DNA from: Mucilaginibacter sp. UR6-1
Lineage (GTDB): Bacteria; Bacteroidota; Bacteroidia; Sphingobacteriales; Sphingobacteriaceae
Direction: 5' to 3'
Assembly (NCBI RefSeq): GCF_020880975.1
Contig: NZ_JAJIWP010000002.1
Location: forward strand, 434,001-498,000
Length of the DNA stretch: 64,000 nt
The notes below the pieces were generated by a model. The model was not told the DNA's origin and ran no database searches. It saw only the letters and a program-made list of their open reading frames with translations. The translations under genes were made by a program, and so were the position numbers. This document shows positions 1 to 64,000 of the stretch, in pieces (within the stretch, counting starts at the first letter, position 1; each line of letters opens with the position of its first letter).

Positions 1-448
1 CGAGATAAACCTGCTCGTTCACTTCCTGGTTAAAGCCCGTGATCAGCGTAGCACCCGGATCAGCCTCAATAACATACCACATTTCGGTTTTACCAAATGA
101 GTTGTGGCGCTCCTTGGCCAGTTTATCGTCAGGGTGCACCTGTATAGATAAGTCCTCATTGGCATCAATAAACTTAACCAGCAGCGGGAAGGTATTGCCA
201 AAGCGCTCGTACACTTTTTCGCCTACCAGTTCGCCTTTGTATTCTTCAAGCAAATCGGCTAATGAACGGCCTTCAAGCGTGCCATTGGCCACTACGGATA
301 CATCACTTTTAACGCCCGATATTTCCCAGGTTTCGCCGCAGTTTGGCAGGCTGCCAAAATCTTTATTTAAGTATGTTCTTATTTTCTGGCCGCCCCAAAT
401 TTTGTCTTTGTAGATGGTCTTGAATTTCAGAGGATATAATGCTGACAT
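1..448 (-). CDS. manA: mannose-6-phosphate isomerase, class I (partial, C-terminal part beyond the window)
   Basis: The protein interconverts mannose-6-phosphate and fructose-6-phosphate in the cytoplasm, feeding GDP-sugar synthesis or mannose use. About 149 N-terminal residues are visible, beginning MSALYPLKFKTIYKDKIWGG. The type I phosphomannose isomerase zinc region is clear: IQVHPDD around residue 105 and the following TEMWYV with a Glu near residue 122. The final zinc His lies beyond the left edge. The ATG at 446-448 lies 16 bases after the hepT stop. I see no TAnnTTTG element of its own, so it may be read through from the mntA-hepT promoter. The family call is secure; co-transcription is inference. 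Confidence 0.93.
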   Translation of the reverse strand, partial: MSALYPLKFKTIYKDKIWGGQKIRTYLNKDFGSLPNCGETWEISGVKSDVSVVANGTLEGRSLADLLEEYKGELVGEKVYERFGNTFPLLVKFIDANEDLSIQVHPDDKLAKERHNSFGKTEMWYVIEADPGATLITGFNQEVNEQVYL

Positions 449-464
449 GGATAATGAATTTATA

Positions 465-809
465 TTACTTGTAATTATTTGATAATGTTATTATTTGAGC
501 GATAAGATTAGCTAAATAATCTTGTTTTATAGACCATATTATGTTATAGTCAATGCCGAAATAATCATGCACAATCCGGTTGCGAAGACCTCTTATTTTG
601 TGCCAGTCAATTTCGGGATTAGCGTCTCTAAAATCTTCAGGCAAGCGATTAGCAGCTTCACCAATTATTTCAAAATTTCTTACAACAGCATCGATAGTTT
701 TACTATCGTTTATAAATTCTTCATAATTTAAAGATGCCGTGTAAGCAAATATCTTTTCAGCACTTTCCAGTATGTCTTCCAATAAAAGATTCGGCTGACG
801 TTTAGACAT
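465..809 (-). CDS. hepT: HepT-like HEPN ribonuclease toxin (DUF86 family)
   Basis: This 114-residue all-helical protein matches the HepT/DUF86 group of HEPN RNases, the toxin half of MntA/HepT modules. The diagnostic R-x4-H-x-Y motif is at residues 76-83 (RNRIVHDY). In characterised family members the Arg and His are catalytic, and the Tyr is the residue AMPylated by the partner nucleotidyltransferase to silence the toxin. The start overlaps the end of mntA by eight bases, which suggests translational coupling with the antitoxin made first. All motif residues are present and the length is normal for the family, so the module looks intact. Its RNA target cannot be told from sequence. Confidence 0.88.
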   Translation of the reverse strand: MSKRQPNLLLEDILESAEKIFAYTASLNYEEFINDSKTIDAVVRNFEIIGEAANRLPEDFRDANPEIDWHKIRGLRNRIVHDYFGIDYNIIWSIKQDYLANLIAQIITLSNNYK

Positions 810-1092
810 AGATAATTTCAGGCTCGATTAGTTTGAGGTATTTTAGTTTTATACCACTTTTTGATACGAGGTCAATTTTGCGTTTCAGGCTATTTTCTAA
901 TTCATCTGCCAGTGTAATAAACTCAATCCCTATTGGTTTATTAAAATCCACGATAATGTCAATGTCACTTGAGTCGTTGAAATCATCACGTACAACAGAG
1001 CCAAATAAGCCAATGGAGTTGATTGGATATTTAGAAATCAGCTCGGGTTTCATAGCTGATAAGGTCGTTCTTATTAAATCAAGATAAGACAT
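802..1092 (-). CDS. mntA: MntA-like minimal nucleotidyltransferase antitoxin
   Basis: This 96-residue minimal nucleotidyltransferase of the pol-beta superfamily has the motif GS-x10-DxD (GSVVRDDFNDSSDID, about residues 31-45), with a further acidic residue in KIDLV near residue 73. Relatives transfer AMP from ATP onto the HEPN toxin Tyr and so act as antitoxins. It is the first gene of the pair, with hepT overlapping its end by eight bases. An exact TAnnTTTG element lies only four bases upstream of the ATG (1090-1092), so the transcript probably begins at or next to the start codon. The pairing is certain from sequence; the AMPylation activity is from family knowledge. Confidence 0.88.
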   Translation of the reverse strand: MSYLDLIRTTLSAMKPELISKYPINSIGLFGSVVRDDFNDSSDIDIIVDFNKPIGIEFITLADELENSLKRKIDLVSKSGIKLKYLKLIEPEIIYV

Positions 1093-1096
1093 AAAG

Positions 1097-1104
1097 CAAA
1101 GATA
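1097..1104 (-). promoter_or_regulatory. TAnnTTTG -7 element of mntA-hepT, apparently leaderless
   Basis: On the minus strand the bases read TATCTTTG, an exact match to the Bacteroidota -7 consensus. It ends four bases before the mntA ATG, where transcription would be expected to begin. No good TTG -33 box is visible at the usual distance. Confidence 0.6.
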
Positions 1105-1172
1105 TAATTTATCTTAATAGGCTTGCGTTACTAATCAAGTTAATATCCATTATGCCCAACACATCAAATTTA

Positions 1173-1640
1173 TTACCTCTTCTTAACAACCACAAAATAG
1201 CTGCTCTTTAACGAGTCGGTAAAATTTTGCTGGTTGTATTTAAAGGCCGTGGTTTCAAAGGAAGTGCAGCAATCTTTTTTTAACTCAATGTTTGCCGCGA
1301 ATATGGTATCCTGATCGGTACTGTTAAGCTTTACAATTAAATTGGTTTGTCCGCCAAACGGGGTACTGAACCCTAATTTTATCCTGCTGGGGTTTTTGCC
1401 TGATCCTTTGGGTACGATGCCTACGATGCCATTGTTCAATTCCTTGATCCTGGTTGTATCATAATAATTGGGCGTTGCCGGGTTAAGCAAGTCGCGACCA
1501 ATGGAATCTCTTAGCTCAAACACAATAGCCGGTGCAGGGGTAAAGCAGGCCACATTACCACAATTATTACGTACACAGCCTATGCCTGCAATAAGGGGGG
1601 CAAAAAGTGCGAACAAATGTTTTAAGCGTATAGGTTTCAT
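1173..1640 (-). CDS. putative lipoprotein, unknown function
   Basis: The ATG at 1638-1640 gives a 155-residue product with a basic start (MKPIRLK), a hydrophobic stretch and a Cys at about residue 22 (LIAGIGC). This looks like a type II signal peptide, although the -3 residue is not the classical Leu. The mature part contains Cys pairs (CGNVACF, KDCCTS) and an extracellular-looking beta-rich sequence. An upstream in-frame start at 1703 was not used because it would place the N-terminus inside the icd terminator hairpin. I recognise no family; a secreted lipoprotein confined to Sphingobacteriaceae is the best description. It is a single gene with no obvious partner. Confidence 0.65.
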   Translation of the reverse strand: MKPIRLKHLFALFAPLIAGIGCVRNNCGNVACFTPAPAIVFELRDSIGRDLLNPATPNYYDTTRIKELNNGIVGIVPKGSGKNPSRIKLGFSTPFGGQTNLIVKLNSTDQDTIFAANIELKKDCCTSFETTAFKYNQQNFTDSLKSSYFVVVKKR

Positions 1641-1665
1641 GGTTTTAAATATAATTATAAAAATA

Positions 1666-1700
1666 AGCAGGCCGCAAATATTTAACATTTGCGGCCTGCT
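1666..1700 (-). terminator. rho-independent terminator of icd
   Basis: The arms at 1666-1679 and 1687-1700 are perfect 14-base inverted repeats (AGCAGGCCGCAAAT and its complement) around a seven-base loop. On the minus strand they are followed by a T-rich tract. The hairpin sits 24 bases past the icd stop and just upstream of the lipoprotein start. Confidence 0.9.
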
Positions 1701-1723
1701 CAAATATAATTATTGTGCTGTAA

Positions 1724-2953
1724 TTACTTACCCAATTTAGCTTTCAGGTTTTCGTCAATAGCAGCAAGGAATTCTTCGGTATACAGGTAATCAACACCAT
1801 GCTCAACCTTGGCTTTAGCGGTAATGGCCAAATCCTTGGTCATTTTGCCACTCTCAACAGTTTCAATACAAACCTGCTCAAGGGTGTGGCAAAAATCAAT
1901 CAGTTCCTGGTTGCCATCCAGCTTACCACGAAACTCCAAACCACGTGTCCACGCGAAGATAGACGCGATAGGGTTGGTTGATGTTGGCTTGCCGGCCTGG
2001 TGATCGCGGTAGTGGCGGGTTACGGTACCATGTGCAGCCTCAGCCTCCATGGTTTGGCCATCAGGGGTAACCAGGGTTGAAGTCATTAAACCTAACGAGC
2101 CAAAGCCTTGCGCTACGGTATCGCTTTGTACGTCGCCATCATAGTTTTTGCAAGCCCATACAAAGTTACCGTTCCATTTAAGGGCGGCGGCCACCATGTC
2201 GTCAATCAGGCGGTGCTCATAGGTAATACCGGCAGCGTCAAACTTCTCTTTATAATCGTTTTGATAGATCTCTTCAAAAATATCTTTAAAACGGCCATCA
2301 TATTTTTTAAGGATGGTGTTTTTGGTTGACAGGTACAACGGCCAGCCTTTCATCAGCGCCTGGTTAAAACAAGCGTGCGCAAAGCCTTTTATTGATTCGT
2401 CGGTATTGTACATGGTAAGCGCCACACCATCACCTTTAAAGTTATATACTTCGTATGATTGTTCAGGGCTGCCATCCTCCGGGGTAAAAGTTACGGTAAG
2501 CTTGCCTTTGCCTTTAGCCAAAAAGTCGGTAGCGCGGTACTGATCGCCAAAAGCATGACGGCCAATGCAGATAGGGGCTGTCCAGTTAGGCACCAGGCGA
2601 GGTACATTGCTCATTACAATAGGTTCACGAAATACGGTACCGTCCAGTATGTTACGGATAGTGCCGTTTGGCGATTTCCACATTTGTTTCAGGCCAAACT
2701 CCTTAACGCGGGCCTCATCAGGTGTAATGGTAGCGCATTTAATACCAACACCATACTGTTTAATAGCGTTAGCGGCATCAATAGTAACCTGATCGTCGGT
2801 TTCATCACGGTACTCAATACCCAGGTCAAAGTATTTTATATCCAGATCCAGATACGGGAAAATCAGTTTATCCTTAATGAATTTCCAGATAATGCGGGTC
2901 ATTTCATCGCCATCCAGTTCAACTACCGGGTTTTCTACTTTAATTTTTGACAT
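1724..2953 (-). CDS. icd: NADP-dependent isocitrate dehydrogenase, eukaryotic-type homodimer
   Basis: The enzyme converts isocitrate plus NADP to 2-oxoglutarate, CO2 and NADPH in the TCA cycle. At 409 residues it is full length for the eukaryotic/type II homodimeric class rather than the E. coli Icd class: it starts [19 protein letters not shown] and carries the substrate-binding stretch [19 protein letters not shown]. The metal-binding Asp region ([20 protein letters not shown]) and the cofactor region [14 protein letters not shown] are present. It is monocistronic, with its own -7 element upstream and a strong terminator downstream. Nothing is missing. Confidence 0.97.
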
Positions 2954-2985
2954 AACTATCTGTTATTAGGTTTTTTTAAAGGTTT

Positions 2986-2993
2986 CAAATATA
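2986..2993 (-). promoter_or_regulatory. TAnnTTTG -7 element of icd
   Basis: The minus strand reads TATATTTG 33 bases before the icd ATG. A TTG that could be the -33 box lies about 22 bases further upstream (3016-3018). The fit is good for a Bacteroidota housekeeping promoter. Confidence 0.6.
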
Positions 2994-3147
2994 TAAAATA
3001 CCCATTATGATGTTCCAAATAAAAAACTATTTTGCCATGTAAAACAATCGGTTGCTATATAGTGCAAATACAGCTTTTTACCTTTAATAAAACTATATTC
3101 ATTATTCTGCCGTTTAAGGAGGGACACTTTACCACAAAGCGCTATCT

Positions 3148-3861
3148 ATGATTATAAAATTTACCAGACTGTTAATGCTAACGGCTATTGCTGCCATGGC
3201 AACCCTTACCGCCAAAGCGCAACTCGGGTTTAATTACAGCCAGCACGATCTGGGTATCGGCATCAGCAATAACCAGGTATTTGGCGATGCCGAAAAAACT
3301 ACTTCAACCCTTTCGGGCAGTTTAAGTTATACCTACAACGCTACGCCCTTTGTAAATTATATAGTTGAGTTTCAGGCCGGCACTTTAAAAGGGGGCGATT
3401 CTGTTGAATACCGATCAGGCAGGCAGTTTAAAAACAACTTTATTGCCGGTACGCTACGTGCGCAGGTGCAGGCCGGCGAATTTATTGATTACTCATCGAG
3501 CGCGCTGATGGACGGGCTGAAAAACATTTACGGCTCAGTAGGGGTGGGTTTGGTTTCAAACCGTATTAAAGAGGTATCCCGCAACTCAAACACCATTCCG
3601 GGGTATTATACGCCCGGTAAGGATGAAAGCACGGAGTTCTACATCCCTTTAAAAATAGGTTATGAGTACAAAATATTTAATAGCTATAACGAGCCTTCTG
3701 TAAAAATTGACCTGGGTTACCAGGTAAACGTAATGACCGGTGAAAACCTCGACGGTTTTGATGCCGGATCGCGCAGGGATATATGGACACAGCTAACCCT
3801 TGCTGTAAAATTTTCTATCGGCAGCGTAACCTCCTATCGCAAACCGCTTACGCGCGACTAA
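3148..3861 (+). CDS. outer-membrane beta-barrel-like protein, unknown function
   Basis: This 237-residue exported protein begins MIIKFTRLLMLTAIAAMATLTAKAQ, a classical Sec signal peptide likely cut after KAQ. The rest alternates short amphipathic strands and Gly/Asn turns (LSGSLSYTYN, GSVGVGLVSN, IPLKIGYEYKIF, VKIDLGYQVNV) and ends with strand-like ILTVKFS-type residues, typical of small Bacteroidota outer-membrane barrels. No catalytic motif is visible. It stands alone between the divergent icd and an acidic protein. The barrel is inferred from sequence texture only. Confidence 0.75.
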   Translation: MIIKFTRLLMLTAIAAMATLTAKAQLGFNYSQHDLGIGISNNQVFGDAEKTTSTLSGSLSYTYNATPFVNYIVEFQAGTLKGGDSVEYRSGRQFKNNFIAGTLRAQVQAGEFIDYSSSALMDGLKNIYGSVGVGLVSNRIKEVSRNSNTIPGYYTPGKDESTEFYIPLKIGYEYKIFNSYNEPSVKIDLGYQVNVMTGENLDGFDAGSRRDIWTQLTLAVKFSIGSVTSYRKPLTRD

Positions 3862-3925
3862 TGCTATTTGATTAAAACTTTGGCAGGGTTTTTAATGTTA
3901 GATATTTATATTAAAACTGAAACCT

Positions 3926-4387
3926 ATGGACCCAAAAAATCAATATCCGGGCTTTAATGATGATGATAGTCCGGAAAACGACAATGATCTGCGTAGTGAA
4001 ATAGATGCTGACAGTAACCGTGATGCAGATGTAAATAACTCAACAGATGTTGAGGACCTGAAATTTAATGAAGATGCGGGTAGCTTTGAGCTGGACGTAG
4101 ATAGTGAAGACCCGGATTACGACCATCCCGATCCATACAATTCGGTTGCTAAAAATGGTGATGATTTTGATTCGACCTATGACGAAGCCAATCCTTATGC
4201 GGTTGATGAATATATACCGAATGAAAACCTGGAAACTGATGTTGATACTTTAGGTATGCACATTGATAGCGGCAAAATTACCGAGGTTGACCCGGTTGAT
4301 GAAGCCATATCACGCACACCCGAAGATGACCGCGATGATCTTGACGAAGAGGGTTATCCGAAAAATGACGGGGAATATTTAAAGTAG
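3926..4387 (+). CDS. very acidic small protein, unknown function
   Basis: This 153-residue protein is dominated by Asp, Glu and Asn, with a few Pro/Tyr motifs such as DHPDPYNS and ANPYAVDEYIP. There is no signal peptide, membrane segment or predicted globular core. Composition suggests an intrinsically disordered cytoplasmic protein. The start MDPKNQYPGF is the only reasonable ATG, and a hairpin terminator follows 16 bases after the stop. I do not recognise the family. Because coding bias (GAT/GAA codons) is consistent throughout, I regard it as a real gene. Confidence 0.7.
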   Translation: MDPKNQYPGFNDDDSPENDNDLRSEIDADSNRDADVNNSTDVEDLKFNEDAGSFELDVDSEDPDYDHPDPYNSVAKNGDDFDSTYDEANPYAVDEYIPNENLETDVDTLGMHIDSGKITEVDPVDEAISRTPEDDRDDLDEEGYPKNDGEYLK

Positions 4388-4403
4388 GATACATTAAATA
4401 TTG

Positions 4404-4436
4404 CAAAGAGCCGGAAGCAATGCCGGCTCTTTGTGG
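4404..4436 (+). terminator. hairpin terminator after the acidic protein gene
   Basis: An 11-base stem (CAAAGAGCCGG and its complement at 4423-4433) closes around an eight-base loop. The T tract is short and interrupted. Confidence 0.65.
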
Positions 4437-4447
4437 TTATAGACAGT

Positions 4448-4532
4448 CGTCATTGCGAGGTACGAAGCAATCTCTTTAAGACATTCGGAATTTGACCGGC
4501 TCAAAGAGATTGCTTCGTACCTCGCAATGACG
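4448..4532. repeat. family A palindromic intergenic repeat, copy A1
   Basis: Two perfect 30-base arms, 4448-4477 and 4503-4532, begin CGTCATTGCGAGGTACGAAG and enclose a 25-base loop. Related copies occur at 19466-19548, 37616-37699 and 61071-61159, with a degenerate one near 19041-19102. No protein is encoded. Confidence 0.92.
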
Positions 4533-4553
4533 GATGAATTTTAATATAATTTC

Positions 4554-4588
4554 AGCTTCCTCTCCTTTAGGAGAGGGCTGGGGTGAGG
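4554..4588 (-). repeat. family C short hairpin repeat abutting the dnaX stop
   Basis: Read on the minus strand this is CCTCACCCCAGCCCTCTCC, a short spacer, then GGAGAGG. It begins one base after the dnaX stop codon. Copies of the same element occur at several other loci in the window. The inner arms CCTCTCC/GGAGAGG can form a hairpin. Confidence 0.8.
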
Positions 4589-4589
4589 A

Positions 4590-6431
4590 TCAATCTATCT
4601 CCAGGTTCAACTTATTTTTCAACTCCACCAATTGCGGGTTTTTGGCGGCCATATACTGAAATATTTCCTTGGCACCATAAGGTTTGCGATTGGCCTGTAC
4701 TTCATCAATACGGGTAATAATATCCAGATCAAAGTTTTTGAGGTTGCTGCGCAGATAGTTCAGCAAAAAGGGCCGTTCATCACGCAGAGATGCTTCCTGT
4801 ACCTTGGTTTCAATCACTATCTCATACAAAACGGGGTTCATCATCACCGGCTTACCGGTAAATATGGTTGAGAGTATCTTTTTACCTTCGGATTTTACAC
4901 GCTCGCCATACAGGTTCCAATAGTGTACAAATTGGTCGGGGGTAAATGCCTCCTTGTCCTCACCCTTTAAATAAGGGTCCTCCTCCTCAACAGCCACGTC
5001 ATCAAGCGCGCTCAAATTACTAAGCGATGGTATTTTGATAGAGGTGGATGGTGAATGCAGGTTGGGGATAAAAACCTTCGGCTTATCTACCGGCGGGGCT
5101 AATGCAGGGTTAGCTTGTGCTACAGGCTGAACAGGCTCCGGCCGGGGTGCCGAAACCGGCGCAGCAACAGGTGCCTGTGTTTTAACAGTATTATAACTAA
5201 CCGGATTTTCGCTCACAACCGGTAGCGGGTTAACTTCAGTGGGTTTAACTACCGGTGGGGCGGTTATTGCTGGGGTATCAGGTTTTTTTTTTACCTCCCC
5301 TTCGGGCAGTGATGTATTGGCGGCGTTGAACAGGGCGGGTAAATGGCACATTTTAAGTAGTGCCAGCTCAACCTGCAGGCGCTGGTTTTTGCTCAGTTTA
5401 TAGCTCAAATCGCACTGGTTGGCAATATTTAAGGCCGATAGCAGAAATGACACCGGTGCCGCCTGCGATTGCTGCAAATAACGGTTGCGGATATTTTCGC
5501 TTACCTCAAGCAGTTTTAAGGTCGAAGCATCCTTGCCTACCAATAGGTTACGCAAATGTTCTGAAAGGCCTGATATAAAGTGCGCGCCATCAAAACCTTT
5601 GCTTAATATCTCATCAAACAGCAGCAGCGTTTTGGCACTGTCGCCGGCCAGCAGGCTGTCGGTAACGTTAAAGTAGTAATCATAATCAAGTATGTTCAGG
5701 TTATTGATCACCGACGAATAGGTAACGTTGGCGCCTGAAAAACTTACGATCTGATCGAACATGGAAAGCGCGTCGCGCAAGCCGCCATCAGCCTTTTGGG
5801 CGATGATGTGCAAGCCGTCGGGCTCATAGTTCACCCTTTCCTTTTGGGCTATTGATGCCAGGTGCGATGCCATATCCTCCACACGGATGCGGTTAAAATC
5901 AAATATCTGGCAGCGCGAAAGGATGGTAGGCAGTATTTTATGCTTCTCGGTAGTGGCTAATATAAATATGGCGTAATTAGGTGGTTCCTCCAGCGTTTTC
6001 AGGAAGGCGTTAAATGCCGCCTGAGATAGCATGTGCACCTCATCAATAATATATACCTTATAACGGGCTGCCTGTGGCGGTATACGCACCTGGTCTATCA
6101 GGCTGCGAATATCATCAACCGAGTTGTTTGATGCTGCATCGAGCTCGTGGATGTTGAATGAATTACCGTTCATGAACGAGCGGCACGAATCGCAGGTGCC
6201 ACAAGCCTCGCCATTGGGCTGTAAATTCTGGCAGTTAATGGTTTTTGCCAGTATACGCGCGCAGGTTGTTTTGCCCACACCACGTGGCCCGCAAAACAAA
6301 AATGCCTGCGCCAGTTGGTTGTTCTTAATAGCGTTTTTGAGGGTGTTGGTTATATGTTGCTGGCCAACAACGGTTTCAAAAGTAGCCGGGCGGTATTTGC
6401 GTGCCGAAACTATAAAATTCTCCACAGGCAT
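4590..6431 (-). CDS. dnaX: DNA polymerase III subunits gamma and tau
   Basis: This is the clamp-loader ATPase of the replisome. At 613 residues it has the full AAA+ core: Walker A GPRGVGKT at 48-55, four zinc Cys at 67, 77, 80 and 83, Walker B with D130-E131 (VYIIDEVHMLS), and the sensor region (ILATTEKHKILPTILSRC). It then has a Pro/Ala/Val-rich linker (about 380-460) and a C-terminal tau-like domain (LKGEDKEAFTPDQFVHYW onward). The ATG at 6429-6431 starts MPVENFIVSARKYRPATFE, as in relatives. I looked for an obvious slippery run that would make gamma and see none with confidence. A family C repeat abuts its stop. Confidence 0.97.
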   Translation of the reverse strand: MPVENFIVSARKYRPATFETVVGQQHITNTLKNAIKNNQLAQAFLFCGPRGVGKTTCARILAKTINCQNLQPNGEACGTCDSCRSFMNGNSFNIHELDAASNNSVDDIRSLIDQVRIPPQAARYKVYIIDEVHMLSQAAFNAFLKTLEEPPNYAIFILATTEKHKILPTILSRCQIFDFNRIRVEDMASHLASIAQKERVNYEPDGLHIIAQKADGGLRDALSMFDQIVSFSGANVTYSSVINNLNILDYDYYFNVTDSLLAGDSAKTLLLFDEILSKGFDGAHFISGLSEHLRNLLVGKDASTLKLLEVSENIRNRYLQQSQAAPVSFLLSALNIANQCDLSYKLSKNQRLQVELALLKMCHLPALFNAANTSLPEGEVKKKPDTPAITAPPVVKPTEVNPLPVVSENPVSYNTVKTQAPVAAPVSAPRPEPVQPVAQANPALAPPVDKPKVFIPNLHSPSTSIKIPSLSNLSALDDVAVEEEDPYLKGEDKEAFTPDQFVHYWNLYGERVKSEGKKILSTIFTGKPVMMNPVLYEIVIETKVQEASLRDERPFLLNYLRSNLKNFDLDIITRIDEVQANRKPYGAKEIFQYMAAKNPQLVELKNKLNLEID

Positions 6432-6493
6432 AAAGGTAGCTAAAAACTTTGGTAACGATAAACAGGTGTTGGTAAAATTAGCGGTGCTATAAA

Positions 6494-6528
6494 CCTCACC
6501 CCGGCCCTCTCCTAAAGGAGGGGGAGCT
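6494..6528 (-). repeat. family C short hairpin repeat
   Basis: CCTCACCCCGGCCCTCTCCT followed by AAAGGAGGGGGAGCT, about 60 bases upstream of dnaX. It has the same core as the copy at 4554-4588, in the opposite orientation. Confidence 0.8.
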
Positions 6529-6542
6529 GAAAATTAATAAAT

Positions 6543-6627
6543 CTGTCATTCCGAACGTGGTACGAGGAGGAATCTGCCTGCGTTCATAACCAAGCGACGG
6601 ATTTCTCGCTATCGCTCGAAATGACAG
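6543..6627. repeat. family B imperfect palindromic repeat, copy B1
   Basis: The left end is CTGTCATTCCGAACG and the right end CGCTCGAAATGACAG. The inner parts carry GGTACGAGGAGGAATC and GATTTCTCGCTATCG, which pair imperfectly. Other copies are at 36558-36642, 37013-37092 and 61181-61316. Confidence 0.88.
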
Positions 6628-6650
6628 AATAAATATTGTTAGGCGGTTTG

Positions 6651-6683
6651 CTATCTCTCCTGCAGGATAGGGCTGGGGTGAGG
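6651..6683 (-). repeat. family C repeat directly against a stop codon
   Basis: The plus strand reads CTATCTCTCCTGCAGGATAG followed by GGCTGGGGTGAGG. It ends at 6683, and the stop codon of the next gene starts at 6684. Confidence 0.78.
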
Positions 6684-7079
6684 TTACTTTAATCTTTCCA
6701 AAACGCCCCTGCGTTTTACAATATTTTTATAGTCCCACTGTATATCGCGAGCCTTGGTAAGCCAACGTTGCAATGTTTGGCCATCTATTTGCGCTGCCGA
6801 TGTATACCGCGCTTCGGCGGCTTTGAATTTGCCCTCGTTTTGCAGGCCGGATTCCTCAAACGTCTGTCCGCTCCAAAACAGCAGGCGAACATTACCTTTA
6901 AGTTTGCTGTAACCGGCCACCGGGTTGCCATCTAAAAACCAAACAGGATGCGCGTGCCATATCTTTGATTCGGCCTCGGGCAGTCCGGATGCAATGGCAT
7001 TGGCCAGCAGGTTGCATATCTCCTGATCGGCGGGTGTTTGCTGGTTGTTGTAGTCCTGTACTTCTTGCGTAATAGCCAT
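6684..7079 (-). CDS. DUF1801-family (YdhG-like) protein
   Basis: This 131-residue cytoplasmic protein has the DUF1801 fold signature: an N-terminal helix region, then SKIWHAHPVWFLDGNPVAGYSKLKG and RLLFWSG. A C-terminal helical tail reads AQIDGQTLQRWLTKARDIQWDY. Family members resemble the iron-binding CyaY/YjbR fold, but no biochemical role is established. It is a distant relative of the 206-residue gene at 11.8 kb. Its stop codon abuts a family C repeat, and no promoter consensus is visible upstream. The start MAITQEVQDYNNQQTP is the best ATG. Confidence 0.8.
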   Translation of the reverse strand: MAITQEVQDYNNQQTPADQEICNLLANAIASGLPEAESKIWHAHPVWFLDGNPVAGYSKLKGNVRLLFWSGQTFEESGLQNEGKFKAAEARYTSAAQIDGQTLQRWLTKARDIQWDYKNIVKRRGVLERLK

Positions 7080-7152
7080 TTGCTTTTAGGTTTAATAAGG
7101 TAGTAAATTTACCCATACATCCCATAAAAGCAAATGGCTGATTTAAAAGTGT

Positions 7153-7395
7153 TTATTGCAAATCGTCATCAGGCAGGTGGTCATCATCATCTTCGTCTAT
7201 CTCGTCCCAGTCGTTTTCCTGGCGTATGCGGTGCAGGTCGTTCCCGGTGCCCATCAGGTCATCAAATTCCTCATCATCTTCATCGTCCCAATCGCCTTCG
7301 AGGTCATCATCTTCGCCGGGAGTAAATAATATGGTATTTATGATGATGCCTGTGTTTTTTAATTGGGTATCGTTATTATATAATTGTGTTTGCAT
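7153..7395 (-). CDS. small acidic protein, unknown function
   Basis: This 80-residue product has a neutral N-terminus (MQTQLYNNDTQLKNTGIIIN) and then long runs of Asp and Glu (EDDDLEGDWDDEDDEEFDDL). There are no Cys, signal or membrane segments. It could be an intrinsically disordered protein, or a chance reading frame across a GAT/CATC-rich stretch. The ATG, sensible length and aromatic residues spaced among the acids favour a gene. Function unknown. It is divergent from the rpsF operon, whose promoter lies about 165 bases away. Confidence 0.55.
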   Translation of the reverse strand: MQTQLYNNDTQLKNTGIIINTILFTPGEDDDLEGDWDDEDDEEFDDLMGTGNDLHRIRQENDWDEIDEDDDDHLPDDDLQ

Positions 7396-7558
7396 GGCTT
7401 AAATTCTGTATCACAAACATGCAAAATTGCCGCCTTATATTTAATAGCATATCAATACTTTGAGCCTTCTTTTTACTTTGCAATAACTTTTAAATATGTG
7501 CGAACGATGTTTGAGTACAATAACTCATTGAATATTTGACCAATTGAAAAAAACTTAT

Positions 7559-7566
7559 TACTTTTG
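7559..7566 (+). promoter_or_regulatory. -7 element of the rpsF operon
   Basis: TACTTTTG matches TAnnTTTG exactly, with a TTG at 7536-7538 placed 20 bases upstream as the -33 box. The leader to the rpsF ATG is about 38 bases. This is the best two-box promoter in the window. Confidence 0.75.
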
Positions 7567-7607
7567 CAGCCCCGTTAATAGCGGGTAAATAACAAATTAA
7601 CAAACAA

Positions 7608-7973
7608 ATGCAACAGTACGAAACCGTAGTAATTCTTACCCCGTTGCTGTCAGAAGAAGTAGCGAAAGAGGCAATTGCCAAATTCACTAAGATCTTAACC
7701 GACGGCGGAGCCGAAATTGTCCAGGAGGATAATTGGGGTTTGAAAAAATTAGCGTACCCTATTCAAAAGAAAACAACAGGGTATTATCACTTAACTGAAT
7801 ACAAGGCTCCGGGTGATTTAATCAACAAATTGGAAATTGAATTCAGACGTGATGAGCGCGTTATGCGTTTCCTGACCATTGCATTGGACAAACACGCCAT
7901 TGCTTACAACGAGAAGAAACGTAGCGGTGCTTTCAACCAAAAGAAAACTAAAACAGAGGAGGCAGCAGGCTAA
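7608..7973 (+). CDS. rpsF: 30S ribosomal protein S6
   Basis: S6 pairs with S18 on the platform of the 30S subunit. The 121-residue sequence is typical: [20 protein letters not shown] at the start and the conserved [19 protein letters not shown] core. The Bacteroidota protein has a short basic C-terminal tail ([19 protein letters not shown]). Its stop overlaps the rpsR ATG in TAATG, so the two are translationally coupled. Many bacteria have ssb between S6 and S18; it is absent here, as is usual in this phylum. Confidence 0.98.
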
Positions 7974-8236
7974 TGGCAAACGATCAGATTAAATACGTTA
8001 CCGCTCCAAAAGTGGAGGATAACCGTAAAAAATACTGCCGTTTTAAAAAGAACGGTATCAAGTATATCGATTACAAGGATGCTAACTTCCTTTTAAAGTT
8101 TATTAACGATCAGGGTAAAGTATTACCTCGCCGTTTAACAGGTACTTCATTAAAGTTTCAGCGTAAAGTAGCCCAGGCTGTTAAGCGTGCACGCCACATC
8201 GGTTTGTTACCTTACGTTACAGATTCATTAAAATAA
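7973..8236 (+). CDS. rpsR: 30S ribosomal protein S18
   Basis: This 87-residue S18 has the conserved basic core [20 protein letters not shown] and [19 protein letters not shown]. It binds the S6 protein and 16S rRNA in the small subunit. The ATG overlaps the rpsF stop by one base. The gap to rplI is 15 bases and contains AGGAGG, an unusually strong Shine-Dalgarno for this phylum. Confidence 0.98.
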
Positions 8237-8251
8237 TCAGGAGGTAGAGTA

Positions 8252-8695
8252 ATGGAACTTATTTTAAAACAAGATGTAAAAAACCTTGGCGATAAAGACG
8301 ACGTAGTAAGCGTTAAGCCGGGTTATGGCCGTAACTACCTTATCCCTAAGGGTTATGCTATATTAGCAACTGTATCTGCACGTAAGGTTTTAGCTGAAAA
8401 CCTGAAGCAAGCTCAGTTCAAACAAGAAAAAATACGTAAAGATGCTGACGCTATCGCCGCTAAACTGGAAGGTGTAAAACTTACCATTGGCGCTAAAGCC
8501 GGCGAAACCGGTAAAATTTTCGGTGCTATCAACACTATCCAGATTGCTGATGCATTGAAAAAAGAAGGTTTTGAGGTTGACCGTCGTCGCATCACTTTCG
8601 ATCAGGAACCAAAAGTAATTGGCGAGTATGTTGCCAACGTTAACCTGCACAAAGAGGTTAAGGTAAAAGTTCCTTTCGAGGTTGTAGCTGAGTAA
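8252..8695 (+). CDS. rplI: 50S ribosomal protein L9
   Basis: L9 is an elongated protein at the base of the L1 stalk. The 147 residues show the N-terminal RNA-binding domain (MELILKQDVKNLGDKDDVVSVKPGYGRNYL), the long connecting helix (about 45-75) and the C-terminal domain (GKIFGAINTIQIADALKKEG). It is the last gene of the rpsF-rpsR-rplI operon, preceded by AGGAGG nine bases before the ATG, and followed by a large inverted repeat and then a hairpin terminator. Confidence 0.98.
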   Translation: MELILKQDVKNLGDKDDVVSVKPGYGRNYLIPKGYAILATVSARKVLAENLKQAQFKQEKIRKDADAIAAKLEGVKLTIGAKAGETGKIFGAINTIQIADALKKEGFEVDRRRITFDQEPKVIGEYVANVNLHKEVKVKVPFEVVAE

Positions 8696-8698
8696 TTG

Positions 8699-8798
8699 AA
8701 TTTCGGAATCCGGAGTTTCGATTTCGGATTTTGATACCTGATATTGGCTATAGAAGAATCAACAATATTTCGAAATCGAAAATTCGAACTTCGAAATT
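8699..8798. repeat. imperfect inverted repeat with TTCGAAAT-word arms (family D architecture)
   Basis: The left arm 8699-8730 (AATTTCGGAATCCGGAGTTT...) and the right arm 8767-8798 (...AATTCGAACTTCGAAATT) are reverse complements with about seven mismatches over 30 bases. Each arm is built from variants of one short word, TTTCGRAWT. It lies directly after the rplI stop. Confidence 0.75.
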
Positions 8799-8804
8799 AA
8801 AATA

Positions 8805-8845
8805 AAAGGGTGTTTGGTATTTTACCGGGCACCCTTTGTTTGTAA
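8805..8845 (+). terminator. rho-independent terminator of the rpsF operon
   Basis: The stem AAAGGGTG (8805-8812) pairs with CACCCTTT (8830-8837), enclosing a loop with a smaller inner stem, and is followed by TGTTTGT and further T runs. Confidence 0.75.
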
Positions 8846-8857
8846 TTTGCTTTTTTT

Positions 8858-9568
8858 ATGAAGCGTAAACGGATAGTTAAAAATAGTATAGTAAGGCTGT
8901 TGCTGCGGGTGGTTAAGCTTATCCTTATATTTTTTGTGGGCGCGAGCTTGTTTGGCGTTCTGCTGTTCAAATTCATTAATCCGCCCTTTACCTGGCTGAT
9001 GATTGAGCGTGGTTTTGAACGTAAGCACGCGGGTAAGGATTGGAAGATAGACAAGGACTGGAAAGACTTTGATGAAATATCCGACAATATGAAACGTGCC
9101 GCCGTAGCCGCCGAAGATCAGCTATTCCTGGAGCATCACGGTTTTGATTTTCATGCCATAGAAAAAGCTATCAACAAAAACATGCACAGCAAAAAGCTGA
9201 TGGGCGGTAGTACAATCACCCAGCAAACGGCTAAGAACGTGTTTTTATGGCAAGGCCGGTCATTATTGCGTAAAGGGCTGGAGGCATGGTTTACGGTACT
9301 GATCGAGGCCTTTTGGAGCAAGGAGCGCATTATGGAGGTTTACCTCAACGTAATTGAAATGGGCGATGGCATCTACGGTGCCGAAGCTGCCGCGCAGGCT
9401 TACTTCCATAAGTCGGCATCAAATCTTACGCAAAGGCAGGCAGCAGCAATAGCTTCCATATTCCCGAGCCCGTTAAAGTGGTCGGCCACCAAGCCAAGCA
9501 AATACGTACGGCATCGCCAGTTTCTGATACGCAAAAATATGCGCAGGTTGGGGCCTTTGAGTTTTTAA
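8858..9568 (+). CDS. mtgA: monofunctional biosynthetic peptidoglycan transglycosylase
   Basis: The enzyme polymerises lipid II into glycan strands at the inner membrane. The 236-residue protein has one N-terminal transmembrane helix (about residues 11-38) and a GT51 domain. The catalytic Glu is at residue 86 in the motif EDQLFLEHHGFD, followed by GGSTITQQTAKN and the second-Glu region ERIMEVYLNVIEMGDGIYG. It lacks a transpeptidase domain, as expected for MtgA. Its TAA overlaps the convergent stop of the AT-rich gene that follows, sharing TTAA, and no terminator lies between them. Confidence 0.95.
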   Translation: MKRKRIVKNSIVRLLLRVVKLILIFFVGASLFGVLLFKFINPPFTWLMIERGFERKHAGKDWKIDKDWKDFDEISDNMKRAAVAAEDQLFLEHHGFDFHAIEKAINKNMHSKKLMGGSTITQQTAKNVFLWQGRSLLRKGLEAWFTVLIEAFWSKERIMEVYLNVIEMGDGIYGAEAAAQAYFHKSASNLTQRQAAAIASIFPSPLKWSATKPSKYVRHRQFLIRKNMRRLGPLSF

Positions 9569-10146
9569 AGTTTTACTAATGAGTCGAAGCAACTTTTGAT
9601 TATCTCAATTTTTTTCTTGGTGTTGTTCTTGAATACGGAAGGATTAAGCTTATCCCAGTCTATACCCGTTATTTCTTTTATAATTCCAAAATTTATACCC
9701 ATCGTTAATAAAAGAGATGTGCCTTTTTTACTTGTGTCATATAAAATCAATTCTGAAGCATGGAAGTGTAAGTAAATGTTATAATCTTTGATTGCACTAT
9801 ATAAACTGTTTGCAAATTCTTGATCTTTTCCATCATAAAGAGTAAGATGTGGATTATAGCCATAACTGGTTTTTTTCCAAATTTTTCTTAAATATTCACT
9901 GTCGCATTTTATATATACAGTGTTTTGTTTTTCATTGAAAAAGGTTCCAACGCCGTTCACTTCGATCAATTTATTTAATATTTGCTCACTATATCTTTGC
10001 ACTAAAGTACCAGCTAATTTCTTTTCATAAGGACCTCTTACAGACAAATGAACTTCCGTTTTACTTGTAGGTTCGCATATGTACTTAACGAAATTTAATA
10101 TTGACGCAATTCTCTCGTCTTGAATTTTAACTGCATAAATTATCAT
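9565..10146 (-). CDS. 2H phosphoesterase-like protein (2'-5' RNA ligase fold), partner of the adjacent nucleotidyltransferase
   Basis: This 193-residue protein is not annotated by close similarity that I know, but it carries two H-x-S/T-x motifs at the right spacing: H33-L-S-V and H100-L-T-L (in YNPHLTLYDG). Those paired motifs define the 2H phosphoesterase superfamily, which cleaves cyclic phosphates or 2'-5' bonds in RNA and nucleotides. The ATG overlaps the upstream nucleotidyltransferase stop in TAATG, so the two are co-translated. Base composition is strongly AT-rich compared with mtgA and the genes to the right, suggesting transfer. Activity and substrate are unknown; assignment to 2H rests on motifs only. 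Confidence 0.65.
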   Translation of the reverse strand: MIIYAVKIQDERIASILNFVKYICEPTSKTEVHLSVRGPYEKKLAGTLVQRYSEQILNKLIEVNGVGTFFNEKQNTVYIKCDSEYLRKIWKKTSYGYNPHLTLYDGKDQEFANSLYSAIKDYNIYLHFHASELILYDTSKKGTSLLLTMGINFGIIKEITGIDWDKLNPSVFKNNTKKKIEIIKSCFDSLVKL

Positions 10147-11108
10147 TATATGGTATAAAATTTTAATAAATCCTTTGATGTTAATTCTATCAAATTATAG
10201 AACAAGTCATGATATTTTACAGCATTTTCATTAACTATAGTTTGATTTTTTGCATCACTAATCCACTGTATATTATCTTTAGTTTCGTTATCAGTAATAT
10301 CAAGAAACCAACGGTATATTTCAAGCATGTTGGCGATAATTGTAGTTGATTTTGAGTCGGCCTTTGATATATAACTTAACCTCTCAATAGGTGTCAGTTG
10401 TATTAAATTTTTCAAATCACTTGGGGTAGTTTGATCTCCCTTTTTTAAACAGCATAACAAAGAATAACAAGTTGTCAATCTTGAAAATTTAAGCTTAAGA
10501 TTTTTAAGTCGAGCTTTATTTTTTTTAAAAGTATCTGTTATATCGTTTTTAACTCGCTTCTGCTCATAATTTAAACACATTGTTTTCCAAAATCTCATAA
10601 TATCGTTAGCAAGAAAAATAGGCGAAAATGTTTCTTTGTGATCAGGATAATCATTATAGTAAACATCAATTATGTTAGATATAGCTATATCATATAATTC
10701 ATCATTAAATAATGGCTTTGATTCTAATAATAAAAGAAGACGAGCAGTAAAATAATTATAATAGTCGTCTGAAGGCGAACCTAATTTTTCTATTATATCC
10801 TCTAAATGGTGAATAGTAAGATACTCACCATCGCCAGAAAAATCAGGTAGGTTTAATTCTCTTATTATTTTAATTAAATCTGCTTTGAGTATAATTTCAT
10901 CGAGATTTTTGATTTTATTGTCTTTTCTACCGATGAAAAATATATCTACGTCAGAGTGTTCTGAAGCTTCACCTCTTGCGAATGATCCTGTAGCATAAAT
11001 ACAAAGTGAGTCTTTTAAGTTATCTATGTAGCTTAAATCAAGAATTTTTTTTCTTAATTGGTTAACTATTTGTTTCGAAAAGGCATCACGCTTTTTAATT
11101 AAATCCAT
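10146..11108 (-). CDS. GlnD-like pol-beta superfamily nucleotidyltransferase
   Basis: This 320-residue protein has an N-terminal nucleotidyltransferase core with GS-x10-DxD at residues 41-55 (GSFARGEASEHSDVD). A long helical region follows, including NYFTARLLLLLESKPLF and ANDIMRFWKTMCLNYEQKR. The overall pattern recalls the uridylyltransferase part of GlnD/DUF294 proteins rather than the minimal MntA type. It is the first gene of a two-gene unit with the 2H protein. One 60-base line that I counted (10501-10560) has only 15 G or C. No exact TAnnTTTG element precedes it; the nearest resemblance lies around 11145. What it modifies is unknown. Confidence 0.75.
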   Translation of the reverse strand: MDLIKKRDAFSKQIVNQLRKKILDLSYIDNLKDSLCIYATGSFARGEASEHSDVDIFFIGRKDNKIKNLDEIILKADLIKIIRELNLPDFSGDGEYLTIHHLEDIIEKLGSPSDDYYNYFTARLLLLLESKPLFNDELYDIAISNIIDVYYNDYPDHKETFSPIFLANDIMRFWKTMCLNYEQKRVKNDITDTFKKNKARLKNLKLKFSRLTTCYSLLCCLKKGDQTTPSDLKNLIQLTPIERLSYISKADSKSTTIIANMLEIYRWFLDITDNETKDNIQWISDAKNQTIVNENAVKYHDLFYNLIELTSKDLLKFYTI

Positions 11109-11167
11109 AATGTGATTGGTTGGTTTTATTAGCTAATCTACAAAATATATCGGAATGCAAATTCCTT

Positions 11168-11300
11168 GTACTTTCAATTTCGCTGTTTGCCCTCGCTTAT
11201 CCATTTAATAGTTTGTTCTAACATTTTGCAGTGTTGCTTCGGTTTCAGCTTCGATAAATTAGGTAACGTATTCCTTTTTGGCCTATCGACTAATTTCCGA
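11168..11300 (-). pseudogene. decayed fragment of a YdeI-type gene (C-terminal part)
   Basis: About 130 bases align clearly with the 3' end of the intact gene at 11807-12427, sharing blocks such as TGGATAAGCGAGGGCAA (minus strand). The fragment has TAA where the intact gene encodes Trp in YITWF. It also lacks two bases between CAAAA and ATGGATAAGC, so the frame is broken. Only the last 45 or so codons are present. It marks the boundary between the AT-rich insert and the host genes. Confidence 0.8.
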
Positions 11301-11320
11301 ACAAGTCCATGTCCTTTAAT

Positions 11321-11794
11321 CTAAGCCGTAAGCGCTTGCCTAAAGCGTTCAATAGCCTTATTACGGACTATAATATACAACCCATGTATAAACAGCCGAA
11401 AAGCTACAGCGCCGAATACCAGCAGCAAAAAGGGGAGGGGCGAAAATACGTAGGTGGATTTTAATAAACCAGGCACTATGGCCGCCGCGGTTACCACAAG
11501 CACCCAAATCAGTATCAGCCAGATGAATACCCTTTGTGTGCGTGTTTCAATATCAATGTGCGTATTGTTCTTTCCGGTACCCCTGCTTAATTCACCGCGT
11601 AATGTGCAGGCAATACCAACGGCAGAGGATGATATGATGTTAAAGCCAGCAGCATCAACACTACCGATGAATGCCTTGTTTGTTTTCTCGGGTGTTAGTC
11701 GATCTTTAACAAGGGTGTTATTGGTAATCCGTTGCCTTACCTCAGTAATAGATAGGTTTGATGTAAAGTGAAACGTATTTCGTCCGAATGCCAT
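11321..11794 (-). CDS. small membrane protein with two C-terminal helices, unknown function
   Basis: This 157-residue protein has a soluble N-terminal part (MAFGRNTFHFTSNLSITEVR to about residue 85). Two hydrophobic segments follow at about 88-110 (VFIWLILIWVLVVTAAAIV) and 118-142 (PLPFLLLVFGAVAFRLFIHG), and then a short basic tail. The layout is common among uncharacterised Bacteroidota membrane proteins whose N-terminal region starts with a Phe-rich strand. It is 12 bases downstream of the YdeI-type gene and probably shares its transcript. Function unknown. Confidence 0.7.
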   Translation of the reverse strand: MAFGRNTFHFTSNLSITEVRQRITNNTLVKDRLTPEKTNKAFIGSVDAAGFNIISSSAVGIACTLRGELSRGTGKNNTHIDIETRTQRVFIWLILIWVLVVTAAAIVPGLLKSTYVFSPLPFLLLVFGAVAFRLFIHGLYIIVRNKAIERFRQALTA

Positions 11795-11806
11795 GTATAG
11801 ATTTAC

Positions 11807-12427
11807 CTAACGCTTATACTTCCAATTACGTTGCTTGCCCTCGCTTATCCATTCAATGGCCTGGTCAAGGCGCTTTTGCAGGGTAGCTCCAGTTTTGGCA
11901 TCGATAAACCAAGTAATGTATTCCTTTTTGGCTGATGGGCTAAATTTTTCAAACACGGCCATAGCCTGTGGGTTTTTAATAAGCAATTCCATAAAATAAG
12001 CGGGTGTTTCAACCATTAGCGGTGCTTTGGCAACAACCGGTTTTTTGGCGGCGGGTTTTTTAATATCCTGCGCGTTAATGGCAACCATTTCGGCAATATA
12101 TTCAATCAGTATATCGTCATTCGGCAGGTCGTTCAGGCTGCTGATCTTGCCAAAGCTGCCCGCGCCGCTGCCTTCTTCTTCTTTTAATACCTTATGCGGA
12201 TCGCTTAACCGGCTACTCTTCCAAAAGCCGAAGGCACAGTGCTGCTTAAATGCCGCTATGTAACAAACCGGGCCGTTGCACTCAAAAAAAGGCATGCTCC
12301 ACTTGGTAGTTTCTGCAATTTCGGGTACCGTACAATGTATCAGATCGCGCAGGTGCAGTAATATAGGTTTAGCAAAATCGGCAGCCTTGTCAATATAGGC
12401 TTCAATGCGTGGATCGTAATTGGGCAT
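11807..12427 (-). CDS. YdeI/OmpD-associated family protein with DUF1801 domain
   Basis: This 206-residue protein has an N-terminal DUF1801 domain (about 20-125, with TKWSMPFFECNGPVCYIAAFKQHCAFGFWK). A basic Ala/Lys/Pro linker (IKKPAAKKPVVAKAP) leads to a C-terminal YdeI helical domain (AVFEKFSPSAKKEYITWFIDA, ending GKQRNWKYKR). The domain pair is widespread in Bacteroidota; no biochemical function is established. A decayed copy of its C-terminal domain lies 500 bases downstream, so this locus once held a duplication. Confidence 0.85.
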   Translation of the reverse strand: MPNYDPRIEAYIDKAADFAKPILLHLRDLIHCTVPEIAETTKWSMPFFECNGPVCYIAAFKQHCAFGFWKSSRLSDPHKVLKEEEGSGAGSFGKISSLNDLPNDDILIEYIAEMVAINAQDIKKPAAKKPVVAKAPLMVETPAYFMELLIKNPQAMAVFEKFSPSAKKEYITWFIDAKTGATLQKRLDQAIEWISEGKQRNWKYKR

Positions 12428-12438
12428 GGGGGTGGTGA

Positions 12439-12567
12439 TTAGTCAGTTGTCATTGGTCATTAGATTATTTAATTGACTATATAAAGGTAATAAATAGATA
12501 ATTAAAGCATAAAATATTGGCCACACTAACATTCAACCAATGCCTAATGACAACTACCTAATGACTA
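12439..12567. repeat. word-repeat inverted element (family D), GTCATTAG words
   Basis: The left arm 12439-12463 (TTAGTCAGTTGTCATTGGTC...) and the right arm 12544-12567 (CTAATGACAACTACCTAATG...) are inverted and both consist of variants of GTCATTRGTCA. The spacer of about 80 bases is AT-rich. The right arm supplies the last codons and stop of the next gene. Confidence 0.75.
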
Positions 12568-13031
12568 AAAACCCTCGCATGCCAGCTTTCCTTAAAGGGT
12601 ACTTCCCAACTGGTGTTAAGTTCGGCAACGTTTTTAGCAAGGTTGTTAAATACAATGGTATCGGCAGTAACCGTTCCCTGTTTTATCAGTTCCTCAAACT
12701 CGTTACGATTGGCTGATAGTATGGAATCGCCGCTGCGGTATGCCATGTTAAAGCGATCAAAAAGGTTGATATTATATTGCTGCTCCAGTTGCTGCATATA
12801 GCGTACCGACTTATCAATTGAGCATCCGCTGGCACCGGCCTGTTCTTCATCAACAATCAGTATCAGGAAACGATTATAACGCACTTCGGCTGTTGCTTTG
12901 AGTTGGTTATTGTGCGCTGTCCATATGTTAGTAAATTCTGTTAAACTTTTTTGAATATCAATCGTTTCAGCATCAGATAATTGCCTGTTCGACTGGTATA
13001 TCCACACTCTTGAATTTTCGGAAAACTGCAT
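12558..13031 (-). CDS. conserved Bacteroidota protein (often labelled ABC transporter ATPase without basis)
   Basis: This 157-residue protein begins MQFSENSRVWIYQSNRQLSD and carries the conserved block ASGCSIDKSVRYMQQLEQQY. The end reads TIVFNNLAKNVAELNTSWEVPFKESWHARVF. Orthologues in this phylum are sometimes named ABC transporter ATPase, but there is no Walker A or B motif, so I treat function as unknown. I chose the ATG at 13029-13031 over a TTG six bases upstream. The last residues (SH) and stop are encoded by the right arm of a word-repeat element, so the C-terminus may have been extended. Confidence 0.78.
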   Translation of the reverse strand: MQFSENSRVWIYQSNRQLSDAETIDIQKSLTEFTNIWTAHNNQLKATAEVRYNRFLILIVDEEQAGASGCSIDKSVRYMQQLEQQYNINLFDRFNMAYRSGDSILSANRNEFEELIKQGTVTADTIVFNNLAKNVAELNTSWEVPFKESWHARVFSH

Positions 13032-13077
13032 GTGCAAAGTTATTAATTTGTTAAATTAGATACCGGATTTTGTTGTC

Positions 13078-13563
13078 ATGTTAAAACCACATATGCCCGC
13101 GGCCGTAAAGTATGTTATTACAGGCTTGCTTATGCTTGCAAGTAACGTTAATTATGGTTTTGACCCTGATGCTTCGGAGCTGAAAATGCTTGGCTGGAGC
13201 AATCGCTGCCTTACACAAAACTATGATGCCGGTGCAACCGGTAAGCTAAAAAAATGGGAACTTACCCTTACCGCAAACGCTTTTATACGCATGAGGCGCA
13301 CTTACCAAACCGGTAAACAAGAGTACTTCTCTTTCCAGTTACAACGGCTTGATGATATGGATTATATAGGTACGGTTAACAACGGCACCATAAAACTACG
13401 CACTACCGATGCTGATGTTATTGTTCAAACTTATAATGACCGTAAAGGTGGCGATGTTGACAGCATGGCATCCGTATTATCCATCCCCGTAAAAAATATG
13501 GAACCTGAAATGCTTGATAGTTTGCGCAACGTACTATTATATTTTAAGAAGCGTAATATGTAA
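13078..13563 (+). CDS. exported protein of unknown function
   Basis: This 161-residue protein starts MLKPHMPAAVKYVITGLLMLASNVNYG, a probable signal peptide. The mature part is basic and beta-rich (KKWELTLTANAFIRMRRTYQTGKQEYFSFQ, GTVNNGTIKLRTTDADVIVQTYND) and ends in a helix (EMLDSLRNVLLYFKKRNM). No motif or Cys pattern identifies it. It is divergent from the gene at 12.6-13.0 kb and converges on the histidine kinase with a 16-base gap. Function unknown. Confidence 0.7.
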   Translation: MLKPHMPAAVKYVITGLLMLASNVNYGFDPDASELKMLGWSNRCLTQNYDAGATGKLKKWELTLTANAFIRMRRTYQTGKQEYFSFQLQRLDDMDYIGTVNNGTIKLRTTDADVIVQTYNDRKGGDVDSMASVLSIPVKNMEPEMLDSLRNVLLYFKKRNM

Positions 13564-13579
13564 GTACTTACGTAAATAG

Positions 13580-15964
13580 TTACGTAACCGGTATCTCAAA
13601 ATTAAAGGTTGCGCCCTGCCCTGTTTTACTCTCTACCCAAATGCGGCCTCTATGGTATTTTATAATTTCGGCACACAGGTAAAGCCCTATGCCAAAGCCT
13701 GATATGGTTTTAGTGAACGGGCTGTTAACACGGTAAAAGCGATCAAATAGTTTATCAATATCAACAGCTTTAACGCCAATGCCTTCATCCTTTACAGACA
13801 CTCTTACCATATCGGCATCCTGGTAGCATTTTATAATGATGTTGCTGCCGCGCGGCGAGTATTTGGTAGCATTGCTGATCAGGTTATTAAGCACCTGGCC
13901 TATTTTTTCACGGTCGGCAACTACATCGGTATGGCACTCATCATCAAAAACAACGTGGTGCGAATCCATAGTGATGGTGGCTTCTTCAACAGCCTCCTTG
14001 ATCAGATTATTCAGGTTAAAGCGCTCCACGTCAAGGTGTATCCGGCCCGATTCAAGGCGCGCTACATCTAAAAAACCTTTAATAAGGGTATTCATTTTAT
14101 TTACCTGCAACAGTGATTTATCAAGCGCTCCGCCAGCAAAGCCATCATTAGCTTTAAGGGCTTTTGCCTGTAATACCTGTACGTAGGCTTTTAACGAGGT
14201 AAGCGGCGTTTTAAGCTCGTGGCTTACCATGGCAATAAAGTCGTTCTTACGTTGCTCATCCTCCTTTTTATCGGTTATATCCAGCACAATGCCTATAAAA
14301 CGCATAGGCTCGTTGTGCTCATTAAAAAACACCTTACCCTTGGCACTTACCCAGCGCAGTTTTTTGTCCTCAAAACCTATGGTGCGGTACTCTACATCAT
14401 AATTACCATTACTTGCGGCTTTGTTAAATGAGTTGTTGATCACCTCGGTTACATGTTCCCTGTCATCAGGGTGCAGGCCCATCAAAAAGTCGTGTTCGTA
14501 AGTAACCGTGTTATTGTGCGATACACCGAACAGCGTGCGGCAACGTTCGTCCCAGTCAAGCGTACCTTTGGTAAGATCCATATCAAAAGTACCCAATTGG
14601 GCGGCATCAACAGCCATGCGTCCGCGTTCCTGTACGTGCAGCATCTGCCTGCGCGATTCAACTCTTTCCGTTATATTATTAACGGTTGCCAGTATGGCTT
14701 CTACATTGCCGTCGGCGTCAAACAAAGGGTCGTAGCTAAAATCGAGGTAGTATTGTACAACCCGGCCATCACCAAGATCCACATCGGCTGTTGTTTCGTC
14801 CATGCCAAAAGGCTGGCCGGTATCAAACACCCTCTGCAGCATATCCGGAAAAGGCTGGCCTATCAGTTCCGGAAATATCTCCAGCAGGCGTTTGCCTGTT
14901 ACCTGATCTGTAGTTCTGTTCCAGATAGTCAGCATGTTCTCATTGGCTATCTCGATCACAAGTTCCCGGCCTTTTAAAATGGTCATGCCTATGGGCGATG
15001 CCATTACCATACGGTTAAGGCGGTGTTCACTTTTTTCGATCAGCCTGCGGGCGTTTATTTGCTCAGTAACTTCGGTTGCCACCACAATAATGCTTGCTGT
15101 ATTGCCCGAAGCTTCTTTAAGCGGATGATAAACAAAATTAAAATAAGCATCCTCAAGTACACCCTTACGTACCAGCGATGCCTTTACCTCGCTGCCATAA
15201 AATGGCTCGCCGCTGGTGTAAACGTCATCAAGTATCTGTAAAAAAGGCTGACCCTGAAGCTCGGGCAGGGCAATATGTAAAGGCTGGCCTATTATTTCGG
15301 GGCCTTTGCCCCAGATTTCAAGGATGTATGAATTAGCGGTATCAATGATCAGGCCGCGCTCATCAAGCACGGCTATGGCTACCGGCGCCTGGTTCACCGT
15401 TTCCCTGAACCATGCCTCACTTTCGCTAAGCGACTCATTTAAAAGCCGCAGATCATTGTATGATTCCTTTAGCTCCTCGTTGGTAGCCAACAATTCTTCA
15501 TTTGATGATGATAGCTCCTCGTTTATGGCAGCAAGCTCCTCGTTCAGGTCCTTTTCGCGTTGCTTACTTTCCTGTATCTCCTGCTGGCTTAACATACGGT
15601 CGGTAACATCAACCGCTGTATGTAGTATACAGCGCATTTCACCTGTAGGGTGTTTTACAGCACGGTATTCGTAATTAAAATAGCTGCCTTGTAATTCGCC
15701 GTTCTTTTCTAATTCGGCATAGGCATTGGTATCTACATGGGTATTACCGGTAAGCCATACGTTTTTCAGAATATCCAAAAAGGGCTGTCCTTCCAGTTCG
15801 GGTAAGGCTTCTATCATCGGTTTACCTATTACCGATCTGTTTTTACCCCAAAGGCCTATCATAGCCTCGTTGGCAAATTCAATTATAATGTTTTCAGAAG
15901 TATAAATTGCGGTGGCGTTGTCAGATAACGAAAGTACTTCCAGCAACTGTTGGCTGTTCATCAA
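13580..15964 (-). CDS. cytoplasmic multi-PAS sensor histidine kinase
   Basis: This 794-residue kinase has no transmembrane segment. It has PAS-like domains at about 10-130, 185-305, 315-435 and 450-565. A coiled coil sits between the first two (EELAAINEELSSSNEELLATNEEL). HisKA follows with phospho-acceptor His582 (FIAMVSHELKTPL) and then an HATPase domain with N box (NNLISNATKYSPRG), DEGIG and GFGIGLYLC. The first three PAS domains share repeats such as GQPFLDIL and LPELEGQPF, indicating internal duplication. It senses something in the cytosol; the ligand is unknown. The receiver gene 75 bases upstream, on the same strand, is the likely partner. Confidence 0.93.
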   Translation of the reverse strand: MMNSQQLLEVLSLSDNATAIYTSENIIIEFANEAMIGLWGKNRSVIGKPMIEALPELEGQPFLDILKNVWLTGNTHVDTNAYAELEKNGELQGSYFNYEYRAVKHPTGEMRCILHTAVDVTDRMLSQQEIQESKQREKDLNEELAAINEELSSSNEELLATNEELKESYNDLRLLNESLSESEAWFRETVNQAPVAIAVLDERGLIIDTANSYILEIWGKGPEIIGQPLHIALPELQGQPFLQILDDVYTSGEPFYGSEVKASLVRKGVLEDAYFNFVYHPLKEASGNTASIIVVATEVTEQINARRLIEKSEHRLNRMVMASPIGMTILKGRELVIEIANENMLTIWNRTTDQVTGKRLLEIFPELIGQPFPDMLQRVFDTGQPFGMDETTADVDLGDGRVVQYYLDFSYDPLFDADGNVEAILATVNNITERVESRRQMLHVQERGRMAVDAAQLGTFDMDLTKGTLDWDERCRTLFGVSHNNTVTYEHDFLMGLHPDDREHVTEVINNSFNKAASNGNYDVEYRTIGFEDKKLRWVSAKGKVFFNEHNEPMRFIGIVLDITDKKEDEQRKNDFIAMVSHELKTPLTSLKAYVQVLQAKALKANDGFAGGALDKSLLQVNKMNTLIKGFLDVARLESGRIHLDVERFNLNNLIKEAVEEATITMDSHHVVFDDECHTDVVADREKIGQVLNNLISNATKYSPRGSNIIIKCYQDADMVRVSVKDEGIGVKAVDIDKLFDRFYRVNSPFTKTISGFGIGLYLCAEIIKYHRGRIWVESKTGQGATFNFEIPVT

Positions 15965-16039
15965 TGTATAGTGATTGTACGGGTAAATATATAAATTTTA
16001 CACCAGCTATACTGATGTTACTGCCTTTGAATTTAATAT

Positions 16040-16408
16040 TCAGGCCGTGAATTTTTTCACCATGTTTACAAGCTCACTTACATCAAAAGGCTTCATCAGG
16101 TAACCATCGGCCAAACCTGCCTCAGCAATCTCTTTCACGTTGCTTACAGCCGAAATAATGATCACCGATATATGGCTTGTTGCCGGGTTACTTTTCAGTT
16201 CCTTGCTTAGTTGCTGGCCATTGGCATCACTTTTCCAGTCGGTAAGCCAGTTATCAAGTAAAATAATATCAGGCTTTTCGGAGTCAACAGATCGCAACAG
16301 TTTTGAACTTTCCGAAGCAAGCACTTCATAGCCTTCCTCCTCAAGTACATATACAATAGTTTCGCGAATGTCGCGGTCGTCCTCAATCACAAATACCTTT
16401 TTAGCCAT
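16040..16408 (-). CDS. single-domain response regulator (CheY-like)
   Basis: This 122-residue receiver-only protein has the acidic pocket EDDRD near residues 9-13, phospho-acceptor Asp52 (DIILLDNW), the switch Ser in IIISAVS and the conserved Lys in YLMKPFD. There is no output domain, so it would act by protein contact or as a phosphate sink or relay. It is directly upstream of, and in the same direction as, the multi-PAS kinase (75-base gap), making the two a probable pair. The sequence WLTDWKSDANGQQLSKEL after Asp52 is longer than in CheY, as in RcpA-type receivers. Confidence 0.9.
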   Translation of the reverse strand: MAKKVFVIEDDRDIRETIVYVLEEEGYEVLASESSKLLRSVDSEKPDIILLDNWLTDWKSDANGQQLSKELKSNPATSHISVIIISAVSNVKEIAEAGLADGYLMKPFDVSELVNMVKKFTA

Positions 16409-16531
16409 GGTTTAAAAGCTGTAATACCTCAAATAAACTTGTGTTAAACACCACTCATAATGCTTAACTATTGTTTATAACAATTAAAAGGGGGCTTTTT
16501 GTTTTAAACTGAGGGCTAAAAAACTAACCTG

Positions 16532-17101
16532 TTATATAAAATAACAATTGCGGCAGCGCGGCTCATAATGTTCGGTTTCACCAAGCAGTATTTTTTCTTC
16601 GTTTGATGCCAGGCGGTAGGAGTACAGCGCCGGGTTGCCGCATTTTACGCAAACGGCGTGCAGCTTGGTTACTGATTCGGCCGCGGCCATAAGCGCGGGG
16701 ATTGGCCCGAAAGGGCGGCCTTTAAAATCCATATCAAGCCCGGCCACAATTACGCGAACACCTCGATTGGCCAGCGTATTACAAACATCCACCAGGTCGG
16801 CATCAAAAAACTGGGCCTCATCAATGGCCACCACCTGTTCATCGTTATAAAACAATAGTATTGATGCCGAATTATCAATAGCCACACACGGAAAACTTTG
16901 CATGTTGTGCGATACTACGGCATTTTCATCATAGCGTGTATCTGTTTTAGGTTTAAATATCTGTATGCTCAGTTTGGCTATACGCGCACGGTTAAGCCGC
17001 CTCAATAATTCCTCGGTTTTGCCCGAAAACATTGACCCGCAGATCACCTCGATACTACCCCCGGTTTCGTTCTTACGTTTGAAAACTTCTTCGTTAAACA
17101 C
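16532..17101 (-). CDS. tdk: thymidine kinase
   Basis: The enzyme phosphorylates thymidine with ATP in the pyrimidine salvage pathway. The 189-residue type II thymidine kinase has P-loop GSMFSGKT at 22-29, DEAQF at 94-98 with catalytic Glu95, and the C-terminal zinc-binding Cys pairs (VCVKCG and CRNC). It ends with the lasso-region sequence [18 protein letters not shown]. It is divergent from the Pro/Glu-rich gene to its right, with a 74-base shared upstream region. No clear TAnnTTTG element was found on its own strand. Confidence 0.97.
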
Positions 17102-17175
17102 GCTTTTTGACAGTTAAATTGGAAACTAATATCAGTATTAAATGTTATTTTTGATAGATATTATTATAACAAGCT

Positions 17176-18378
17176 ATGAAGCAACAGGATGTATTTAACA
17201 AGATAGGCGCCATATTAAACGAACTAACCGAACAATACGATTACCTGAAAAAAGATACTTCACAACTTAACGAGCTTGAACTGGAGCTTTTTGTGGCCAA
17301 TGCCCATTTTTTGATGGATCACGCCGATATTCTACGTAAAATAAACGCCCAGGCAGTTGCCGACAGACCGGCCTTGCCGCAACCCGAAACCTTCCGGGTA
17401 AATATAGAACACCAGATTGAAGTACCTGAGCCTGTTTTTTTACCCGCGCCGGATATTGCCCCCAAAGCTGATTTGCCTGCTTTTGAAAAAATTGAACCGC
17501 CAAAGGCCGCAGAATTTTTACCGGATACACCCGCGCCATTAGCAGAGCCCGAAATTACAGCGCCGGAGATCATCGAGCCGGAGCCTGCTACCGAAGCTGA
17601 ACCCGAAGTGCCTAAGCCGGTTATTGAACAGCCCGCTGCTGTAAAACCTGCCGAGGTGCATGAGCAAAAGTTTTTTGAACCGGTGGTACAGCAACTAAGG
17701 CCGGTAGTAACCAACGAACTGAAGGATACGCCCAAACCTGTTGAATACATAGAGGATGAAGAGCCAACCCGCCCCGATGACCATACCACCATTGATGCCG
17801 ACGGTACAATACGCCATGAACTGGTAATAGATGATACTGACGACAGTTGGGAAGAAGAGGAGCAGCAGGTTGATGAACCCGAACTATTTGAGGAGGAAGA
17901 TGTGATAGAGGTAGAGGCCGACGAACCGGAAGCTGAGCCTGAAACGCCGGTATTCATTCCCGAGCCGCCTGCAAAGCCTGTTGCCGTTGAGCTGGAACCG
18001 GTAAAACCGGCACAGCCGGAAATACCCCCTGTAGTTATTGCCCAAACCATAGCGGTTGATGATAAAAAGGATGAACAGGTATTTACTATAAACCAGCGTA
18101 TATCGGTACAGATGGCGGAGAAAAGCACGCCGGTTGCGGCACCCGTAAGCGACCTGAAAGGCGCCATTACACTGAACGATAAACTGCTTTACGTGCAGGA
18201 CTTATTTAACGGCTACAGCCTGGCCTACAGCGAAGCCATTGATATACTTAACCGCTTTAACAGCTTTGCCGAAGCCGAACGCTTTTTAACCACCAACTAC
18301 GTAACCAAAAATAACTGGCAAAGTAAACCCGCCACTGCCGAAAAGTTTTATGCGCTGCTGAAAAGGCGGTATGCTTAA
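17176..18378 (+). CDS. Pro/Glu-rich protein with conserved helical ends, unknown function
   Basis: This 400-residue protein has three parts. There is an N-terminal helical region (about 1-62, MKQQDVFNKIGAILNELTEQ). A long disordered Pro/Glu/Val linker follows (about 65-335, with many PEPE, PAKP and EEEQQ segments). The C-terminal helical domain runs from about 335 to 400 (ITLNDKLLYVQDLFNGYSLA, ending KFYALLKRRYA). No signal peptide or membrane segment is present. The layout suggests a cytoplasmic scaffold or tethering protein; I recognise no family. A TATTTTTG element lies at 17146-17153, 23 bases before the ATG. Confidence 0.75.
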   Translation: MKQQDVFNKIGAILNELTEQYDYLKKDTSQLNELELELFVANAHFLMDHADILRKINAQAVADRPALPQPETFRVNIEHQIEVPEPVFLPAPDIAPKADLPAFEKIEPPKAAEFLPDTPAPLAEPEITAPEIIEPEPATEAEPEVPKPVIEQPAAVKPAEVHEQKFFEPVVQQLRPVVTNELKDTPKPVEYIEDEEPTRPDDHTTIDADGTIRHELVIDDTDDSWEEEEQQVDEPELFEEEDVIEVEADEPEAEPETPVFIPEPPAKPVAVELEPVKPAQPEIPPVVIAQTIAVDDKKDEQVFTINQRISVQMAEKSTPVAAPVSDLKGAITLNDKLLYVQDLFNGYSLAYSEAIDILNRFNSFAEAERFLTTNYVTKNNWQSKPATAEKFYALLKRRYA

Positions 18379-18408
18379 TTAATTCCTAACCTTACACATA
18401 ATAGTAAA

Positions 18409-18792
18409 ATGAAAAATATCGCATTATCCGTATTTGGGTTTATTGTATTGTTAATGATCGGTTGCAGCGGATCAGACACTTATCAGGGTAAGTGGAAAGG
18501 CATGAGTCCTGCCGGTGATAAAGTACAGATTACCTTTGAACCCAAGAAATTTACCATAACTGATAGCACTAATAAGGCTAAAACATATAGCTATACCCAA
18601 AACTCTGTCAGTATTAAAAATGGCGTTGAAACCTACGGTATAAAGCTGGACGATGGCCGTGGGTACCAAGTTCACTTTCCGGTTGCACGTAATGAAAGTA
18701 TTGGCCTTATCATAGCCGACAACGGAAACGTTTTATACTCCATCAGCCGTAAGGACTATATTAAAAGCGAGGATATATATAGCTTGAAATAG
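18409..18792 (+). CDS. small lipoprotein, unknown function
   Basis: This 127-residue protein begins MKNIALSVFGFIVLLMIGCSG, a lipoprotein signal with Cys at residue 19. The mature part is a compact beta-rich domain (YQGKWKGMSPAGDKVQITFE, SYTQNSVSIKNGVETYGIKL) that resembles small lipocalin-like or META-like folds only in texture. It lies 30 bases after the Pro/Glu-rich gene on the same strand and may be co-transcribed. No catalytic residues stand out. Confidence 0.72.
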   Translation: MKNIALSVFGFIVLLMIGCSGSDTYQGKWKGMSPAGDKVQITFEPKKFTITDSTNKAKTYSYTQNSVSIKNGVETYGIKLDDGRGYQVHFPVARNESIGLIIADNGNVLYSISRKDYIKSEDIYSLK

Positions 18793-18845
18793 TTTAAAAG
18801 CTGATTTTAGTAATCCATATAAATACTGCTATTGTTAACGTTTGT

Positions 18846-18877
18846 GGGTACTGAGTTCGAACCTCAGCGGGGTCACA
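18846..18877 (+). tRNA. tRNA-like 3' remnant (T arm plus acceptor strand)
   Basis: CTGAG-TTCGAAC-CTCAG (18851-18867) is a perfect five-base T stem with the canonical TTCRANY loop. It is followed by the seven bases CGGGGTC and ACA, as expected for the 3' acceptor strand and discriminator. No matching 5' half (GACCCCG, D arm, anticodon arm) is present upstream, so this is not a functional tRNA gene. Such 3' ends are typical of att-site relics left by integrative elements. Confidence 0.45.
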
Positions 18878-19040
18878 TTAAAAACAAGTGCATCCCATCG
18901 GGCGTTGTTTTATCTACATGGCAAACAACAAAACAATACTGGAATAAGTTAACGCCGCCGTTGCCGTCGGGGATAATGAGGGCTTTTGTTATTGAAGCGT
19001 AATTGTAGTTGGTAAGAGGTATAAAAAGCACATCGAATGA

Positions 19041-19102
19041 GTAACAAGCTAATCTCTTTAAGCAAATCACTCGGGGGGTGCTTCGTGCCACGCAAGGATG
19101 TG
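19041..19102. repeat. degenerate family A copy
   Basis: GTAACAAGCTAATCTCTTTA then TCGGGGGGTGCTTCGTGCCACGCAAGG keeps the order and core words of copy A2 (AGCAATCTCTTTA, TTGGGGATTGCTTCGTACCTCGCAATG), with many substitutions. Confidence 0.55.
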
Positions 19103-19272
19103 ATGATAAAAAAGCTAAATTTTAAAATCGCTAACCGTAAATACTCTACATTACCGGCATCAGGAATGCCCGGAGTAGCACAAGCCCTGCCAAAGCACAA
19201 CCTTTCACCGGGCAGGGCGTAGCCGGCAGCTTTTGCTTTTTTTGTCTGCACAAAAGAAGTTGAGGGTAGGTA

Positions 19273-19459
19273 ATGAAGATGCTGTACTTTATCAAAGGGT
19301 ATACTAATCGAAATGACTGTAGCTTTATATTATCGTCAGTCTGCTCTTGGCCGCAGAGGCCAGTTAATGCCCTTGGTGCGAAAGTAACTAAACATCAAGG
19401 CAGAAAAACCACAAGGCTATACTCCCGGCCCGGTTTTCTGTCAGGCCTACGCTCTTTTT
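19273..19459 (+). repeat. family E dispersed repeat, copy E1
   Basis: The segment includes CTGCTCTTGGCCGCAGAGGC, ATCAAGGCAGAAAAACC and CCCGGCCCGGTTTTCTG, and ends CTACGCTCTTTTTT. The same blocks in the same order occur in the opposite orientation at 36658-36818. E1 is followed within six bases by family A copy A2. Confidence 0.8.
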
Positions 19460-19465
19460 TTAAAG

Positions 19466-19548
19466 CGTCATTGCGAGGTACGAAGCAATCTCTTTAGGAC
19501 GATCTTCAAACAAATCGCTTGGGGATTGCTTCGTACCTCGCAATGACG
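19466..19548. repeat. family A palindromic repeat, copy A2
   Basis: The outer 25 bases of each side are perfect inverted repeats (CGTCATTGCGAGGTACGAAG...). The inner bases (TCTCTTTAGG versus CGCTTGGG) no longer pair. Confidence 0.9.
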
Positions 19549-19560
19549 GGTTTATTAAAG

Positions 19561-19592
19561 TCCTCCCCTTTGGGAGGATTTAGGAGTGGTTG
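19561..19592. repeat. family C-like hairpin, TCCTCCCCTTTGGGAGGA variant
   Basis: TCCTCCCCTTTGGGAGGATT then TAGGAGTGGTTG. This is a variant close to the copies at 37726-37758 and 36951-36979. Confidence 0.6.
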
Positions 19593-19637
19593 AACGCGTA
19601 GAGATTTCTCTCTATAGCATCAACAGAACTTTCTTAA

Positions 19638-20909
19638 TTAATACGTATACCCCGTTCTGTTTGAATCCAGCTTCAGCAAAATAAACAACAGCGCCGTAAA
19701 GCTTATCAGGGATGATCCCCCGTAACTGATAAATGGCAGCGGGATGCCGATAACCGGCATAATGCCGATGGTCATGGCGATGTTGATGAGCACGTGGAAA
19801 AAGATAATGGACGCTACCCCGTAACCGTATATGCGTGAGAAAGCCATATGCTGCCGCTCGGCTATCTGAATTATCCGCAATAACAAAAACAGGTACAACC
19901 CGATAACTACGGTTGAGCCTACAAAGCCCCATTCCTCGCCAACGGTGCAAAAAATAAAGTCGGTACTTTGTTCGGGTACAAAAGAGTATTTGGTTTGCGT
20001 GCCCTGTAAATAACCCTTGCCCCATAACTGGCCGGAGCCGATGGCTATTTTTGATTGATTAACGTTATAACCTGCTCCGCGCGGATCAAAGGTGATGCCC
20101 AGCATTTCATCGATACGGGCACGCTGGTGATCCTGCAGTACATTGCTGTACAATGGTTTTACAGCCATTACAAAGCCTAACGAGCCAACTATCCATACCA
20201 GTAAGCCAAAAATGAATTTACGGTTACGCAGGTTAAAAAATACCAGCAGTGCGCCAACCACTGCAATACCGGCCACCAGCAGCCACGGGTTTACCAGCAG
20301 GGACAAAACGAACAGCGTTATTGAGAGCGCGATGATAATTAAAAAGTATGGTGACAAACCCTCGCGATAGAGCACAAATATAAGCGAACAAAATACCAGG
20401 GTTGAGCCTGTATCGGGCTGCAGCATAATAAGTGCCATAGGCAGTATAATAATGCCCGCAGTTATAAAAAATGATTCGGTATCGGTTATCTTGATATTAG
20501 TACCGCTCAGGTATTTGGCCAGTACCAGTACCGTGGCCAGCTTAGCAAACTCCGAGGGTTGCAGCCTGAAGCCGCCGCCAAGCGGTATCCAGGCCTGGTT
20601 ACCGCCCACATTGCGGCCTATAACCAGCACCAGTATAAGCAGCAGCACGGTAACAATATAAATAGGCGGTGCCAGCGCGCTAAAAAAGCGGTAATCAAGC
20701 AGTAAAATGATCATGGCCATTACCAGCGATACGATGATGAATATGAATTGCTTACCATAGTTAGTGCTAAGGTCAATCATGCTGCGGTGCTCCTCGTCAT
20801 AAACAGCGGCATGTATATTAAACCAGCCTATGGTACACAGGCACAGATATAGCAGTATGGTTATCCAATCAATATTACGGAAAAAGCCGCGCTCGTTACT
20901 GCTCATCAT
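19638..20909 (-). CDS. rodA: rod-shape peptidoglycan polymerase RodA (SEDS family)
   Basis: RodA polymerises glycan strands together with its transpeptidase partner PBP2 during cell elongation. The 423-residue integral membrane protein has about ten hydrophobic helices and the SEDS signatures: WIPLGGGFRLQPSEFAKLA, QPDTGSTLVF, the large loop with RIDEMLGITFDPRGAGYNVNQSKIAIGSG, and GIPLPFISYGGSSL near the end. It is the last gene of mreB-mreC-mreD-mrdA-rodA, and its start overlaps the mrdA end by 14 bases. Confidence 0.97.
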   Translation of the reverse strand: MMSSNERGFFRNIDWITILLYLCLCTIGWFNIHAAVYDEEHRSMIDLSTNYGKQFIFIIVSLVMAMIILLLDYRFFSALAPPIYIVTVLLLILVLVIGRNVGGNQAWIPLGGGFRLQPSEFAKLATVLVLAKYLSGTNIKITDTESFFITAGIIILPMALIMLQPDTGSTLVFCSLIFVLYREGLSPYFLIIIALSITLFVLSLLVNPWLLVAGIAVVGALLVFFNLRNRKFIFGLLVWIVGSLGFVMAVKPLYSNVLQDHQRARIDEMLGITFDPRGAGYNVNQSKIAIGSGQLWGKGYLQGTQTKYSFVPEQSTDFIFCTVGEEWGFVGSTVVIGLYLFLLLRIIQIAERQHMAFSRIYGYGVASIIFFHVLINIAMTIGIMPVIGIPLPFISYGGSSLISFTALLFILLKLDSNRTGYTY

Positions 20910-22893
20910 TCCTCCTCGCTATGGGTTGGTTAGCGTAATAAACTGCCGAAGGTTGCTTTTTAGCCTTGCGTTTGGCGGCCTTTAAAACAGGCTGCGGTTT
21001 GTTGGCGCTATCGGTTTTCGCTTTTTTCAGGCTATCAGCTTTGGTTGGTTTAGCTTCCTTTAACTTGCTGCCTTTTGGCGGCGGCAGCAGGTTGGCATTC
21101 ATAATATATTCAACCTGTGCTTTAGGCTTGGTAATGGTATCGCGCAGGTACTCCTCAACCAGGTAGCTGGCAATAGGTGCCGCCCATGATGATCCGAAAC
21201 CCGCATTTTCAACCACTACGGCAATGGCAATTTTGGGGGTATCCCTTGGCGCGAAGGCCACAAAAATAGAGTGGTTTTTGCCATGCGGGTTTTGTACGGT
21301 GCCTGTTTTACCGCACATTACAATACCCGGTATACGCGCCCCGGCAGCCGTACCGTGTTCAACCACTTGCTGCATGCCATCTATCACGGGCTCAAAATAC
21401 TGCTGGTCAACCCCAACATAATTGCGTTCGGTATATTCCTTTTTGGTGATCTGTTTATCACCAATGGCCTTGATCAGGTGCGGGCGGTAGTAAAAGCCAC
21501 GGTTGGCAATGGTACATTCAATATTAGCTAACTGCAGCGGCGTGGCTAACAACTCACCCTGCCCAATGGCCAGGGATATGATGGAGCTTGAACGCCAGCG
21601 GTTTTCACCAAATATTTTATCGTAACGCTCTGGGGCGGGTACGTTACCTTTCTTTTCGTTCGGTAAGTCCACATCCAGCCTCACACCAAAACCAAACTTG
21701 TTTACCTTGGCTTTCCAGTCAATAAAAGTTTGGCGGGTGCGTTTAGGGCCGTTGCGGCTGATCAGCCTGTCAAACACGTTACAGAAATAGGTATTGCATG
21801 ACATGGCTATGGCCTTGCGCAGATCGGTAACACCATCAAAGTGCTCGCAACCTACACGGTGGTTACCTGCCATATAATAATGCGGACAAAAGTAGGTGGT
21901 TTGGGGGTTGATGATACCTTCCTGTAAGGCGATCAACCCATCCAGCGGTTTAAATGACGAGCCCGGCGGGTAGTAAGCCTGTATGGGGCGTATCAGCAGG
22001 GGGTTGTAAGGGTCTAAATACATGCGGGCCATGTTGTTGCCACGCTCGCGGCCAACCATCATGTTAGGGTCGTAAGTAGGGCTGCTCACAAAAGCCAGTA
22101 TCTCCCCGGTTGATGGCTCGATGGCTACAATGCTGCCAACTTTGTTGCGCATCAGCTTTTCGCCGAGTTTCTGAATTTTCAGATCGAGCGATGATATCAG
22201 CCTTTCACCGGCAACGGCGGCTGTATCATAAGCACCGTTAGCATAACGGCCTTTGGGTACGTTGCGTGAGTCAACCATCTGGTTCTCCACGCCTCGCTGA
22301 CCGCGTAGCACATCCTCATAAGCCTTTTCAACACCGGTAATACCGATGTAATCGCCCAGGCGATAGTAGCCGCCCGATTTTTCAATATCCTTATCCCTAA
22401 CCTCACCGGTATAACCCAAAAATTGCGCGGCAGCCGAATCAGGGTAGCTACGCACCGAGCGTAATTGCCCGTAAAAGCCGGGAAAATCTGAAAGCTTTTC
22501 CTGTAATGATCGGTATAACGATACCGACATTTGTTTTTCAAATATTGATGCCAGATACAATGAGTGGCCTTTGGCTTTTTCAAAACGTTTGTGGAAGCCT
22601 TCTATATCAATACCAATCAGCTTACAAAACTCAACGGTATCAAAAGGTTGTACCTGTTTGGGGATGACCATCAGATCGTATACCGGTTCGTTTTGTACCA
22701 GTATTTTTCCCTTACGGTCAAGTATGGGTCCGCGGGCCGGGAACAGTACCTTTTTACGGATAACGTTATTATTGGCAAAGTACAGGTAGCGATCGTCAAC
22801 AATCTGTATATAAAACAAACGGCCAAGCAGTATAACCATAAAGGTTATAAATATTGCCGCTATTACATACCTGCGTTCAAAAAAATTGTTCAT
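20896..22893 (-). CDS. mrdA: penicillin-binding protein 2 (elongation transpeptidase)
   Basis: PBP2 cross-links peptidoglycan in the periplasm as partner of RodA. The 665-residue protein has one N-terminal transmembrane helix (about 9-28), a class B dimerisation domain and a transpeptidase domain. The latter has SxxK at Ser312 (PGSSFKPLDG), SxN in SCNTYFC and KTG in CGKTGTVQNPHG. A basic, Lys/Pro/Ala-rich C-terminal tail (about 610-665) is an extension not seen in E. coli PBP2. Its ATG directly follows the mreD stop, and its end overlaps rodA. Confidence 0.97.
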   Translation of the reverse strand: MNNFFERRYVIAAIFITFMVILLGRLFYIQIVDDRYLYFANNNVIRKKVLFPARGPILDRKGKILVQNEPVYDLMVIPKQVQPFDTVEFCKLIGIDIEGFHKRFEKAKGHSLYLASIFEKQMSVSLYRSLQEKLSDFPGFYGQLRSVRSYPDSAAAQFLGYTGEVRDKDIEKSGGYYRLGDYIGITGVEKAYEDVLRGQRGVENQMVDSRNVPKGRYANGAYDTAAVAGERLISSLDLKIQKLGEKLMRNKVGSIVAIEPSTGEILAFVSSPTYDPNMMVGRERGNNMARMYLDPYNPLLIRPIQAYYPPGSSFKPLDGLIALQEGIINPQTTYFCPHYYMAGNHRVGCEHFDGVTDLRKAIAMSCNTYFCNVFDRLISRNGPKRTRQTFIDWKAKVNKFGFGVRLDVDLPNEKKGNVPAPERYDKIFGENRWRSSSIISLAIGQGELLATPLQLANIECTIANRGFYYRPHLIKAIGDKQITKKEYTERNYVGVDQQYFEPVIDGMQQVVEHGTAAGARIPGIVMCGKTGTVQNPHGKNHSIFVAFAPRDTPKIAIAVVVENAGFGSSWAAPIASYLVEEYLRDTITKPKAQVEYIMNANLLPPPKGSKLKEAKPTKADSLKKAKTDSANKPQPVLKAAKRKAKKQPSAVYYANQPIARRNDEQ

Positions 22894-23409
22894 TTACGCC
22901 CTTTTCTTCCTGAAAAATAATAAACCGGTAATTAACATCAAAAGTATTGTAAATACAGAACTCATTAAAAAGCGGCTTAGTGTATACTCCATCTCTGACA
23001 AGCGAAAAACCTCGAGGTTGAACAAAAAGAAATGATGTACCAGCGTAAGTATGGCAGAGTAGGTGAAGAACCACCTGAAACCCATGCTGCCCAGCGTAGG
23101 TTCGGGCTCGTTATCAAAGCTATCCTTTTGTACGGTTATGCTGATGAACAGCACGCGCACCATAGCAAGCAGTACAGTAGCCGCGGCATGTAAGCCCGGA
23201 GTATCATAAAAGGCATCAATACTTAAACCCATTAAAAAAGCCAGCGGAAAGAGCACGATGTTTGGCGTTTCAAACGGCAGCAGCATCACAAACAGGATGT
23301 ATGGGTACGGCACTGCCAGATCGTAAACAGTAACGTTTTTGAGCAAAAATGCCTGGATGAACACCAGCACCACAAAGCGGATGAAATTTGCAAATAATAC
23401 CCTACTCAT
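22894..23409 (-). CDS. mreD: rod shape-determining protein MreD
   Basis: This 171-residue membrane protein of the elongasome has five hydrophobic segments and the MreD-like stretch PYPYILFVMLLPFETPNIVL followed by GLSIDAFYDTPGLHAAATVLLAMVR. It links MreC to the cytoskeleton in rod-shaped cells. It overlaps mreC by eight bases, and its stop is immediately followed by the mrdA ATG. MreD sequences are poorly conserved, so operon position supports the call. Confidence 0.9.
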   Translation of the reverse strand: MSRVLFANFIRFVVLVFIQAFLLKNVTVYDLAVPYPYILFVMLLPFETPNIVLFPLAFLMGLSIDAFYDTPGLHAAATVLLAMVRVLFISITVQKDSFDNEPEPTLGSMGFRWFFTYSAILTLVHHFFLFNLEVFRLSEMEYTLSRFLMSSVFTILLMLITGLLFFRKKRA

Positions 23410-24235
23410 TTGTTTTTTGCAGGGCCTCCAGTCCCTGTTGCTCCTGCGCGAATTTATTGTTGATCACGTAAACATATTCCAGCTTACTAAAATCAACCGA
23501 CAGCTTAACTTCCATATTAAGAAAAAAGCCGCCTGTTTTGGGTTTAAGATTACTTACCCTGCCCAACTGTACACCTATCGGGAACAGCGAATGCTGATCG
23601 GTAACTACAGTATCGCCAAGGTGAGGCTGGGCGCTGTTGGCCACATCATACAGCAGGCCTTTATGCGGGTCCATATCTTCGGCCCACATAAATGAGCCGC
23701 CCTCTTTTGAGTTGGCTAACATGGCGCTGATACGTGTATCCTTATGCAGCAGCGAACGTATTACCGAAAAATGAGGTGATGCCTGCATTACAATGCCCAC
23801 TACACCGCCATCGGCAATTACACCCATACCCTTAGCAATGCCGTTAAGGCTGCCTTTGTTGATGGTAATGTAATTCATGCGCTTGTTTACCGAATTATTA
23901 ATAACGCGGGCCTCAATGTAGGTGTATTGTTGCTTGTAAACGGAATCGTTTATTTTTTTGCGCCCGGCGGTGTCAACATATAGAGACGACATCAATTGAT
24001 TACGCAGAAGGGCGTTTTGCCGGGCAAGGCTATCATTGATCTCCTTAAGTTTCAGATAATCATTTACATTGCTGATGTTACGGTACAGGTTGCCCGTAAC
24101 CTCGTTGCTGGTATTGATGAATGACGCACGCTGAAAATCGTTATAATTGATAAAGATGTACAGCGCAATAGCTTCAAATATCAGAAACAGGAAAAATGCG
24201 CTATACTTGGTGATAAATATCAGCAGATTACGCAT
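23402..24235 (-). CDS. mreC: rod shape-determining protein MreC
   Basis: This 277-residue bitopic protein has a transmembrane helix at about 10-32, a periplasmic coiled coil at about 60-90 (YLKLKEINDSLARQNALLRN) and the beta-domain with NRMNYITINKGSLNGIAKGMGVIADGGVVGIV. It scaffolds the elongasome between MreB/MreD and the PBPs. A 116-base gap with a word-type inverted repeat separates it from mreB, whereas all later genes of the operon overlap or touch. Confidence 0.95.
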   Translation of the reverse strand: MRNLLIFITKYSAFFLFLIFEAIALYIFINYNDFQRASFINTSNEVTGNLYRNISNVNDYLKLKEINDSLARQNALLRNQLMSSLYVDTAGRKKINDSVYKQQYTYIEARVINNSVNKRMNYITINKGSLNGIAKGMGVIADGGVVGIVMQASPHFSVIRSLLHKDTRISAMLANSKEGGSFMWAEDMDPHKGLLYDVANSAQPHLGDTVVTDQHSLFPIGVQLGRVSNLKPKTGGFFLNMEVKLSVDFSKLEYVYVINNKFAQEQQGLEALQKTNE

Positions 24236-24264
24236 TCTTTATAGATTTGAGATATTAGAAATTA

Positions 24265-24346
24265 GAGATCAGTGATTGGTGATTAGAGGTTAGTGATAAG
24301 TATCATTCCAATAAACTAATCACTAACCTCCGATTACTAATCACCA
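24265..24346. repeat. word-repeat inverted element (family D), GATTAGTGATTAG words, inside the mre operon
   Basis: The left arm (AGATCAGTGATTGGTGATTA..., 24265-24300) and right arm (CTAATCACTAACCTCCGATT..., 24316-24346) are inverted. Both are made of GATTAGTGA variants. The element fills the mreB-mreC gap and could act as a partial terminator or processing site. Confidence 0.75.
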
Positions 24347-24351
24347 CAAAA

Positions 24352-25374
24352 CTATTGCATTAAAAACTTAAAGTTACCTATGTTTTTAAGGGCGGTACCT
24401 GTACCGCGTACTACGGCACGCAGCGGATCTTCGGCTACGTGTACAGGCAGCTTGGTTTTAGCGGCCACACGCTTATCTAAACCGCGCAGTAACGCGCCAC
24501 CACCGGTAAGGTAAATACCTGTTTGGTAAATATCAGCCGAAAGCTCGGGAGGGGTGATCTCCAATGCCTTTAAAATAGCTTCTTCAATTTTTGATATTGA
24601 TTTATCAAGGCAATGCGCTATCTCGGTGTATGATACCATGATCTGTTTCGGCACGCCGGTCATCAGGTCACGGCCCTGTACGGCAAAGTCGCCCGGAGGG
24701 TCGGTTAGCTCAGGCAATGCCGCGCCAACTTCAATTTTGATCTTTTCGGCAGTACGCTCACCAATCATGATGTTGTGCTGGCGACGGATGTACTGTACAA
24801 TATCAGCATCAAAATTATCACCGGCTACACGGATAGATTGGTCGCACACGATACCTGAAAGGGCGATAACGGCGATCTCGGTAGTACCGCCGCCGATATC
24901 AATGATCATGTTGCCCATCGGCTCCTCAACGTCAATACCGATACCTACGGCGGCTGCCATTGGCTCGTGGATCAGGTAAACCTCTTTGGCGCCTGCACGC
25001 TCGGCTGATTGGTGTACGGCGCGTTTCTCCACCTCGGTAATGCCCGATGGAATACAGATAACCATACGCAGCGACGGGAAGAACCAGCCTTTGCCTGAAT
25101 TGATCATCTTGATCATACCGCGTATCATGTACTCGGCGGCATCAAAGTCGGCAATAACGCCATCCTTTAGCGGGCGTATGGTGCGTATGTTATCGTGGGT
25201 TTTGCCCTCCATTTGCATGGCCTGGCGCCCAATGGCTATAACCTTGTTGGTTTTACGGTCAAAAGCTACTATTGATGGTTCATCAACAACAACTTTATCA
25301 TTATGTATGATCAGCGTATTCGCTGTACCTAAATCTATGGCGATCTCTTGAGTAAAAAAGTTGAACAGGCCCAT
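24352..25374 (-). CDS. mreB: rod shape-determining protein MreB (actin homologue)
   Basis: MreB forms membrane-bound filaments that guide wall synthesis. The 340-residue protein shows the actin-fold phosphate loops (IDLGTANTLI near residue 14 and IDIGGGTTEIAVI near 164), the adenosine motif TGGGALLRGLD, and an amphipathic N-terminus MGLFNFFTQEI. It leads the mre operon, 96 bases after purH. Only a near-miss to the -7 consensus (ATTATTTG) is visible upstream, so transcription may also read through from purH. Confidence 0.98.
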   Translation of the reverse strand: MGLFNFFTQEIAIDLGTANTLIIHNDKVVVDEPSIVAFDRKTNKVIAIGRQAMQMEGKTHDNIRTIRPLKDGVIADFDAAEYMIRGMIKMINSGKGWFFPSLRMVICIPSGITEVEKRAVHQSAERAGAKEVYLIHEPMAAAVGIGIDVEEPMGNMIIDIGGGTTEIAVIALSGIVCDQSIRVAGDNFDADIVQYIRRQHNIMIGERTAEKIKIEVGAALPELTDPPGDFAVQGRDLMTGVPKQIMVSYTEIAHCLDKSISKIEEAILKALEITPPELSADIYQTGIYLTGGGALLRGLDKRVAAKTKLPVHVAEDPLRAVVRGTGTALKNIGNFKFLMQ

Positions 25375-25470
25375 TTGCTATATGCTTCAAATAATTTGCG
25401 GGATATAAAACTACACTAATTTAGTGGTACTTTATAGCGTCAAATCACGATGATTATTGTGTTACGTTAA

Positions 25471-26997
25471 TTAATGTTTAAAATGGCGTACACCTGTTGT
25501 AACCATTGAAATATCTTTCTGGTTAGCCATGTCTATCGAGTCCTGATCTTTTATTGAACCGCCCGGTTGCAATACCGCTGTAATGCCTGCTTCGGCTGCC
25601 AGCTCCACACAATCCGGGAAGGGGAAAAAGGCATCAGATGCCATTACCGCGCCGTTAAGGTCAAAGCCAAAACTGTTGGCTTTAAGCACCGCCTGCCTCA
25701 ATGAGTCAACCCTTGAGGTTTGGCCCACGCCGCTTGCCATTAACTGGTTGTTTTTGGCAAATACGATGGTGTTTGATTTGGTGTGCTTAACAATTTTGTT
25801 GGCAAAATACAGGTCTTTCAACTCCTGCTCGGTCGGTTTGCGGTTGGTAACCGCGTTCATTTGCTCAGGGCCTTCAATAACGGAGTCCTTATCCTGCTCA
25901 ATTACACCGTTAAGCAGTGTTTTAAACTGTTTAACAGGTAGTTCGGTACGCTGGCGAACCAGTATAATGCGGTTCTTTTTTGATTGCAGTATGCTCACAG
26001 CCTCGTCTGTATAAGCAGGGGCTATCAGTACTTCATAAAATATTTTGCTGATCTCCTCGGCGGTGGCCGCGTCAATCTCCTCGTTGGCGATAATTACACC
26101 GCCAAATGCCGATACCGGGTCGCAGGCCAGGGCATCAATCCACGCCTCTTTAATAAATGAGCGGGAAGCTACGCCGCAGGCGTTGGTGTGTTTTAGTATG
26201 GCGATGGTTGGCTCGGTAAATTCATCAATAAGGGCAACGGCGGCGTCAACATCAACCAGGTTGTTGTATGATAGCTCCTTGCCGTGCAGTTTAGTGAACA
26301 TGGCATCAAGGTTACCGTAAAAAGTACCCTGCTGATGCGGGTTTTCGCCATAACGCAGCACCTGGCTGCTTTGTATGCTTTGTTTGAGTACCGGCAACGG
26401 TTCTTCTTCATTAAAATAATTGAAGATAGCGGTATCATAGTGTGATGATATGTTGAACGCGTTACGGGCAAAAGCTCGTCGCTGATCAATGTTGGTTTGT
26501 CCGTCCTGCGTTTTCAGGATGTTCTCCAAAGTGCCGTAATCATCTTTTGAGGCAACGATAACCACATCCTTAAAGTTTTTGGCCGCGGCGCGAATGAGTG
26601 ATATACCACCGATATCGATCTTCTCGATCACATCTTCCTGCCCGGCGCCTGATTGTACGGTTTCTTCAAACGGGTACAGGTCAACAATCACCAGGTCAAG
26701 CTCCGGAATTTGGTACTGAGCAAGCTGCTGTTCGTCGCTTTCAAAGCTGCGGCGGGCTAAAATGCCACCAAATACCTTTGGATGCAAGGTTTTTACACGT
26801 CCGCCCAGTATTGATGGGTAAGATGTAAGGTCTTCAACAGCTACTACATCAACACCAAGGTTACGAATAAAGGTTTCGGTACCACCGGTTGAGTAAATGG
26901 TTACCCCAAGCCTGTTCAACTCATGAATAATAGGCTCAAGATTATCCTTGTAATAAACTGAAATTAAAGCGTTTTTTATTTGAACGGGATTGCTCAT
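25471..26997 (-). CDS. purH: bifunctional AICAR formyltransferase/IMP cyclohydrolase
   Basis: PurH performs the last two steps of IMP synthesis. The 508-residue protein has the N-terminal cyclohydrolase domain (YSTGGTETFIRNLG, GRVKTLHPKVFGGIL). The C-terminal formyltransferase domain has LRYGENPHQQGTFYG, ILKHTNACGVA and the end SDAFFPFPDCVELAAEAGITAVLQPGGSIKDQDS. The start MSNPVQIKNALISVY is well placed 24 bases after an exact -7 element. It sits upstream of the mre operon, a common order in this phylum. Confidence 0.98.
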   Translation of the reverse strand: MSNPVQIKNALISVYYKDNLEPIIHELNRLGVTIYSTGGTETFIRNLGVDVVAVEDLTSYPSILGGRVKTLHPKVFGGILARRSFESDEQQLAQYQIPELDLVIVDLYPFEETVQSGAGQEDVIEKIDIGGISLIRAAAKNFKDVVIVASKDDYGTLENILKTQDGQTNIDQRRAFARNAFNISSHYDTAIFNYFNEEEPLPVLKQSIQSSQVLRYGENPHQQGTFYGNLDAMFTKLHGKELSYNNLVDVDAAVALIDEFTEPTIAILKHTNACGVASRSFIKEAWIDALACDPVSAFGGVIIANEEIDAATAEEISKIFYEVLIAPAYTDEAVSILQSKKNRIILVRQRTELPVKQFKTLLNGVIEQDKDSVIEGPEQMNAVTNRKPTEQELKDLYFANKIVKHTKSNTIVFAKNNQLMASGVGQTSRVDSLRQAVLKANSFGFDLNGAVMASDAFFPFPDCVELAAEAGITAVLQPGGSIKDQDSIDMANQKDISMVTTGVRHFKH

Positions 26998-27020
26998 GTA
27001 CTACTGCGAATTTTAAGCCG

Positions 27021-27028
27021 CAAAGGTA
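27021..27028 (-). promoter_or_regulatory. TAnnTTTG -7 element of purH
   Basis: The minus strand reads TACCTTTG, 24 bases upstream of the purH ATG. No matching -33 TTG is at the usual distance. Confidence 0.55.
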
Positions 27029-27106
27029 GTGATTAGCAGCCTTAATTAGGTTATCCGCTCAAACAAAAATTAAATCAGTATTAAAAAGTTTTAGTAATTT
27101 AGTGTC

Positions 27107-27355
27107 ATGACCATTGTAATCATAAAATCTGATTCGGAAACCAAAACCGATCTGCTTATAAAATTGGCTAAAGAACTTGGTTTGGAGGCCGAAATGCAGC
27201 CCGATTTTATTGAACTTGATGCCAAGGCTTTAGCGTTTGGTATAGGTAGGCCTGCAACGAATGCTGAGTGGGAGCATTATTTTGAGAAGCATAAGGATGA
27301 GAAATTCATTGATATTGATGAGGCTTTTTCTAAATATTCAGAAGACGATAAATAG
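27107..27355 (+). CDS. putative antitoxin of a RelE/ParE-type module
   Basis: This 82-residue, mildly acidic protein begins MTIVIIKSDSETKTDLLIKLAKELGLEAE and ends in a charged helix (KFIDIDEAFSKYSEDDK). The N-terminal pattern is a strand plus helix, as in small antitoxins that dimerise and then wrap the toxin with an acidic tail. The main evidence is context: the next gene, 11 bases on, is a RelE/ParE-like toxin. No DNA-binding motif is certain. The gene is AT-rich compared with purH and purN on either side, suggesting acquisition. Confidence 0.65.
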   Translation: MTIVIIKSDSETKTDLLIKLAKELGLEAEMQPDFIELDAKALAFGIGRPATNAEWEHYFEKHKDEKFIDIDEAFSKYSEDDK

Positions 27356-27366
27356 GTATTAAAGTT

Positions 27367-27651
27367 TTGAAGGCAATAATTTCTGAAAGAGCTTTAAGTA
27401 CTATTGATAGTATCGCAAGGTTTGTTGAATCACAAAACACAAAAGGAAGTGGTGCCCGTTACGCCCTAAAGTTCAAAGAAGCAATTAAAAAATTAGCTAT
27501 ACCAAATGTGCAATATACTTTATGCAATCACAAAGTATTCTTGGAAAGCGATTATTCCTGCTCGCATTTTAATGATTGGGTAATTGCTTTTAGAATTGAT
27601 GGCAACAAATTAGTTGTGTATGAAATTGTGCATGGCTCATTACTGGCCTAA
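27367..27651 (+). CDS. RelE/ParE-family toxin (TTG start)
   Basis: This 94-residue protein has RelE/ParE features: an N-terminal strand with basic residues (MKAIISERALSTIDSIARFV), two helices, and the C-terminal strands NDWVIAFRIDGNKLVVYEIVHGSLL, where the family places its catalytic or gyrase-contact residues. The best start is a TTG at 27367-27369; no in-frame ATG lies near. A weak start may keep toxin below antitoxin. The stop is 33 bases from the convergent purN stop. RNase versus gyrase target cannot be told. Confidence 0.75.
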   Translation: MKAIISERALSTIDSIARFVESQNTKGSGARYALKFKEAIKKLAIPNVQYTLCNHKVFLESDYSCSHFNDWVIAFRIDGNKLVVYEIVHGSLLA

Positions 27652-27684
27652 AAGTTCACTATTCACCACTCCCAACTCACCAAA

Positions 27685-28263
27685 TCAGCTCTTCATCTTC
27701 TTCAGCAAATTCTCAACCACTCGCGGAAAATGGTGGTGTTCCAGTTGCTGGCCTTTGAATTTTACTATTTCGAGGGTATCGCCGGGTTCAATTTTAAAGC
27801 GTGATTGGTGGATCACCTCGCCCTCGTCAAACTGCTCGTTCACAAAATGGATGGTAATGCCCGATTCTTCTTCGCCCGCCGCCAGTATGGCTTTGTGCAC
27901 ATTATCGCCATACATGCCTTTGCCGCCGTATTTGGGTAACAGGGCCGGGTGCAGGTTGATGATCTTGTTAGGGAATGCCTTTAACAATGATTGCGGTACC
28001 AGCCATAAAAAACCGGCCAGTACTATAATATCAATATTGAGGTTTTTAAGCAGGCGTATTACATCATCAGTTTCGTAAAACTCCTGGCGGTTAAATACAT
28101 GGGATGGTATCTCAAAATTATCAGCCCGTTGCAAAACGTAAGCCTGCGGGTTGTTGGTGAGTATAATGGCTACTTCGGCATCACTGTGCCGTTTAAAATG
28201 CTCCATTATCTTTTGAGCATTTGAACCTGATCCGGAGGCGAAAATAGCTATACGTTTTTTCAA
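27685..28263 (-). CDS. purN: phosphoribosylglycinamide formyltransferase (10-formyl-THF dependent)
   Basis: PurN transfers a formyl group to GAR in purine synthesis. The 192-residue sequence carries IAIFASGSGSNAQKIMEHF at the phosphate-binding start and IDIIVLAGFLWLVP. The catalytic Asn/His/Asp set is in INLHPALLPKYGGKGMYG, ESGITIHFVNEQFDEGEVI and the following lines. It stands apart from purH by the toxin module. A TATATTTG element lies 31 bases upstream of the ATG. Confidence 0.97.
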   Translation of the reverse strand: MKKRIAIFASGSGSNAQKIMEHFKRHSDAEVAIILTNNPQAYVLQRADNFEIPSHVFNRQEFYETDDVIRLLKNLNIDIIVLAGFLWLVPQSLLKAFPNKIINLHPALLPKYGGKGMYGDNVHKAILAAGEEESGITIHFVNEQFDEGEVIHQSRFKIEPGDTLEIVKFKGQQLEHHHFPRVVENLLKKMKS

Positions 28264-28293
28264 GTGCAGGGTATTTTGGTGCTACAATATGGT

Positions 28294-28301
28294 CAAATAT
28301 A
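28294..28301 (-). promoter_or_regulatory. TAnnTTTG -7 element of purN
   Basis: The minus strand reads TATATTTG, 31 bases before the ATG. Confidence 0.5.
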
Positions 28302-28328
28302 AAATTTTGAACAAATTGTTTGGTATAC

Positions 28329-28820
28329 TTAGTTATTTCTTTGCCTTATAAAGCTGTATTGTACCACCCTGCGTACTTTATTGGGCTGGTTGGTTTCCTG
28401 GAAGTCGCCGGTTTGCAGTACCATAGAGTACTGGCCAAGGTTGAGTATTTTGGTGTTGGTGAACGGCTTTATGCTCCCCGCTGCCGTGGTATCCTGGCAG
28501 GTGATCTCTGATATAAGGTAAAGCTTGTCCCTTGATAACGACCATGTACCTGTGGCGGTTTGGTCAACACAACTGTAATTAGTATAGGTGCAGGTATTAT
28601 CATCATTAAAACGGAATACCTGCTTTACATCGCAATCGCGGTTCAGTGTATCAGTTTCGCCCTGGGTGGTACCTATATAATTAAATACCTGGAGTGATGC
28701 AAGCTCCCATGGCCCGGCGGTGAACAGGTTACGTATATTGGTAGGGTCATCCTTTTTGCACGAGTTGTACAACGAGATCACAAAAAATGCTGCTATGAAT
28801 AATATGGCCGATCGCTTCAT
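28329..28820 (-). CDS. lipocalin-like lipoprotein, unknown function
   Basis: This 163-residue protein begins MKRSAILFIAAFFVISLYNSCKKDD, a lipoprotein signal with Cys near residue 21 followed by KKDD, a frequent Bacteroidota pattern. The mature domain (WELASLQVFNYIGTTQGETD, VFRFNDDNTCTYTNYSC, ATGTWSLSRDKLYLI) fits the lipocalin-like/DUF5004 style small beta-barrels that are common in this phylum, with an internal Cys set. A -7 element is at 28836-28843. Specific function unknown. Confidence 0.75.
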   Translation of the reverse strand: MKRSAILFIAAFFVISLYNSCKKDDPTNIRNLFTAGPWELASLQVFNYIGTTQGETDTLNRDCDVKQVFRFNDDNTCTYTNYSCVDQTATGTWSLSRDKLYLISEITCQDTTAAGSIKPFTNTKILNLGQYSMVLQTGDFQETNQPNKVRRVVQYSFIRQRNN

Positions 28821-28835
28821 TGTATATTATGCCTT

Positions 28836-28843
28836 CAAAAGTA
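28836..28843 (-). promoter_or_regulatory. TAnnTTTG -7 element of the lipocalin-like gene
   Basis: The minus strand reads TACTTTTG, 16 bases upstream of the ATG, giving a short leader. Confidence 0.5.
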
Positions 28844-28943
28844 AAAAAATATAACGGCTGTTGGTTATTAATAATTGAGCGTTGCCGCTGTTGAAAAACG
28901 TAAATATTACTTTTCCATTATCTTTTATAAAAACATACGCCCA

Positions 28944-28951
28944 TATTTTTG
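28944..28951 (+). promoter_or_regulatory. -7 element of the alcohol dehydrogenase gene
   Basis: TATTTTTG matches the consensus, 31 bases before the ATG. Confidence 0.5.
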
Positions 28952-28982
28952 TTGCGATTACTAAACACATACCACCAATATT

Positions 28983-30026
28983 ATGATTGCAACAAAAGCG
29001 TACGCTGCTCCCGCAGTAAGTACCCCGCTGGCTCCTTTTAAGTTTGACCGTAAAGAGGTAGGCCCGAATGACATACAGATAGAGATATTATACTGTGGTG
29101 TTTGCCACTCTGACCTGCACCAGATACGTGATGAATGGGGTGGATCAATTTTCCCGATGGTGCCGGGCCATGAAATAGTAGGCAAAGTAGTTAAGGTTGG
29201 CGATGCCGTTACCAAGTTTAAGGTAGGCGAAACTGCCGGCATAGGCTGCTTTGTCGATTCGTGCCGCCACTGCCCAAGCTGCGAGGCCGGTGAGGAGCAA
29301 TACTGCGACAATCACCTGTCATTCACCTATAACGGTACTTATAAGGATGGTGCCCCAACTTACGGTGGTTATTCTGACCAATACGTTGTAGATGAGCAAT
29401 ATGCCCTGCATGTGTCAGACAAATTACCACTGGAAGGTGTAGCGCCGCTGCTTTGTGCCGGTATTACTACCTATTCGCCGTTAATGACCTGGAAAATTGG
29501 CAAAGACCACAAAGTTGCCGTTGTTGGTTTAGGTGGCTTGGGCCATATGGCGGTTAAGTTCGCGGCATCATTAGGTGCCGAGGTTACCGTGTTGAGTACC
29601 TCTGCCTCAAAAAAGGAAGACGCGCTTAAATTGGGTGCCCACCACTTTGTAGTAACTAAGGATGAAGAACAGGTAAAAGCTGTTGCCGGTACTTTCGACT
29701 TTATTTTGAACACCATTTCGGCACAGCACGAGTATAATTTTTACCTGCAGATGCTGAAACTTGATGGCACCATGGTGCTGGTAGGCATTCCGCCGGAAGC
29801 ACCGCAGGTATCAGCCTTTAACCTGATCGGCAAACGCCGCCGCATAGCAGGCAGCATGATAGGCGGCATCAAAGAAACCCAGGAAATGCTTGACTACTGC
29901 GCCGAGCACGGCATCGTGTCTGATGTGGAAGTGATCAACATCGACTACATTAACGAAGCCTACGAACGCATGATCAAAAATGATGTTCGCTACCGTTTCG
30001 TTATCGATATCGCGAGTTTGAAGTAA
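28983..30026 (+). CDS. zinc-dependent NAD(P) alcohol dehydrogenase, YahK/cinnamyl-alcohol type
   Basis: This 347-residue medium-chain dehydrogenase reduces aldehydes to alcohols. The catalytic zinc site is present (CGVCHSDLHQIRDEWG and GHEIVGKV), as are the structural zinc Cys (CRHCPSCEAGEEQYC) and the Rossmann motif VGLGGLGHMAVK. The residues after the second strand (LSTSASKKEDALKLGAHHFV) resemble NADP-preferring YahK/CAD enzymes. It is monocistronic with its own -7 element and a strong terminator. The physiological substrate cannot be deduced; the enzyme class is secure. Confidence 0.93.
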   Translation: MIATKAYAAPAVSTPLAPFKFDRKEVGPNDIQIEILYCGVCHSDLHQIRDEWGGSIFPMVPGHEIVGKVVKVGDAVTKFKVGETAGIGCFVDSCRHCPSCEAGEEQYCDNHLSFTYNGTYKDGAPTYGGYSDQYVVDEQYALHVSDKLPLEGVAPLLCAGITTYSPLMTWKIGKDHKVAVVGLGGLGHMAVKFAASLGAEVTVLSTSASKKEDALKLGAHHFVVTKDEEQVKAVAGTFDFILNTISAQHEYNFYLQMLKLDGTMVLVGIPPEAPQVSAFNLIGKRRRIAGSMIGGIKETQEMLDYCAEHGIVSDVEVINIDYINEAYERMIKNDVRYRFVIDIASLK

Positions 30027-30037
30027 GCGACATTGTT

Positions 30038-30074
30038 AAAAAAAATGCCCCGTCAAATAACGGGGCATTTTTTT
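30038..30074 (+). terminator. rho-independent terminator of the alcohol dehydrogenase gene
   Basis: AAAAATGCCCCGT (30041-30053) pairs with ACGGGGCATTTTT around a six-base loop. The A and T runs flank both sides, so it can also work for the small gene on the other strand. Confidence 0.9.
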
Positions 30075-30081
30075 AACGGGA

Positions 30082-30225
30082 TTACAACTTTTTCTCAATA
30101 TCGTCCATAGCTGTATCAAAATCTTCCGGCTGTTCTTGATTGGCAATACGTTCGCGTACTAATTCAATATGCCATTCAGGGATATTAAAATTTTCATTCT
30201 TTACGTCGATTTTTTCAAGTTTCAT
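30082..30225 (-). CDS. 47-residue antitoxin-like protein (addiction-module component type)
   Basis: This short gene encodes a 47-residue product starting MKLEKIDVKNENFNIPEWHI. The conserved-looking core IPEWHIELVRERIANQEQPE followed by DFDTAMDDIEKKL resembles the small antitoxins labelled addiction-module component in Bacteroidota, where the same helix sits next to a RelE toxin. No toxin gene follows; the alcohol-dehydrogenase terminator comes next. The start is 15 bases after the pseudouridine synthase stop, so it is probably on that transcript. It may be an orphan antitoxin left after toxin loss. Confidence 0.6.
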   Translation of the reverse strand: MKLEKIDVKNENFNIPEWHIELVRERIANQEQPEDFDTAMDDIEKKL

Positions 30226-30240
30226 TGCATCAACAAATAC

Positions 30241-30939
30241 CTACTCCATTAAATGTGCAAACTTATCCCAAAAGCCATCCTTGGGTAGCGGGGCTTTGAT
30301 CTCCACGGGTTCGTTTTTTACCGGGTGGATGAATTGCAACTTACGGGCATGCAGGCTGATGCTTCTGCGCAGGCTGCCGCGCGGATAACCGTATTTATTA
30401 TCGCCTACAATGGGGCAATTCAGGGTTGATAGCTGCACCCGTATCTGGTGCGGCCGGCCTGTTATGGGGTTTACTTCGATCAGATAATAGCCATTGGCTT
30501 CGCCGGCCAGGCGGTAATGCAGTTCGGAGCGCATACTGCCCGGTACCTCATGCCCGTGGGCTTTGGTCACATTTTTTTGCTGGTTTTTTACCAGCCAGTG
30601 TACCAGGTCGCCATACTCAGGTTCGGGTTTGTTGCGTACCACGGCGTAATAGGTTTTGCGTATCTGGCGGGTTTTAAACAGTTGGTTCATCCTGTCCAAA
30701 GCCTTGCTGGTTTTGGCGAACAGAATTACGCCGCTAACGGGCCTGTCAAGCCGGTGCACTACGCCTAAAAACGCGCCGTTAGGCTTATTGTATTTTTGGG
30801 CGATGTATTTCTTTACCTTCTCGTCCAGCGGCTCATCGCCGGTTTCATCTACCTGCACAATATCACCCGCGCGTTTGTTAACGGCAATCAGGTGATTATC
30901 CTCATATAAAATATCGTTATCGGTAATAGGTTCGCTCAT
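30241..30939 (-). CDS. RluA-family pseudouridine synthase
   Basis: The enzyme converts specific uridines of rRNA or tRNA to pseudouridine. The 232-residue protein has the RluA catalytic motif GVVHRLDRPVSGVILFAKTS with the invariant Asp, preceded by the ILYEDNHLIAVNKRAGDIVQ start. Downstream motifs are YLIEVNPITGRPHQIRVQLS and GDNKYGYPRGS. There is no N-terminal S4 domain. Which RNA site is modified cannot be told from sequence. The small antitoxin-like gene follows after 15 bases. Confidence 0.93.
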   Translation of the reverse strand: MSEPITDNDILYEDNHLIAVNKRAGDIVQVDETGDEPLDEKVKKYIAQKYNKPNGAFLGVVHRLDRPVSGVILFAKTSKALDRMNQLFKTRQIRKTYYAVVRNKPEPEYGDLVHWLVKNQQKNVTKAHGHEVPGSMRSELHYRLAGEANGYYLIEVNPITGRPHQIRVQLSTLNCPIVGDNKYGYPRGSLRRSISLHARKLQFIHPVKNEPVEIKAPLPKDGFWDKFAHLME

Positions 30940-30953
30940 GTTTGTTTTAAATG

Positions 30954-31037
30954 GATCATGGTTAATAGTTGATGGTTCATGGTATTTAGCCCAAAGTTTT
31001 ACGATGAACTATGAACCATCAACTATGAACTAACTAC
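30954..31037. repeat. word-repeat inverted element (family D), ATAGTTGATGGTTCAT words
   Basis: The left arm GATCATGGTTAATAGTTGAT... (30954-30982) and the right arm ATGAACTATGAACCATCAAC... (31004-31037) are inverted and built from one word family unlike those of the other D loci. It fills the gap between panB and the pseudouridine synthase. Confidence 0.75.
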
Positions 31038-31051
31038 TAACTACTAACTGC

Positions 31052-31867
31052 CTAATATTGTTCCTTCTCGTTCGGGAAATCTGCCGATTTTACGTCGGCC
31101 ACATAGTTTTTAATAGCATCGTTCATTACATCATACAAACTGGCATACTGGCGTAAAAAGCGGGGCTTAAAGCCTTTATTAATGCCCAGCATGTCATGTA
31201 TCACTAATACCTGTCCATCACAATGCTGGCCTGCGCCTATGCCTACGGTAGGTATGCTCAGGCTTTCGGTTACTTCTTTAGCCAGCAACGCCGGTATTTT
31301 TTCAAGCACTATGCCAAAGCAGCCAAGCTCCTGGAGTGTTAACGAATCGTCGCGCAGTTTTTGCGCCTCAGCATCTTCCTTAGCCCTTACCGTGTAGGTG
31401 CCGAATTTGTATATTGATTGCGGCGTAAGGCCCAGGTGGCCCATAACCGGTATGCCGGCGGCTAATATGCGGGTAACTGATTCGGCTATCTCAATGCCGC
31501 CCTCCAGTTTTACGCCGTGCGCGCCCGACTCCTTCATGATGCGTATGGCTGAATTCAGCGCTTCCTTTGAGTTGCCCTGGTATGAGCCAAAAGGCAGGTC
31601 GACAATAACCAAAGCCCGTTTTGCCGCACGCACTACTGATGCCGCATGGTATATCATTTGGTCGAGCGTAATAGGCAGGGTAGTTTCATGGCCCGCCATT
31701 ACGTTCGAGGCCGAATCGCCCACCAGTATAATATCAACCCCGGCATCATCAACTATGGTAGCTAATGAATAATCGTAAGCGGTAAGCATTGATACTTTTT
31801 CGCCCCGCATCTTCATCTCCTGTACGGTGCGGGTGGTTACGCGTTTAATCTCTTTATTAACAGACAT
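31052..31867 (-). CDS. panB: 3-methyl-2-oxobutanoate hydroxymethyltransferase
   Basis: PanB makes ketopantoate for pantothenate and coenzyme A synthesis. The 271-residue protein has the metal and substrate motifs [53 protein letters not shown] and [10 protein letters not shown] start it at the ATG 31865-31867 ([12 protein letters not shown]), because the longer frame beginning at 31909 would start upstream of the -7 element at 31889-31896 and add residues absent from the family. Confidence 0.95.
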
Positions 31868-31888
31868 GGAATTAGCTGATTTTGATGT

Positions 31889-31896
31889 CAAAGGTA
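31889..31896 (-). promoter_or_regulatory. TAnnTTTG -7 element of panB
   Basis: The minus strand reads TACCTTTG, 22 bases before the chosen panB ATG. It decides the start choice for that gene. Confidence 0.6.
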
Positions 31897-32049
31897 TGGA
31901 ATTGTACATCGCTTTTTAAACAATGAATGTAATGTTAAGGCCTGCAAGTATTTGGCCATAATTTGAGCGCGGTTAATACAGCGTTAACAAGCCATTATTC
32001 AAATATTAAAAAATGCAAAAACATACTTTAAAATTACACTGCTTTGCCC

Positions 32050-32057
32050 TATCTTTG
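32050..32057 (+). promoter_or_regulatory. -7 element of carA
   Basis: TATCTTTG is an exact consensus match, giving a leader of roughly 95 bases before the carA ATG. The leader holds a short open frame (32068-32202) that overlaps the carA start in another frame. Confidence 0.6.
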
Positions 32058-32158
32058 CGGCGTGAAAATGGAAGTGCCTTACTTCATTAATTCTATAAGT
32101 TTTATCGGCGCGTCGCACCAGGCAAACCGGGTTTTTAAATCATTTAATTTATTTTATA

Positions 32159-33259
32159 ATGACCAACTACACCAAACTACCGGCTGTATTATTACTGGCT
32201 GACGGTACAGTTTTTCATGGCAAAGCTGCCGGAAAGATCGGCACCACTACCGGCGAGATCTGTTTTAATACCGGTATGACCGGCTACCAGGAAATTTTTA
32301 CCGATCCTTCTTACTTCGGGCAAATTATGGTGACCACCAATGCCCACATTGGTAACTATGGCATCAGCAACGAGGAAGTTGAATCAGGAAAGATACAGAT
32401 AGCAGGTTTGGTTTGTAAAAACTATAACATTGCCTACAGCCGCAAACAGGCCGATGAGTCTATTCAGGATTATTTTCAGGAGCAGAACATTGTAGGTATA
32501 TCAGATATTGATACCCGCCAGTTGGTGCGCCACATACGCGATAAGGGTGCCATGAACGCCATCATCTCATCAGAGATACTGGACGTTGAGGAGTTGAAAA
32601 GCAAACTGGCAGGTGTACCATCAATGGATGGTCTGGAGCTTTCATCGCAGGTGTCAACCACCGAAACTTATACCTTTGGTAAAGAGGATGCGCCTTACCG
32701 CGTTGCCGTGCTTGACCTGGGTGTGAAAAAGAACATACTGCGCAACTTTGCCGATCGTGATGTTTACGCCAAGGTTTATCCTGCAAAAACCAGCTTTGCC
32801 GAAATGGAAAAGGATTTTGCCCCGACAGGTTACTTTATTTCAAACGGCCCCGGCGATCCATCAGCCATGCCTTACGCGGTTGATACCGTTAAGGAGATAT
32901 TGGCTGCTGATAAACCGATGTTCGGTATATGCCTGGGTCACCAGTTGCTGGCGCTGGCTAATGATATCCCTACTAAAAAAATGTTTAACGGTCACCGCGG
33001 CTTAAACCACCCGGTAAAAAATATCATTAAAGATCATTGCGAGGTTACTTCACAAAACCACGGTTTTGGTGTAGTGCAGGAAGCTGTACGCGCTTCGGAC
33101 AAAGTGGAGATCACGCACGTAAACCTGAACGATCAGTCCATCGAAGGTATCCGTGTGAAGGATAAAAAGGCGTTCTCGGTGCAATATCACCCTGAATCAT
33201 CACCAGGCCCGCATGATTCGCGTTACCTGTTCGATGACTTTATCGACCTGATGAAATAG
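32159..33259 (+). CDS. carA: carbamoyl-phosphate synthase small subunit (glutaminase)
   Basis: CarA hydrolyses glutamine to supply ammonia to CarB for carbamoyl phosphate, used in arginine and pyrimidine synthesis. The 366-residue protein has the N-terminal CPSase domain (LADGTVFHGKAAGKIGTTTG, NTGMTGYQEIFTDPSYFGQI) and a class I glutamine amidotransferase domain with the nucleophile Cys in MFGICLGHQLLAL and the His/Glu of VQYHPESSPGPHDS. carB is not in this window, so the subunit genes are either unlinked or further away. A strong terminator follows. Confidence 0.97.
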   Translation: MTNYTKLPAVLLLADGTVFHGKAAGKIGTTTGEICFNTGMTGYQEIFTDPSYFGQIMVTTNAHIGNYGISNEEVESGKIQIAGLVCKNYNIAYSRKQADESIQDYFQEQNIVGISDIDTRQLVRHIRDKGAMNAIISSEILDVEELKSKLAGVPSMDGLELSSQVSTTETYTFGKEDAPYRVAVLDLGVKKNILRNFADRDVYAKVYPAKTSFAEMEKDFAPTGYFISNGPGDPSAMPYAVDTVKEILAADKPMFGICLGHQLLALANDIPTKKMFNGHRGLNHPVKNIIKDHCEVTSQNHGFGVVQEAVRASDKVEITHVNLNDQSIEGIRVKDKKAFSVQYHPESSPGPHDSRYLFDDFIDLMK

Positions 33260-33281
33260 TATCATCCAAACTGAAATATAC

Positions 33282-33312
33282 AGCGGCCGGTTAATTACCG
33301 GCCGCTTTTTTT
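33282..33312 (+). terminator. rho-independent terminator of carA
   Basis: AGCGGCCGGT (33282-33291) pairs with ACCGGCCGCT (33297-33306) and is followed by TTTTTT. Confidence 0.92.
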
Positions 33313-33456
33313 ATGGCCGATTTTTATGCGGAGGAATTTTCACCGCTAAAAAAACCGTGTTTACCGAGTTGTTACCTTATACTACCCAATAGATGTTTGC
33401 ACGTTATAAATGTTATAGTAGTTTTATATCATCAAATAATTGTAGAGAAAACTAAC

Positions 33457-34350
33457 ATGAGCAATAATATAGAATATAAAAGAGGACCACGTAACGGCAA
33501 GGCTATCGCCGGCGTGATCTTGTTGGTGCTGGGTGTAGGGATGCTCATCCAACAACTAAATATAGTTTTATTTCCGGATTGGCTAATTAGCTGGCCGCTA
33601 TGGTTGTTAATAGCACCGGGCCTGTACATAGGTACCCGCAGTAATTTTCAAAAATCGAGCTGGTTTGTACTGGTGGGTTTGGGTTTAGCCTTTATGGTTA
33701 AAGAAGCGCTTGATAGCTATAGCATAGATGGCGATGGCGTAATTTGGCCCGTAGCGTTTATCGTGTTTGGTATATGGATAATATTGCGCCGCAACAATAA
33801 ACACGATGTTGCCGAGTGGGATAAGTTTAATCGCGGCAGCAAAAAACAACCGGTTGATTTTGGTACGCCGGCATCAACCCCGCCGCCATTTGCGCCCCAA
33901 CCTGTTGCTGATTACCGTGTAAGCCCCGAGCCTGAACAACCCGCCGCTGCAGAACAGCCAAAAACCGAAGCGCCTAATGAGCCCTTCACCATAAAAGGGA
34001 AGGTTTACAGTGATGATATACTGGATGCTACAGCCGTTTTTGGTGGTGTGGACAAGATCGTTTTGTCAAAGGATTTTCGCGGAGGCGAGATCGTAAACAT
34101 ATTTGGCGGCAGTGAGATAGATTTGACCAAGGCGGATATACACGGCCATATAATGATAGAGGTTACCCAGGTTTTTGGTGCAACAAAGCTGATCGTTCCG
34201 CCGCACTGGCATGTAATATCTGATGTGTCGGCCATATTTGCCGGTGTTGATGATAAGCGCATGCGCCATACCACTACCATAACTAATGATAAGGTGCTGA
34301 TAATAAAAGGAGTAAGTATATTTGCCGGCATCGAGATACGCAGCTATTAA
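33457..34350 (+). CDS. LiaF-like membrane protein (DUF5668-type helices plus cell-wall-active response domain)
   Basis: This 297-residue protein has four hydrophobic helices in residues 14-110 (AGVILLVLGVGMLIQQLNIV, WLISWPLWLLIAPGLYIG, SWFVLVGLGLAFMV, IWPVAFIVFGIWIILRR). A Pro-rich linker (about 140-180) leads to a beta-helical LiaF/YvqF-type C-terminal domain (LDATAVFGGVDKIVLSKDFRGGEIVNIFGGSEIDL, ATKLIVPPHWHV). In Firmicutes LiaF modulates the LiaRS envelope-stress system. Here the gene leads a run ending in a LytS-type kinase and a LytTR regulator, so a sensor accessory role is plausible. I start at 33457 because the upstream extension is not membrane-like and overlaps the carA terminator. 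Confidence 0.85.
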   Translation: MSNNIEYKRGPRNGKAIAGVILLVLGVGMLIQQLNIVLFPDWLISWPLWLLIAPGLYIGTRSNFQKSSWFVLVGLGLAFMVKEALDSYSIDGDGVIWPVAFIVFGIWIILRRNNKHDVAEWDKFNRGSKKQPVDFGTPASTPPPFAPQPVADYRVSPEPEQPAAAEQPKTEAPNEPFTIKGKVYSDDILDATAVFGGVDKIVLSKDFRGGEIVNIFGGSEIDLTKADIHGHIMIEVTQVFGATKLIVPPHWHVISDVSAIFAGVDDKRMRHTTTITNDKVLIIKGVSIFAGIEIRSY

Positions 34351-34397
34351 TTATATTAAACTAACCGCACAATTAATATATACTAACTATTACCGAT

Positions 34398-34733
34398 ATG
34401 AACTGGTACGTAACAAAACTTATCTTCAGGATAATTAGCGGCGATGGTAACCATCCCGCTCAGTTTGACGAGCAATTGCGCCTAATTAATGCCGATAATG
34501 AGCAGGCCGCCTTTAAAAAGGCCAGCAGCATTGGTATTGATATACAGGATAGCTTTACCAATGCCCAAAAACAAATGGTACGCTGGCAATTTGTTGATGT
34601 TACCGAGGTAAACCCCATAAACGGACTAAATGACGGTGCCGAGCTGCACTACCAGATACACGAGGCTCCTGATGCCGACCTGTACATTGCCTGGGCTCAC
34701 CATAGATCGGCTTTGCTGGCTATTAATAACTAA
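34398..34733 (+). CDS. DUF4288 domain protein
   Basis: This 111-residue cytoplasmic protein starts MNWYVTKLIFRIISGDGNHPAQFDEQLRLINADNEQAAFKKASSIG, the standard DUF4288 opening. It ends with an aromatic segment (ADLYIAWAHHRSALLAIN). The family is common in Bacteroidota with no known biochemical role. It lies 47 bases after the LiaF-like gene and 19 bases before the kinase gene on the same strand, so it is probably part of the envelope-sensing operon. Confidence 0.85.
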   Translation: MNWYVTKLIFRIISGDGNHPAQFDEQLRLINADNEQAAFKKASSIGIDIQDSFTNAQKQMVRWQFVDVTEVNPINGLNDGAELHYQIHEAPDADLYIAWAHHRSALLAINN

Positions 34734-34752
34734 TTTATAAAGGCGCACCGTT

Positions 34753-35787
34753 TTGGCTATCTCAAAAGCAGAAATATCCCGTGTTTACCTGGCTATTGCC
34801 ATAGGCGGTGTTGCGTGGGCGGCATTGCAAACCTATATTATTCATAGTTTTGGGTTTGACTGGTATATGGCTATTGTTGATGGCGTAGGCAGCTCATTAC
34901 TGCTTAGCGGTGCCTGCTGGTTAATAAACAACAACCTGCGTTACTATCAACCGGGCAGGGGTAGTTATATTAACCTGTTTATTTGGTGCGTGGCGCTGGC
35001 CGCTATATGTGCCGCGGGAGCGCGCTATTTGCTGCCGCTGTTAAAACCCGGCGATGTATATGTGAATTTTTTGCAGCAGTCGCTTATCATCCGCCTGTTC
35101 ACTAACTTTTTGGCTATAGGCTGGATGGCCATGCTGAGTGCCATATGGTTTTCGCAGCTCGATCAAAAGGAAACCGAGAAACGCCGTAACGAGGCCGAAA
35201 GCCTGGCCCGTGATGCGGAGTTGTATAACCTGCGCCAGCAACTCCAGCCGCATTTTTTATTCAACAGCCTTAACTCCATCAACGCGCTGATAGGCTTTAA
35301 GCCCGACCAGGCCAGGATGATGATCCATCAACTGTCTGACTTTTTGCGCGGTACCCTGCGCAAGGACGATCAGCAAAAGATAACCCTGAACGAGGAGCTT
35401 GCACACCTTAACCTCTACCTCGAAATTGAGAAGGTACGCTTTGGCCACCGCCTGCATACCGAGATCAGTTGCGACCGTAACTGCGGCGAAGCTATTATGC
35501 CGGCTATGCTGCTGCAGCCTATTGTAGAGAACGCCATAAAATTTGGTTTGTACGATACTACCGGCCAGGTAACCATCAGCATACGCGGCGAAATGGACAA
35601 TAACTACCTGGTAATGATGGTGCAAAACCCGTACGATCCGCAAACATCGCGCCCTAAGCAGGGTACAGGTTTTGGGCTGCGGGGAGTGCAACGCCGGTTA
35701 TATTTGTTATTTGCCCGTAATGATTTGATGGAAACTCATGCAAATGATAATATATTTACAACCATTATAAAGGTACCACAGGGATGA
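34753..35787 (+). CDS. LytS/YehU-type sensor histidine kinase (TTG start)
   Basis: This 344-residue kinase has four hydrophobic helices in about residues 8-125. A cytoplasmic PF06580-type His kinase domain follows with the phospho-acceptor in LRQQLQPHFLFNSLNSINALI and an HATPase domain (LLQPIVENAIKFG, GTGFGLRGVQRRL). I see no extracellular sensor domain, so the membrane helices or the LiaF-like protein may sense. The only sensible start is TTG at 34753-34755. The end overlaps the response regulator start in ATGA. Confidence 0.92.
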   Translation: MAISKAEISRVYLAIAIGGVAWAALQTYIIHSFGFDWYMAIVDGVGSSLLLSGACWLINNNLRYYQPGRGSYINLFIWCVALAAICAAGARYLLPLLKPGDVYVNFLQQSLIIRLFTNFLAIGWMAMLSAIWFSQLDQKETEKRRNEAESLARDAELYNLRQQLQPHFLFNSLNSINALIGFKPDQARMMIHQLSDFLRGTLRKDDQQKITLNEELAHLNLYLEIEKVRFGHRLHTEISCDRNCGEAIMPAMLLQPIVENAIKFGLYDTTGQVTISIRGEMDNNYLVMMVQNPYDPQTSRPKQGTGFGLRGVQRRLYLLFARNDLMETHANDNIFTTIIKVPQG

Positions 35788-36533
35788 AACGCGCATTAAT
35801 TATTGATGATGAGCCATTGGCACGGATGGTTGTAATGGAGTATTTGCTTGATTTTAAAGATCAGATTGAACTGATACAGGAGTGTGGCGATGGCTTTGAA
35901 GGGTTAAAGGCTATTCAGCAGCACAAGCCCGACCTGATATTTTTGGATGTGCAGATGCCTAAAATAACCGGCTTTGAAATGCTCGAACTGGTTGACCAGC
36001 CGCCATCAGTAATTTTTACCACCGCGTTTGATGAATATGCCATTAAGGCTTTTGAAGCCCACGCTATTGATTATTTGTTAAAGCCTTTTAGTAAGGACCG
36101 CTTTAGCAAGGCTATCGAAAAATATCTGGCGCTATCCGCCGCGGATACCAAACCTGCCGCCAAAACCGAAAAGTTATTGGAGGATGTAGCGCAGGGCCAT
36201 GCGCAGCACGAGCGTATTGTGGTTAAAACCGGCACAAAGGTTAAGATCATCCCGGTGCGTGATATTTTGTACCTGCAGGCTGATGACGATTACGTAAGTA
36301 TTATTACCGCCGAGGGTGCATACCTGAAAAACAAGACCATGAGCTTTTTTGAACAAACGCTTGATGGTTCGCAATTTGTGCGCGTACACCGCTCATACAT
36401 ACTAAGTGTTGCCGAGATAACCCGTATTGACCCATATGAAAAGGATTCGCATCTGGCTATCCTCAAATCGGGCGCCAAGATACCGGTAAGCAAAACCGGT
36501 TATGCTAAGTTAAAGCAGGTATTAGGTATTTAA
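35784..36533 (+). CDS. LytTR-family response regulator
   Basis: This 249-residue regulator has an N-terminal receiver domain (IDDEPLARMVVMEYL, phospho-acceptor Asp in LIFLDVQMPKITGFEM, LKPFSKDRF). Its C-terminal LytTR DNA-binding domain runs from about residue 145 (RIVVKTGTKVKIIPVRDILYLQADDDYVSI, QFVRVHRSYILSVAEITRI). It is co-translated with the LytS-type kinase and closes the operon; a hairpin with a T run overlaps the stop. Targets are unknown, but autoregulation of this operon is likely. Confidence 0.95.
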   Translation: MKRALIIDDEPLARMVVMEYLLDFKDQIELIQECGDGFEGLKAIQQHKPDLIFLDVQMPKITGFEMLELVDQPPSVIFTTAFDEYAIKAFEAHAIDYLLKPFSKDRFSKAIEKYLALSAADTKPAAKTEKLLEDVAQGHAQHERIVVKTGTKVKIIPVRDILYLQADDDYVSIITAEGAYLKNKTMSFFEQTLDGSQFVRVHRSYILSVAEITRIDPYEKDSHLAILKSGAKIPVSKTGYAKLKQVLGI

Positions 36534-36555
36534 AATCATTTCAGTGATTTTTTTA
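36532..36555 (+). terminator. small hairpin terminator of the LytTR operon
   Basis: AAAATCA pairs with TGATTTT and is followed by further T residues. It begins inside the stop codon. Confidence 0.6.
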
Positions 36556-36557
36556 TC

Positions 36558-36642
36558 CTGTCATTCCGAAGCGATAGCGAGAAACTTACACACGTTCATA
36601 ATAAAGCGACAGATTCCTCCTCGTACCTCGTTCGGAATGACA
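36558..36642. repeat. family B imperfect palindromic repeat, copy B2
   Basis: CTGTCATTCCGAAGCGATAG at the left and CGTTCGGAATGACA at the right. The two sub-arms are exchanged relative to copy B1, so it is in the opposite orientation. Confidence 0.88.
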
Positions 36643-36657
36643 ATTGGTGATTGACAA

Positions 36658-36818
36658 AAAGAGCGTAGGGTTGGCAGAAAACCGGGCCGGGTGTATGGCC
36701 TCGTGGGTGGAAGGTTTTTTCTGCCTTGACCTTTGGTTACTTTGTGTCTAATACAAAGTAACTGGCCTCTGCGGCCAAGAGCAGGCTAACGATAGTAAAA
36801 ACATAGCATCTTCATAAA
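36658..36818 (-). repeat. family E dispersed repeat, copy E2
   Basis: The minus strand has ATGAAGATGCTATGTTTTTA, CTGCTCTTGGCCGCAGAGGC, CAAGGCAGAAAAAACC and CGGCCCGGTTTTCTGCC in the order found in E1. An extra self-complementary block (ACTTTGTATTAGACACAAAGT) sits in the middle. It directly follows B2. Confidence 0.8.
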
Positions 36819-36950
36819 AGCACAACCATTTAATAAAAGCAATTACCCTGCTCATGAGCACAAGGATGCACTTTGTTTATCGTTAGTGGTTGTCACTTTT
36901 TTTTATAGCGTATGATTGGTTTGTGATTTTGTATACTGATAGATATTAAT

Positions 36951-36979
36951 TCCCTCCCTGGGGAGGTTAGGTAGGGGTT
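36951..36979. repeat. family C-like hairpin, TCCCTCCCTGGGGAGG variant
   Basis: TCCCTCCCTGGGGAGGTTAG followed by GTAGGGG. It belongs to the same C/T-rich hairpin class. Confidence 0.6.
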
Positions 36980-37012
36980 AGCAACTATTTAGTAATAACG
37001 GGGTAGAGCTAT

Positions 37013-37092
37013 TATTTCGAGCGTCAGCAAGAAATCTGTCTGCATTGAATAGCAAGGCGAAAGATTTCTCCTCGTACCTCGTTCGAAATGAC
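37013..37092. repeat. family B imperfect palindromic repeat, copy B3
   Basis: TATTTCGAGCGTCAGCAAGA at the left and CCTCGTTCGAAATGAC at the right. The stretch 36819-36950 between E2 and the C-like hairpin holds nothing I recognise. Confidence 0.82.
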
Positions 37093-37146
37093 AAAAAAAT
37101 TGAATGGAAAGACAAGCTAATGTTTACCGGGAAATTTAAATAAAAA

Positions 37147-37470
37147 CTATTCTTCTTTAGCTTCCTTGCTCACCATGTAAACATCCTCATTCTCTTTTTT
37201 CATCAGATATTTTTCGCGGGCGAATTTTTCGAGGTGGCGGGGATCTGAATTAAGCTCATCAAGGTCTTTGGTAACCTTGTCGGTTTCGGTTTTATAAAAA
37301 TCACGCTCCTGCTCAAGCTTGTTCAATTGCTGGTGATACTCATATCGCGAAAGCAGATCGTTAGTATCAAAAAATATCATCCACACCACAAAAGCAACCG
37401 TTACCAGGAAGAACTTGTTGCTGAACAAGGCAATAAGACGTTTCATTTTTTCGGGCGCTATAATATTCAT
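37147..37470 (-). CDS. FtsB/DivIC-family septum formation initiator
   Basis: This 107-residue bitopic protein has a transmembrane helix at about 14-31 (FSNKFFLVTVAFVVWMIFF) followed by a coiled coil (YEYHQQLNKLEQERDFYKTETDKVTKDLDEL). The conserved end is HLEKFAREKYLMKKENEDVYMV, the FtsB/DivIC signature. It would act in the periplasm within the FtsQBL divisome complex. No cell-division neighbours are adjacent. I leave the symbol blank because FtsB and DivIC cannot be separated here. Confidence 0.9.
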   Translation of the reverse strand: MNIIAPEKMKRLIALFSNKFFLVTVAFVVWMIFFDTNDLLSRYEYHQQLNKLEQERDFYKTETDKVTKDLDELNSDPRHLEKFAREKYLMKKENEDVYMVSKEAKEE

Positions 37471-37615
37471 CTAAAGCTATCTATATTTTTTGACGGATGC
37501 AAATATCATTATTAACTAATTAACATAGGTATGTGTTTTTAAGTAAATTATGAAAGTGCTGATGGTGAGGAAGTAAATTTAGACTCACCTTCGCAAAAGA
37601 AAAAAAATAATAAAG

Positions 37616-37699
37616 CATCACTGCGAGGTACGAAGCAATCTCTTTTGAGCAAATCAAATACTAATCGCTGTAGAGATTGCTTCGTACCTCGCAATAACG
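37616..37699. repeat. family A palindromic repeat, copy A3
   Basis: CTGCGAGGTACGAAGCAATC and GATTGCTTCGTACCTCGCA are inverted, with outer ends that have diverged (CATCA versus TAACG). Apart from A3 and the C-like element, the gap 37471-37758 shows nothing recognisable. Confidence 0.88.
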
Positions 37700-37725
37700 T
37701 GAATGTTTATTTATGTAAAGTGGTT

Positions 37726-37758
37726 CTCCCCAAGGGAAGATTTAGGAGGGCTGGAGGT
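37726..37758 (-). repeat. family C-like hairpin abutting the helicase stop
   Basis: CTCCCCAAGGGAAGATTTAG followed by GAGGGCTGGAGG. It ends one base before the helicase stop codon at 37759-37761. Confidence 0.65.
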
Positions 37759-39084
37759 TTACCCCCTTTTGTTACCGCCAGGCCTTGCGCCACTCATGCC
37801 GCTGCCGCCACCTTTACCTTTACCGGCACCAACGCGGTTGCTGTTGTTGCGGCGTTTATTGTTGCGCTGCTTCTCGGCTGATGATGGTTTATTATGGTGA
37901 GGCTGTTTTTTCAGATCCTGTAAAATGCGTTGCTCGCGGGTAAGCTGAGCTAAAGGGTAAGGGTGCGAATCGTTAACCGCAACTTTTACGCCGATCAGCT
38001 TTTCAATATCCTTTAAAAAATCTTTTTCTTCCTCATCGCAAAATGAAATGGCCTTGCCGCTTGCACCTGCACGCCCGGTACGGCCAATGCGGTGTACATA
38101 AGTTTCGGGTATGTTGGGCAGTTCATAGTTAATTACAAAGGCAAGCTCATCAATATCAATACCACGGGCGGCAATATCAGTAGCCACCAATACACGGGTG
38201 GTATGCGCCTTAAAGTTGTTAAGGGCACGCTGCCTCGCGTTTTGCGATTTGTTGCCGTGTATAGCTTCGGCAGTAATGCCCACCTTGTTCAGGTCTTTTA
38301 CCACCTTATCGGCACCGTGCTTGGTGCGGGTAAATACCAGCGCGGTTACAATGGTTTTATCCTGTAATACAAAGTTAAGCAGGCTTTTTTTATCGCCTTT
38401 GGCAACAAAGTACATTTCCTGCTGTATGGTTTCGGCGGTTGATGATACCGGAGTTACTTCAACACGTTCGGGTTTGTTCAAAATGCTGTCGGCAAGTTGC
38501 TGTATCTCTTTTGGCATGGTGGCCGAAAAAAACAGCGTTTGCCTTTTGGCAGGCACCTTGGCTATAATCTTCTTAACATCGTGCACAAAGCCCATATCCA
38601 GCATACGGTCGGCCTCGTCTAATATAAGCATCTGTATGTGGTCAAGGTGAATGAAACGCTGGTTCATCAGGTCTAACAAACGGCCGGGCGTGGCCACCAA
38701 TATATCAACGCCTTTTTTAAGCGCGTCAGTTTGCGGGTTTTGCGATACACCGCCGAATATTACCAGGTGTTTAAGGCCGGTATGTTTACCGTATGCGCTA
38801 AGGCTTTCGCCAATTTGTATGGCCAGCTCGCGGGTTGGGGTTAAAATTAGCGCCTTAATGGTTTTTTGCTCGCGGTGCTGCTGGCGTTGCTCATAAAGCA
38901 GTTGCAATGTTGGTATTGAAAAGGCCGCTGTTTTGCCGGTGCCGGTTTGGGCGCAGCCCAGCAAATCCTTTTTTTGTAGTATAATGGGTATTGATTGCGC
39001 TTGTATTGGGGTAGGTTGAGTATAACCCTCGGCTTGTAACGCCTTTAATATAGGGTCAATTAAATTAAGTTGCTGAAATGACAT
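37759..39084 (-). CDS. DEAD-box RNA helicase, RhlE/CshA-like
   Basis: This 441-residue ATP-dependent RNA helicase unwinds RNA duplexes during ribosome assembly or mRNA decay. The motifs are in order: Q motif ([13 protein letters not shown]), [22 protein letters not shown] in [13 protein letters not shown], the ARGIDIDEL region and [10 protein letters not shown]. The C-terminal tail (about 375-441) is basic and Gly/Asn-rich ([20 protein letters not shown]), a typical RNA-binding extension. A -7 element lies about 90 bases upstream, leaving a long leader as in cold-regulated helicase genes. Confidence 0.95.
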
Positions 39085-39173
39085 GTATTATAAATTATTT
39101 GCTGGCTGTGTGCTTCATCTGAGCCATTGTTGAGGCGATACGCCTGTAAGCGAGCGGGTAGTTAAATTTTATA

Positions 39174-39181
39174 CAAAGATA
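39174..39181 (-). promoter_or_regulatory. TAnnTTTG -7 element of the helicase gene
   Basis: The minus strand reads TATCTTTG, 89 bases upstream of the ATG. The rest of the 39085-39361 gap shows nothing I can name. Confidence 0.5.
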
Positions 39182-39361
39182 CAATTAATTATTCAACAAC
39201 GCATTGGCGCTTTATCGGCATAAAATTGCTATATTTCTTTTCTGTAAGCTGTAACGTATTTTTTATTTCAGCGTCTATTAAATACGCGCAAGCTTTTGCG
39301 CAAAGCCCTGCTGTTTTTAATTATATCGATATATTTATATTCTAATTAATTAACTGTTTAT

Positions 39362-40744
39362 ATGACCTCACAATTTACCAAGCATTTATTGTTAAGTGTT
39401 ACAGGGCTGTTTTGTGCCTTGTGCGCTGTGGCGCAGCCCAGGCTGCCCGAAGGCTATTTCTGGAAAAAGCTGCCCAACGGCCTCGAAGTAGTAGTAATTG
39501 AAAACAGCAAGGTGCCCCTGGCCACTATTGAAATTGCTGTAAAGAATGGTGCCTATACCGAAGGCCCGGAATACAGTGGCCTCTCGCATCTGTTTGAGCA
39601 CATGTTTTTTAAGGCTAATAAGGATTATCCCGACCAGGAAAAATTCCTGAAACGCACACAGGAATTAGGTGCGATATGGAATGGCACCACCGATGTTGAA
39701 CGCGTTAATTACTTTTTTACGTTTGATCGCGACAGCCTGAAAGCCGGTTTGAAGTTCATGAACGCCGCCATCCGCTTCCCGATATACCGTGATGAGGATA
39801 TGAAAAAGGAACGCCCTGTGGTTGACGGCGAATTTCAGCGTGCCGAAAGTAGCCCTTACTTTCAGTTATGGTACGAATCGCAAAAGAAAATGTGGGGCGA
39901 CCTGGTAACCCGCAAAAACCCTATTGGCGACCACGAGGTGATCAATACCGCTACCCCGGCCAAAATGATGATCATCAAGGATAAATATTACCATCCTAAC
40001 AACAGTATACTGGTTATTTGCGGTGATGTTAAACATGATGCTGCTTTCGCCCTGGCCGAAAATATTTTTGGCGACTGGGCATCAAGCGGTTTTGATCCGC
40101 ATGCTAAATATCCTATACCGCCGTTTAAGCCGCTTACCAAGGATGGGTTTTTTGTAAAGGAATCAACCATAGCCAAAACACCTTATATCATGTATTCATG
40201 GCATGGCCCGTCCTACTTAACCGACTCGGCCGCTACCATCGCTGCCGATGTTTTCTCGACCATAGTAGGATTGAATTCATCAAAGTTACAACAAGCGCTG
40301 GTTGATAAAGGCCTGGCATCATCTGTTGATGTTAGTTACAGCACCAACAAGTACGTAGGCCCGATAACTATATTTATTGAACCTACCAGTGCCGAAAAAA
40401 TTAAGGAGTGCCACGAAGAACTGATGAAACAGATCGCTATGTGGGATAAGGCCGATTATTTTACTGACGAACAGTTTAAGGACGCTAAAGCCATTTTGCT
40501 GCGCAACAATCTTCGCCGTAAAGAAAAACCTTCATCGCTGGCAAGCCAGCTAACTTACCAGTGGTGCAGCACATCGCTTAACTATGCTACCGATCTGGAT
40601 GATAACTACCAAAAGGTAACCCGTGCGGATATTAAAGCTTATGTAGATAAATACATCATTGGTAAACCAAAAGTGGCAGGCGTTATCCTGCTGCCCGAAG
40701 CAAGCAAACAACACAACGTGGCTTCGTTTTTTGTAGCTAAGTAA
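39362..40744 (+). CDS. M16 zinc metallopeptidase, catalytic subunit
   Basis: This 460-residue secreted or periplasmic peptidase has a signal peptide (MTSQFTKHLLLSVTGLFCALCAVAQ) and the inverted zinc motif HxxEH at residues 76-80 (LSHLFEHMFF), followed by the distal Glu region. It has the two-domain M16 clam-shell layout, with the second half around GPSYLTDSAATIAADVFSTIV. It is followed by a second M16 gene that lacks the zinc site, so the pair probably forms a heterodimer like mitochondrial processing peptidase. Substrate unknown. Confidence 0.93.
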   Translation: MTSQFTKHLLLSVTGLFCALCAVAQPRLPEGYFWKKLPNGLEVVVIENSKVPLATIEIAVKNGAYTEGPEYSGLSHLFEHMFFKANKDYPDQEKFLKRTQELGAIWNGTTDVERVNYFFTFDRDSLKAGLKFMNAAIRFPIYRDEDMKKERPVVDGEFQRAESSPYFQLWYESQKKMWGDLVTRKNPIGDHEVINTATPAKMMIIKDKYYHPNNSILVICGDVKHDAAFALAENIFGDWASSGFDPHAKYPIPPFKPLTKDGFFVKESTIAKTPYIMYSWHGPSYLTDSAATIAADVFSTIVGLNSSKLQQALVDKGLASSVDVSYSTNKYVGPITIFIEPTSAEKIKECHEELMKQIAMWDKADYFTDEQFKDAKAILLRNNLRRKEKPSSLASQLTYQWCSTSLNYATDLDDNYQKVTRADIKAYVDKYIIGKPKVAGVILLPEASKQHNVASFFVAK

Positions 40745-40762
40745 ACCTTAAATTTTATTACG

Positions 40763-42097
40763 ATGAAGAAATACATATTTGCATTACTGGTTGCTTCGGC
40801 AGCAATATATACACAACCGGCTTCTGCCCAGGATGAAGCCTATGAGATGACGGTAAGCGGGGTAAAGGTGATCGTTCAGCCTACCAAGAACGAAATTGTA
40901 GAGATCCAAACCGTGATCAGGGGTGGCGTGCAAAACTACCCGGTAACTAAAATCGGTATCGAATCGCTGGCCATGACGGCCCTAACCGAGTGCGGTACCG
41001 ACAAGCATGATAAGAACAGTTTTAAAAACGCGCTTGACAAGGTAAGCGCCCAGGTATACGGTTACGCCTCAAAAAACTATGCGGTTATACGCATGAATTG
41101 TCTTAAAGGTGATTTTGATGCCGTTTGGCCATTGTATGTTGAAGCCATGACCGAGCCTAAGTTTGACGCTACCGAGTTTGACCGCATTAAAAAAGTAGCC
41201 ATATCCCGACTGAAATCAGAGCAATCGCAGCCTGACGCGGCCATTGATAAATTTGCCGACAGTATCGCCTTTAGGGGTCGTGATTATGCAAAAGATCCTT
41301 CAGGCAGTGTGCCCTCGCTAACCAAACTTGGTCCGCAGGAAACCAAGGCTTATTATGAGTCGGTATTCACTAAATCACATTTACTGATTGTTGTGGTAAG
41401 TAACCTTGACCGCGCTACTATTGAAAGCAAGGTAAAAGGCATGCTGAGCGGTGTTAAGCAGGGCGCGCCGTTTACTTTTAAAAAGGATTTTTTCAGGGTG
41501 TATAAAAACTCGTTCAATGCGGAGTCGCGCGATCTGGCTACCAACTATGTTGAGGGCGTAAGCAGCGGCCCGCAGCCAGGAACTACTGATTTTGACGCGT
41601 TCAGCGTAGCCATGCGTATATTCGCAAACCGTCACTTTTTAGATGTACGTACTAACAATGGCCTGTCATATGCGCCACAAGCCTGGTTCAGTACCGGCTC
41701 AACATCGGTAGCAAGGTTCTCGGTATCAACCACCCAGCCTGATAAATATATCGCCGTGTTTGATAAACTGGTTGACAAGATCAAAACCCAAGGCTTTGAT
41801 GCCGACGAGGTAGCCAACATGAAGGTTACTTACCTTACCGGGTTTTACTATAAAAATGAAACCAACAGCGCGCAGGCATCATCAATGGTAGCTAACGAGG
41901 TGTTGTTCAATAACTGGAAACGCTCGTTAACTATGGTGAACGATATTAAAAAGTTAAGCGTTGCCGATATTAATAACGCTTTCCGCAAATACATAGGCAA
42001 CATGATATGGGTATACCAGGGCGACACGAAAAAGGTAACGCCTACCATGTTTATAAACGGAACACTTAAAAAAGGGGATAATCCGGTAAGTCACTAA
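40763..42097 (+). CDS. M16 family protein without zinc site, non-catalytic partner
   Basis: This 444-residue exported protein has a signal peptide (MKKYIFALLVASAAIYTQPASAQ) and an M16 fold. Where the HxxEH motif should be it reads GIESLAMTALTECGTDKHDK, so it cannot bind zinc in the usual way. The R/Y region used by M16 partners for substrate tails is visible in RTNNGLSYAPQAWFSTGS. It starts 18 bases after the catalytic gene and ends before a strong terminator. A regulatory or substrate-holding subunit is the natural reading. Confidence 0.92.
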   Translation: MKKYIFALLVASAAIYTQPASAQDEAYEMTVSGVKVIVQPTKNEIVEIQTVIRGGVQNYPVTKIGIESLAMTALTECGTDKHDKNSFKNALDKVSAQVYGYASKNYAVIRMNCLKGDFDAVWPLYVEAMTEPKFDATEFDRIKKVAISRLKSEQSQPDAAIDKFADSIAFRGRDYAKDPSGSVPSLTKLGPQETKAYYESVFTKSHLLIVVVSNLDRATIESKVKGMLSGVKQGAPFTFKKDFFRVYKNSFNAESRDLATNYVEGVSSGPQPGTTDFDAFSVAMRIFANRHFLDVRTNNGLSYAPQAWFSTGSTSVARFSVSTTQPDKYIAVFDKLVDKIKTQGFDADEVANMKVTYLTGFYYKNETNSAQASSMVANEVLFNNWKRSLTMVNDIKKLSVADINNAFRKYIGNMIWVYQGDTKKVTPTMFINGTLKKGDNPVSH

Positions 42098-42119
42098 CAC
42101 ATCTCACTATTTAAAAGCA

Positions 42120-42150
42120 AGTGCCCGCGAAAGCGGGCATTTTTGTTTTA
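42120..42150 (+). terminator. rho-independent terminator of the M16 operon
   Basis: TGCCCGC (42122-42128), a GAAA tetraloop and GCGGGCA (42133-42139) are followed by TTTTTGTTTT. Confidence 0.92.
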
Positions 42151-42211
42151 TGGTTGTAAGCAACTTAAAACTAATGCCTTTTGATGCTGTTATTCAACTA
42201 AACAGCATACC

Positions 42212-42424
42212 ATGAAAAAGGGCGATACCGTACACTGGAACTGGGGCAGCAGCGAGGCTGAAGGCAAAATTGAAAAAAAGCACACCGGGAAGGTGGAGAA
42301 AACCATAAAGGGCAGCAAAGTAACACGCAACGCCAGTAAGGATAAGCCAGCTTACGAAGTAAAGCAAAAAGATGGCGGCAAAGTGCTTAAATCAGAAAGT
42401 GAACTGAAGAAGGGCGGTAAGTAA
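42212..42424 (+). CDS. DUF2945 (HVA1/Tudor-like) small basic protein
   Basis: This 70-residue Lys-rich protein begins MKKGDTVHWNWGSSEAEGKIEKKHTG and ends in YEVKQKDGGKVLKSESELKKGG, the signature of DUF2945, also called the hypervirulence-associated Tudor-like domain. The predicted fold is a small SH3/Tudor barrel. No function is proven. A family C repeat follows immediately after its stop. Length and sequence fit the family closely. Confidence 0.88.
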   Translation: MKKGDTVHWNWGSSEAEGKIEKKHTGKVEKTIKGSKVTRNASKDKPAYEVKQKDGGKVLKSESELKKGGK

Positions 42425-42425
42425 C

Positions 42426-42471
42426 ACCCCCTCGCACCACACCCCAACCCTCTCCATAGGAGAGGGAGTAA
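42426..42471 (+). repeat. family C repeat starting right after the DUF2945 stop
   Basis: CCCCCTCGCACCACACCCCA then ACCCTCTCC-ATA-GGAGAGGG. The element begins one to two bases past the TAA and has the same polarity toward the gene as the copies next to dnaX and the DUF1801 gene. Confidence 0.78.
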
Positions 42472-42542
42472 TAAAAAAAGCCGTCCTATTAATGATGTAC
42501 GATGAGAAGTCAGTATCGTTTGGTATGGCAACAGGTGCGTAT

Positions 42543-42573
42543 TCCCTCCCTTGGGAGGGCAGGGAGGGGTTAG
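42543..42573. repeat. family C-like hairpin, TCCCTCCCTTGGGAGGG variant
   Basis: TCCCTCCCTTGGGAGGGCAG followed by GGAGGGGTTAG. It is in the opposite orientation to the copy 80 bases to the left. The 68 bases between them contain nothing recognised. Confidence 0.65.
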
Positions 42574-42694
42574 TAAATACGCAAACGCAAAGCGGCTCCT
42601 CCAAAAAGAAACCATTAAACCAACCGCTGTAAAAATTCCGTCAATTAGGTTAAAAAATTGTGATAATATCAATAATCTGTGCCATTTTTACGGC

Positions 42695-43456
42695 ATGGAA
42701 AAACAGCCTATTATCAGCGTAAAAAACCTGGTTAAAAACTATGGTGATTTTGAAGCTGTAAGGGATATAAGTTTTGAGGTTTACGAGGGGGAGATATTTG
42801 GCTTGCTTGGGCCAAACGGCGCGGGCAAAACCACCACGCTCGAAATTATTGAAACCTTGCGCGATAAAACCTCCGGCGAAATTATTGTTGACGGCTTTTC
42901 GGTAGATACTAATGCCGAAAGCATAAAACAGCGCATAGGCGTACAACTGCAAGCCGCAGGCTATTATCCAAATCTTAACCTTTCCGAGCTTATTGATCTT
43001 TTCTCCGGACTATACGGCATCAAAAAAAAGCCTTTGGAAATGCTGGAAATGGTAGCACTTACCGACAAAGCTAAGGCCAAATACAAGCAACTTTCGGGCG
43101 GACAAAAACAGCGGTTCTCCATCGCTACTACACTTATCAATAACCCACGCATAATTTTTTTGGATGAACCTACTACGGGGCTTGACCCTCAGGCACGCCG
43201 TAATTTGTGGGATCTGATCATCAAAATACGCGACAGCGGAACCACCGTGGTGATCACTACACATTATATGGATGAGGCTGAAGTATTGTGCGACCGTGTG
43301 GCCTTTGTTGACGGCGGCAAAATTGTAGGCATTGATACGCCTGACAATTTTGTTGATAAGCTGGTAGCATCAGGTTTTGAACGTAAAAAAGAGGTAAAGG
43401 CAGCCACACTGGAAGATGTATTTATTGATTTGACGGGCAAGGAGTGGAGAGGATAA
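42695..43456 (+). CDS. ABC-2 type exporter, ATP-binding subunit
   Basis: This 253-residue ATPase powers an export complex with the permease that follows. It shows Walker A GPNGAGKTT, Q-loop (VQLQAAGYYP), signature LSGGQKQR, Walker B IIFLDEPTTGLD and the H-switch TTHYMDEAE. I use the ATG at 42695-42697 (MEKQPIISVKNLVKNYG). A start 48 codons upstream would add residues translated from a family C repeat. Substrate is unknown; sequence resembles the drug/lipid exporter ABC-2 group. Confidence 0.95.
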   Translation: MEKQPIISVKNLVKNYGDFEAVRDISFEVYEGEIFGLLGPNGAGKTTTLEIIETLRDKTSGEIIVDGFSVDTNAESIKQRIGVQLQAAGYYPNLNLSELIDLFSGLYGIKKKPLEMLEMVALTDKAKAKYKQLSGGQKQRFSIATTLINNPRIIFLDEPTTGLDPQARRNLWDLIIKIRDSGTTVVITTHYMDEAEVLCDRVAFVDGGKIVGIDTPDNFVDKLVASGFERKKEVKAATLEDVFIDLTGKEWRG

Positions 43457-43460
43457 TCAG

Positions 43461-43522
43461 TTTGCAGTTGGCGGTTTGCAGTGGGCAGTAAACAGTTATC
43501 AGTTGCCGGTTTGCAGTTTACA
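43461..43522. repeat. single-arm word repeat, GTTTGCAGTTGGC words
   Basis: Variants of CAGTTTGCAGTTGGCGGTTT occur four times head to tail, with no complementary arm downstream. It looks like half of a family D element and lies between the two ABC genes. Confidence 0.6.
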
Positions 43523-43561
43523 AATTAGTTAGATATTATATTAATCAACATACATTAAAAA

Positions 43562-43594
43562 TCCCCTCCCCCCCGGAGAGGGGTTGGGGTGAGG
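43562..43594. repeat. family C repeat at the start of the ABC permease gene
   Basis: TCCCCTCCCCCCCCGGAGAG then GGGTTGGGGTGAGG. Its last bases GGTGAGG lie four bases before the permease ATG and could serve as Shine-Dalgarno. Confidence 0.75.
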
Positions 43595-43597
43595 TTT

Positions 43598-44779
43598 ATG
43601 AGTAAATACGATCATGTTGGGGCCACGCTGGCCATTGCGAAAGCCAGTTTAAGATCAATACTGCGCAGTCCGTCGTCGGTGGTTTTCACGTTGGCGTTCC
43701 CGCTGATATTTATTTTGGTGTTCGGCTTTATTGGTGGCGGCGGTGTAAAGGTTGATGTTGGCGTGGCGCCGGGTACTGATACCGCTAACCCTATCTACAA
43801 AGCCCTTGCACAAACAGCCATCATCAAACTCCATAAGGGTTTGGATACCAAGTCGCTAAACCAAAACCTGTCAAAAGGTAGTTTGGATGCCGTATTGCAA
43901 ATTAAATCGAACGGCTACGTTAAAACCGGAGATGGTAAAATGCGTCTTACATCCGGCAATGCTCCTTACACCGTTAATGTAAACTATACCACATCATCAG
44001 CCAAAGGCGATATATTTAAATCGATAATCACCAACATAAAAAATGAGGTGAACATCAGGTTTATGCAGCAAGTGCTGGCAAGCCGTTCTGGCGGCGATGC
44101 CGATGCTGCTGCACAGGCAGCCGCCGGTTTCCAAATGGCCGAAGTGCGTGAAAGTACCATTACAGGCCGCGCCTACAAAACCATCGATTTTATTTTGCCC
44201 GGCCAGTTAGGTTTCTCGTTACTGAGTACAGGCGTATTTGGTACCGCATTCGTATTCCTGAGTCTACGCATTACATTGGTTATCAAGCGCTTTTTTGCTA
44301 CGCCGGTTAAACGGGCGAGCATTGTATTGGGCGAGGCGCTGGCGCGTATTTGCTTTTCGCTTATCGGGGCGCTGTTTATTATCATTATCGGTCACTTTGC
44401 TTTTGGCTTTACGCTGGTGCATGGCGCGGTAACTGTAATAAATATGCTGATACTGTCTGTCATCGGGCTGATCGTGTTCATGGGTTTTGGTTTCACGGTA
44501 TCCGGCATCGCCAAAAACGAAAGCTCTGTACCGCCTATCGCCAATATTATTACCCTGCCGCAGTTCCTGTTATCGGGTACTTTTTTCTCTATTGATAATT
44601 TTCCGACATGGCTGCAGCCGCTAAGCCGCATTTTACCTTTAACTTATCTTAATGATGCCATGCGCAAAGTGGCGTTCGAAGGTGCTGGGCTTGGCGATGT
44701 TACCCACCAGCTATTAATATTGTTTATTTGGGGTGTGGTGATCTATACCATCGCTGTAAAAACCTTTAAATGGGAGTAG
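43598..44779 (+). CDS. ABC-2 type exporter, permease subunit
   Basis: This 393-residue permease has an N-terminal helix (about 25-47), a periplasmic domain (about 50-205) and five C-terminal helices (from FILPGQLGFSLLSTGVFGTAFVF to LLILFIWGVVIYTIAVKTF), the ABC2_membrane_3 layout. It pairs with the ATPase 141 bases upstream. The ATG at 43598-43600 (MSKYDHVGATLAIAK) is preferred; a GTG three codons earlier lies inside the family C repeat. The repeat between the two genes means they may be less tightly coupled than usual. Confidence 0.93.
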   Translation: MSKYDHVGATLAIAKASLRSILRSPSSVVFTLAFPLIFILVFGFIGGGGVKVDVGVAPGTDTANPIYKALAQTAIIKLHKGLDTKSLNQNLSKGSLDAVLQIKSNGYVKTGDGKMRLTSGNAPYTVNVNYTTSSAKGDIFKSIITNIKNEVNIRFMQQVLASRSGGDADAAAQAAAGFQMAEVRESTITGRAYKTIDFILPGQLGFSLLSTGVFGTAFVFLSLRITLVIKRFFATPVKRASIVLGEALARICFSLIGALFIIIIGHFAFGFTLVHGAVTVINMLILSVIGLIVFMGFGFTVSGIAKNESSVPPIANIITLPQFLLSGTFFSIDNFPTWLQPLSRILPLTYLNDAMRKVAFEGAGLGDVTHQLLILFIWGVVIYTIAVKTFKWE

Positions 44780-44840
44780 TAATTAACATTAAAATAATAT
44801 TAGGAACTTCTCACTTAACATTCAGATAACATTGCCGAAA

Positions 44841-44848
44841 TACATTTG
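44841..44848 (+). promoter_or_regulatory. -7 element of the DUF2490 gene
   Basis: TACATTTG matches TAnnTTTG exactly, 19 bases before the chosen ATG. It makes a TTG start at 44846 impossible as a translation start. Confidence 0.6.
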
Positions 44849-44866
44849 CAGCATAATGTTAATCTG

Positions 44867-45604
44867 ATGTTAAAAAATACCCTTTCCGGCTTATTATCAA
44901 TCTTGATATTAATTTTTTGTTCGGTAAATGTTAAGGCGCAAAACAGCAAAACAGGTACCTGGGGCATAGTTACCGTGGTTTTACCCGGCGATAGCGCACA
45001 TAAATGGGGGGGCTATATTGAGCTGCAAACCCGTACTAACACCCTGTTTAACGAGGCATTTTATTATGAAGTAAAAGGCGGCATCAGTTACGATATCGCT
45101 AAAAATTATACCGCCCTTATTGGCACCGGCCGTTACATTACTTATGATTACGAAAACCTTGACGAGCCGCCAACCGCCCTTGAAACCCGCTTGTGGGAGC
45201 AGTTAACCGTTAACCAGTTTCTGGATCGCATAAAAATAGAGCACCGTTACCGCGTAGAGCAGCGCTTTTTTGAAAAAACAGGCTACCGTAACCGCTTTCG
45301 CTACAGGCTTAACCTGGCCATCCCGTTAAATCATCGTAAGGTTGACCCTAAGACCTGGTATGTAGCCGTTTTTGATGAGGTGTTTTTTAATAACAAAGCT
45401 CCGCATTTTGAGCGTAACCGCTTTTCGCTGGCGTTGGGTTACCAGTTTACCAAAGCGTTAAATGTGCAGGCTGGCTGGATGAACCAGTATAACTACAACC
45501 TTACATCGGCAGGGGCGAAAAATAACCTGGCCATAAATGTACAGTACCGCTTTAACCGTAAAAACGTTAAGCCACGTGAGCATATACCATCAATACACGA
45601 TTAA
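44867..45604 (+). CDS. DUF2490 outer-membrane-like protein
   Basis: This 245-residue exported protein starts MLKNTLSGLLSILILIFCSVNVKAQ (signal peptide) and continues with the DUF2490 pattern: TGTWGIVTVVLPGDSAHKWG, ETRLWEQLTVNQFLDRIKIEHRYRVEQRF, and repeated Arg/Tyr-rich strands RFRYRLNLAIPL ending in a barrel-like QYRFNRK. The family is widespread in Bacteroidota and is thought to be an outer-membrane barrel; its role is unknown. The start was set by the -7 element. Confidence 0.85.
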   Translation: MLKNTLSGLLSILILIFCSVNVKAQNSKTGTWGIVTVVLPGDSAHKWGGYIELQTRTNTLFNEAFYYEVKGGISYDIAKNYTALIGTGRYITYDYENLDEPPTALETRLWEQLTVNQFLDRIKIEHRYRVEQRFFEKTGYRNRFRYRLNLAIPLNHRKVDPKTWYVAVFDEVFFNNKAPHFERNRFSLALGYQFTKALNVQAGWMNQYNYNLTSAGAKNNLAINVQYRFNRKNVKPREHIPSIHD

Positions 45605-45669
45605 ATAATCATTAAATACTAAATTGTAATTGCGTTTTAGCTAATTAGCTTTAACTTAGCGCAGTTTAA

Positions 45670-46995
<1,326 letters not shown>

Positions 46996-47017
46996 TCTCC
47001 TTGCGGGATTCGATCAT

Positions 47018-47051
47018 AAAGCCGGCTAAGTTAAATTAGCCGGCTTTTTTG
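47018..47051 (+). terminator. rho-independent terminator of eno
   Basis: AAAGCCGGCTA (47018-47028) pairs with TAGCCGGCTTT (47037-47047) and is followed by TTT. Confidence 0.93.
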
Positions 47052-47114
47052 TTAACCGCCCCATTGAATTCATATTATCTTCAATCTCATTTCTTACATT
47101 TCGCATCTAAATCC

Positions 47115-47122
47115 TATCTTTG
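47115..47122 (+). promoter_or_regulatory. -7 element of guaA, apparently leaderless
   Basis: TATCTTTG is an exact consensus match that ends three bases before the guaA ATG, so transcription should start at or next to the start codon. Confidence 0.6.
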
Positions 47123-47125
47123 CCC

Positions 47126-48655
47126 ATGCAAGAAAAAATCCTCATTCTTGACTTCGGTTCGCAGTTCACCCAATTAATAGCGCGCCGTGTCAGGGAGCTT
47201 CGCATTTACTGCGAGATCCATCCCTTCAATAATTTTCCTGAAGTTGACGGCAGCGTAAAGGGCATCATCCTTTCGGGTTCGCCTTATTCTGTTCGTCAGG
47301 ACGATGCGCCGCACTTTGATTTCGCCAAGTTTCATGGCTCATTGCCTATACTTGGCGTATGTTATGGCGCGCAGTACCTGGCCCACTTTAACGGCGGCGA
47401 AGTATTGCCATCAAGCACGCGCGAGTATGGCCGTGCCAACCTGCAATACATCAACCACGAAAGTCCGTTGTTGAAGATGATCCCGGCAGACTCGCAGGTG
47501 TGGATGTCGCATGGCGATACCATTGCCCGCCTGGCTGATAATTTTGAGGTAATTGCAAGTACCGATAGTGTACGTGTTGCCGCTTACCATGTAACCGGCT
47601 CACAAACCTACGGTATACAGTTTCACCCCGAGGTAACCCACAGTGTTGATGGCAAGCAATTGCTGCATAACTTTTTAGTTGATATATGCGGATGCGCGCA
47701 GGACTGGACCCCCGATTCATTCGTTGAAACCACCATCGCGCAGCTTAAAGAAAAACTGGGCGATGATAAGGTAGTGCTTGGTCTTTCGGGCGGTGTTGAT
47801 TCATCAGTAGCTGCCGTATTGTTGCACCATGCCATCGGCAAAAACCTGCACTGTATATTTGTTGATAACGGCCTGCTGCGTAAGGATGAGTATGAGCTTG
47901 TGCTCGATTCGTACAAGCACATGGGGCTTAATATAAAAGGTATTAACGCCAAGCAACGTTTTTACGACGCGCTTGCCGGTTTAACCGACCCTGAATTGAA
48001 ACGCAAGGCTATTGGCCGCGTGTTTATTGAGGTGTTTGATGATGCCGCGCACGAGGTTCAGGATGTAAAATGGCTTGGTCAGGGTACCATCTACCCGGAT
48101 GTGATCGAGTCGGTATCAGTAAAAGGCCCTTCGGCAACCATTAAATCGCACCATAACGTAGGTGGTTTGCCTGATTTTATGAAGCTGAAGGTAGTTGAGC
48201 CGCTGAACACCTTGTTTAAGGATGAGGTGCGTAACGTAGGTAAGGCCTTGGGTATTGATCCTAATATTTTAGGCCGACACCCATTTCCGGGCCCGGGATT
48301 GGCTATCAGGATATTAGGTGAGGTAACACCCGAAAAAGTACATATATTACAGGAAGCCGATGCGATTTACATCAACAATTTAAAGGCTGCCGGTGTTTAT
48401 GATAAAGTTTGGCAGGCAGGCACCATATTTTTACCGGTACAATCGGTAGGGGTAATGGGCGATGAGCGCACCTACGAAAATGCGGTAGCGCTGCGCGCGG
48501 TTGAATCAGTTGATGGTATGACGGCCGATTGGTGCCATTTACCGTATGAACTGCTGGCCAAAATATCAAACGAAATTATCAATAACGTAAAAGGTATAAA
48601 CCGGGTAGTATATGATATCAGTTCAAAACCACCGGCCACTATTGAGTGGGAATAA
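47126..48655 (+). CDS. guaA: GMP synthase (glutamine-hydrolysing)
   Basis: GuaA aminates XMP to GMP. The 509-residue protein has a glutamine amidotransferase domain (nucleophile Cys79 in [20 protein letters not shown]). The ATP pyrophosphatase domain has PP-loop [16 protein letters not shown], and the C-terminal dimerisation domain ends [21 protein letters not shown] start at the ATG 47126-47128; a TTG two codons earlier lies within the -7 promoter element. The lipoprotein gene that follows overlaps its 3' end. Confidence 0.98.
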
Positions 48656-49889
48656 GTGGTTACTTATTTTAGTTGTTGCACTTGCTGCCGCGTGTTCGCC
48701 AAAAACACGCCCGGTTGGTAAGGGTACAACTAAACCGACTGAAAAAACATCAGATAAGCCCGGCAATAAAGCCGATAAGGATAAAAAAGAGGATAAGGAT
48801 GCCAAAAAGGTATCTGATAAAAGGGTATCAACCATAGCGATGATACTGCCTTTTGGCCTTGATCATTTAAACCCCGGCGCTAACTATAGCGCCGCGGGTT
48901 TAAAAAAAGCCGCCTTGGCGCTTGACTATTACCGTGGCTTTAAACTCGCGCTTGACTCACTTACAAGCGAAGGAGCAAACTACCGCCTGCAGCTTTTTGA
49001 TTCAAAAGATGAAACCTCGCAGTCGCACAGCCTGGCGCTTAATCCGCAGGTAAAAGGCAGCGACCTTATTGTAGGCCCCGTTTTTCCGGATGGTATGAAA
49101 GCCTTTACAACCGTTCCCGGTAATACTAAAAAGCTTATCCTTTCGCCGCTGTCGCCATCGGCACCAACAACCTACAATGTTCAAAACCTGATAACTGTTA
49201 TCCCGCCGCTGGAGTACCATGCTTTGCGCGCCGCGGAGTTTGCGGTCGCTAAAACAAAAACAAAAAAAATATTCATACTTACATCGGGCTATAGTGCTGA
49301 GCTTCCTTACATTAAATACTTTAAAAAAGCGGTTGACAGCCTGAGCAAAAAAAAGGTAAAGGTAATTCAGCTAACGGTTTCGCGTGGCAATCTTAAACCC
49401 GCTATGGCGCAAATGACCAAGTTTGACCGTAACTTCATGGTCATACCATCAACCAATCAATCGTTTCTTAAAATTACTTTGTACTCGTTGGATACCCTGT
49501 CAAAGCATTACCCGGTAACGCTGATCGGCCATCCCAATTGGGAGAAGTTCAGCTTTTTGAAAGCAGACCAGATGCAGCGCCTGAACGCGTACATTACCTC
49601 GGCGGACAGGGTGAATTATAAATCGCAGGCTACTGTTACGTTTGTGCGTAACTACCGCCGTTTATACCGTGCCGAGCCATCGGAATATGCCATTAAAGGG
49701 TTTGACGAGGGGCTGTACTTTGGGCAGTTACTTGCCGAGGAGGGTGATAAACTGAAAAGCCTTGACGATAATGAGTTTACCGGACTGCATAACAGCTTTG
49801 ACTTTATATACAAACCGGGGCAGGGCTGGGTGAACAAGCACGTTAACTTATTGCATTACGAAAACTTTGAATTAAAGAAAACCGAATGA
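48612..49889 (+). CDS. lipoprotein with periplasmic-binding (type 1) fold, LppC/amino-acid ABC-binding-like
   Basis: This 425-residue lipoprotein has a hydrophobic signal ending [12 protein letters not shown] (lipobox LAAAC). A Lys/Asp-rich linker (about 40-70) leads to a type 1 periplasmic-binding fold ([73 protein letters not shown]). It may bind a ligand at the outer face of the envelope or regulate a wall synthase, as LpoA does; neither is shown. The ATG at 48612 lies inside guaA; a TTG at 48642 gives a more usual signal peptide length. Its stop overlaps the next gene by four bases. Confidence 0.82.
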
Positions 49890-51055
49890 AGGCGCTAAAT
49901 CAGCTAAAAACGTTTATGCGTATTTTGGATGAATATCCTGCTGATGTGCCTTTAGGTAAATTTTTGCCTGGTTTTTATCGCCAAAACAAGCAAATGGGCT
50001 CAACCGACCGTAAGGTGGCCGGGCGTTTGGTGTATAACTATTTCAGGCTGGGGAGGGCTTTGCCTGCACTGCCGCCCGAGGAGCGCCTGATGGTGGCCGA
50101 GTTGTTATGCAATACACAAACAAACTCCTTTTTGCAGCATTTTAAGCCCGACTGGGCAGCATGTGTTGGTTTTACCATTAACGAGAAGATAGCTCTTATA
50201 AAAACTAATTATCCTGATTTTAAGGTGGATGATGTTTTCCCGTGGATAGGGGAGCTTTCGGCTGAAGTTGATAAGGATAAATTCCTTCGCTCCTTTTTTA
50301 TTCAGCCTGACCTGTATATACGTGTTTTACGTGGGTATGAACCACAGGTGAAGGCCGAACTGACCAATGCGGGTATTATTTTTAAAGATGAAGGCAACAG
50401 TTGCTTTTGCCTGCCTAACGGTACAAGGCTGGAGAACATCTTTCCACGGCAACAGCATATGTTTGAGGTGCAGGATCATTCATCGCAACAAACGGCCAAA
50501 TATTTTAAACCCGAACGCTGGGACAAATGGTGGGATGCCTGCGCGGCATCGGGCGGCAAATCACTATTACTGCACAGCCTGCAACCGGATGTAAAGCTGG
50601 TAGTTTCTGACGTGCGCGAATCTATACTGGCCAACCTTGATGAACGCTTTCAGCAGGCCGGTTTGCTCAAGTACCAAAAAAAGGTGCTTGACCTAACCCA
50701 AAACCCCGACCAGGAAATGCACGATTATGAGTTTGACGGCATTATTTTAGACGCGCCATGCAGCGGCTCGGGTACGTGGGGGCGTACACCCGAAATGATC
50801 AGCCAGTTCAACCCGCAGCGTATCGCTTTTTTTCAGCGTTTGCAGCAAAGCATTGCCCGCAATGTGGTAAAGTATTTAAAACCCGGCAAGCCGCTTATTT
50901 ACATCACCTGCTCGGCATTTAAAGCGGAGAATGAAGAAGCCGTTAGCTTTTTAACTACTGAACTTGGCCTTAAACTTGAAAGTCAGCAGATACTAAAGGG
51001 ATACGAGCGCAAGGCCGATACCATGTTTGTAGCCAGGCTCACCCGCCCCGAATAA
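49886..51055 (+). CDS. RsmB/NOP2-Sun family rRNA (cytosine-5) methyltransferase
   Basis: This 389-residue SAM-dependent methyltransferase has an N-terminal NusB-like helical region (about 1-130), a short central domain, and the methyltransferase core. The core has DAPCSGSGTWGRTPEM and ITCSAFKAENEEAV, the two Cys-bearing motifs of m5C RNA methyltransferases. The SAM-binding motif is less canonical (CAASGGKSLLL instead of AAPGGKT). It probably methylates 16S rRNA, as RsmB does, but the exact site is not assured. The start overlaps the previous stop in ATGA. Confidence 0.9.
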   Translation: MKALNQLKTFMRILDEYPADVPLGKFLPGFYRQNKQMGSTDRKVAGRLVYNYFRLGRALPALPPEERLMVAELLCNTQTNSFLQHFKPDWAACVGFTINEKIALIKTNYPDFKVDDVFPWIGELSAEVDKDKFLRSFFIQPDLYIRVLRGYEPQVKAELTNAGIIFKDEGNSCFCLPNGTRLENIFPRQQHMFEVQDHSSQQTAKYFKPERWDKWWDACAASGGKSLLLHSLQPDVKLVVSDVRESILANLDERFQQAGLLKYQKKVLDLTQNPDQEMHDYEFDGIILDAPCSGSGTWGRTPEMISQFNPQRIAFFQRLQQSIARNVVKYLKPGKPLIYITCSAFKAENEEAVSFLTTELGLKLESQQILKGYERKADTMFVARLTRPE

Positions 51056-51057
51056 GG

Positions 51058-51633
51058 TTACAATCCGCTATTACTTCTGAACAGTTTTATCGCGATAGCT
51101 AAAAGTATTACACCAAAGGCTTTGCGTAAAATACTTAGCCCGGCCTTACCCAGCAGGTGCTCCAGCCATTTTACATTTTTTAGTACCAGGTAAACTATCA
51201 GTGTGTTGATAATGATTGCGACCAGTATATTCTGGGTTTGATATTGCGATTTCAGGGATAGCAACGTAGTCATGGTACCGGCACCGGCAATAAGCGGAAA
51301 AGCCAGCGGAACAATAGATACTGTTTGCGCCATATCAGGATCATCCTTAAAAAACGTGATACCTAATACCATCTCCATCGCGATGATAAATATTACGATA
51401 GAGCCCGCTATAGCGAATGAGGAGATATCCAGCCCGATAACGTTAAGCAACTCATTACCTACAAATAAAAAGGTTACCATAAGCACCAGTACGGCAATAC
51501 TCGCCTTTTCGGATTGTATGTGCCCTGCCCGCTGGCGTAGTTCAATTATTACCGGTATTGATCCTAAAATGTCAATAATAGCGAACAGGATCATGGTAAC
51601 CGATAGTACCTCTTTAAATATAAGTGGCTGCAT
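51058..51633 (-). CDS. MarC-family integral membrane protein
   Basis: This 191-residue protein has six hydrophobic helices and MarC family motifs (ILFAIIDILGSIPVIIELRQRAG, FIIAMEMVLGITFFKDDPD, IVPLAFPLIAGAGTMTTLLSL). MarC proteins are often called NAAT (neutral amino acid) transporters, but transport and the once-proposed drug-resistance role are unproven. It converges with the methyltransferase gene (two-base gap) and lies 20 bases downstream of the MFS gene, so the two transporters may share a transcript. Confidence 0.9.
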   Translation of the reverse strand: MQPLIFKEVLSVTMILFAIIDILGSIPVIIELRQRAGHIQSEKASIAVLVLMVTFLFVGNELLNVIGLDISSFAIAGSIVIFIIAMEMVLGITFFKDDPDMAQTVSIVPLAFPLIAGAGTMTTLLSLKSQYQTQNILVAIIINTLIVYLVLKNVKWLEHLLGKAGLSILRKAFGVILLAIAIKLFRSNSGL

Positions 51634-51653
51634 AAATTATAATTAAGGTCAGT

Positions 51654-52805
51654 TTAGCATTCCTGGCGTTTTAGCTTAAAGCTAAGCGCAAAAGCAACCA
51701 GAATGTACAAAGATGCTAAAAAGAAAATACTATGCAGTGATATAGCCGTAACAAAACCTGCCGTAATAGGGCCAAGCGTTTGGCCTATCGAGGTGTACGA
51801 TTGGTTGATGCCTAATACTTTGCCCTGTTCATCGCTGCTTGTTTTATCAGCAATGATGGCATTAAGCATGGGGTTGCGCAGGCCGTTAAAAAGTCCGTAT
51901 ACGCCCACCGCCACGGCAAATAATATTAAGCGCGTTGCAAAGCCTGCGAGTATCATAGCACCCAGACATACCAGTGTTGACAGCAGAAGTATCAATGATT
52001 TTGACCGGCATATTTTAGTAAAGAAAGGTACCAGTAACTGCATGATGATGCCGGTAATTCCGAAGCCTGCATAGAGCATACCCGTTTGCGCGGGCGATAG
52101 TTTCAAGTCATCAGTAGTAAAAGTTTGGAAACCTACGATCATGGCAAATTGCGCCATGGTAAGCAAAAAGCCTATGAATATGCTTACGCCGATGGTATTT
52201 TCTTTAAGGATAGTGACCAGTGATACAAAGCTGAATTTGTAGGATTGCTGCTTGCCTTTGTTTTGATTGGTTTCCTTTAGTAAAAACACGGTGAGCAATA
52301 CCCCTATGAGCGCTATACCCGCCGCGAAATAAAACGGCACGTGCATACCATACTTACTAAGCAGGCCACCCAGTGCAGGCCCGGCCACAAACCCAAACCC
52401 GAATGCCGAGCTAAGTATCCCGAAGTTTTTGGCACGCTCTTCGGGTGAGGACACATCAGATACCATTGCTTGCGCTACGGAAATGTTGCCCCCTGTTAAT
52501 CCATCCAGAATACGTGCGGCAAATAACATGATAATACTGCGTGCCTGCGCAAAAAGGATAAATGATATGCAGGTACCGATGAGGCTGATAATAAGCACCG
52601 GTTTGCGGCCCCACTTGTCAGACAGCGAACCCAGCAGCGGCGTGGCAAAAAACTGCGCTATGGAAAAGGCCGCGGTAAGCAAACCTAAAGTTTCGGACGT
52701 GACACCAAATTTTTTACCGTAGCTGTACAACAACGGCACCACTATGCCAAAGCCCATGGAGTTGATAACGCATATAACAGCCAGTATCCACAGGCCTTTC
52801 TTCAT
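51654..52805 (-). CDS. MFS transporter, TetA-like drug exporter group
   Basis: This 383-residue protein has twelve hydrophobic helices and the MFS motif A GSLSDKWGRKPVLIISLIG after helix 2. Antiporter motif C-like residues follow in helix 5 (LSSAFGFGFVAGPALGGLLS), the pattern of 12-TM drug:proton antiporters including TetA. Substrate cannot be predicted. It is upstream of marC by 20 bases. No -7 element was found; the terminator hairpin of the next permease lies just upstream. Confidence 0.9.
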   Translation of the reverse strand: MKKGLWILAVICVINSMGFGIVVPLLYSYGKKFGVTSETLGLLTAAFSIAQFFATPLLGSLSDKWGRKPVLIISLIGTCISFILFAQARSIIMLFAARILDGLTGGNISVAQAMVSDVSSPEERAKNFGILSSAFGFGFVAGPALGGLLSKYGMHVPFYFAAGIALIGVLLTVFLLKETNQNKGKQQSYKFSFVSLVTILKENTIGVSIFIGFLLTMAQFAMIVGFQTFTTDDLKLSPAQTGMLYAGFGITGIIMQLLVPFFTKICRSKSLILLLSTLVCLGAMILAGFATRLILFAVAVGVYGLFNGLRNPMLNAIIADKTSSDEQGKVLGINQSYTSIGQTLGPITAGFVTAISLHSIFFLASLYILVAFALSFKLKRQEC

Positions 52806-52842
52806 TTAATTTAGTGTTGGTTTATGTAGAAGTACAAAAAGC

Positions 52843-52878
52843 AAAAAAGGTTCTGAAATATTTTTCAGAACCTTTTTT
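52843..52878 (-). terminator. bidirectional-looking terminator of the amino acid permease gene
   Basis: AAAAAAGGTTCTGAAA (52843-52858) pairs with TTTCAGAACCTTTTTT, so the hairpin has T runs on both strands. On the minus strand it ends the permease transcript. Confidence 0.9.
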
Positions 52879-52897
52879 AATATAGTGTATTAACAAT

Positions 52898-54382
52898 TTA
52901 TTCAGTGTATTTAGGATTTGGCGGATCATTAGGCAGGTTAACAAGGCCTTTACGGATAAGTGAATTCTTTTTACCGTAAACCATGTAAATAACTAAACCT
53001 AATATCATCCATACGGCCAAACGTATCCATGTATCGGCCGGTAATGAAACCATCATCGAGATACAAATAACGATACCTGCAATTGGCACGAAAGGAACCC
53101 ATGGCGTGCGGAAAGGGCGAGGCGTATTAGGGTCGCTTTTACGCATCACCATAACGCCAACGCAAACCAGTACGAAAGCGAACAGGGTACCGATAGATAC
53201 CATCTCGCCCACTACGTGAACCGGTACAAAGGCAGCAAATAAGCTTACAAATACCGCGAACAGTAAGTTTGATTTGTATGGTGTCTGGAATTTTTTGTGA
53301 ACCTTAGCGAATACTGAAGGGATCAAACCATCTTTTGACATGGTATAGAATATACGCGACTGGCCCATTAACATCACCAGGATAACTGAAGTATAACCAG
53401 CTAAAATGGCCAGGATAATGGCTTTTTGTAACCAGGCGTAAGGTGTTTTAGCGATAGCTACGGCAACCGGCGCGGCACTGTCTTTAAACTCTTTGTAGTT
53501 GGCTACACCCGTCATTACGTGCGAGAACAATACATATAATAAGGTACAGGCCAATAATGAGCCGATGATACCTATTGGCATACCGCGTTTAGGATCTTTA
53601 GCCTCTTGAGCGGCGGTTGATACGGCATCAAAACCAATAAAGGCAAAGAATACCACACCTGCGCCACGTAACACACCCGACCAGCCGAACTCGCCGAACT
53701 TGCCGGTATTTTCAGGGATGTAAGGTACGTGGTTTGATGGGTTGATATAGCCCCAGCCCACAGCGATGAATACCAGCACCACGGCAACCTTTAATACTAC
53801 CAGTATGTTATTTACAAATGCCGACTCTTTAGTACCCCTGATAAGTAGCAGAGAAAGGCAAACGATGATAAATACCGCAGGCAGGTTAAAGTAACCGCTA
53901 ACTACGCTGCCATCAGCCATGGTAACTGATTCCCAGGGCGACATGGTGAGCTGTGGCGGTATTTGTATGCCATATAAATGGAGAAATTTTGTTAGATATT
54001 GCGACCAACTGATGGATACGGTTGCAGCACCAAGCGCGTATTCAAGTACAAGGTCCCAGCCGATGATCCAGGCCATAAATTCGCCCATGGTTGCATAAGA
54101 GTAAGTGTAAGCTGAACCCGCGATAGGGATCATACTGGCAAACTCGGCATAACAAAGGCCTGCAAAAGCACAACCTATAGCGCCAATAACAAATGAAATA
54201 GTAACGGCAGGGCCGGCATTGTTGGCCGCAGCCAAACCGGTTAACGAGAATAAACCCGCACCAATAATAGCTCCGATACCCATTGTTACCAAGTTGAAAC
54301 TGCTAAGCGTACGGCGTAAAGTGCCTTCGCCGCTTGCTGCCGCTTCTTTTAGTAATAAATCAAGTGGTTTTTTAAATCTCAT
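52898..54382 (-). CDS. APC-family amino acid permease, CAT/YfnA-like
   Basis: This 494-residue permease has twelve or more hydrophobic helices. The cationic amino-acid-transporter style start LLLKEAAASGEGTLRRTLSSFNLVTMGIGAIIGAGLFSLTG carries the APC helix-1 GxG motif. Further motifs are CYAEFASMIPIAGSAYTYSY and FFAFIGFDAVSTAAQEAKDPKRGMP. It imports amino acids with protons or exchanges them; the substrate is unknown. A TAGGTTTG element is 28 bases before the ATG and a strong terminator follows. Confidence 0.94.
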   Translation of the reverse strand: MRFKKPLDLLLKEAAASGEGTLRRTLSSFNLVTMGIGAIIGAGLFSLTGLAAANNAGPAVTISFVIGAIGCAFAGLCYAEFASMIPIAGSAYTYSYATMGEFMAWIIGWDLVLEYALGAATVSISWSQYLTKFLHLYGIQIPPQLTMSPWESVTMADGSVVSGYFNLPAVFIIVCLSLLLIRGTKESAFVNNILVVLKVAVVLVFIAVGWGYINPSNHVPYIPENTGKFGEFGWSGVLRGAGVVFFAFIGFDAVSTAAQEAKDPKRGMPIGIIGSLLACTLLYVLFSHVMTGVANYKEFKDSAAPVAVAIAKTPYAWLQKAIILAILAGYTSVILVMLMGQSRIFYTMSKDGLIPSVFAKVHKKFQTPYKSNLLFAVFVSLFAAFVPVHVVGEMVSIGTLFAFVLVCVGVMVMRKSDPNTPRPFRTPWVPFVPIAGIVICISMMVSLPADTWIRLAVWMILGLVIYMVYGKKNSLIRKGLVNLPNDPPNPKYTE

Positions 54383-54409
54383 ATATAATGTCAGTTAATA
54401 TATCAAGTC

Positions 54410-54417
54410 CAAACCTA
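54410..54417 (-). promoter_or_regulatory. TAnnTTTG -7 element of the amino acid permease gene
   Basis: The minus strand reads TAGGTTTG, 28 bases upstream of the ATG. Confidence 0.5.
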
Positions 54418-54520
54418 CTTAATTTTATTGATATGATAAAGAACTGATTGCATCAGTAAAACAAAACAATGTTTTTTGTGTATCTGGTTATAAATATTTC
54501 ACAAATGTTACTTTTAAGGC

Positions 54521-54919
54521 TTAAACCTTACCGCAATCATCATGTATTTTAACCAAAACATCTTTACTTAACGGTTTTACCAGGTACGATTTTACCAACG
54601 GGTAGCTTTTTGCCTTTAACATATCATCCGCATCAATTGATGATGTTATAATATAGATATCAATTGGCTTGGTGATTTGCTGTTGTAACGCTTTGTACTG
54701 ATCTAAAAACCCCCAGGCATCAATGTCGGGCATATTAATGTCAAGTAATATCACATCAGGCAATTCATGTTGGTTTTGTAAATTATCCTTAATGTATTGC
54801 AAGGTTTCGTAACCGTTGGTTACATGCTTGCTGTTGCCAAAAAGCCCAACGTTTTTAAGCAATTTAACTGCTATAAAATGCTCCATCGGGTTGTCGTCTA
54901 TCATCACTATTCTGTTCAT
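54521..54919 (-). CDS. single-domain response regulator
   Basis: This 132-residue receiver-only protein starts MNRIVMIDDNPMEHFIAVKLL. The phospho-acceptor Asp is in DVILLDINMPDIDAWGFLDQY, with switch Ser in YIITSSID and Lys in SYLVKPLSKD. There is no output domain or adjacent kinase. I start at the ATG 54917-54919; a longer frame would include the hppA-distal hairpin and lacks similarity to receivers. Signalling partner unknown. Confidence 0.88.
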   Translation of the reverse strand: MNRIVMIDDNPMEHFIAVKLLKNVGLFGNSKHVTNGYETLQYIKDNLQNQHELPDVILLDINMPDIDAWGFLDQYKALQQQITKPIDIYIITSSIDADDMLKAKSYPLVKSYLVKPLSKDVLVKIHDDCGKV

Positions 54920-55073
54920 CTCGTTTTTATTATATAAACAGTTATTCAAATACTGTTCCCTTATGCCAAAGTTTGTTTTTAAGCGTTTTAAGAGGGTTTT
55001 ATAATTTTTGTTGAGTAATTGTTGGGGAAAAATAGCATCTACAATTTGTAGAATGTAGAAACGTTGCCTTGTT

Positions 55074-55116
55074 AAAGTTGGGCATGGTCGTGGTGTTTGC
55101 GGCCATGCCCAACTTT
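55074..55116 (-). terminator. long-stem hairpin after hppA
   Basis: AAAGTTGGGCATGG (55074-55087) and its perfect complement (55103-55116) form a 14-base stem with a 15-base loop, three bases past the hppA stop. There is no T run on either side, so it may stabilise the 3' end rather than terminate intrinsically. Confidence 0.6.
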
Positions 55117-55119
55117 GCC

Positions 55120-57354
55120 TCACAACCGGTGACCGTGTTGCTTGATGGTGGTTTTTTCTAAAGATTGCTCTTTTATTTGTTTTTGAATGCGCTCGCTGGT
55201 GTTAACCTCCTGGTGCAGGTGCGGCGCTATTACCAATGATACGATAGACATGAGCTTGATCAGGATATTCATGGATGGGCCCGAGGTATCCTTGAACGGA
55301 TCGCCAACAGTATCGCCTGTTACTGAGGCTTTATGCGGTTCAGATTTTTTGTAGTAAATCTCACCGTTGATCTCGGCACCTTTTTCAAATGATTTTTTAG
55401 CATTGTCCCACGCGCCGCCTGCGTTGCTCTGGAAGATGCCCATCAGTACGCCCGATACGGTAACACCCGCCAGCAAACCGCCTAACACCTCTGGCCCAAA
55501 GGCAAAACCGATAACGATAGGGGTGATAAGGGCGATGAGGCCCGGTGCCACCATCTCGCGGATAGAAGCCTTGGTTGATATGGCTACGCATTTTTCATAC
55601 TCCGGCTTGGCTTTGTACTCCATAATGCCCGGTATCTCCCTAAACTGGCGGCGTACCTCCTCAACCATAGCCATGGCTGCCCGGCCTACTGCTGATATGG
55701 CCAGCGCCGAAAAGATGAACGGTATCATTCCCCCAACAAATAAACCGGCCAGCACATCGGCCTTATAAATATCAATATGCTCAATACCTGCCACGCCTAC
55801 AAAAGCCGCGAACAAGGCCAGCGAGGTAAGTGCCGCCGATGCGATAGCAAAGCCTTTACCGGTAGCGGCAGTGGTGTTACCTACGGCATCAAGGTTATCG
55901 GTTCGGTGCCTTACCTCTTCGGGCAGGCGGCTCATTTCGGCAATACCACCGGCGTTATCAGCAATTGGGCCAAATGCATCAATAGCCAATTGCATGGCGG
56001 TTGTGGCCATCATACCCGCGGCGGCAATTGCAACGCCATATAATCCCGCAAAATGGTATGAGCCATATATACCCGCGGCCAATACCAGTATGGGCAGCAC
56101 GGTTGACTCCATACCTACCGACAGGCCGCCGATAATATTAGTTGCATGCCCGGTTGATGATTGCCTGATGATACTCAGCACAGGGCGCTTGCCCATAGCG
56201 GTATAATATTCGGTAATGATAGACATGAGGGTGCCTACAATAAGGCCTACAATAATGGCCAGGAAAACTCCGGTTTTATCAAACTCCTTAACGCCTTCTT
56301 TCAGGGTATCGGTTCCGGGTATCAAATCGCGGGTGAGGTGCAGGTTGCCATCCGGCAGCATCCAGTTCACTACAAAAAATGTGGCTATAGCCGTTAGTAT
56401 GATGGATGCCCAGTTGCCTATGTTAAGGGCATTTTGCACACTGTCGGTTTCATTTTTAATTTTTACGAATGATGCACCAACAATGGAGAACACCAGGCCT
56501 AAACCCGCGATCACCATCGGCAATAAAACCGGGGCAATACCGCCAAAGGCATCAATGGATACAATTTCGCGCCCCAGTACCATGGTTGCCAGCATGGTGG
56601 CTACGTATGAGCCGAAAAGGTCGGCACCCATACCGGCTACGTCGCCCACGTTATCGCCCACGTTATCAGCAATAGTGGCCGGGTTGCGCACATCATCTTC
56701 GGGGATGCCGGCTTCAACCTTGCCCACCAGGTCGGCACCTACATCGGCAGCTTTGGTATAAATACCGCCGCCCACACGGGCAAACAAGGCGATAGACTCG
56801 GCACCCAGCGAGAACCCCGCCAGCACTTCGAGCGCCTTTTCCATGTCGGCGCCGTTAACTTCTGAGCCTACATACATTTTGTAGAAAACGATGAACAGCG
56901 ATCCTAAACCTAAAATAGCTAAACCGGCAACGCCCAGGCCCATCACGGTGCCGCCGGTAAATGATACTTTAAGTGCTTTAGCCAAACTGGTGCGTGCCGC
57001 TTCGGTAGTGCGTACATTGGCTTTAGTAGCTATGCGCATACCTATGTAACCCGCGAAGGCGGATAAGAAAGCGCCTATTACAAAAGATACTGCGATAACC
57101 GGGCTTGAGGTAGCCACCGTAGTGCCTGACCACGCCAGCAGTATCACCGCGATAACTACAAAGTAGCTCAATACCTTCCACTCGGCACGTAAAAAGGCCA
57201 TGGCACCCTGGGCTATATAGCCTGCAAGCTCGGTCATGTTGGCATCGCCCGAGGGTTGTTTGCTTACCCAGGCCGCTTTAACAGCCATTACTATGATACC
57301 CACAATGCCTAACAGTGGGATCAGGTAGATCAAGTAATTGTTTAAAAACTCCAT
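55120..57354 (-). CDS. hppA: membrane pyrophosphatase, K+-stimulated ion-pumping type
   Basis: This integral membrane enzyme couples pyrophosphate hydrolysis to Na+ and/or H+ pumping. From the ATG at 57352-57354 ([16 protein letters not shown]) it has 744 residues and about sixteen helices. The catalytic loop [39 protein letters not shown] and the second acidic set ([15 protein letters not shown]) are complete. The K+-dependence position reads [10 protein letters not shown] (Ala rather than Lys), indicating the K+-stimulated group, which includes Na+ pumps. A start 40 codons upstream was rejected as atypical. The pumped ion is inferred from family. Confidence 0.95.
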
Positions 57355-57605
57355 AAAATAGGTTATAATTTGGTTTATAATACCCCGCAGAAGAAGAGGT
57401 GGGGTTAAATGCAAATTAGTAAAAATAATATTACAAAGATGTGATATTAAACTTTTTAAAAAGTGACGGTGCAACTAAAGTAAGCAGGGCAACACAGTAT
57501 TATTTAATGCCAAATATTGGTGCTAACCGGATAATTTACGTGCTTTTGGTTACTAAAATTTATAACTATCTTAACCCACATATTAACTAACCTCAAAACA
57601 ATTGT

Positions 57606-59060
57606 ATGAAAGAAAACACTTCTTCCTCCGGAATGAAGCACGAACTTGGCCTGCTTGACGGCACCATGCTGGTTGCCGGTTCAATGATCGGGTCAGGCAT
57701 TTTTATTGTAAGCGCTGATATCATCCGCAACGTAGGTTCGGCAGGCTGGCTGATAGCCGTATGGCTCATCACCGGTTTCATGACGCTTACCGCCGCTGTA
57801 AGCTACGGCGAGCTGAGCGCCATGTTCCCTAAAGCGGGCGGGCAGTATGTTTATCTTAAAGAGGCATACAACAAGCTGATAGGTTTTTTATACGGATGGA
57901 GCTTTTTTGCGGTAATACAAACCGGTACCATCGCGGCGGTAGGGGTGGCATTCTCTAAATTTTTCGCCTACCTGTGGCCGGCCGTAAGTGAAGACAATGT
58001 TTTGTTCAGCTTTAATTACTGGGGCGATAAAACGTTCAACTTTAGCGCCGCGCAACTTGTATCTATCATCCTCATTATTTTACTTACCTACATCAATACC
58101 AAAGGTGTTAAGGGCGGCAAAATCATACAAACTACTTTTACCATTACCAAACTGGTAAGCTTGTTCGGCCTCATCATCTTCGGTTTTATTATGGCCAAGG
58201 GCGATGTTTGGACGGCTAACTGGACGAATGCCTGGGATTTGCATAACCTGAATAAGGATGGCTCTACCGTTAACCTTACCATGGTTGCGGGTTTAGGTGC
58301 CATAGCGGCATCGCTTGTTGGTTCAATATTCAGCAGCGACTCGTGGAACAGTGTAACTTTTATTGCCGGGGAGATGAAAAACCCGCAGCGTAACGTAGGC
58401 CTGAGTTTGTTTTTAGGTACGCTTATAGTAACCATTATATATGTTGCGGCTAACGTAATGTACACCTCGGTATTGCCATTGCAGGATATCGCTAACGCCG
58501 AGAAAGACCGTGTGGCTGTAGCGGCTTCAACGGTGATATTCGGCAACATCGGTACCTTACTTATTGCTGTTATGATCATGATATCAACCTTTGGCTGTAA
58601 CAACGGCTTGATTTTGGCAGGTGCGCGTGTGTATTACACCATGGCTAAGGATGGCTTATTCTTCAAAAAAACAGGTACGCTTAACAAATTTTCGGTACCT
58701 GAGTACGGCCTTTGGCTGCAATGCGCGTTAGCCTGCGTTTTATGCTTGAGCGGTACTTACAGTAACCTGCTGGATATGATATCATTAGTTGTGGTGATTT
58801 TTTATGTACTTACAATCATCGGTATATACATTCTCCGCGTAAAACGTCCTGACGCGCCGCGCCCTTACAGGGCATTTGGCTACCCGGTGCTGCCTGCTAT
58901 ATATGTGGTAATGGGTATTACGTTCTGCGTGCTGTTACTGCGTTACAAGCCTGAATATTCATTCTTTGGCCTGCTTATAGTTTTAATTGGCATCCCGATC
59001 TACTATATTGCAAAGCGAAATATTAAAGAGGATGATGAGAAAACGGAGCTGGTTAATTAG
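57606..59060 (+). CDS. APC-family amino acid permease, LAT-like
   Basis: This 484-residue permease has twelve hydrophobic helices. The N-terminal motif GLLDGTMLVAGSMIGSGIFIVSADII carries the APC GSGIF substrate loop. Further motifs are SYGELSAMFPKAGGQYVYLKEAYNKLIGFLYGW and SSDSWNSVTFIAGEMKNPQRNVG. It belongs to a different APC branch from the permease at 53 kb, so the two probably have different substrates. It is divergent from hppA across a 250-base region, and its last 29 bases overlap the dacB start. Confidence 0.93.
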   Translation: MKENTSSSGMKHELGLLDGTMLVAGSMIGSGIFIVSADIIRNVGSAGWLIAVWLITGFMTLTAAVSYGELSAMFPKAGGQYVYLKEAYNKLIGFLYGWSFFAVIQTGTIAAVGVAFSKFFAYLWPAVSEDNVLFSFNYWGDKTFNFSAAQLVSIILIILLTYINTKGVKGGKIIQTTFTITKLVSLFGLIIFGFIMAKGDVWTANWTNAWDLHNLNKDGSTVNLTMVAGLGAIAASLVGSIFSSDSWNSVTFIAGEMKNPQRNVGLSLFLGTLIVTIIYVAANVMYTSVLPLQDIANAEKDRVAVAASTVIFGNIGTLLIAVMIMISTFGCNNGLILAGARVYYTMAKDGLFFKKTGTLNKFSVPEYGLWLQCALACVLCLSGTYSNLLDMISLVVVIFYVLTIIGIYILRVKRPDAPRPYRAFGYPVLPAIYVVMGITFCVLLLRYKPEYSFFGLLIVLIGIPIYYIAKRNIKEDDEKTELVN

Positions 59061-60444
59061 TTTTTTATTAGTTACAGGATATGCCCATGCCCAAACGCTG
59101 CAGCAGCAATTGCAAACAGCGTTTGGCAAATTACAGCAGGATAGTCAATGCCGCTACGCATCAGTATCATTAACCGTACTTGATGCTAAAACCGGCGAGC
59201 AGGTATTTGCCGCCAACCCCAATATGGGGCTGGCCACGGCATCAACCTTAAAAACCATAACCTCGGTAACTGCCTTTAACCTGTTAGGAGCCGATTATCA
59301 GTACCAAACTACCGTAGGCTATACCGGCAGCATTGGCGCTGATGGTACACTAAATGGCAGCATCATTATAAAAGGTGGCGGCGACCCAACATTGGGTAGC
59401 TGGCGCTGGAGTACTACTAAGGAGAACTATATACTTAACCTGCTGGTTGCCGCGGTACAAAAAGCGGGAATCAAAAAAATAAACGGAGCCATTATTGGCG
59501 ATGATAGCGCCTACGGTACACAAGCCATACCCGATGGCTGGATATGGCAGGACGTAGGTAACTACTACGGGGCGGGCATCAACGCCCTGTGCTGGCACGA
59601 AAACCAGTTTGATATTAAGCTGCGTACCGGCGCTGTAGGTTCGGCTATTACGGTTGACCGTACCGTGCCGCTAATGCCATACCTGGGTTTTAAAAGCGAA
59701 CTCACCAACGCGCCTGCCGGTACCGGCGACCGTGCATTTATCTATTTGCCCGTGGGCGGTAAGCTGATGTACCTGCGTGGCACTTACGCCATTGATCAGA
59801 CCAAGAAAACGGTATCAGGCGCCATACCCGACCCTGCTTTTGACGTAGCCCTGCGGTTGACCGATACCATGAACCGCCTCGGCCTAAATGTAAGCGGCGA
59901 ACCGCAATCAACCCTCACGCTGGCCGTTAAAGGTGAAACCGCGCCTGCTATAGCGAAAACACTTACGGTTATCGAGTCGCCGGAGTTAACCAAGATCATT
60001 TATTGGCTTAACCAAAAAAGCCTTAACCTGTATGCCGAGCAATTGCTGAAAACTATTGCCCTGAAGGCAGGCAAGGAGCCGACCACACCCAATGGTATTA
60101 GCGTGCTACAGGATTTTTGGAAAGCTAAAGGCATCGACGTAAAAACACTGAATATATATGATGGCAGCGGCCTCTCGCCGGGTAACCGGGTAACAACGCT
60201 TACTATGGCGCGCATATTGCAATCGGCCAAAGGCCAGGCCTGGTATAAGTTTTTTTATGAGAGCCTGCCGATATATAACGATATGAAGATGAAAAGCGGC
60301 AGCATTGCCGATGTACTGGCTTATACCGGCTATCAAACCTATAAGGGCCGCGAGCTGTGTTTTTCCATTATTGTAAATAATTACAACGGCACCACCAAAG
60401 GCATTAAGGAAAAAATGTTCCGAGTGCTGGATGTAATGAAGTAG
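59032..60444 (+). CDS. dacB: D-alanyl-D-alanine carboxypeptidase/endopeptidase, PBP4 type
   Basis: This periplasmic enzyme trims and hydrolyses peptidoglycan cross-links. From the ATG at 59032 (MMRKRSWLISFLLVTGYAHA, a signal peptide) it has 470 residues. The S13 motifs are SxxK at Ser71-Lys74 (ASTLKT), SxN in KSLNLYAEQLLK and KSG in MKMKSGSIADV, with the extra domains typical of PBP4 between the first two. It starts within the end of the permease gene, so they may be co-transcribed. Its stop is three bases from the convergent DUF4230 gene. Confidence 0.93.
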   Translation: MMRKRSWLISFLLVTGYAHAQTLQQQLQTAFGKLQQDSQCRYASVSLTVLDAKTGEQVFAANPNMGLATASTLKTITSVTAFNLLGADYQYQTTVGYTGSIGADGTLNGSIIIKGGGDPTLGSWRWSTTKENYILNLLVAAVQKAGIKKINGAIIGDDSAYGTQAIPDGWIWQDVGNYYGAGINALCWHENQFDIKLRTGAVGSAITVDRTVPLMPYLGFKSELTNAPAGTGDRAFIYLPVGGKLMYLRGTYAIDQTKKTVSGAIPDPAFDVALRLTDTMNRLGLNVSGEPQSTLTLAVKGETAPAIAKTLTVIESPELTKIIYWLNQKSLNLYAEQLLKTIALKAGKEPTTPNGISVLQDFWKAKGIDVKTLNIYDGSGLSPGNRVTTLTMARILQSAKGQAWYKFFYESLPIYNDMKMKSGSIADVLAYTGYQTYKGRELCFSIIVNNYNGTTKGIKEKMFRVLDVMK

Positions 60445-60447
60445 CGC

Positions 60448-61035
60448 TTATTTAAATTTCAGGACCACCTTTTTACCCGAAATGCCTTCGAGCAGGGGTT
60501 TAAATATCAGTTGGGCATTATCTCGTGCTTTGCCGGTAATGTTCATCTTCTTGCTTTCTTCCAGGATCTTTTTCTCGGCTATCTTATAAACATCCTCTAC
60601 CATATCCCTCGCATTGCTCGGGAACCAGGCTCCGGTAATATCGTACACTTTTGATTGTTGATGATCAAGCTTGGCATAGCATATTTCAGGTTGTGGCAAA
60701 ACAACAATTACGCTGTCTTTAGTTTGGGTGATGTCTTCCTGCTTAACTTTGGTCAGGTCTATACAGGCGGTAACCTCACCAACAGCCAGGAACAATACTT
60801 TTTCGTCGGGCAAAAAAGTGTGTACTTCTTTCTTCTCCACAATATCTTTCATGGCGTACTTAACCAGTTCGAGCTTGCCCATGCTGGTTATTTTTTGCAC
60901 CATTACTACCTGGCTCACCTCGGTTTTAGTTTCGGTAAACTGGCGCTTAATGTAAAAGAAAAGGTAAGCCAAAAAGCCTGCTATCGCTATTAAAATAATA
61001 AGGCTGATGGATACACGGCTGCGGGTACTTGACAT
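60448..61035 (-). CDS. DUF4230 membrane-anchored protein
   Basis: This 195-residue protein has one N-terminal transmembrane helix (about 10-28, SLIILIAIAGFLAYLFFYI) and a soluble domain with DUF4230 features: ELVKYAMKDIVEKKEVHTFLP, VGEVTACIDLTKVKQEDI, VVLPQPEICYAKLDHQQSKVY and NARDMVEDVYKIAEKKILEE. Family members occur across Bacteroidota and Firmicutes; no function is known. Domain orientation (outside or inside) is unclear, although the helix followed by KRQ suggests a periplasmic N-terminus or anchored tail. Monocistronic. Confidence 0.85.
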   Translation of the reverse strand: MSSTRSRVSISLIILIAIAGFLAYLFFYIKRQFTETKTEVSQVVMVQKITSMGKLELVKYAMKDIVEKKEVHTFLPDEKVLFLAVGEVTACIDLTKVKQEDITQTKDSVIVVLPQPEICYAKLDHQQSKVYDITGAWFPSNARDMVEDVYKIAEKKILEESKKMNITGKARDNAQLIFKPLLEGISGKKVVLKFK

Positions 61036-61070
61036 TTTTAATTTGTTTTAAACTTACGTATTCGGGAATG

Positions 61071-61159
61071 CGTCATTGCGAGGTACAAAGCAATCTCTTT
61101 ATGCACAAACTACGTCGGAATGTATTAAAGAGATTGCTTCACCATCGTTCGCAATGACG
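61071..61159. repeat. family A palindromic repeat, copy A4
   Basis: CGTCATTGCGAGGTACAAAG at the left and CGTTCGCAATGACG at the right, with inner AATCTCTTT/AAAGAGATT arms. One arm has diverged around TTCACCATCG. Confidence 0.85.
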
Positions 61160-61180
61160 TGGTTGAAACAAAAACACCTT

Positions 61181-61316
61181 TGTCATTTCGAACGAGGTAC
61201 GAGGAGAAATCTGCCGCTTTGATAACCTCACCCCAGCCCTCTCCTGAAGTAGAGGGAGCTAAAAATATCGGCTTTAGGACATCAACAGTTAGATTTCTCG
61301 CTATCGCTCGAAATGA
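61181..61316. repeat. family B palindromic repeat, copy B4, with a family C element inserted in its loop
   Basis: TGTCATTTCGAACGAGGTAC starts the left arm and TTTCTCGCTATCGCTCGAAA ends the right arm. The loop holds ACCTCACCCCAGCCCTCTCC and AGAGGGAGCT (61225-61260), a complete family C copy. With A4 this fills the 61036-61404 gap; nothing else was recognised there apart from the osmC terminator. Confidence 0.85.
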
Positions 61317-61347
61317 AAAGGGTTAAACTATATCATTAAAAAACATG

Positions 61348-61389
61348 TTAAACTAAAAGAGCAGACCTGAATCTGCTCTTTTAGTTTAA
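61348..61389 (-). terminator. rho-independent terminator of the OsmC-family gene
   Basis: Eighteen-base perfect arms (61348-61365 and 61372-61389, core AAAAGAGCAGA) enclose a six-base loop. T-rich ends lie on both strands. Confidence 0.92.
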
Positions 61390-61404
61390 TCACGGTATTT
61401 AAAA

Positions 61405-61824
61405 TTACGCGTAGGTTACATTCAGGCTGATAGGCACGCTCAAAGCTTTTGAGATGATACAGTTTGCTTTGGCACCTTCGGCTACTTCTTTAAATTGCTC
61501 CTCAGATACACCGTCGATAACTGATGCTTTCAGTTCAAGGTGAATGGCGGTAACTTCAAGTTTAACCATGTCAAGCTCCAGGATAGCTTCAGTATTCAGA
61601 TCACCGGCAGTAATGCCTTGCTGGGTTAATGTAGCGCTAACCGCCATAGTGAAACAACCAGCATGAGCGGCAGCTAAAAGCTCCTCAGGGTTAGTACCCA
61701 CGCCAGACTCAAAACGGGTTTTAAATGAATATTGTGTTTGGCTAAGGGTAGTGCTTTGTGTGCTTAATTCGCCTTTACCTTCTTTTAAATTTCCGGCCCA
61801 GTGGGCGGTTGCTGTACGTTTCAT
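61405..61824 (-). CDS. OsmC-family peroxide-detoxifying protein
   Basis: OsmC-type proteins reduce organic hydroperoxides through two Cys residues. The 139-residue protein has Cys57 in AAAHAGCFTMAVSA and Cys122 in GAKANCIISKAL, at the positions used by the family, and the ATAHWAGNLKEGKGELST opening typical of OsmC rather than Ohr. The length is normal. The protein is probably cytosolic and stress-induced. It is monocistronic with a strong terminator; no -7 match was found upstream. Confidence 0.93.
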   Translation of the reverse strand: MKRTATAHWAGNLKEGKGELSTQSTTLSQTQYSFKTRFESGVGTNPEELLAAAHAGCFTMAVSATLTQQGITAGDLNTEAILELDMVKLEVTAIHLELKASVIDGVSEEQFKEVAEGAKANCIISKALSVPISLNVTYA

Positions 61825-61867
61825 AGTTACTGATTTATGTTTAGTTTGTATGTAAAGTTAGATATTT

Positions 61868-61965
61868 TGGTCAATAGACAATAGTCATTTGTCATTAGTG
61901 TTTTTGTTAATTTTTAGTACATATATTAACCAAGCACTGACCAATGACTATTGACCAATGACTGA
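61868..61965. repeat. word-repeat inverted element (family D), GACTATTGACCAATGAC words
   Basis: The left arm TTGGTCAATAGACAATAGTC... (61867-61900) and the right arm CACTGACCAATGACTATTGA... (61936-61965) are inverted. The right arm ends directly against the stop codon of the oxidoreductase gene at 61966. Confidence 0.75.
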
Positions 61966-63039
<1,074 letters not shown>

Positions 63040-63098
63040 TTAAATGTTTCAGCAAATATGAACACAGGATTTTTGGTATTGTTCAGCAGATTGTAAAA

Positions 63099-63135
63099 TG
63101 GAAAGCCGGATCACGATGGCGATCCGGCTTTAACT
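63099..63135 (-). terminator. terminator of ilvA
   Basis: AAAGCCGGATC (63102-63112) pairs with GATCCGGCTTT (63121-63131). On the minus strand it is followed by CCATTTTACAA. Confidence 0.75.
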
Positions 63136-63165
63136 ATATACTTTACCTGCGTTTGACCAAACGGG

Positions 63166-64000
63166 TTACACTAAATACTCAAACAAAGTTTGATCGCGGT
63201 TGATCTCGATCACATCAAAACGGTGGGCGGCCATGCGTTGCAGCAGGGCAGGGTAGTCGTCGGCCGATTTTAGTTCGATACCTACCAGTGCCGGGCCATT
63301 CTCCTTAGCGGTTTTTTTGATGAACTCGAAACGGGTAATATCATCGCCGGGGCCAAGCACATTGTTCACAAACAATTTAAGCGCGCCCGGGCGTTGCGGA
63401 AAGCGAACGATGAAGTAGTGTTTAAGCCCTTCGTACAGCAATGATTTCTCCTTGATCTCGGCCATACGGTCAATATCATTATTACCACCGCTAATAACGC
63501 AGACTACTTTTTTACCTTTTATCTGTTCCTTACACAAATCAAGCACGGCAACTGAAAGCGCTCCGGCAGGTTCAACTACAATGGCATCCTCATTATAAAG
63601 TTTCAGGATGGTAGTACATACCTTGCCTTCAGGTACCAGCAGCATATCGTTCAGCACCTCGCGGCACATCTGGTAGGTGAGCGCACCCACACGTTTTACC
63701 GCGGCGCCGTCAACAAAGCGGTCTATCTGATCGAGCGTTATCGGCTCATTATGCGCGAATGCGCCAACCATTGAGGGGGCACCTTCGGGCTCAACACCAA
63801 TAAGCAATATGTTTGGATTGTGCTGTTTTAAATAAGTACCTACACCGGCAGCCAAACCACCGCCACCAACGGGCATTATCACGGCTTCAACATCGGGTAG
63901 TTTATCCAGTATCTCGACGCCTACCGTACCCTGCCCCTCAATAACACGTTGTGTATCAAAAGGGGGAATAAAGGTCATGTTATTAGCTTCAGTGTAGGCT
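63166..64000 (-). CDS. ilvA: threonine ammonia-lyase (threonine dehydratase), partial, N-terminal part beyond the window
   Basis: IlvA deaminates threonine to 2-oxobutanoate, the first committed step of isoleucine synthesis. About 278 C-terminal residues are visible. The PLP-fold part reads FIPPFDTQRVIEGQGTVGVEIL, the phosphate-binding MPVGGGGLAAGVGTYLKQ, and VCVISGGNNDIDRM. A single C-terminal ACT-like regulatory domain follows (LKHYFIVRFPQRPGALKLFVNNVLG). The reading frame stays open to the right edge (AYTEANN precedes the visible Met), so the true start lies outside. One regulatory domain makes this the shorter type. Confidence 0.94.
   Translation of the reverse strand, partial: AYTEANNMTFIPPFDTQRVIEGQGTVGVEILDKLPDVEAVIMPVGGGGLAAGVGTYLKQHNPNILLIGVEPEGAPSMVGAFAHNEPITLDQIDRFVDGAAVKRVGALTYQMCREVLNDMLLVPEGKVCTTILKLYNEDAIVVEPAGALSVAVLDLCKEQIKGKKVVCVISGGNNDIDRMAEIKEKSLLYEGLKHYFIVRFPQRPGALKLFVNNVLGPGDDITRFEFIKKTAKENGPALVGIELKSADDYPALLQRMAAHRFDVIEINRDQTLFEYLV

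Follow-up and report, generated by a model that had tools for sequence, protein, structure and literature searches.

The short repeat called family C, five copies of which lie in the window (the whole 64,000-nucleotide stretch of DNA analysed here), is on balance probably a class II triplex repeat related to the BoxC/PIT/TM elements, often placed head-first behind stop codons that existed before it, and not a terminator; this explanation covers the present genus and three further genomes, one from each of three other families of the class. In overall appearance, C resembles an insertion more than a transcription terminator. The five copies compare with 0.04 expected after dinucleotide shuffling (up to 3 mismatches), and two of the five are flush with a gene end, flush meaning throughout that 0-8 nt separate the end of C from a stop or a start (Table 1).

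BoxC/PIT elements were described decades ago and, to our knowledge, have since been given neither a function nor a placement rule. The lineage studied here offers a sharp, polar stop-codon rule for a close relative of these elements, with tens of copies and in many genomes, and since so many natural copies come with a polar rule, a role in RNA, a role in replication, and mere insertion become testable by comparing orientation and spacing.

Table 1. Repeats of family C in the window, with the neighbouring genes and other repeats
Feature	Position	Strand	Remarks
Terminator-like hairpin (AAAGAGCCGGC...GCCGGCTCTTT)	4404..4433	.	separate from C; past both C and A, in the gap separating dnaX from its convergent neighbour; -19.0 kcal/mol, z -4.5; counterparts readable by eye in relatives G052 and G085
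Family A palindrome (CGTCATTGCGAGG...)	4448..4532	.	arms 4448-4480 / 4500-4532, 97% complementary
C copy, flush at dnaX stop	4549..4588	-	head end 4588, hairpin beyond; 1-nt linker (4589); RNA fold -17.3 kcal/mol, z -3.8
dnaX (DNA polymerase III gamma/tau)	4590..6431	-	TGA 4590-4592; Pfam PF13177, PF22608, PF12169; same-genus relatives lacking C keep its C-terminus and stop position
C copy	6494..6533	+	head toward dnaX start, 62 nt upstream; one end of composite C-B-B'-C'; fold z only -1.1
Family B inverted pair	6544..6631	.	between two C copies; mostly missing in relative G085
C copy, flush at DUF1801 stop	6644..6683	-	head end 6683; 0-nt linker; hairpin partly decayed, fold like shuffles (z 0.1)
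DUF1801 gene	6684..7079	-	TAA 6684-6686; Pfam PF08818
Degenerate D-type relative (...CCCTCCTAAATCTTCCC...)	37714..37751	-	by eye; core ~7 nt past helicase stop; clearer D copy at helicase stop in relative G052
DEAD-box helicase	37759-39084	-	stop 37759-37761
Hva1_TUDOR gene	42212-42424	+	Pfam match; named DUF2945 in the earlier note
C copy	42437..42475	+	head 12 nt past Hva1_TUDOR (DUF2945) stop
C copy away from gene ends	61226..61265	+	B copy precedes; start 190 nt from head, stop 145 nt from tail; fold z only -0.5

Anatomy and predicted triplex layout of family C

Family C is a repeat of ~37 nt, made of an unpaired C-rich head, CCTC[A/T]CCC(C), a spacer of 2-3 nt, and then a hairpin of 8-9 bp whose stem begins about 9-11 nt into the repeat with C-G pairs, and in nearly all copies a purine stands directly before the head. 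The alignment of 25 copies from the own genome gives the consensus CCTCACCCC-RG-CCCTCTCC-(T)AAA-GGAGAGGG-AGYTRAAA; in its rows 95.0% of the stem cells are paired vs. 93.7% in shuffles, a slight excess, and covariation is equally slight, two pairs having changes on both sides. When the five window copies were folded, two (4549 and 42437) did clearly better than shuffles, and a scan of the window against Rfam gave no match at gathering scores.

The left stem arm is mirrored by the head, with A tolerated in the head where the arm has T, and read on the opposite strand the order is pyrimidine arm, loop, purine arm, short loop, and third strand. Because of this mirroring, the opposite strand is laid out as a purine-motif class II intrastrand triplex, and this triplex-type layout in turn makes C a relative of the E. 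coli BoxC/PIT elements. We described the PIT motif as a pyrimidine arm, a loop, a purine arm, a loop of 1-6, and a third strand with at most 1 mismatch under the antiparallel rule G.GC / A.AT / T.AT, and this is the architecture that C has, as far as its letters can tell. The third-strand rule was counted over 446 hairpins with 8-nt purine arms from 178 fetched loci, palindromic hairpins being counted on both strands: perfect third strands on the 3' side numbered 194 in the antiparallel sense vs. 5 in the parallel control, and 8 of the 10 arm 8-mers had at least one antiparallel match, some of these 8-mers being shifted registers of one another. With the C-type arms excluded, 26 hairpins were left, with 9 antiparallel and 0 parallel third strands, and when 1 mismatch was allowed, the mirror rule did not separate from its control (218 vs. 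193). Since these counts include non-C arms, the common trait of the families is the architecture, and not one sequence alone; a looser triplex-motif scan gave 144 matches, 91 of them C-like by a simple head pattern. From this agreement of both architecture and sequence, we class family C as a predicted class II intrastrand triplex.

The likeness to the E. coli elements is close, given that BoxC/PIT/TM_ECO and C have the same succession of pyrimidine arm, loop, purine arm, short loop, and purine-motif third strand, that their letters are near-identical (CCCTCTCC...GGAGAGGG..GGGGTGAGG), and that both are dispersed and mostly intergenic. In its layout, the E. coli TM sequence CCCTCTCCCTGTGGGAGAGGGCCGGGGTGAGGGC matches the opposite strand of C (PMC4666352, Table 1). 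Triplex folding in vitro is reported for E. coli TM on the basis of CD and NMR. The strict TM_ECO pattern is 5'-CCCTCNCCC N3-6 GGGNGAGGG N3 GGGNGAGGG with stems of 9 nt (PMC4666352), and C falls outside it because its arms CCCTCTCC/GGAGAGGG are 8 nt long in most copies (consensus, by eye). TM_ECO was listed in 262 proteobacterial genomes (Holder et al. 2015, PMC4666352), and the words Bacteroidetes, Pedobacter, and Mucilaginibacter are absent from the main text of that paper. As for placement, the E. coli TM elements lie 10-310 nt from ORFs, more often upstream, without chromosome-strand bias and with no preferred distance to genes, and the cited parts of the same source report no gene-end polarity for them (PMC4666352), in contrast to C, which is often head-flush at stops. 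Among the matches listed for an open-access library, we found no BoxC/PIT-type repeat with a polar placement at 0-4 nt, and a search with the raw letters of the C motif gave only unrelated papers among the matches listed.

Polar placement of C behind stop codons, older than C at three loci

The earlier note had C copies lying 0-2 bases from three stops and a variant abutting a fourth, repeatedly and with one polarity. The first two placements hold, with linkers of 1 nt to the dnaX TGA and 0 nt to the DUF1801 TAA; the DUF2945 copy stands 12 nt away, and the repeat at the helicase, ~7 nt from the stop, is a degenerate D-type of another family. The polarity was borne out beyond the window; within it, two of the five C copies are flush.

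The genome-wide count of distances by orientation that the note had called for was made on genes called with a purpose-built hexamer ORF caller, compared by eye with the ORF list of the window. Pooling, which removed 9 duplicate contexts, left 238 unique copies from 20 genomes, 189 of them intergenic, and of these 79 were head-flush and 7 tail-flush at stops (binomial p = 1.5e-16, a value that takes copies as independent while some may be common by descent between species); at starts, 12 were head-flush and 0 tail-flush. In the own genome, 14 of the 28 intergenic copies were head-flush at stops and 0 tail-flush. Set 1, with 131 copies from 4 genomes (46 of 56 and 85 of 90 matches were taken, weaker or partial ones being omitted, and 8 copies each from the 50 and 54 found in G021 and G022), had 114 intergenic copies, with 48 head-flush and 3 tail-flush at stops and 8 and 0 at starts; the random means were 2.5 head-stop, 2.4 tail-stop, and 2.8 head-start contacts over every gap in these loci, and 2.1, 2.0, and 1.4, respectively, over the element-bearing gaps alone. 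Set 2, with 85 copies from 17 genomes among the matches listed (some omitted, mainly near contig ends or in G021/G022; G021 adds one copy and the other 16 genomes are new), had 61 intergenic copies, with 23 head-flush and 2 tail-flush at stops and 3 and 0 at starts, against random means of 1.5 head-stop, 1.6 tail-stop, and 1.9 head-start. The preference reaches three genomes, each from another family of the class, where 21 of 31 copies were intergenic (31 of 35 matches, 30 loci from 53 matches, overlapping set 2 in those three genomes), and 11 of the 21 were head-flush and 3 tail-flush at stops, with 1 head-flush and 0 tail-flush at starts.

The linker from stop to head is 0-4 nt in 71 of the 79 flush copies, and the distances from head to stop form a sharp spike at 0-4 over a nearly flat background. 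From the stop to the first base of the left arm there are 10-18 nt in all 71 of the 79 flush copies in which the arm was recognised, a range whose lower bound is partly built in, since the search for the left arm started 9 nt into the repeat. Tail-first copies at 9-26 nt behind stops number 4, without enrichment. Among 168 same-genus intergenic copies tabulated by orientation, the head is nearer than the tail whatever it faces, by 38:2, 60:5, 35:12, and 11:4 (the last not significant); given that the 35 vs. 12 belongs to copies with the head toward a start and the tail toward a stop, the asymmetry extends beyond stops. Better and worse preserved copies are flush at much the same rate, 6/14 and 8/14 in G000 and 15/37 and 13/37 in G011, as would be expected if placement is set early. 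Low-flush genomes also occur (G003 with 0/5 and G022 with 1/6 sampled intergenic copies), and among near-identical elements in other lineages 2 of 21 were head-flush and 1 of 21 tail-flush within 8 nt; this rarity, together with the lack of a preferred distance in E. coli TM elements (PMC4666352), speaks against a universal rule.

The stops themselves are older than C at three loci, dnaX, DUF1801, and DUF2945, because relatives without C have the same stops. Among 15 other same-genus dnaX loci, 14 end at the corresponding residue without C by eye (one of them with only 11 nt of flank), the fifteenth being cut by the contig, and G052 has by eye a decayed C 2 nt past its dnaX stop. In the case of DUF1801, G001 has its stop at the same position without the element, and in G085 a diverged element stands flush behind the stop; in the case of DUF2945, the gene stops at the same place without C in G052, G085, and G001, and ends two codons later, also without C, in G107. 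The spike, the fixed polarity, and the recurrence in further genomes agree with the earlier view that C is not random debris, and with the age of the stops they favour an insertion preference for gene ends, one of the two explanations then offered.

Terminator, ribosome, flank, and target readings of the placement

The other explanation then offered, a dispersed terminator module, in which C would be the intrinsic transcription terminator of the gene it abuts, is not supported by the sequence evidence, and we hold it to be very unlikely. A GC-rich hairpin of 8-9 bp near the stop, the GGGCTTTT in which some copies end, and the usually distant next co-directional gene (median 128 nt, smallest 9, for 43 flush copies) would all suit a terminator, but T-runs are not enriched, at least 4 T following the hairpin in 6/68 flush vs. 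16/100 other copies, and a strict intrinsic-terminator scan gains only 3/72 flush gene ends when C is included. Past C, terminators are called at 10/72 of these ends, much the same rate as at gene ends without C (70/437), and several of these calls begin immediately after C (44-53 nt), so that its tail could be part of them. Moreover, a separate terminator-like hairpin is kept at dnaX beyond C and A, and PIT elements have no terminator activity in E. coli according to Holder 2015 (PMC4666352), citing Hoyne and Maher. Judged by a GC hairpin followed by a T-run, the family does not look like an intrinsic terminator; single copies may still qualify.

Returning to the triplex-type repeat set head-first behind pre-existing stops, we suggest that insertion itself, or an event shortly afterwards, sets the polarity, given that only the head-first orientation would separate the stop from the hairpin by an unstructured spacer and thereby make the hairpin begin at the edge of the terminating ribosome. 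Any action of C in the mRNA would then resemble that of an E. coli REP lying just past a stop, possibly by protecting the 3' end or by affecting terminating ribosomes. A stronger version, in which C was inserted or kept with its third-strand end against the in-frame stop and its placement is coupled to translation termination, is tentative and in our view unlikely; if true, the spread of C would depend on where ribosomes stop. The ribosome edge would account for the rarity of tail-first flush copies, and not alone for the head-first enrichment, and the tail-first copies with enough room (9-26 nt), which are not enriched, speak against it. Head-flush copies at the starts of divergent genes (12 vs. 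0 tail) are not predicted by a 3'-end function; they stand above random in set 1 (8 vs. 2.8) and hardly so in set 2 (3 vs. 1.9).

It is also conceivable, if improbable, that C inserts anywhere in a gap and that its triplex-forming strand stalls replication on the head side, the flank on that side being deleted until coding sequence is reached, which would bring the head flush to stops and, more rarely, to starts. The nearness of the head whatever it faces (all four ratios above) and the 12 head-flush against 0 tail-flush starts fit such one-sided loss, as do the block of DNA polymerase by PIT elements in vitro and the small intergenic deletions at E. coli TM loci (PMC4666352); yet more decayed copies are not flush more often, the 0-4 spike is sharp over a nearly flat background, and no ongoing loss is seen at DUF1801, whose flush element is common to G000 and G085, genomes with ~84% nucleotide identity in dnaX. 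A target-sequence preference, in which the mobilising activity recognises T-R-A plus purines in DNA that stops merely contain, is in our estimate quite unlikely. It agrees with the G or A that precedes the head in 75/79 flush and 92/96 other intergenic copies, with a stop triplet right at the head in 17/96 non-flush intergenic copies vs. about 5-6 expected from the background rate, and with the enrichment of G in the second-last codon before flush stops (0.43 vs. 0.25). However, non-flush copies have stop triplets at offsets 1-4 at close to the background rate (9, 5, 8, and 5 of 96), and at flush starts a stop triplet lies within 5 nt in 6/9 copies, as does the reversed-triplet control (6/9). 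Besides, gene stops are probably a small minority of such triplets in a gap, and therefore this preference alone would not give 42% flush copies.

Two further candidates were rejected: pairing of the gene 3' end with the C-rich head was not above control (4.33 vs. 4.16), and, for a composition boundary as the target, the flanks of non-flush intergenic copies do not differ in GC (head 0.395, tail 0.405). In C copies called inside genes, the GC of the head flank was 0.476 vs. 0.393 for the tail flank (p 0.002).

Related repeats, mobilisation, and distribution

The location of REPs near stops is established, and C can be likened by position to the E. coli REPs, since both have a hairpin close behind the stop (10-18 nt for C); ribosomes are reported to stall where such a REP lies up to 15 nt from the stop (PMC12306157, citing Liang et al. 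2015). The GTAG- and CGTC-tagged REPs are small hairpins with an unpaired tag, mostly near ORF 3' ends (PMC3733652), and the CGTC tag is reported to vary to CCTC (Di Nocera et al. 2013, PMC3733652). Families A and B have the heads CGTC/TGTC, as in CGTC-tagged REPs (PMC3733652). C itself starts with CCTC, but it lies outside the CGTC REPs, which have a stem of 8-9 bp with AT at the first two positions (PMC3733652), whereas the stem of C begins ~9-11 nt in with C-G pairs; C also differs in its longer unpaired head, its GC stem, and its third-strand rule. The distances reported for the tagged REPs are below 20 bp, and the cited parts of that source describe no spike at 0-4 nt confined to the head (PMC3733652).

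In A and B, the hairpins begin ~4 nt into the repeat, and the heads mostly follow a stop by 9-26 nt (14 copies of A, 13 of B) and seldom by 0-8 nt (2 and 3 copies), 5 near-stop copies being common to both searches and counted in both. Given the start of the stems at ~4 nt in A and B and ~9-11 nt in C, the hairpins of all three families begin, apart from a few, about 10 nt or more past the stop.

The covariance model found 30 C copies in the own genome at E<=0.01 and had matches in 30 of 41 genomes and 9 of 17 genera, and exact copies of the near-fixed C 35-mer stand in at least 21 named contigs, which come from several phyla and are mostly MAGs, a list that may omit records near the window's own genome and that has two isolates by title, Buttiauxella and Marinifilum. 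On the G011 chromosome, 41 C copies lie on the plus and 45 on the minus strand, without bias (arc test p 0.51). We also considered C as a REP mobilised by a RAYT and rejected it, since the own genome with its 30 C copies has 0 matches to Y1_Tnp (PF01797), and the matches in 19 of 21 relatives are by eye unrelated to C copy number, G010 having 6 matches and 1 C copy and G011 2 weak matches and 86 copies. In G011, a weak RAYT-like match (2025086) lies near a C copy (2024627).

Inverted structures in the window

A composite inverted structure of about 190 bp, in which the heads of both C copies point outward, is found in the window, and its counterpart in the relative G085 retains two C copies, both diverged, with the B pair mostly missing. 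The palindromes of family A, whose ends are CGTC-like, resemble the REPs with a CGTC tag described by Di Nocera et al., and a longer repeat, present as an inverted pair, is separate from C.

Inverted repeats of the window
Feature	Window position	Description
Composite	6494-6683	order C, B, inverted B, inverted C
Family A palindrome	4448-4532	CGTC-like ends
Family A palindrome	19466-19548	CGTC-like ends
Family A palindrome	37618-37699	CGTC-like ends
Family A palindrome	61068-61159	CGTC-like ends
Longer repeat, inverted pair	19324-19464 and 36651-36801	arms 56 and 43 nt; complementarity 86 and 91%

C heads at start codons

C also lies head-flush at the start codons of divergent genes, at L195, L221, L223, L186, L189, and L238 in the relative G011 and at L150 in the window's own genome (G000), and these copies carry a GGGGTGAGG-like sequence 2–5 nt upstream of the ATG which resembles a Shine-Dalgarno sequence.

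C in other genomes

Exact matches (L119-L139) to the 35-nt C core lie on contigs whose titles name members of Bacteroidota, Chloroflexi, Verrucomicrobia, Nitrospirae, Melainabacteria, Gracilibacteria, and Proteobacteria; the contigs are for the most part MAGs and may therefore be contaminated. In G011 (contig C1), the C copy at 2024627 (L201) has a Y1_Tnp match nearby, at 2025086; this match is RAYT-like but weak, scoring under the family's cut-off.
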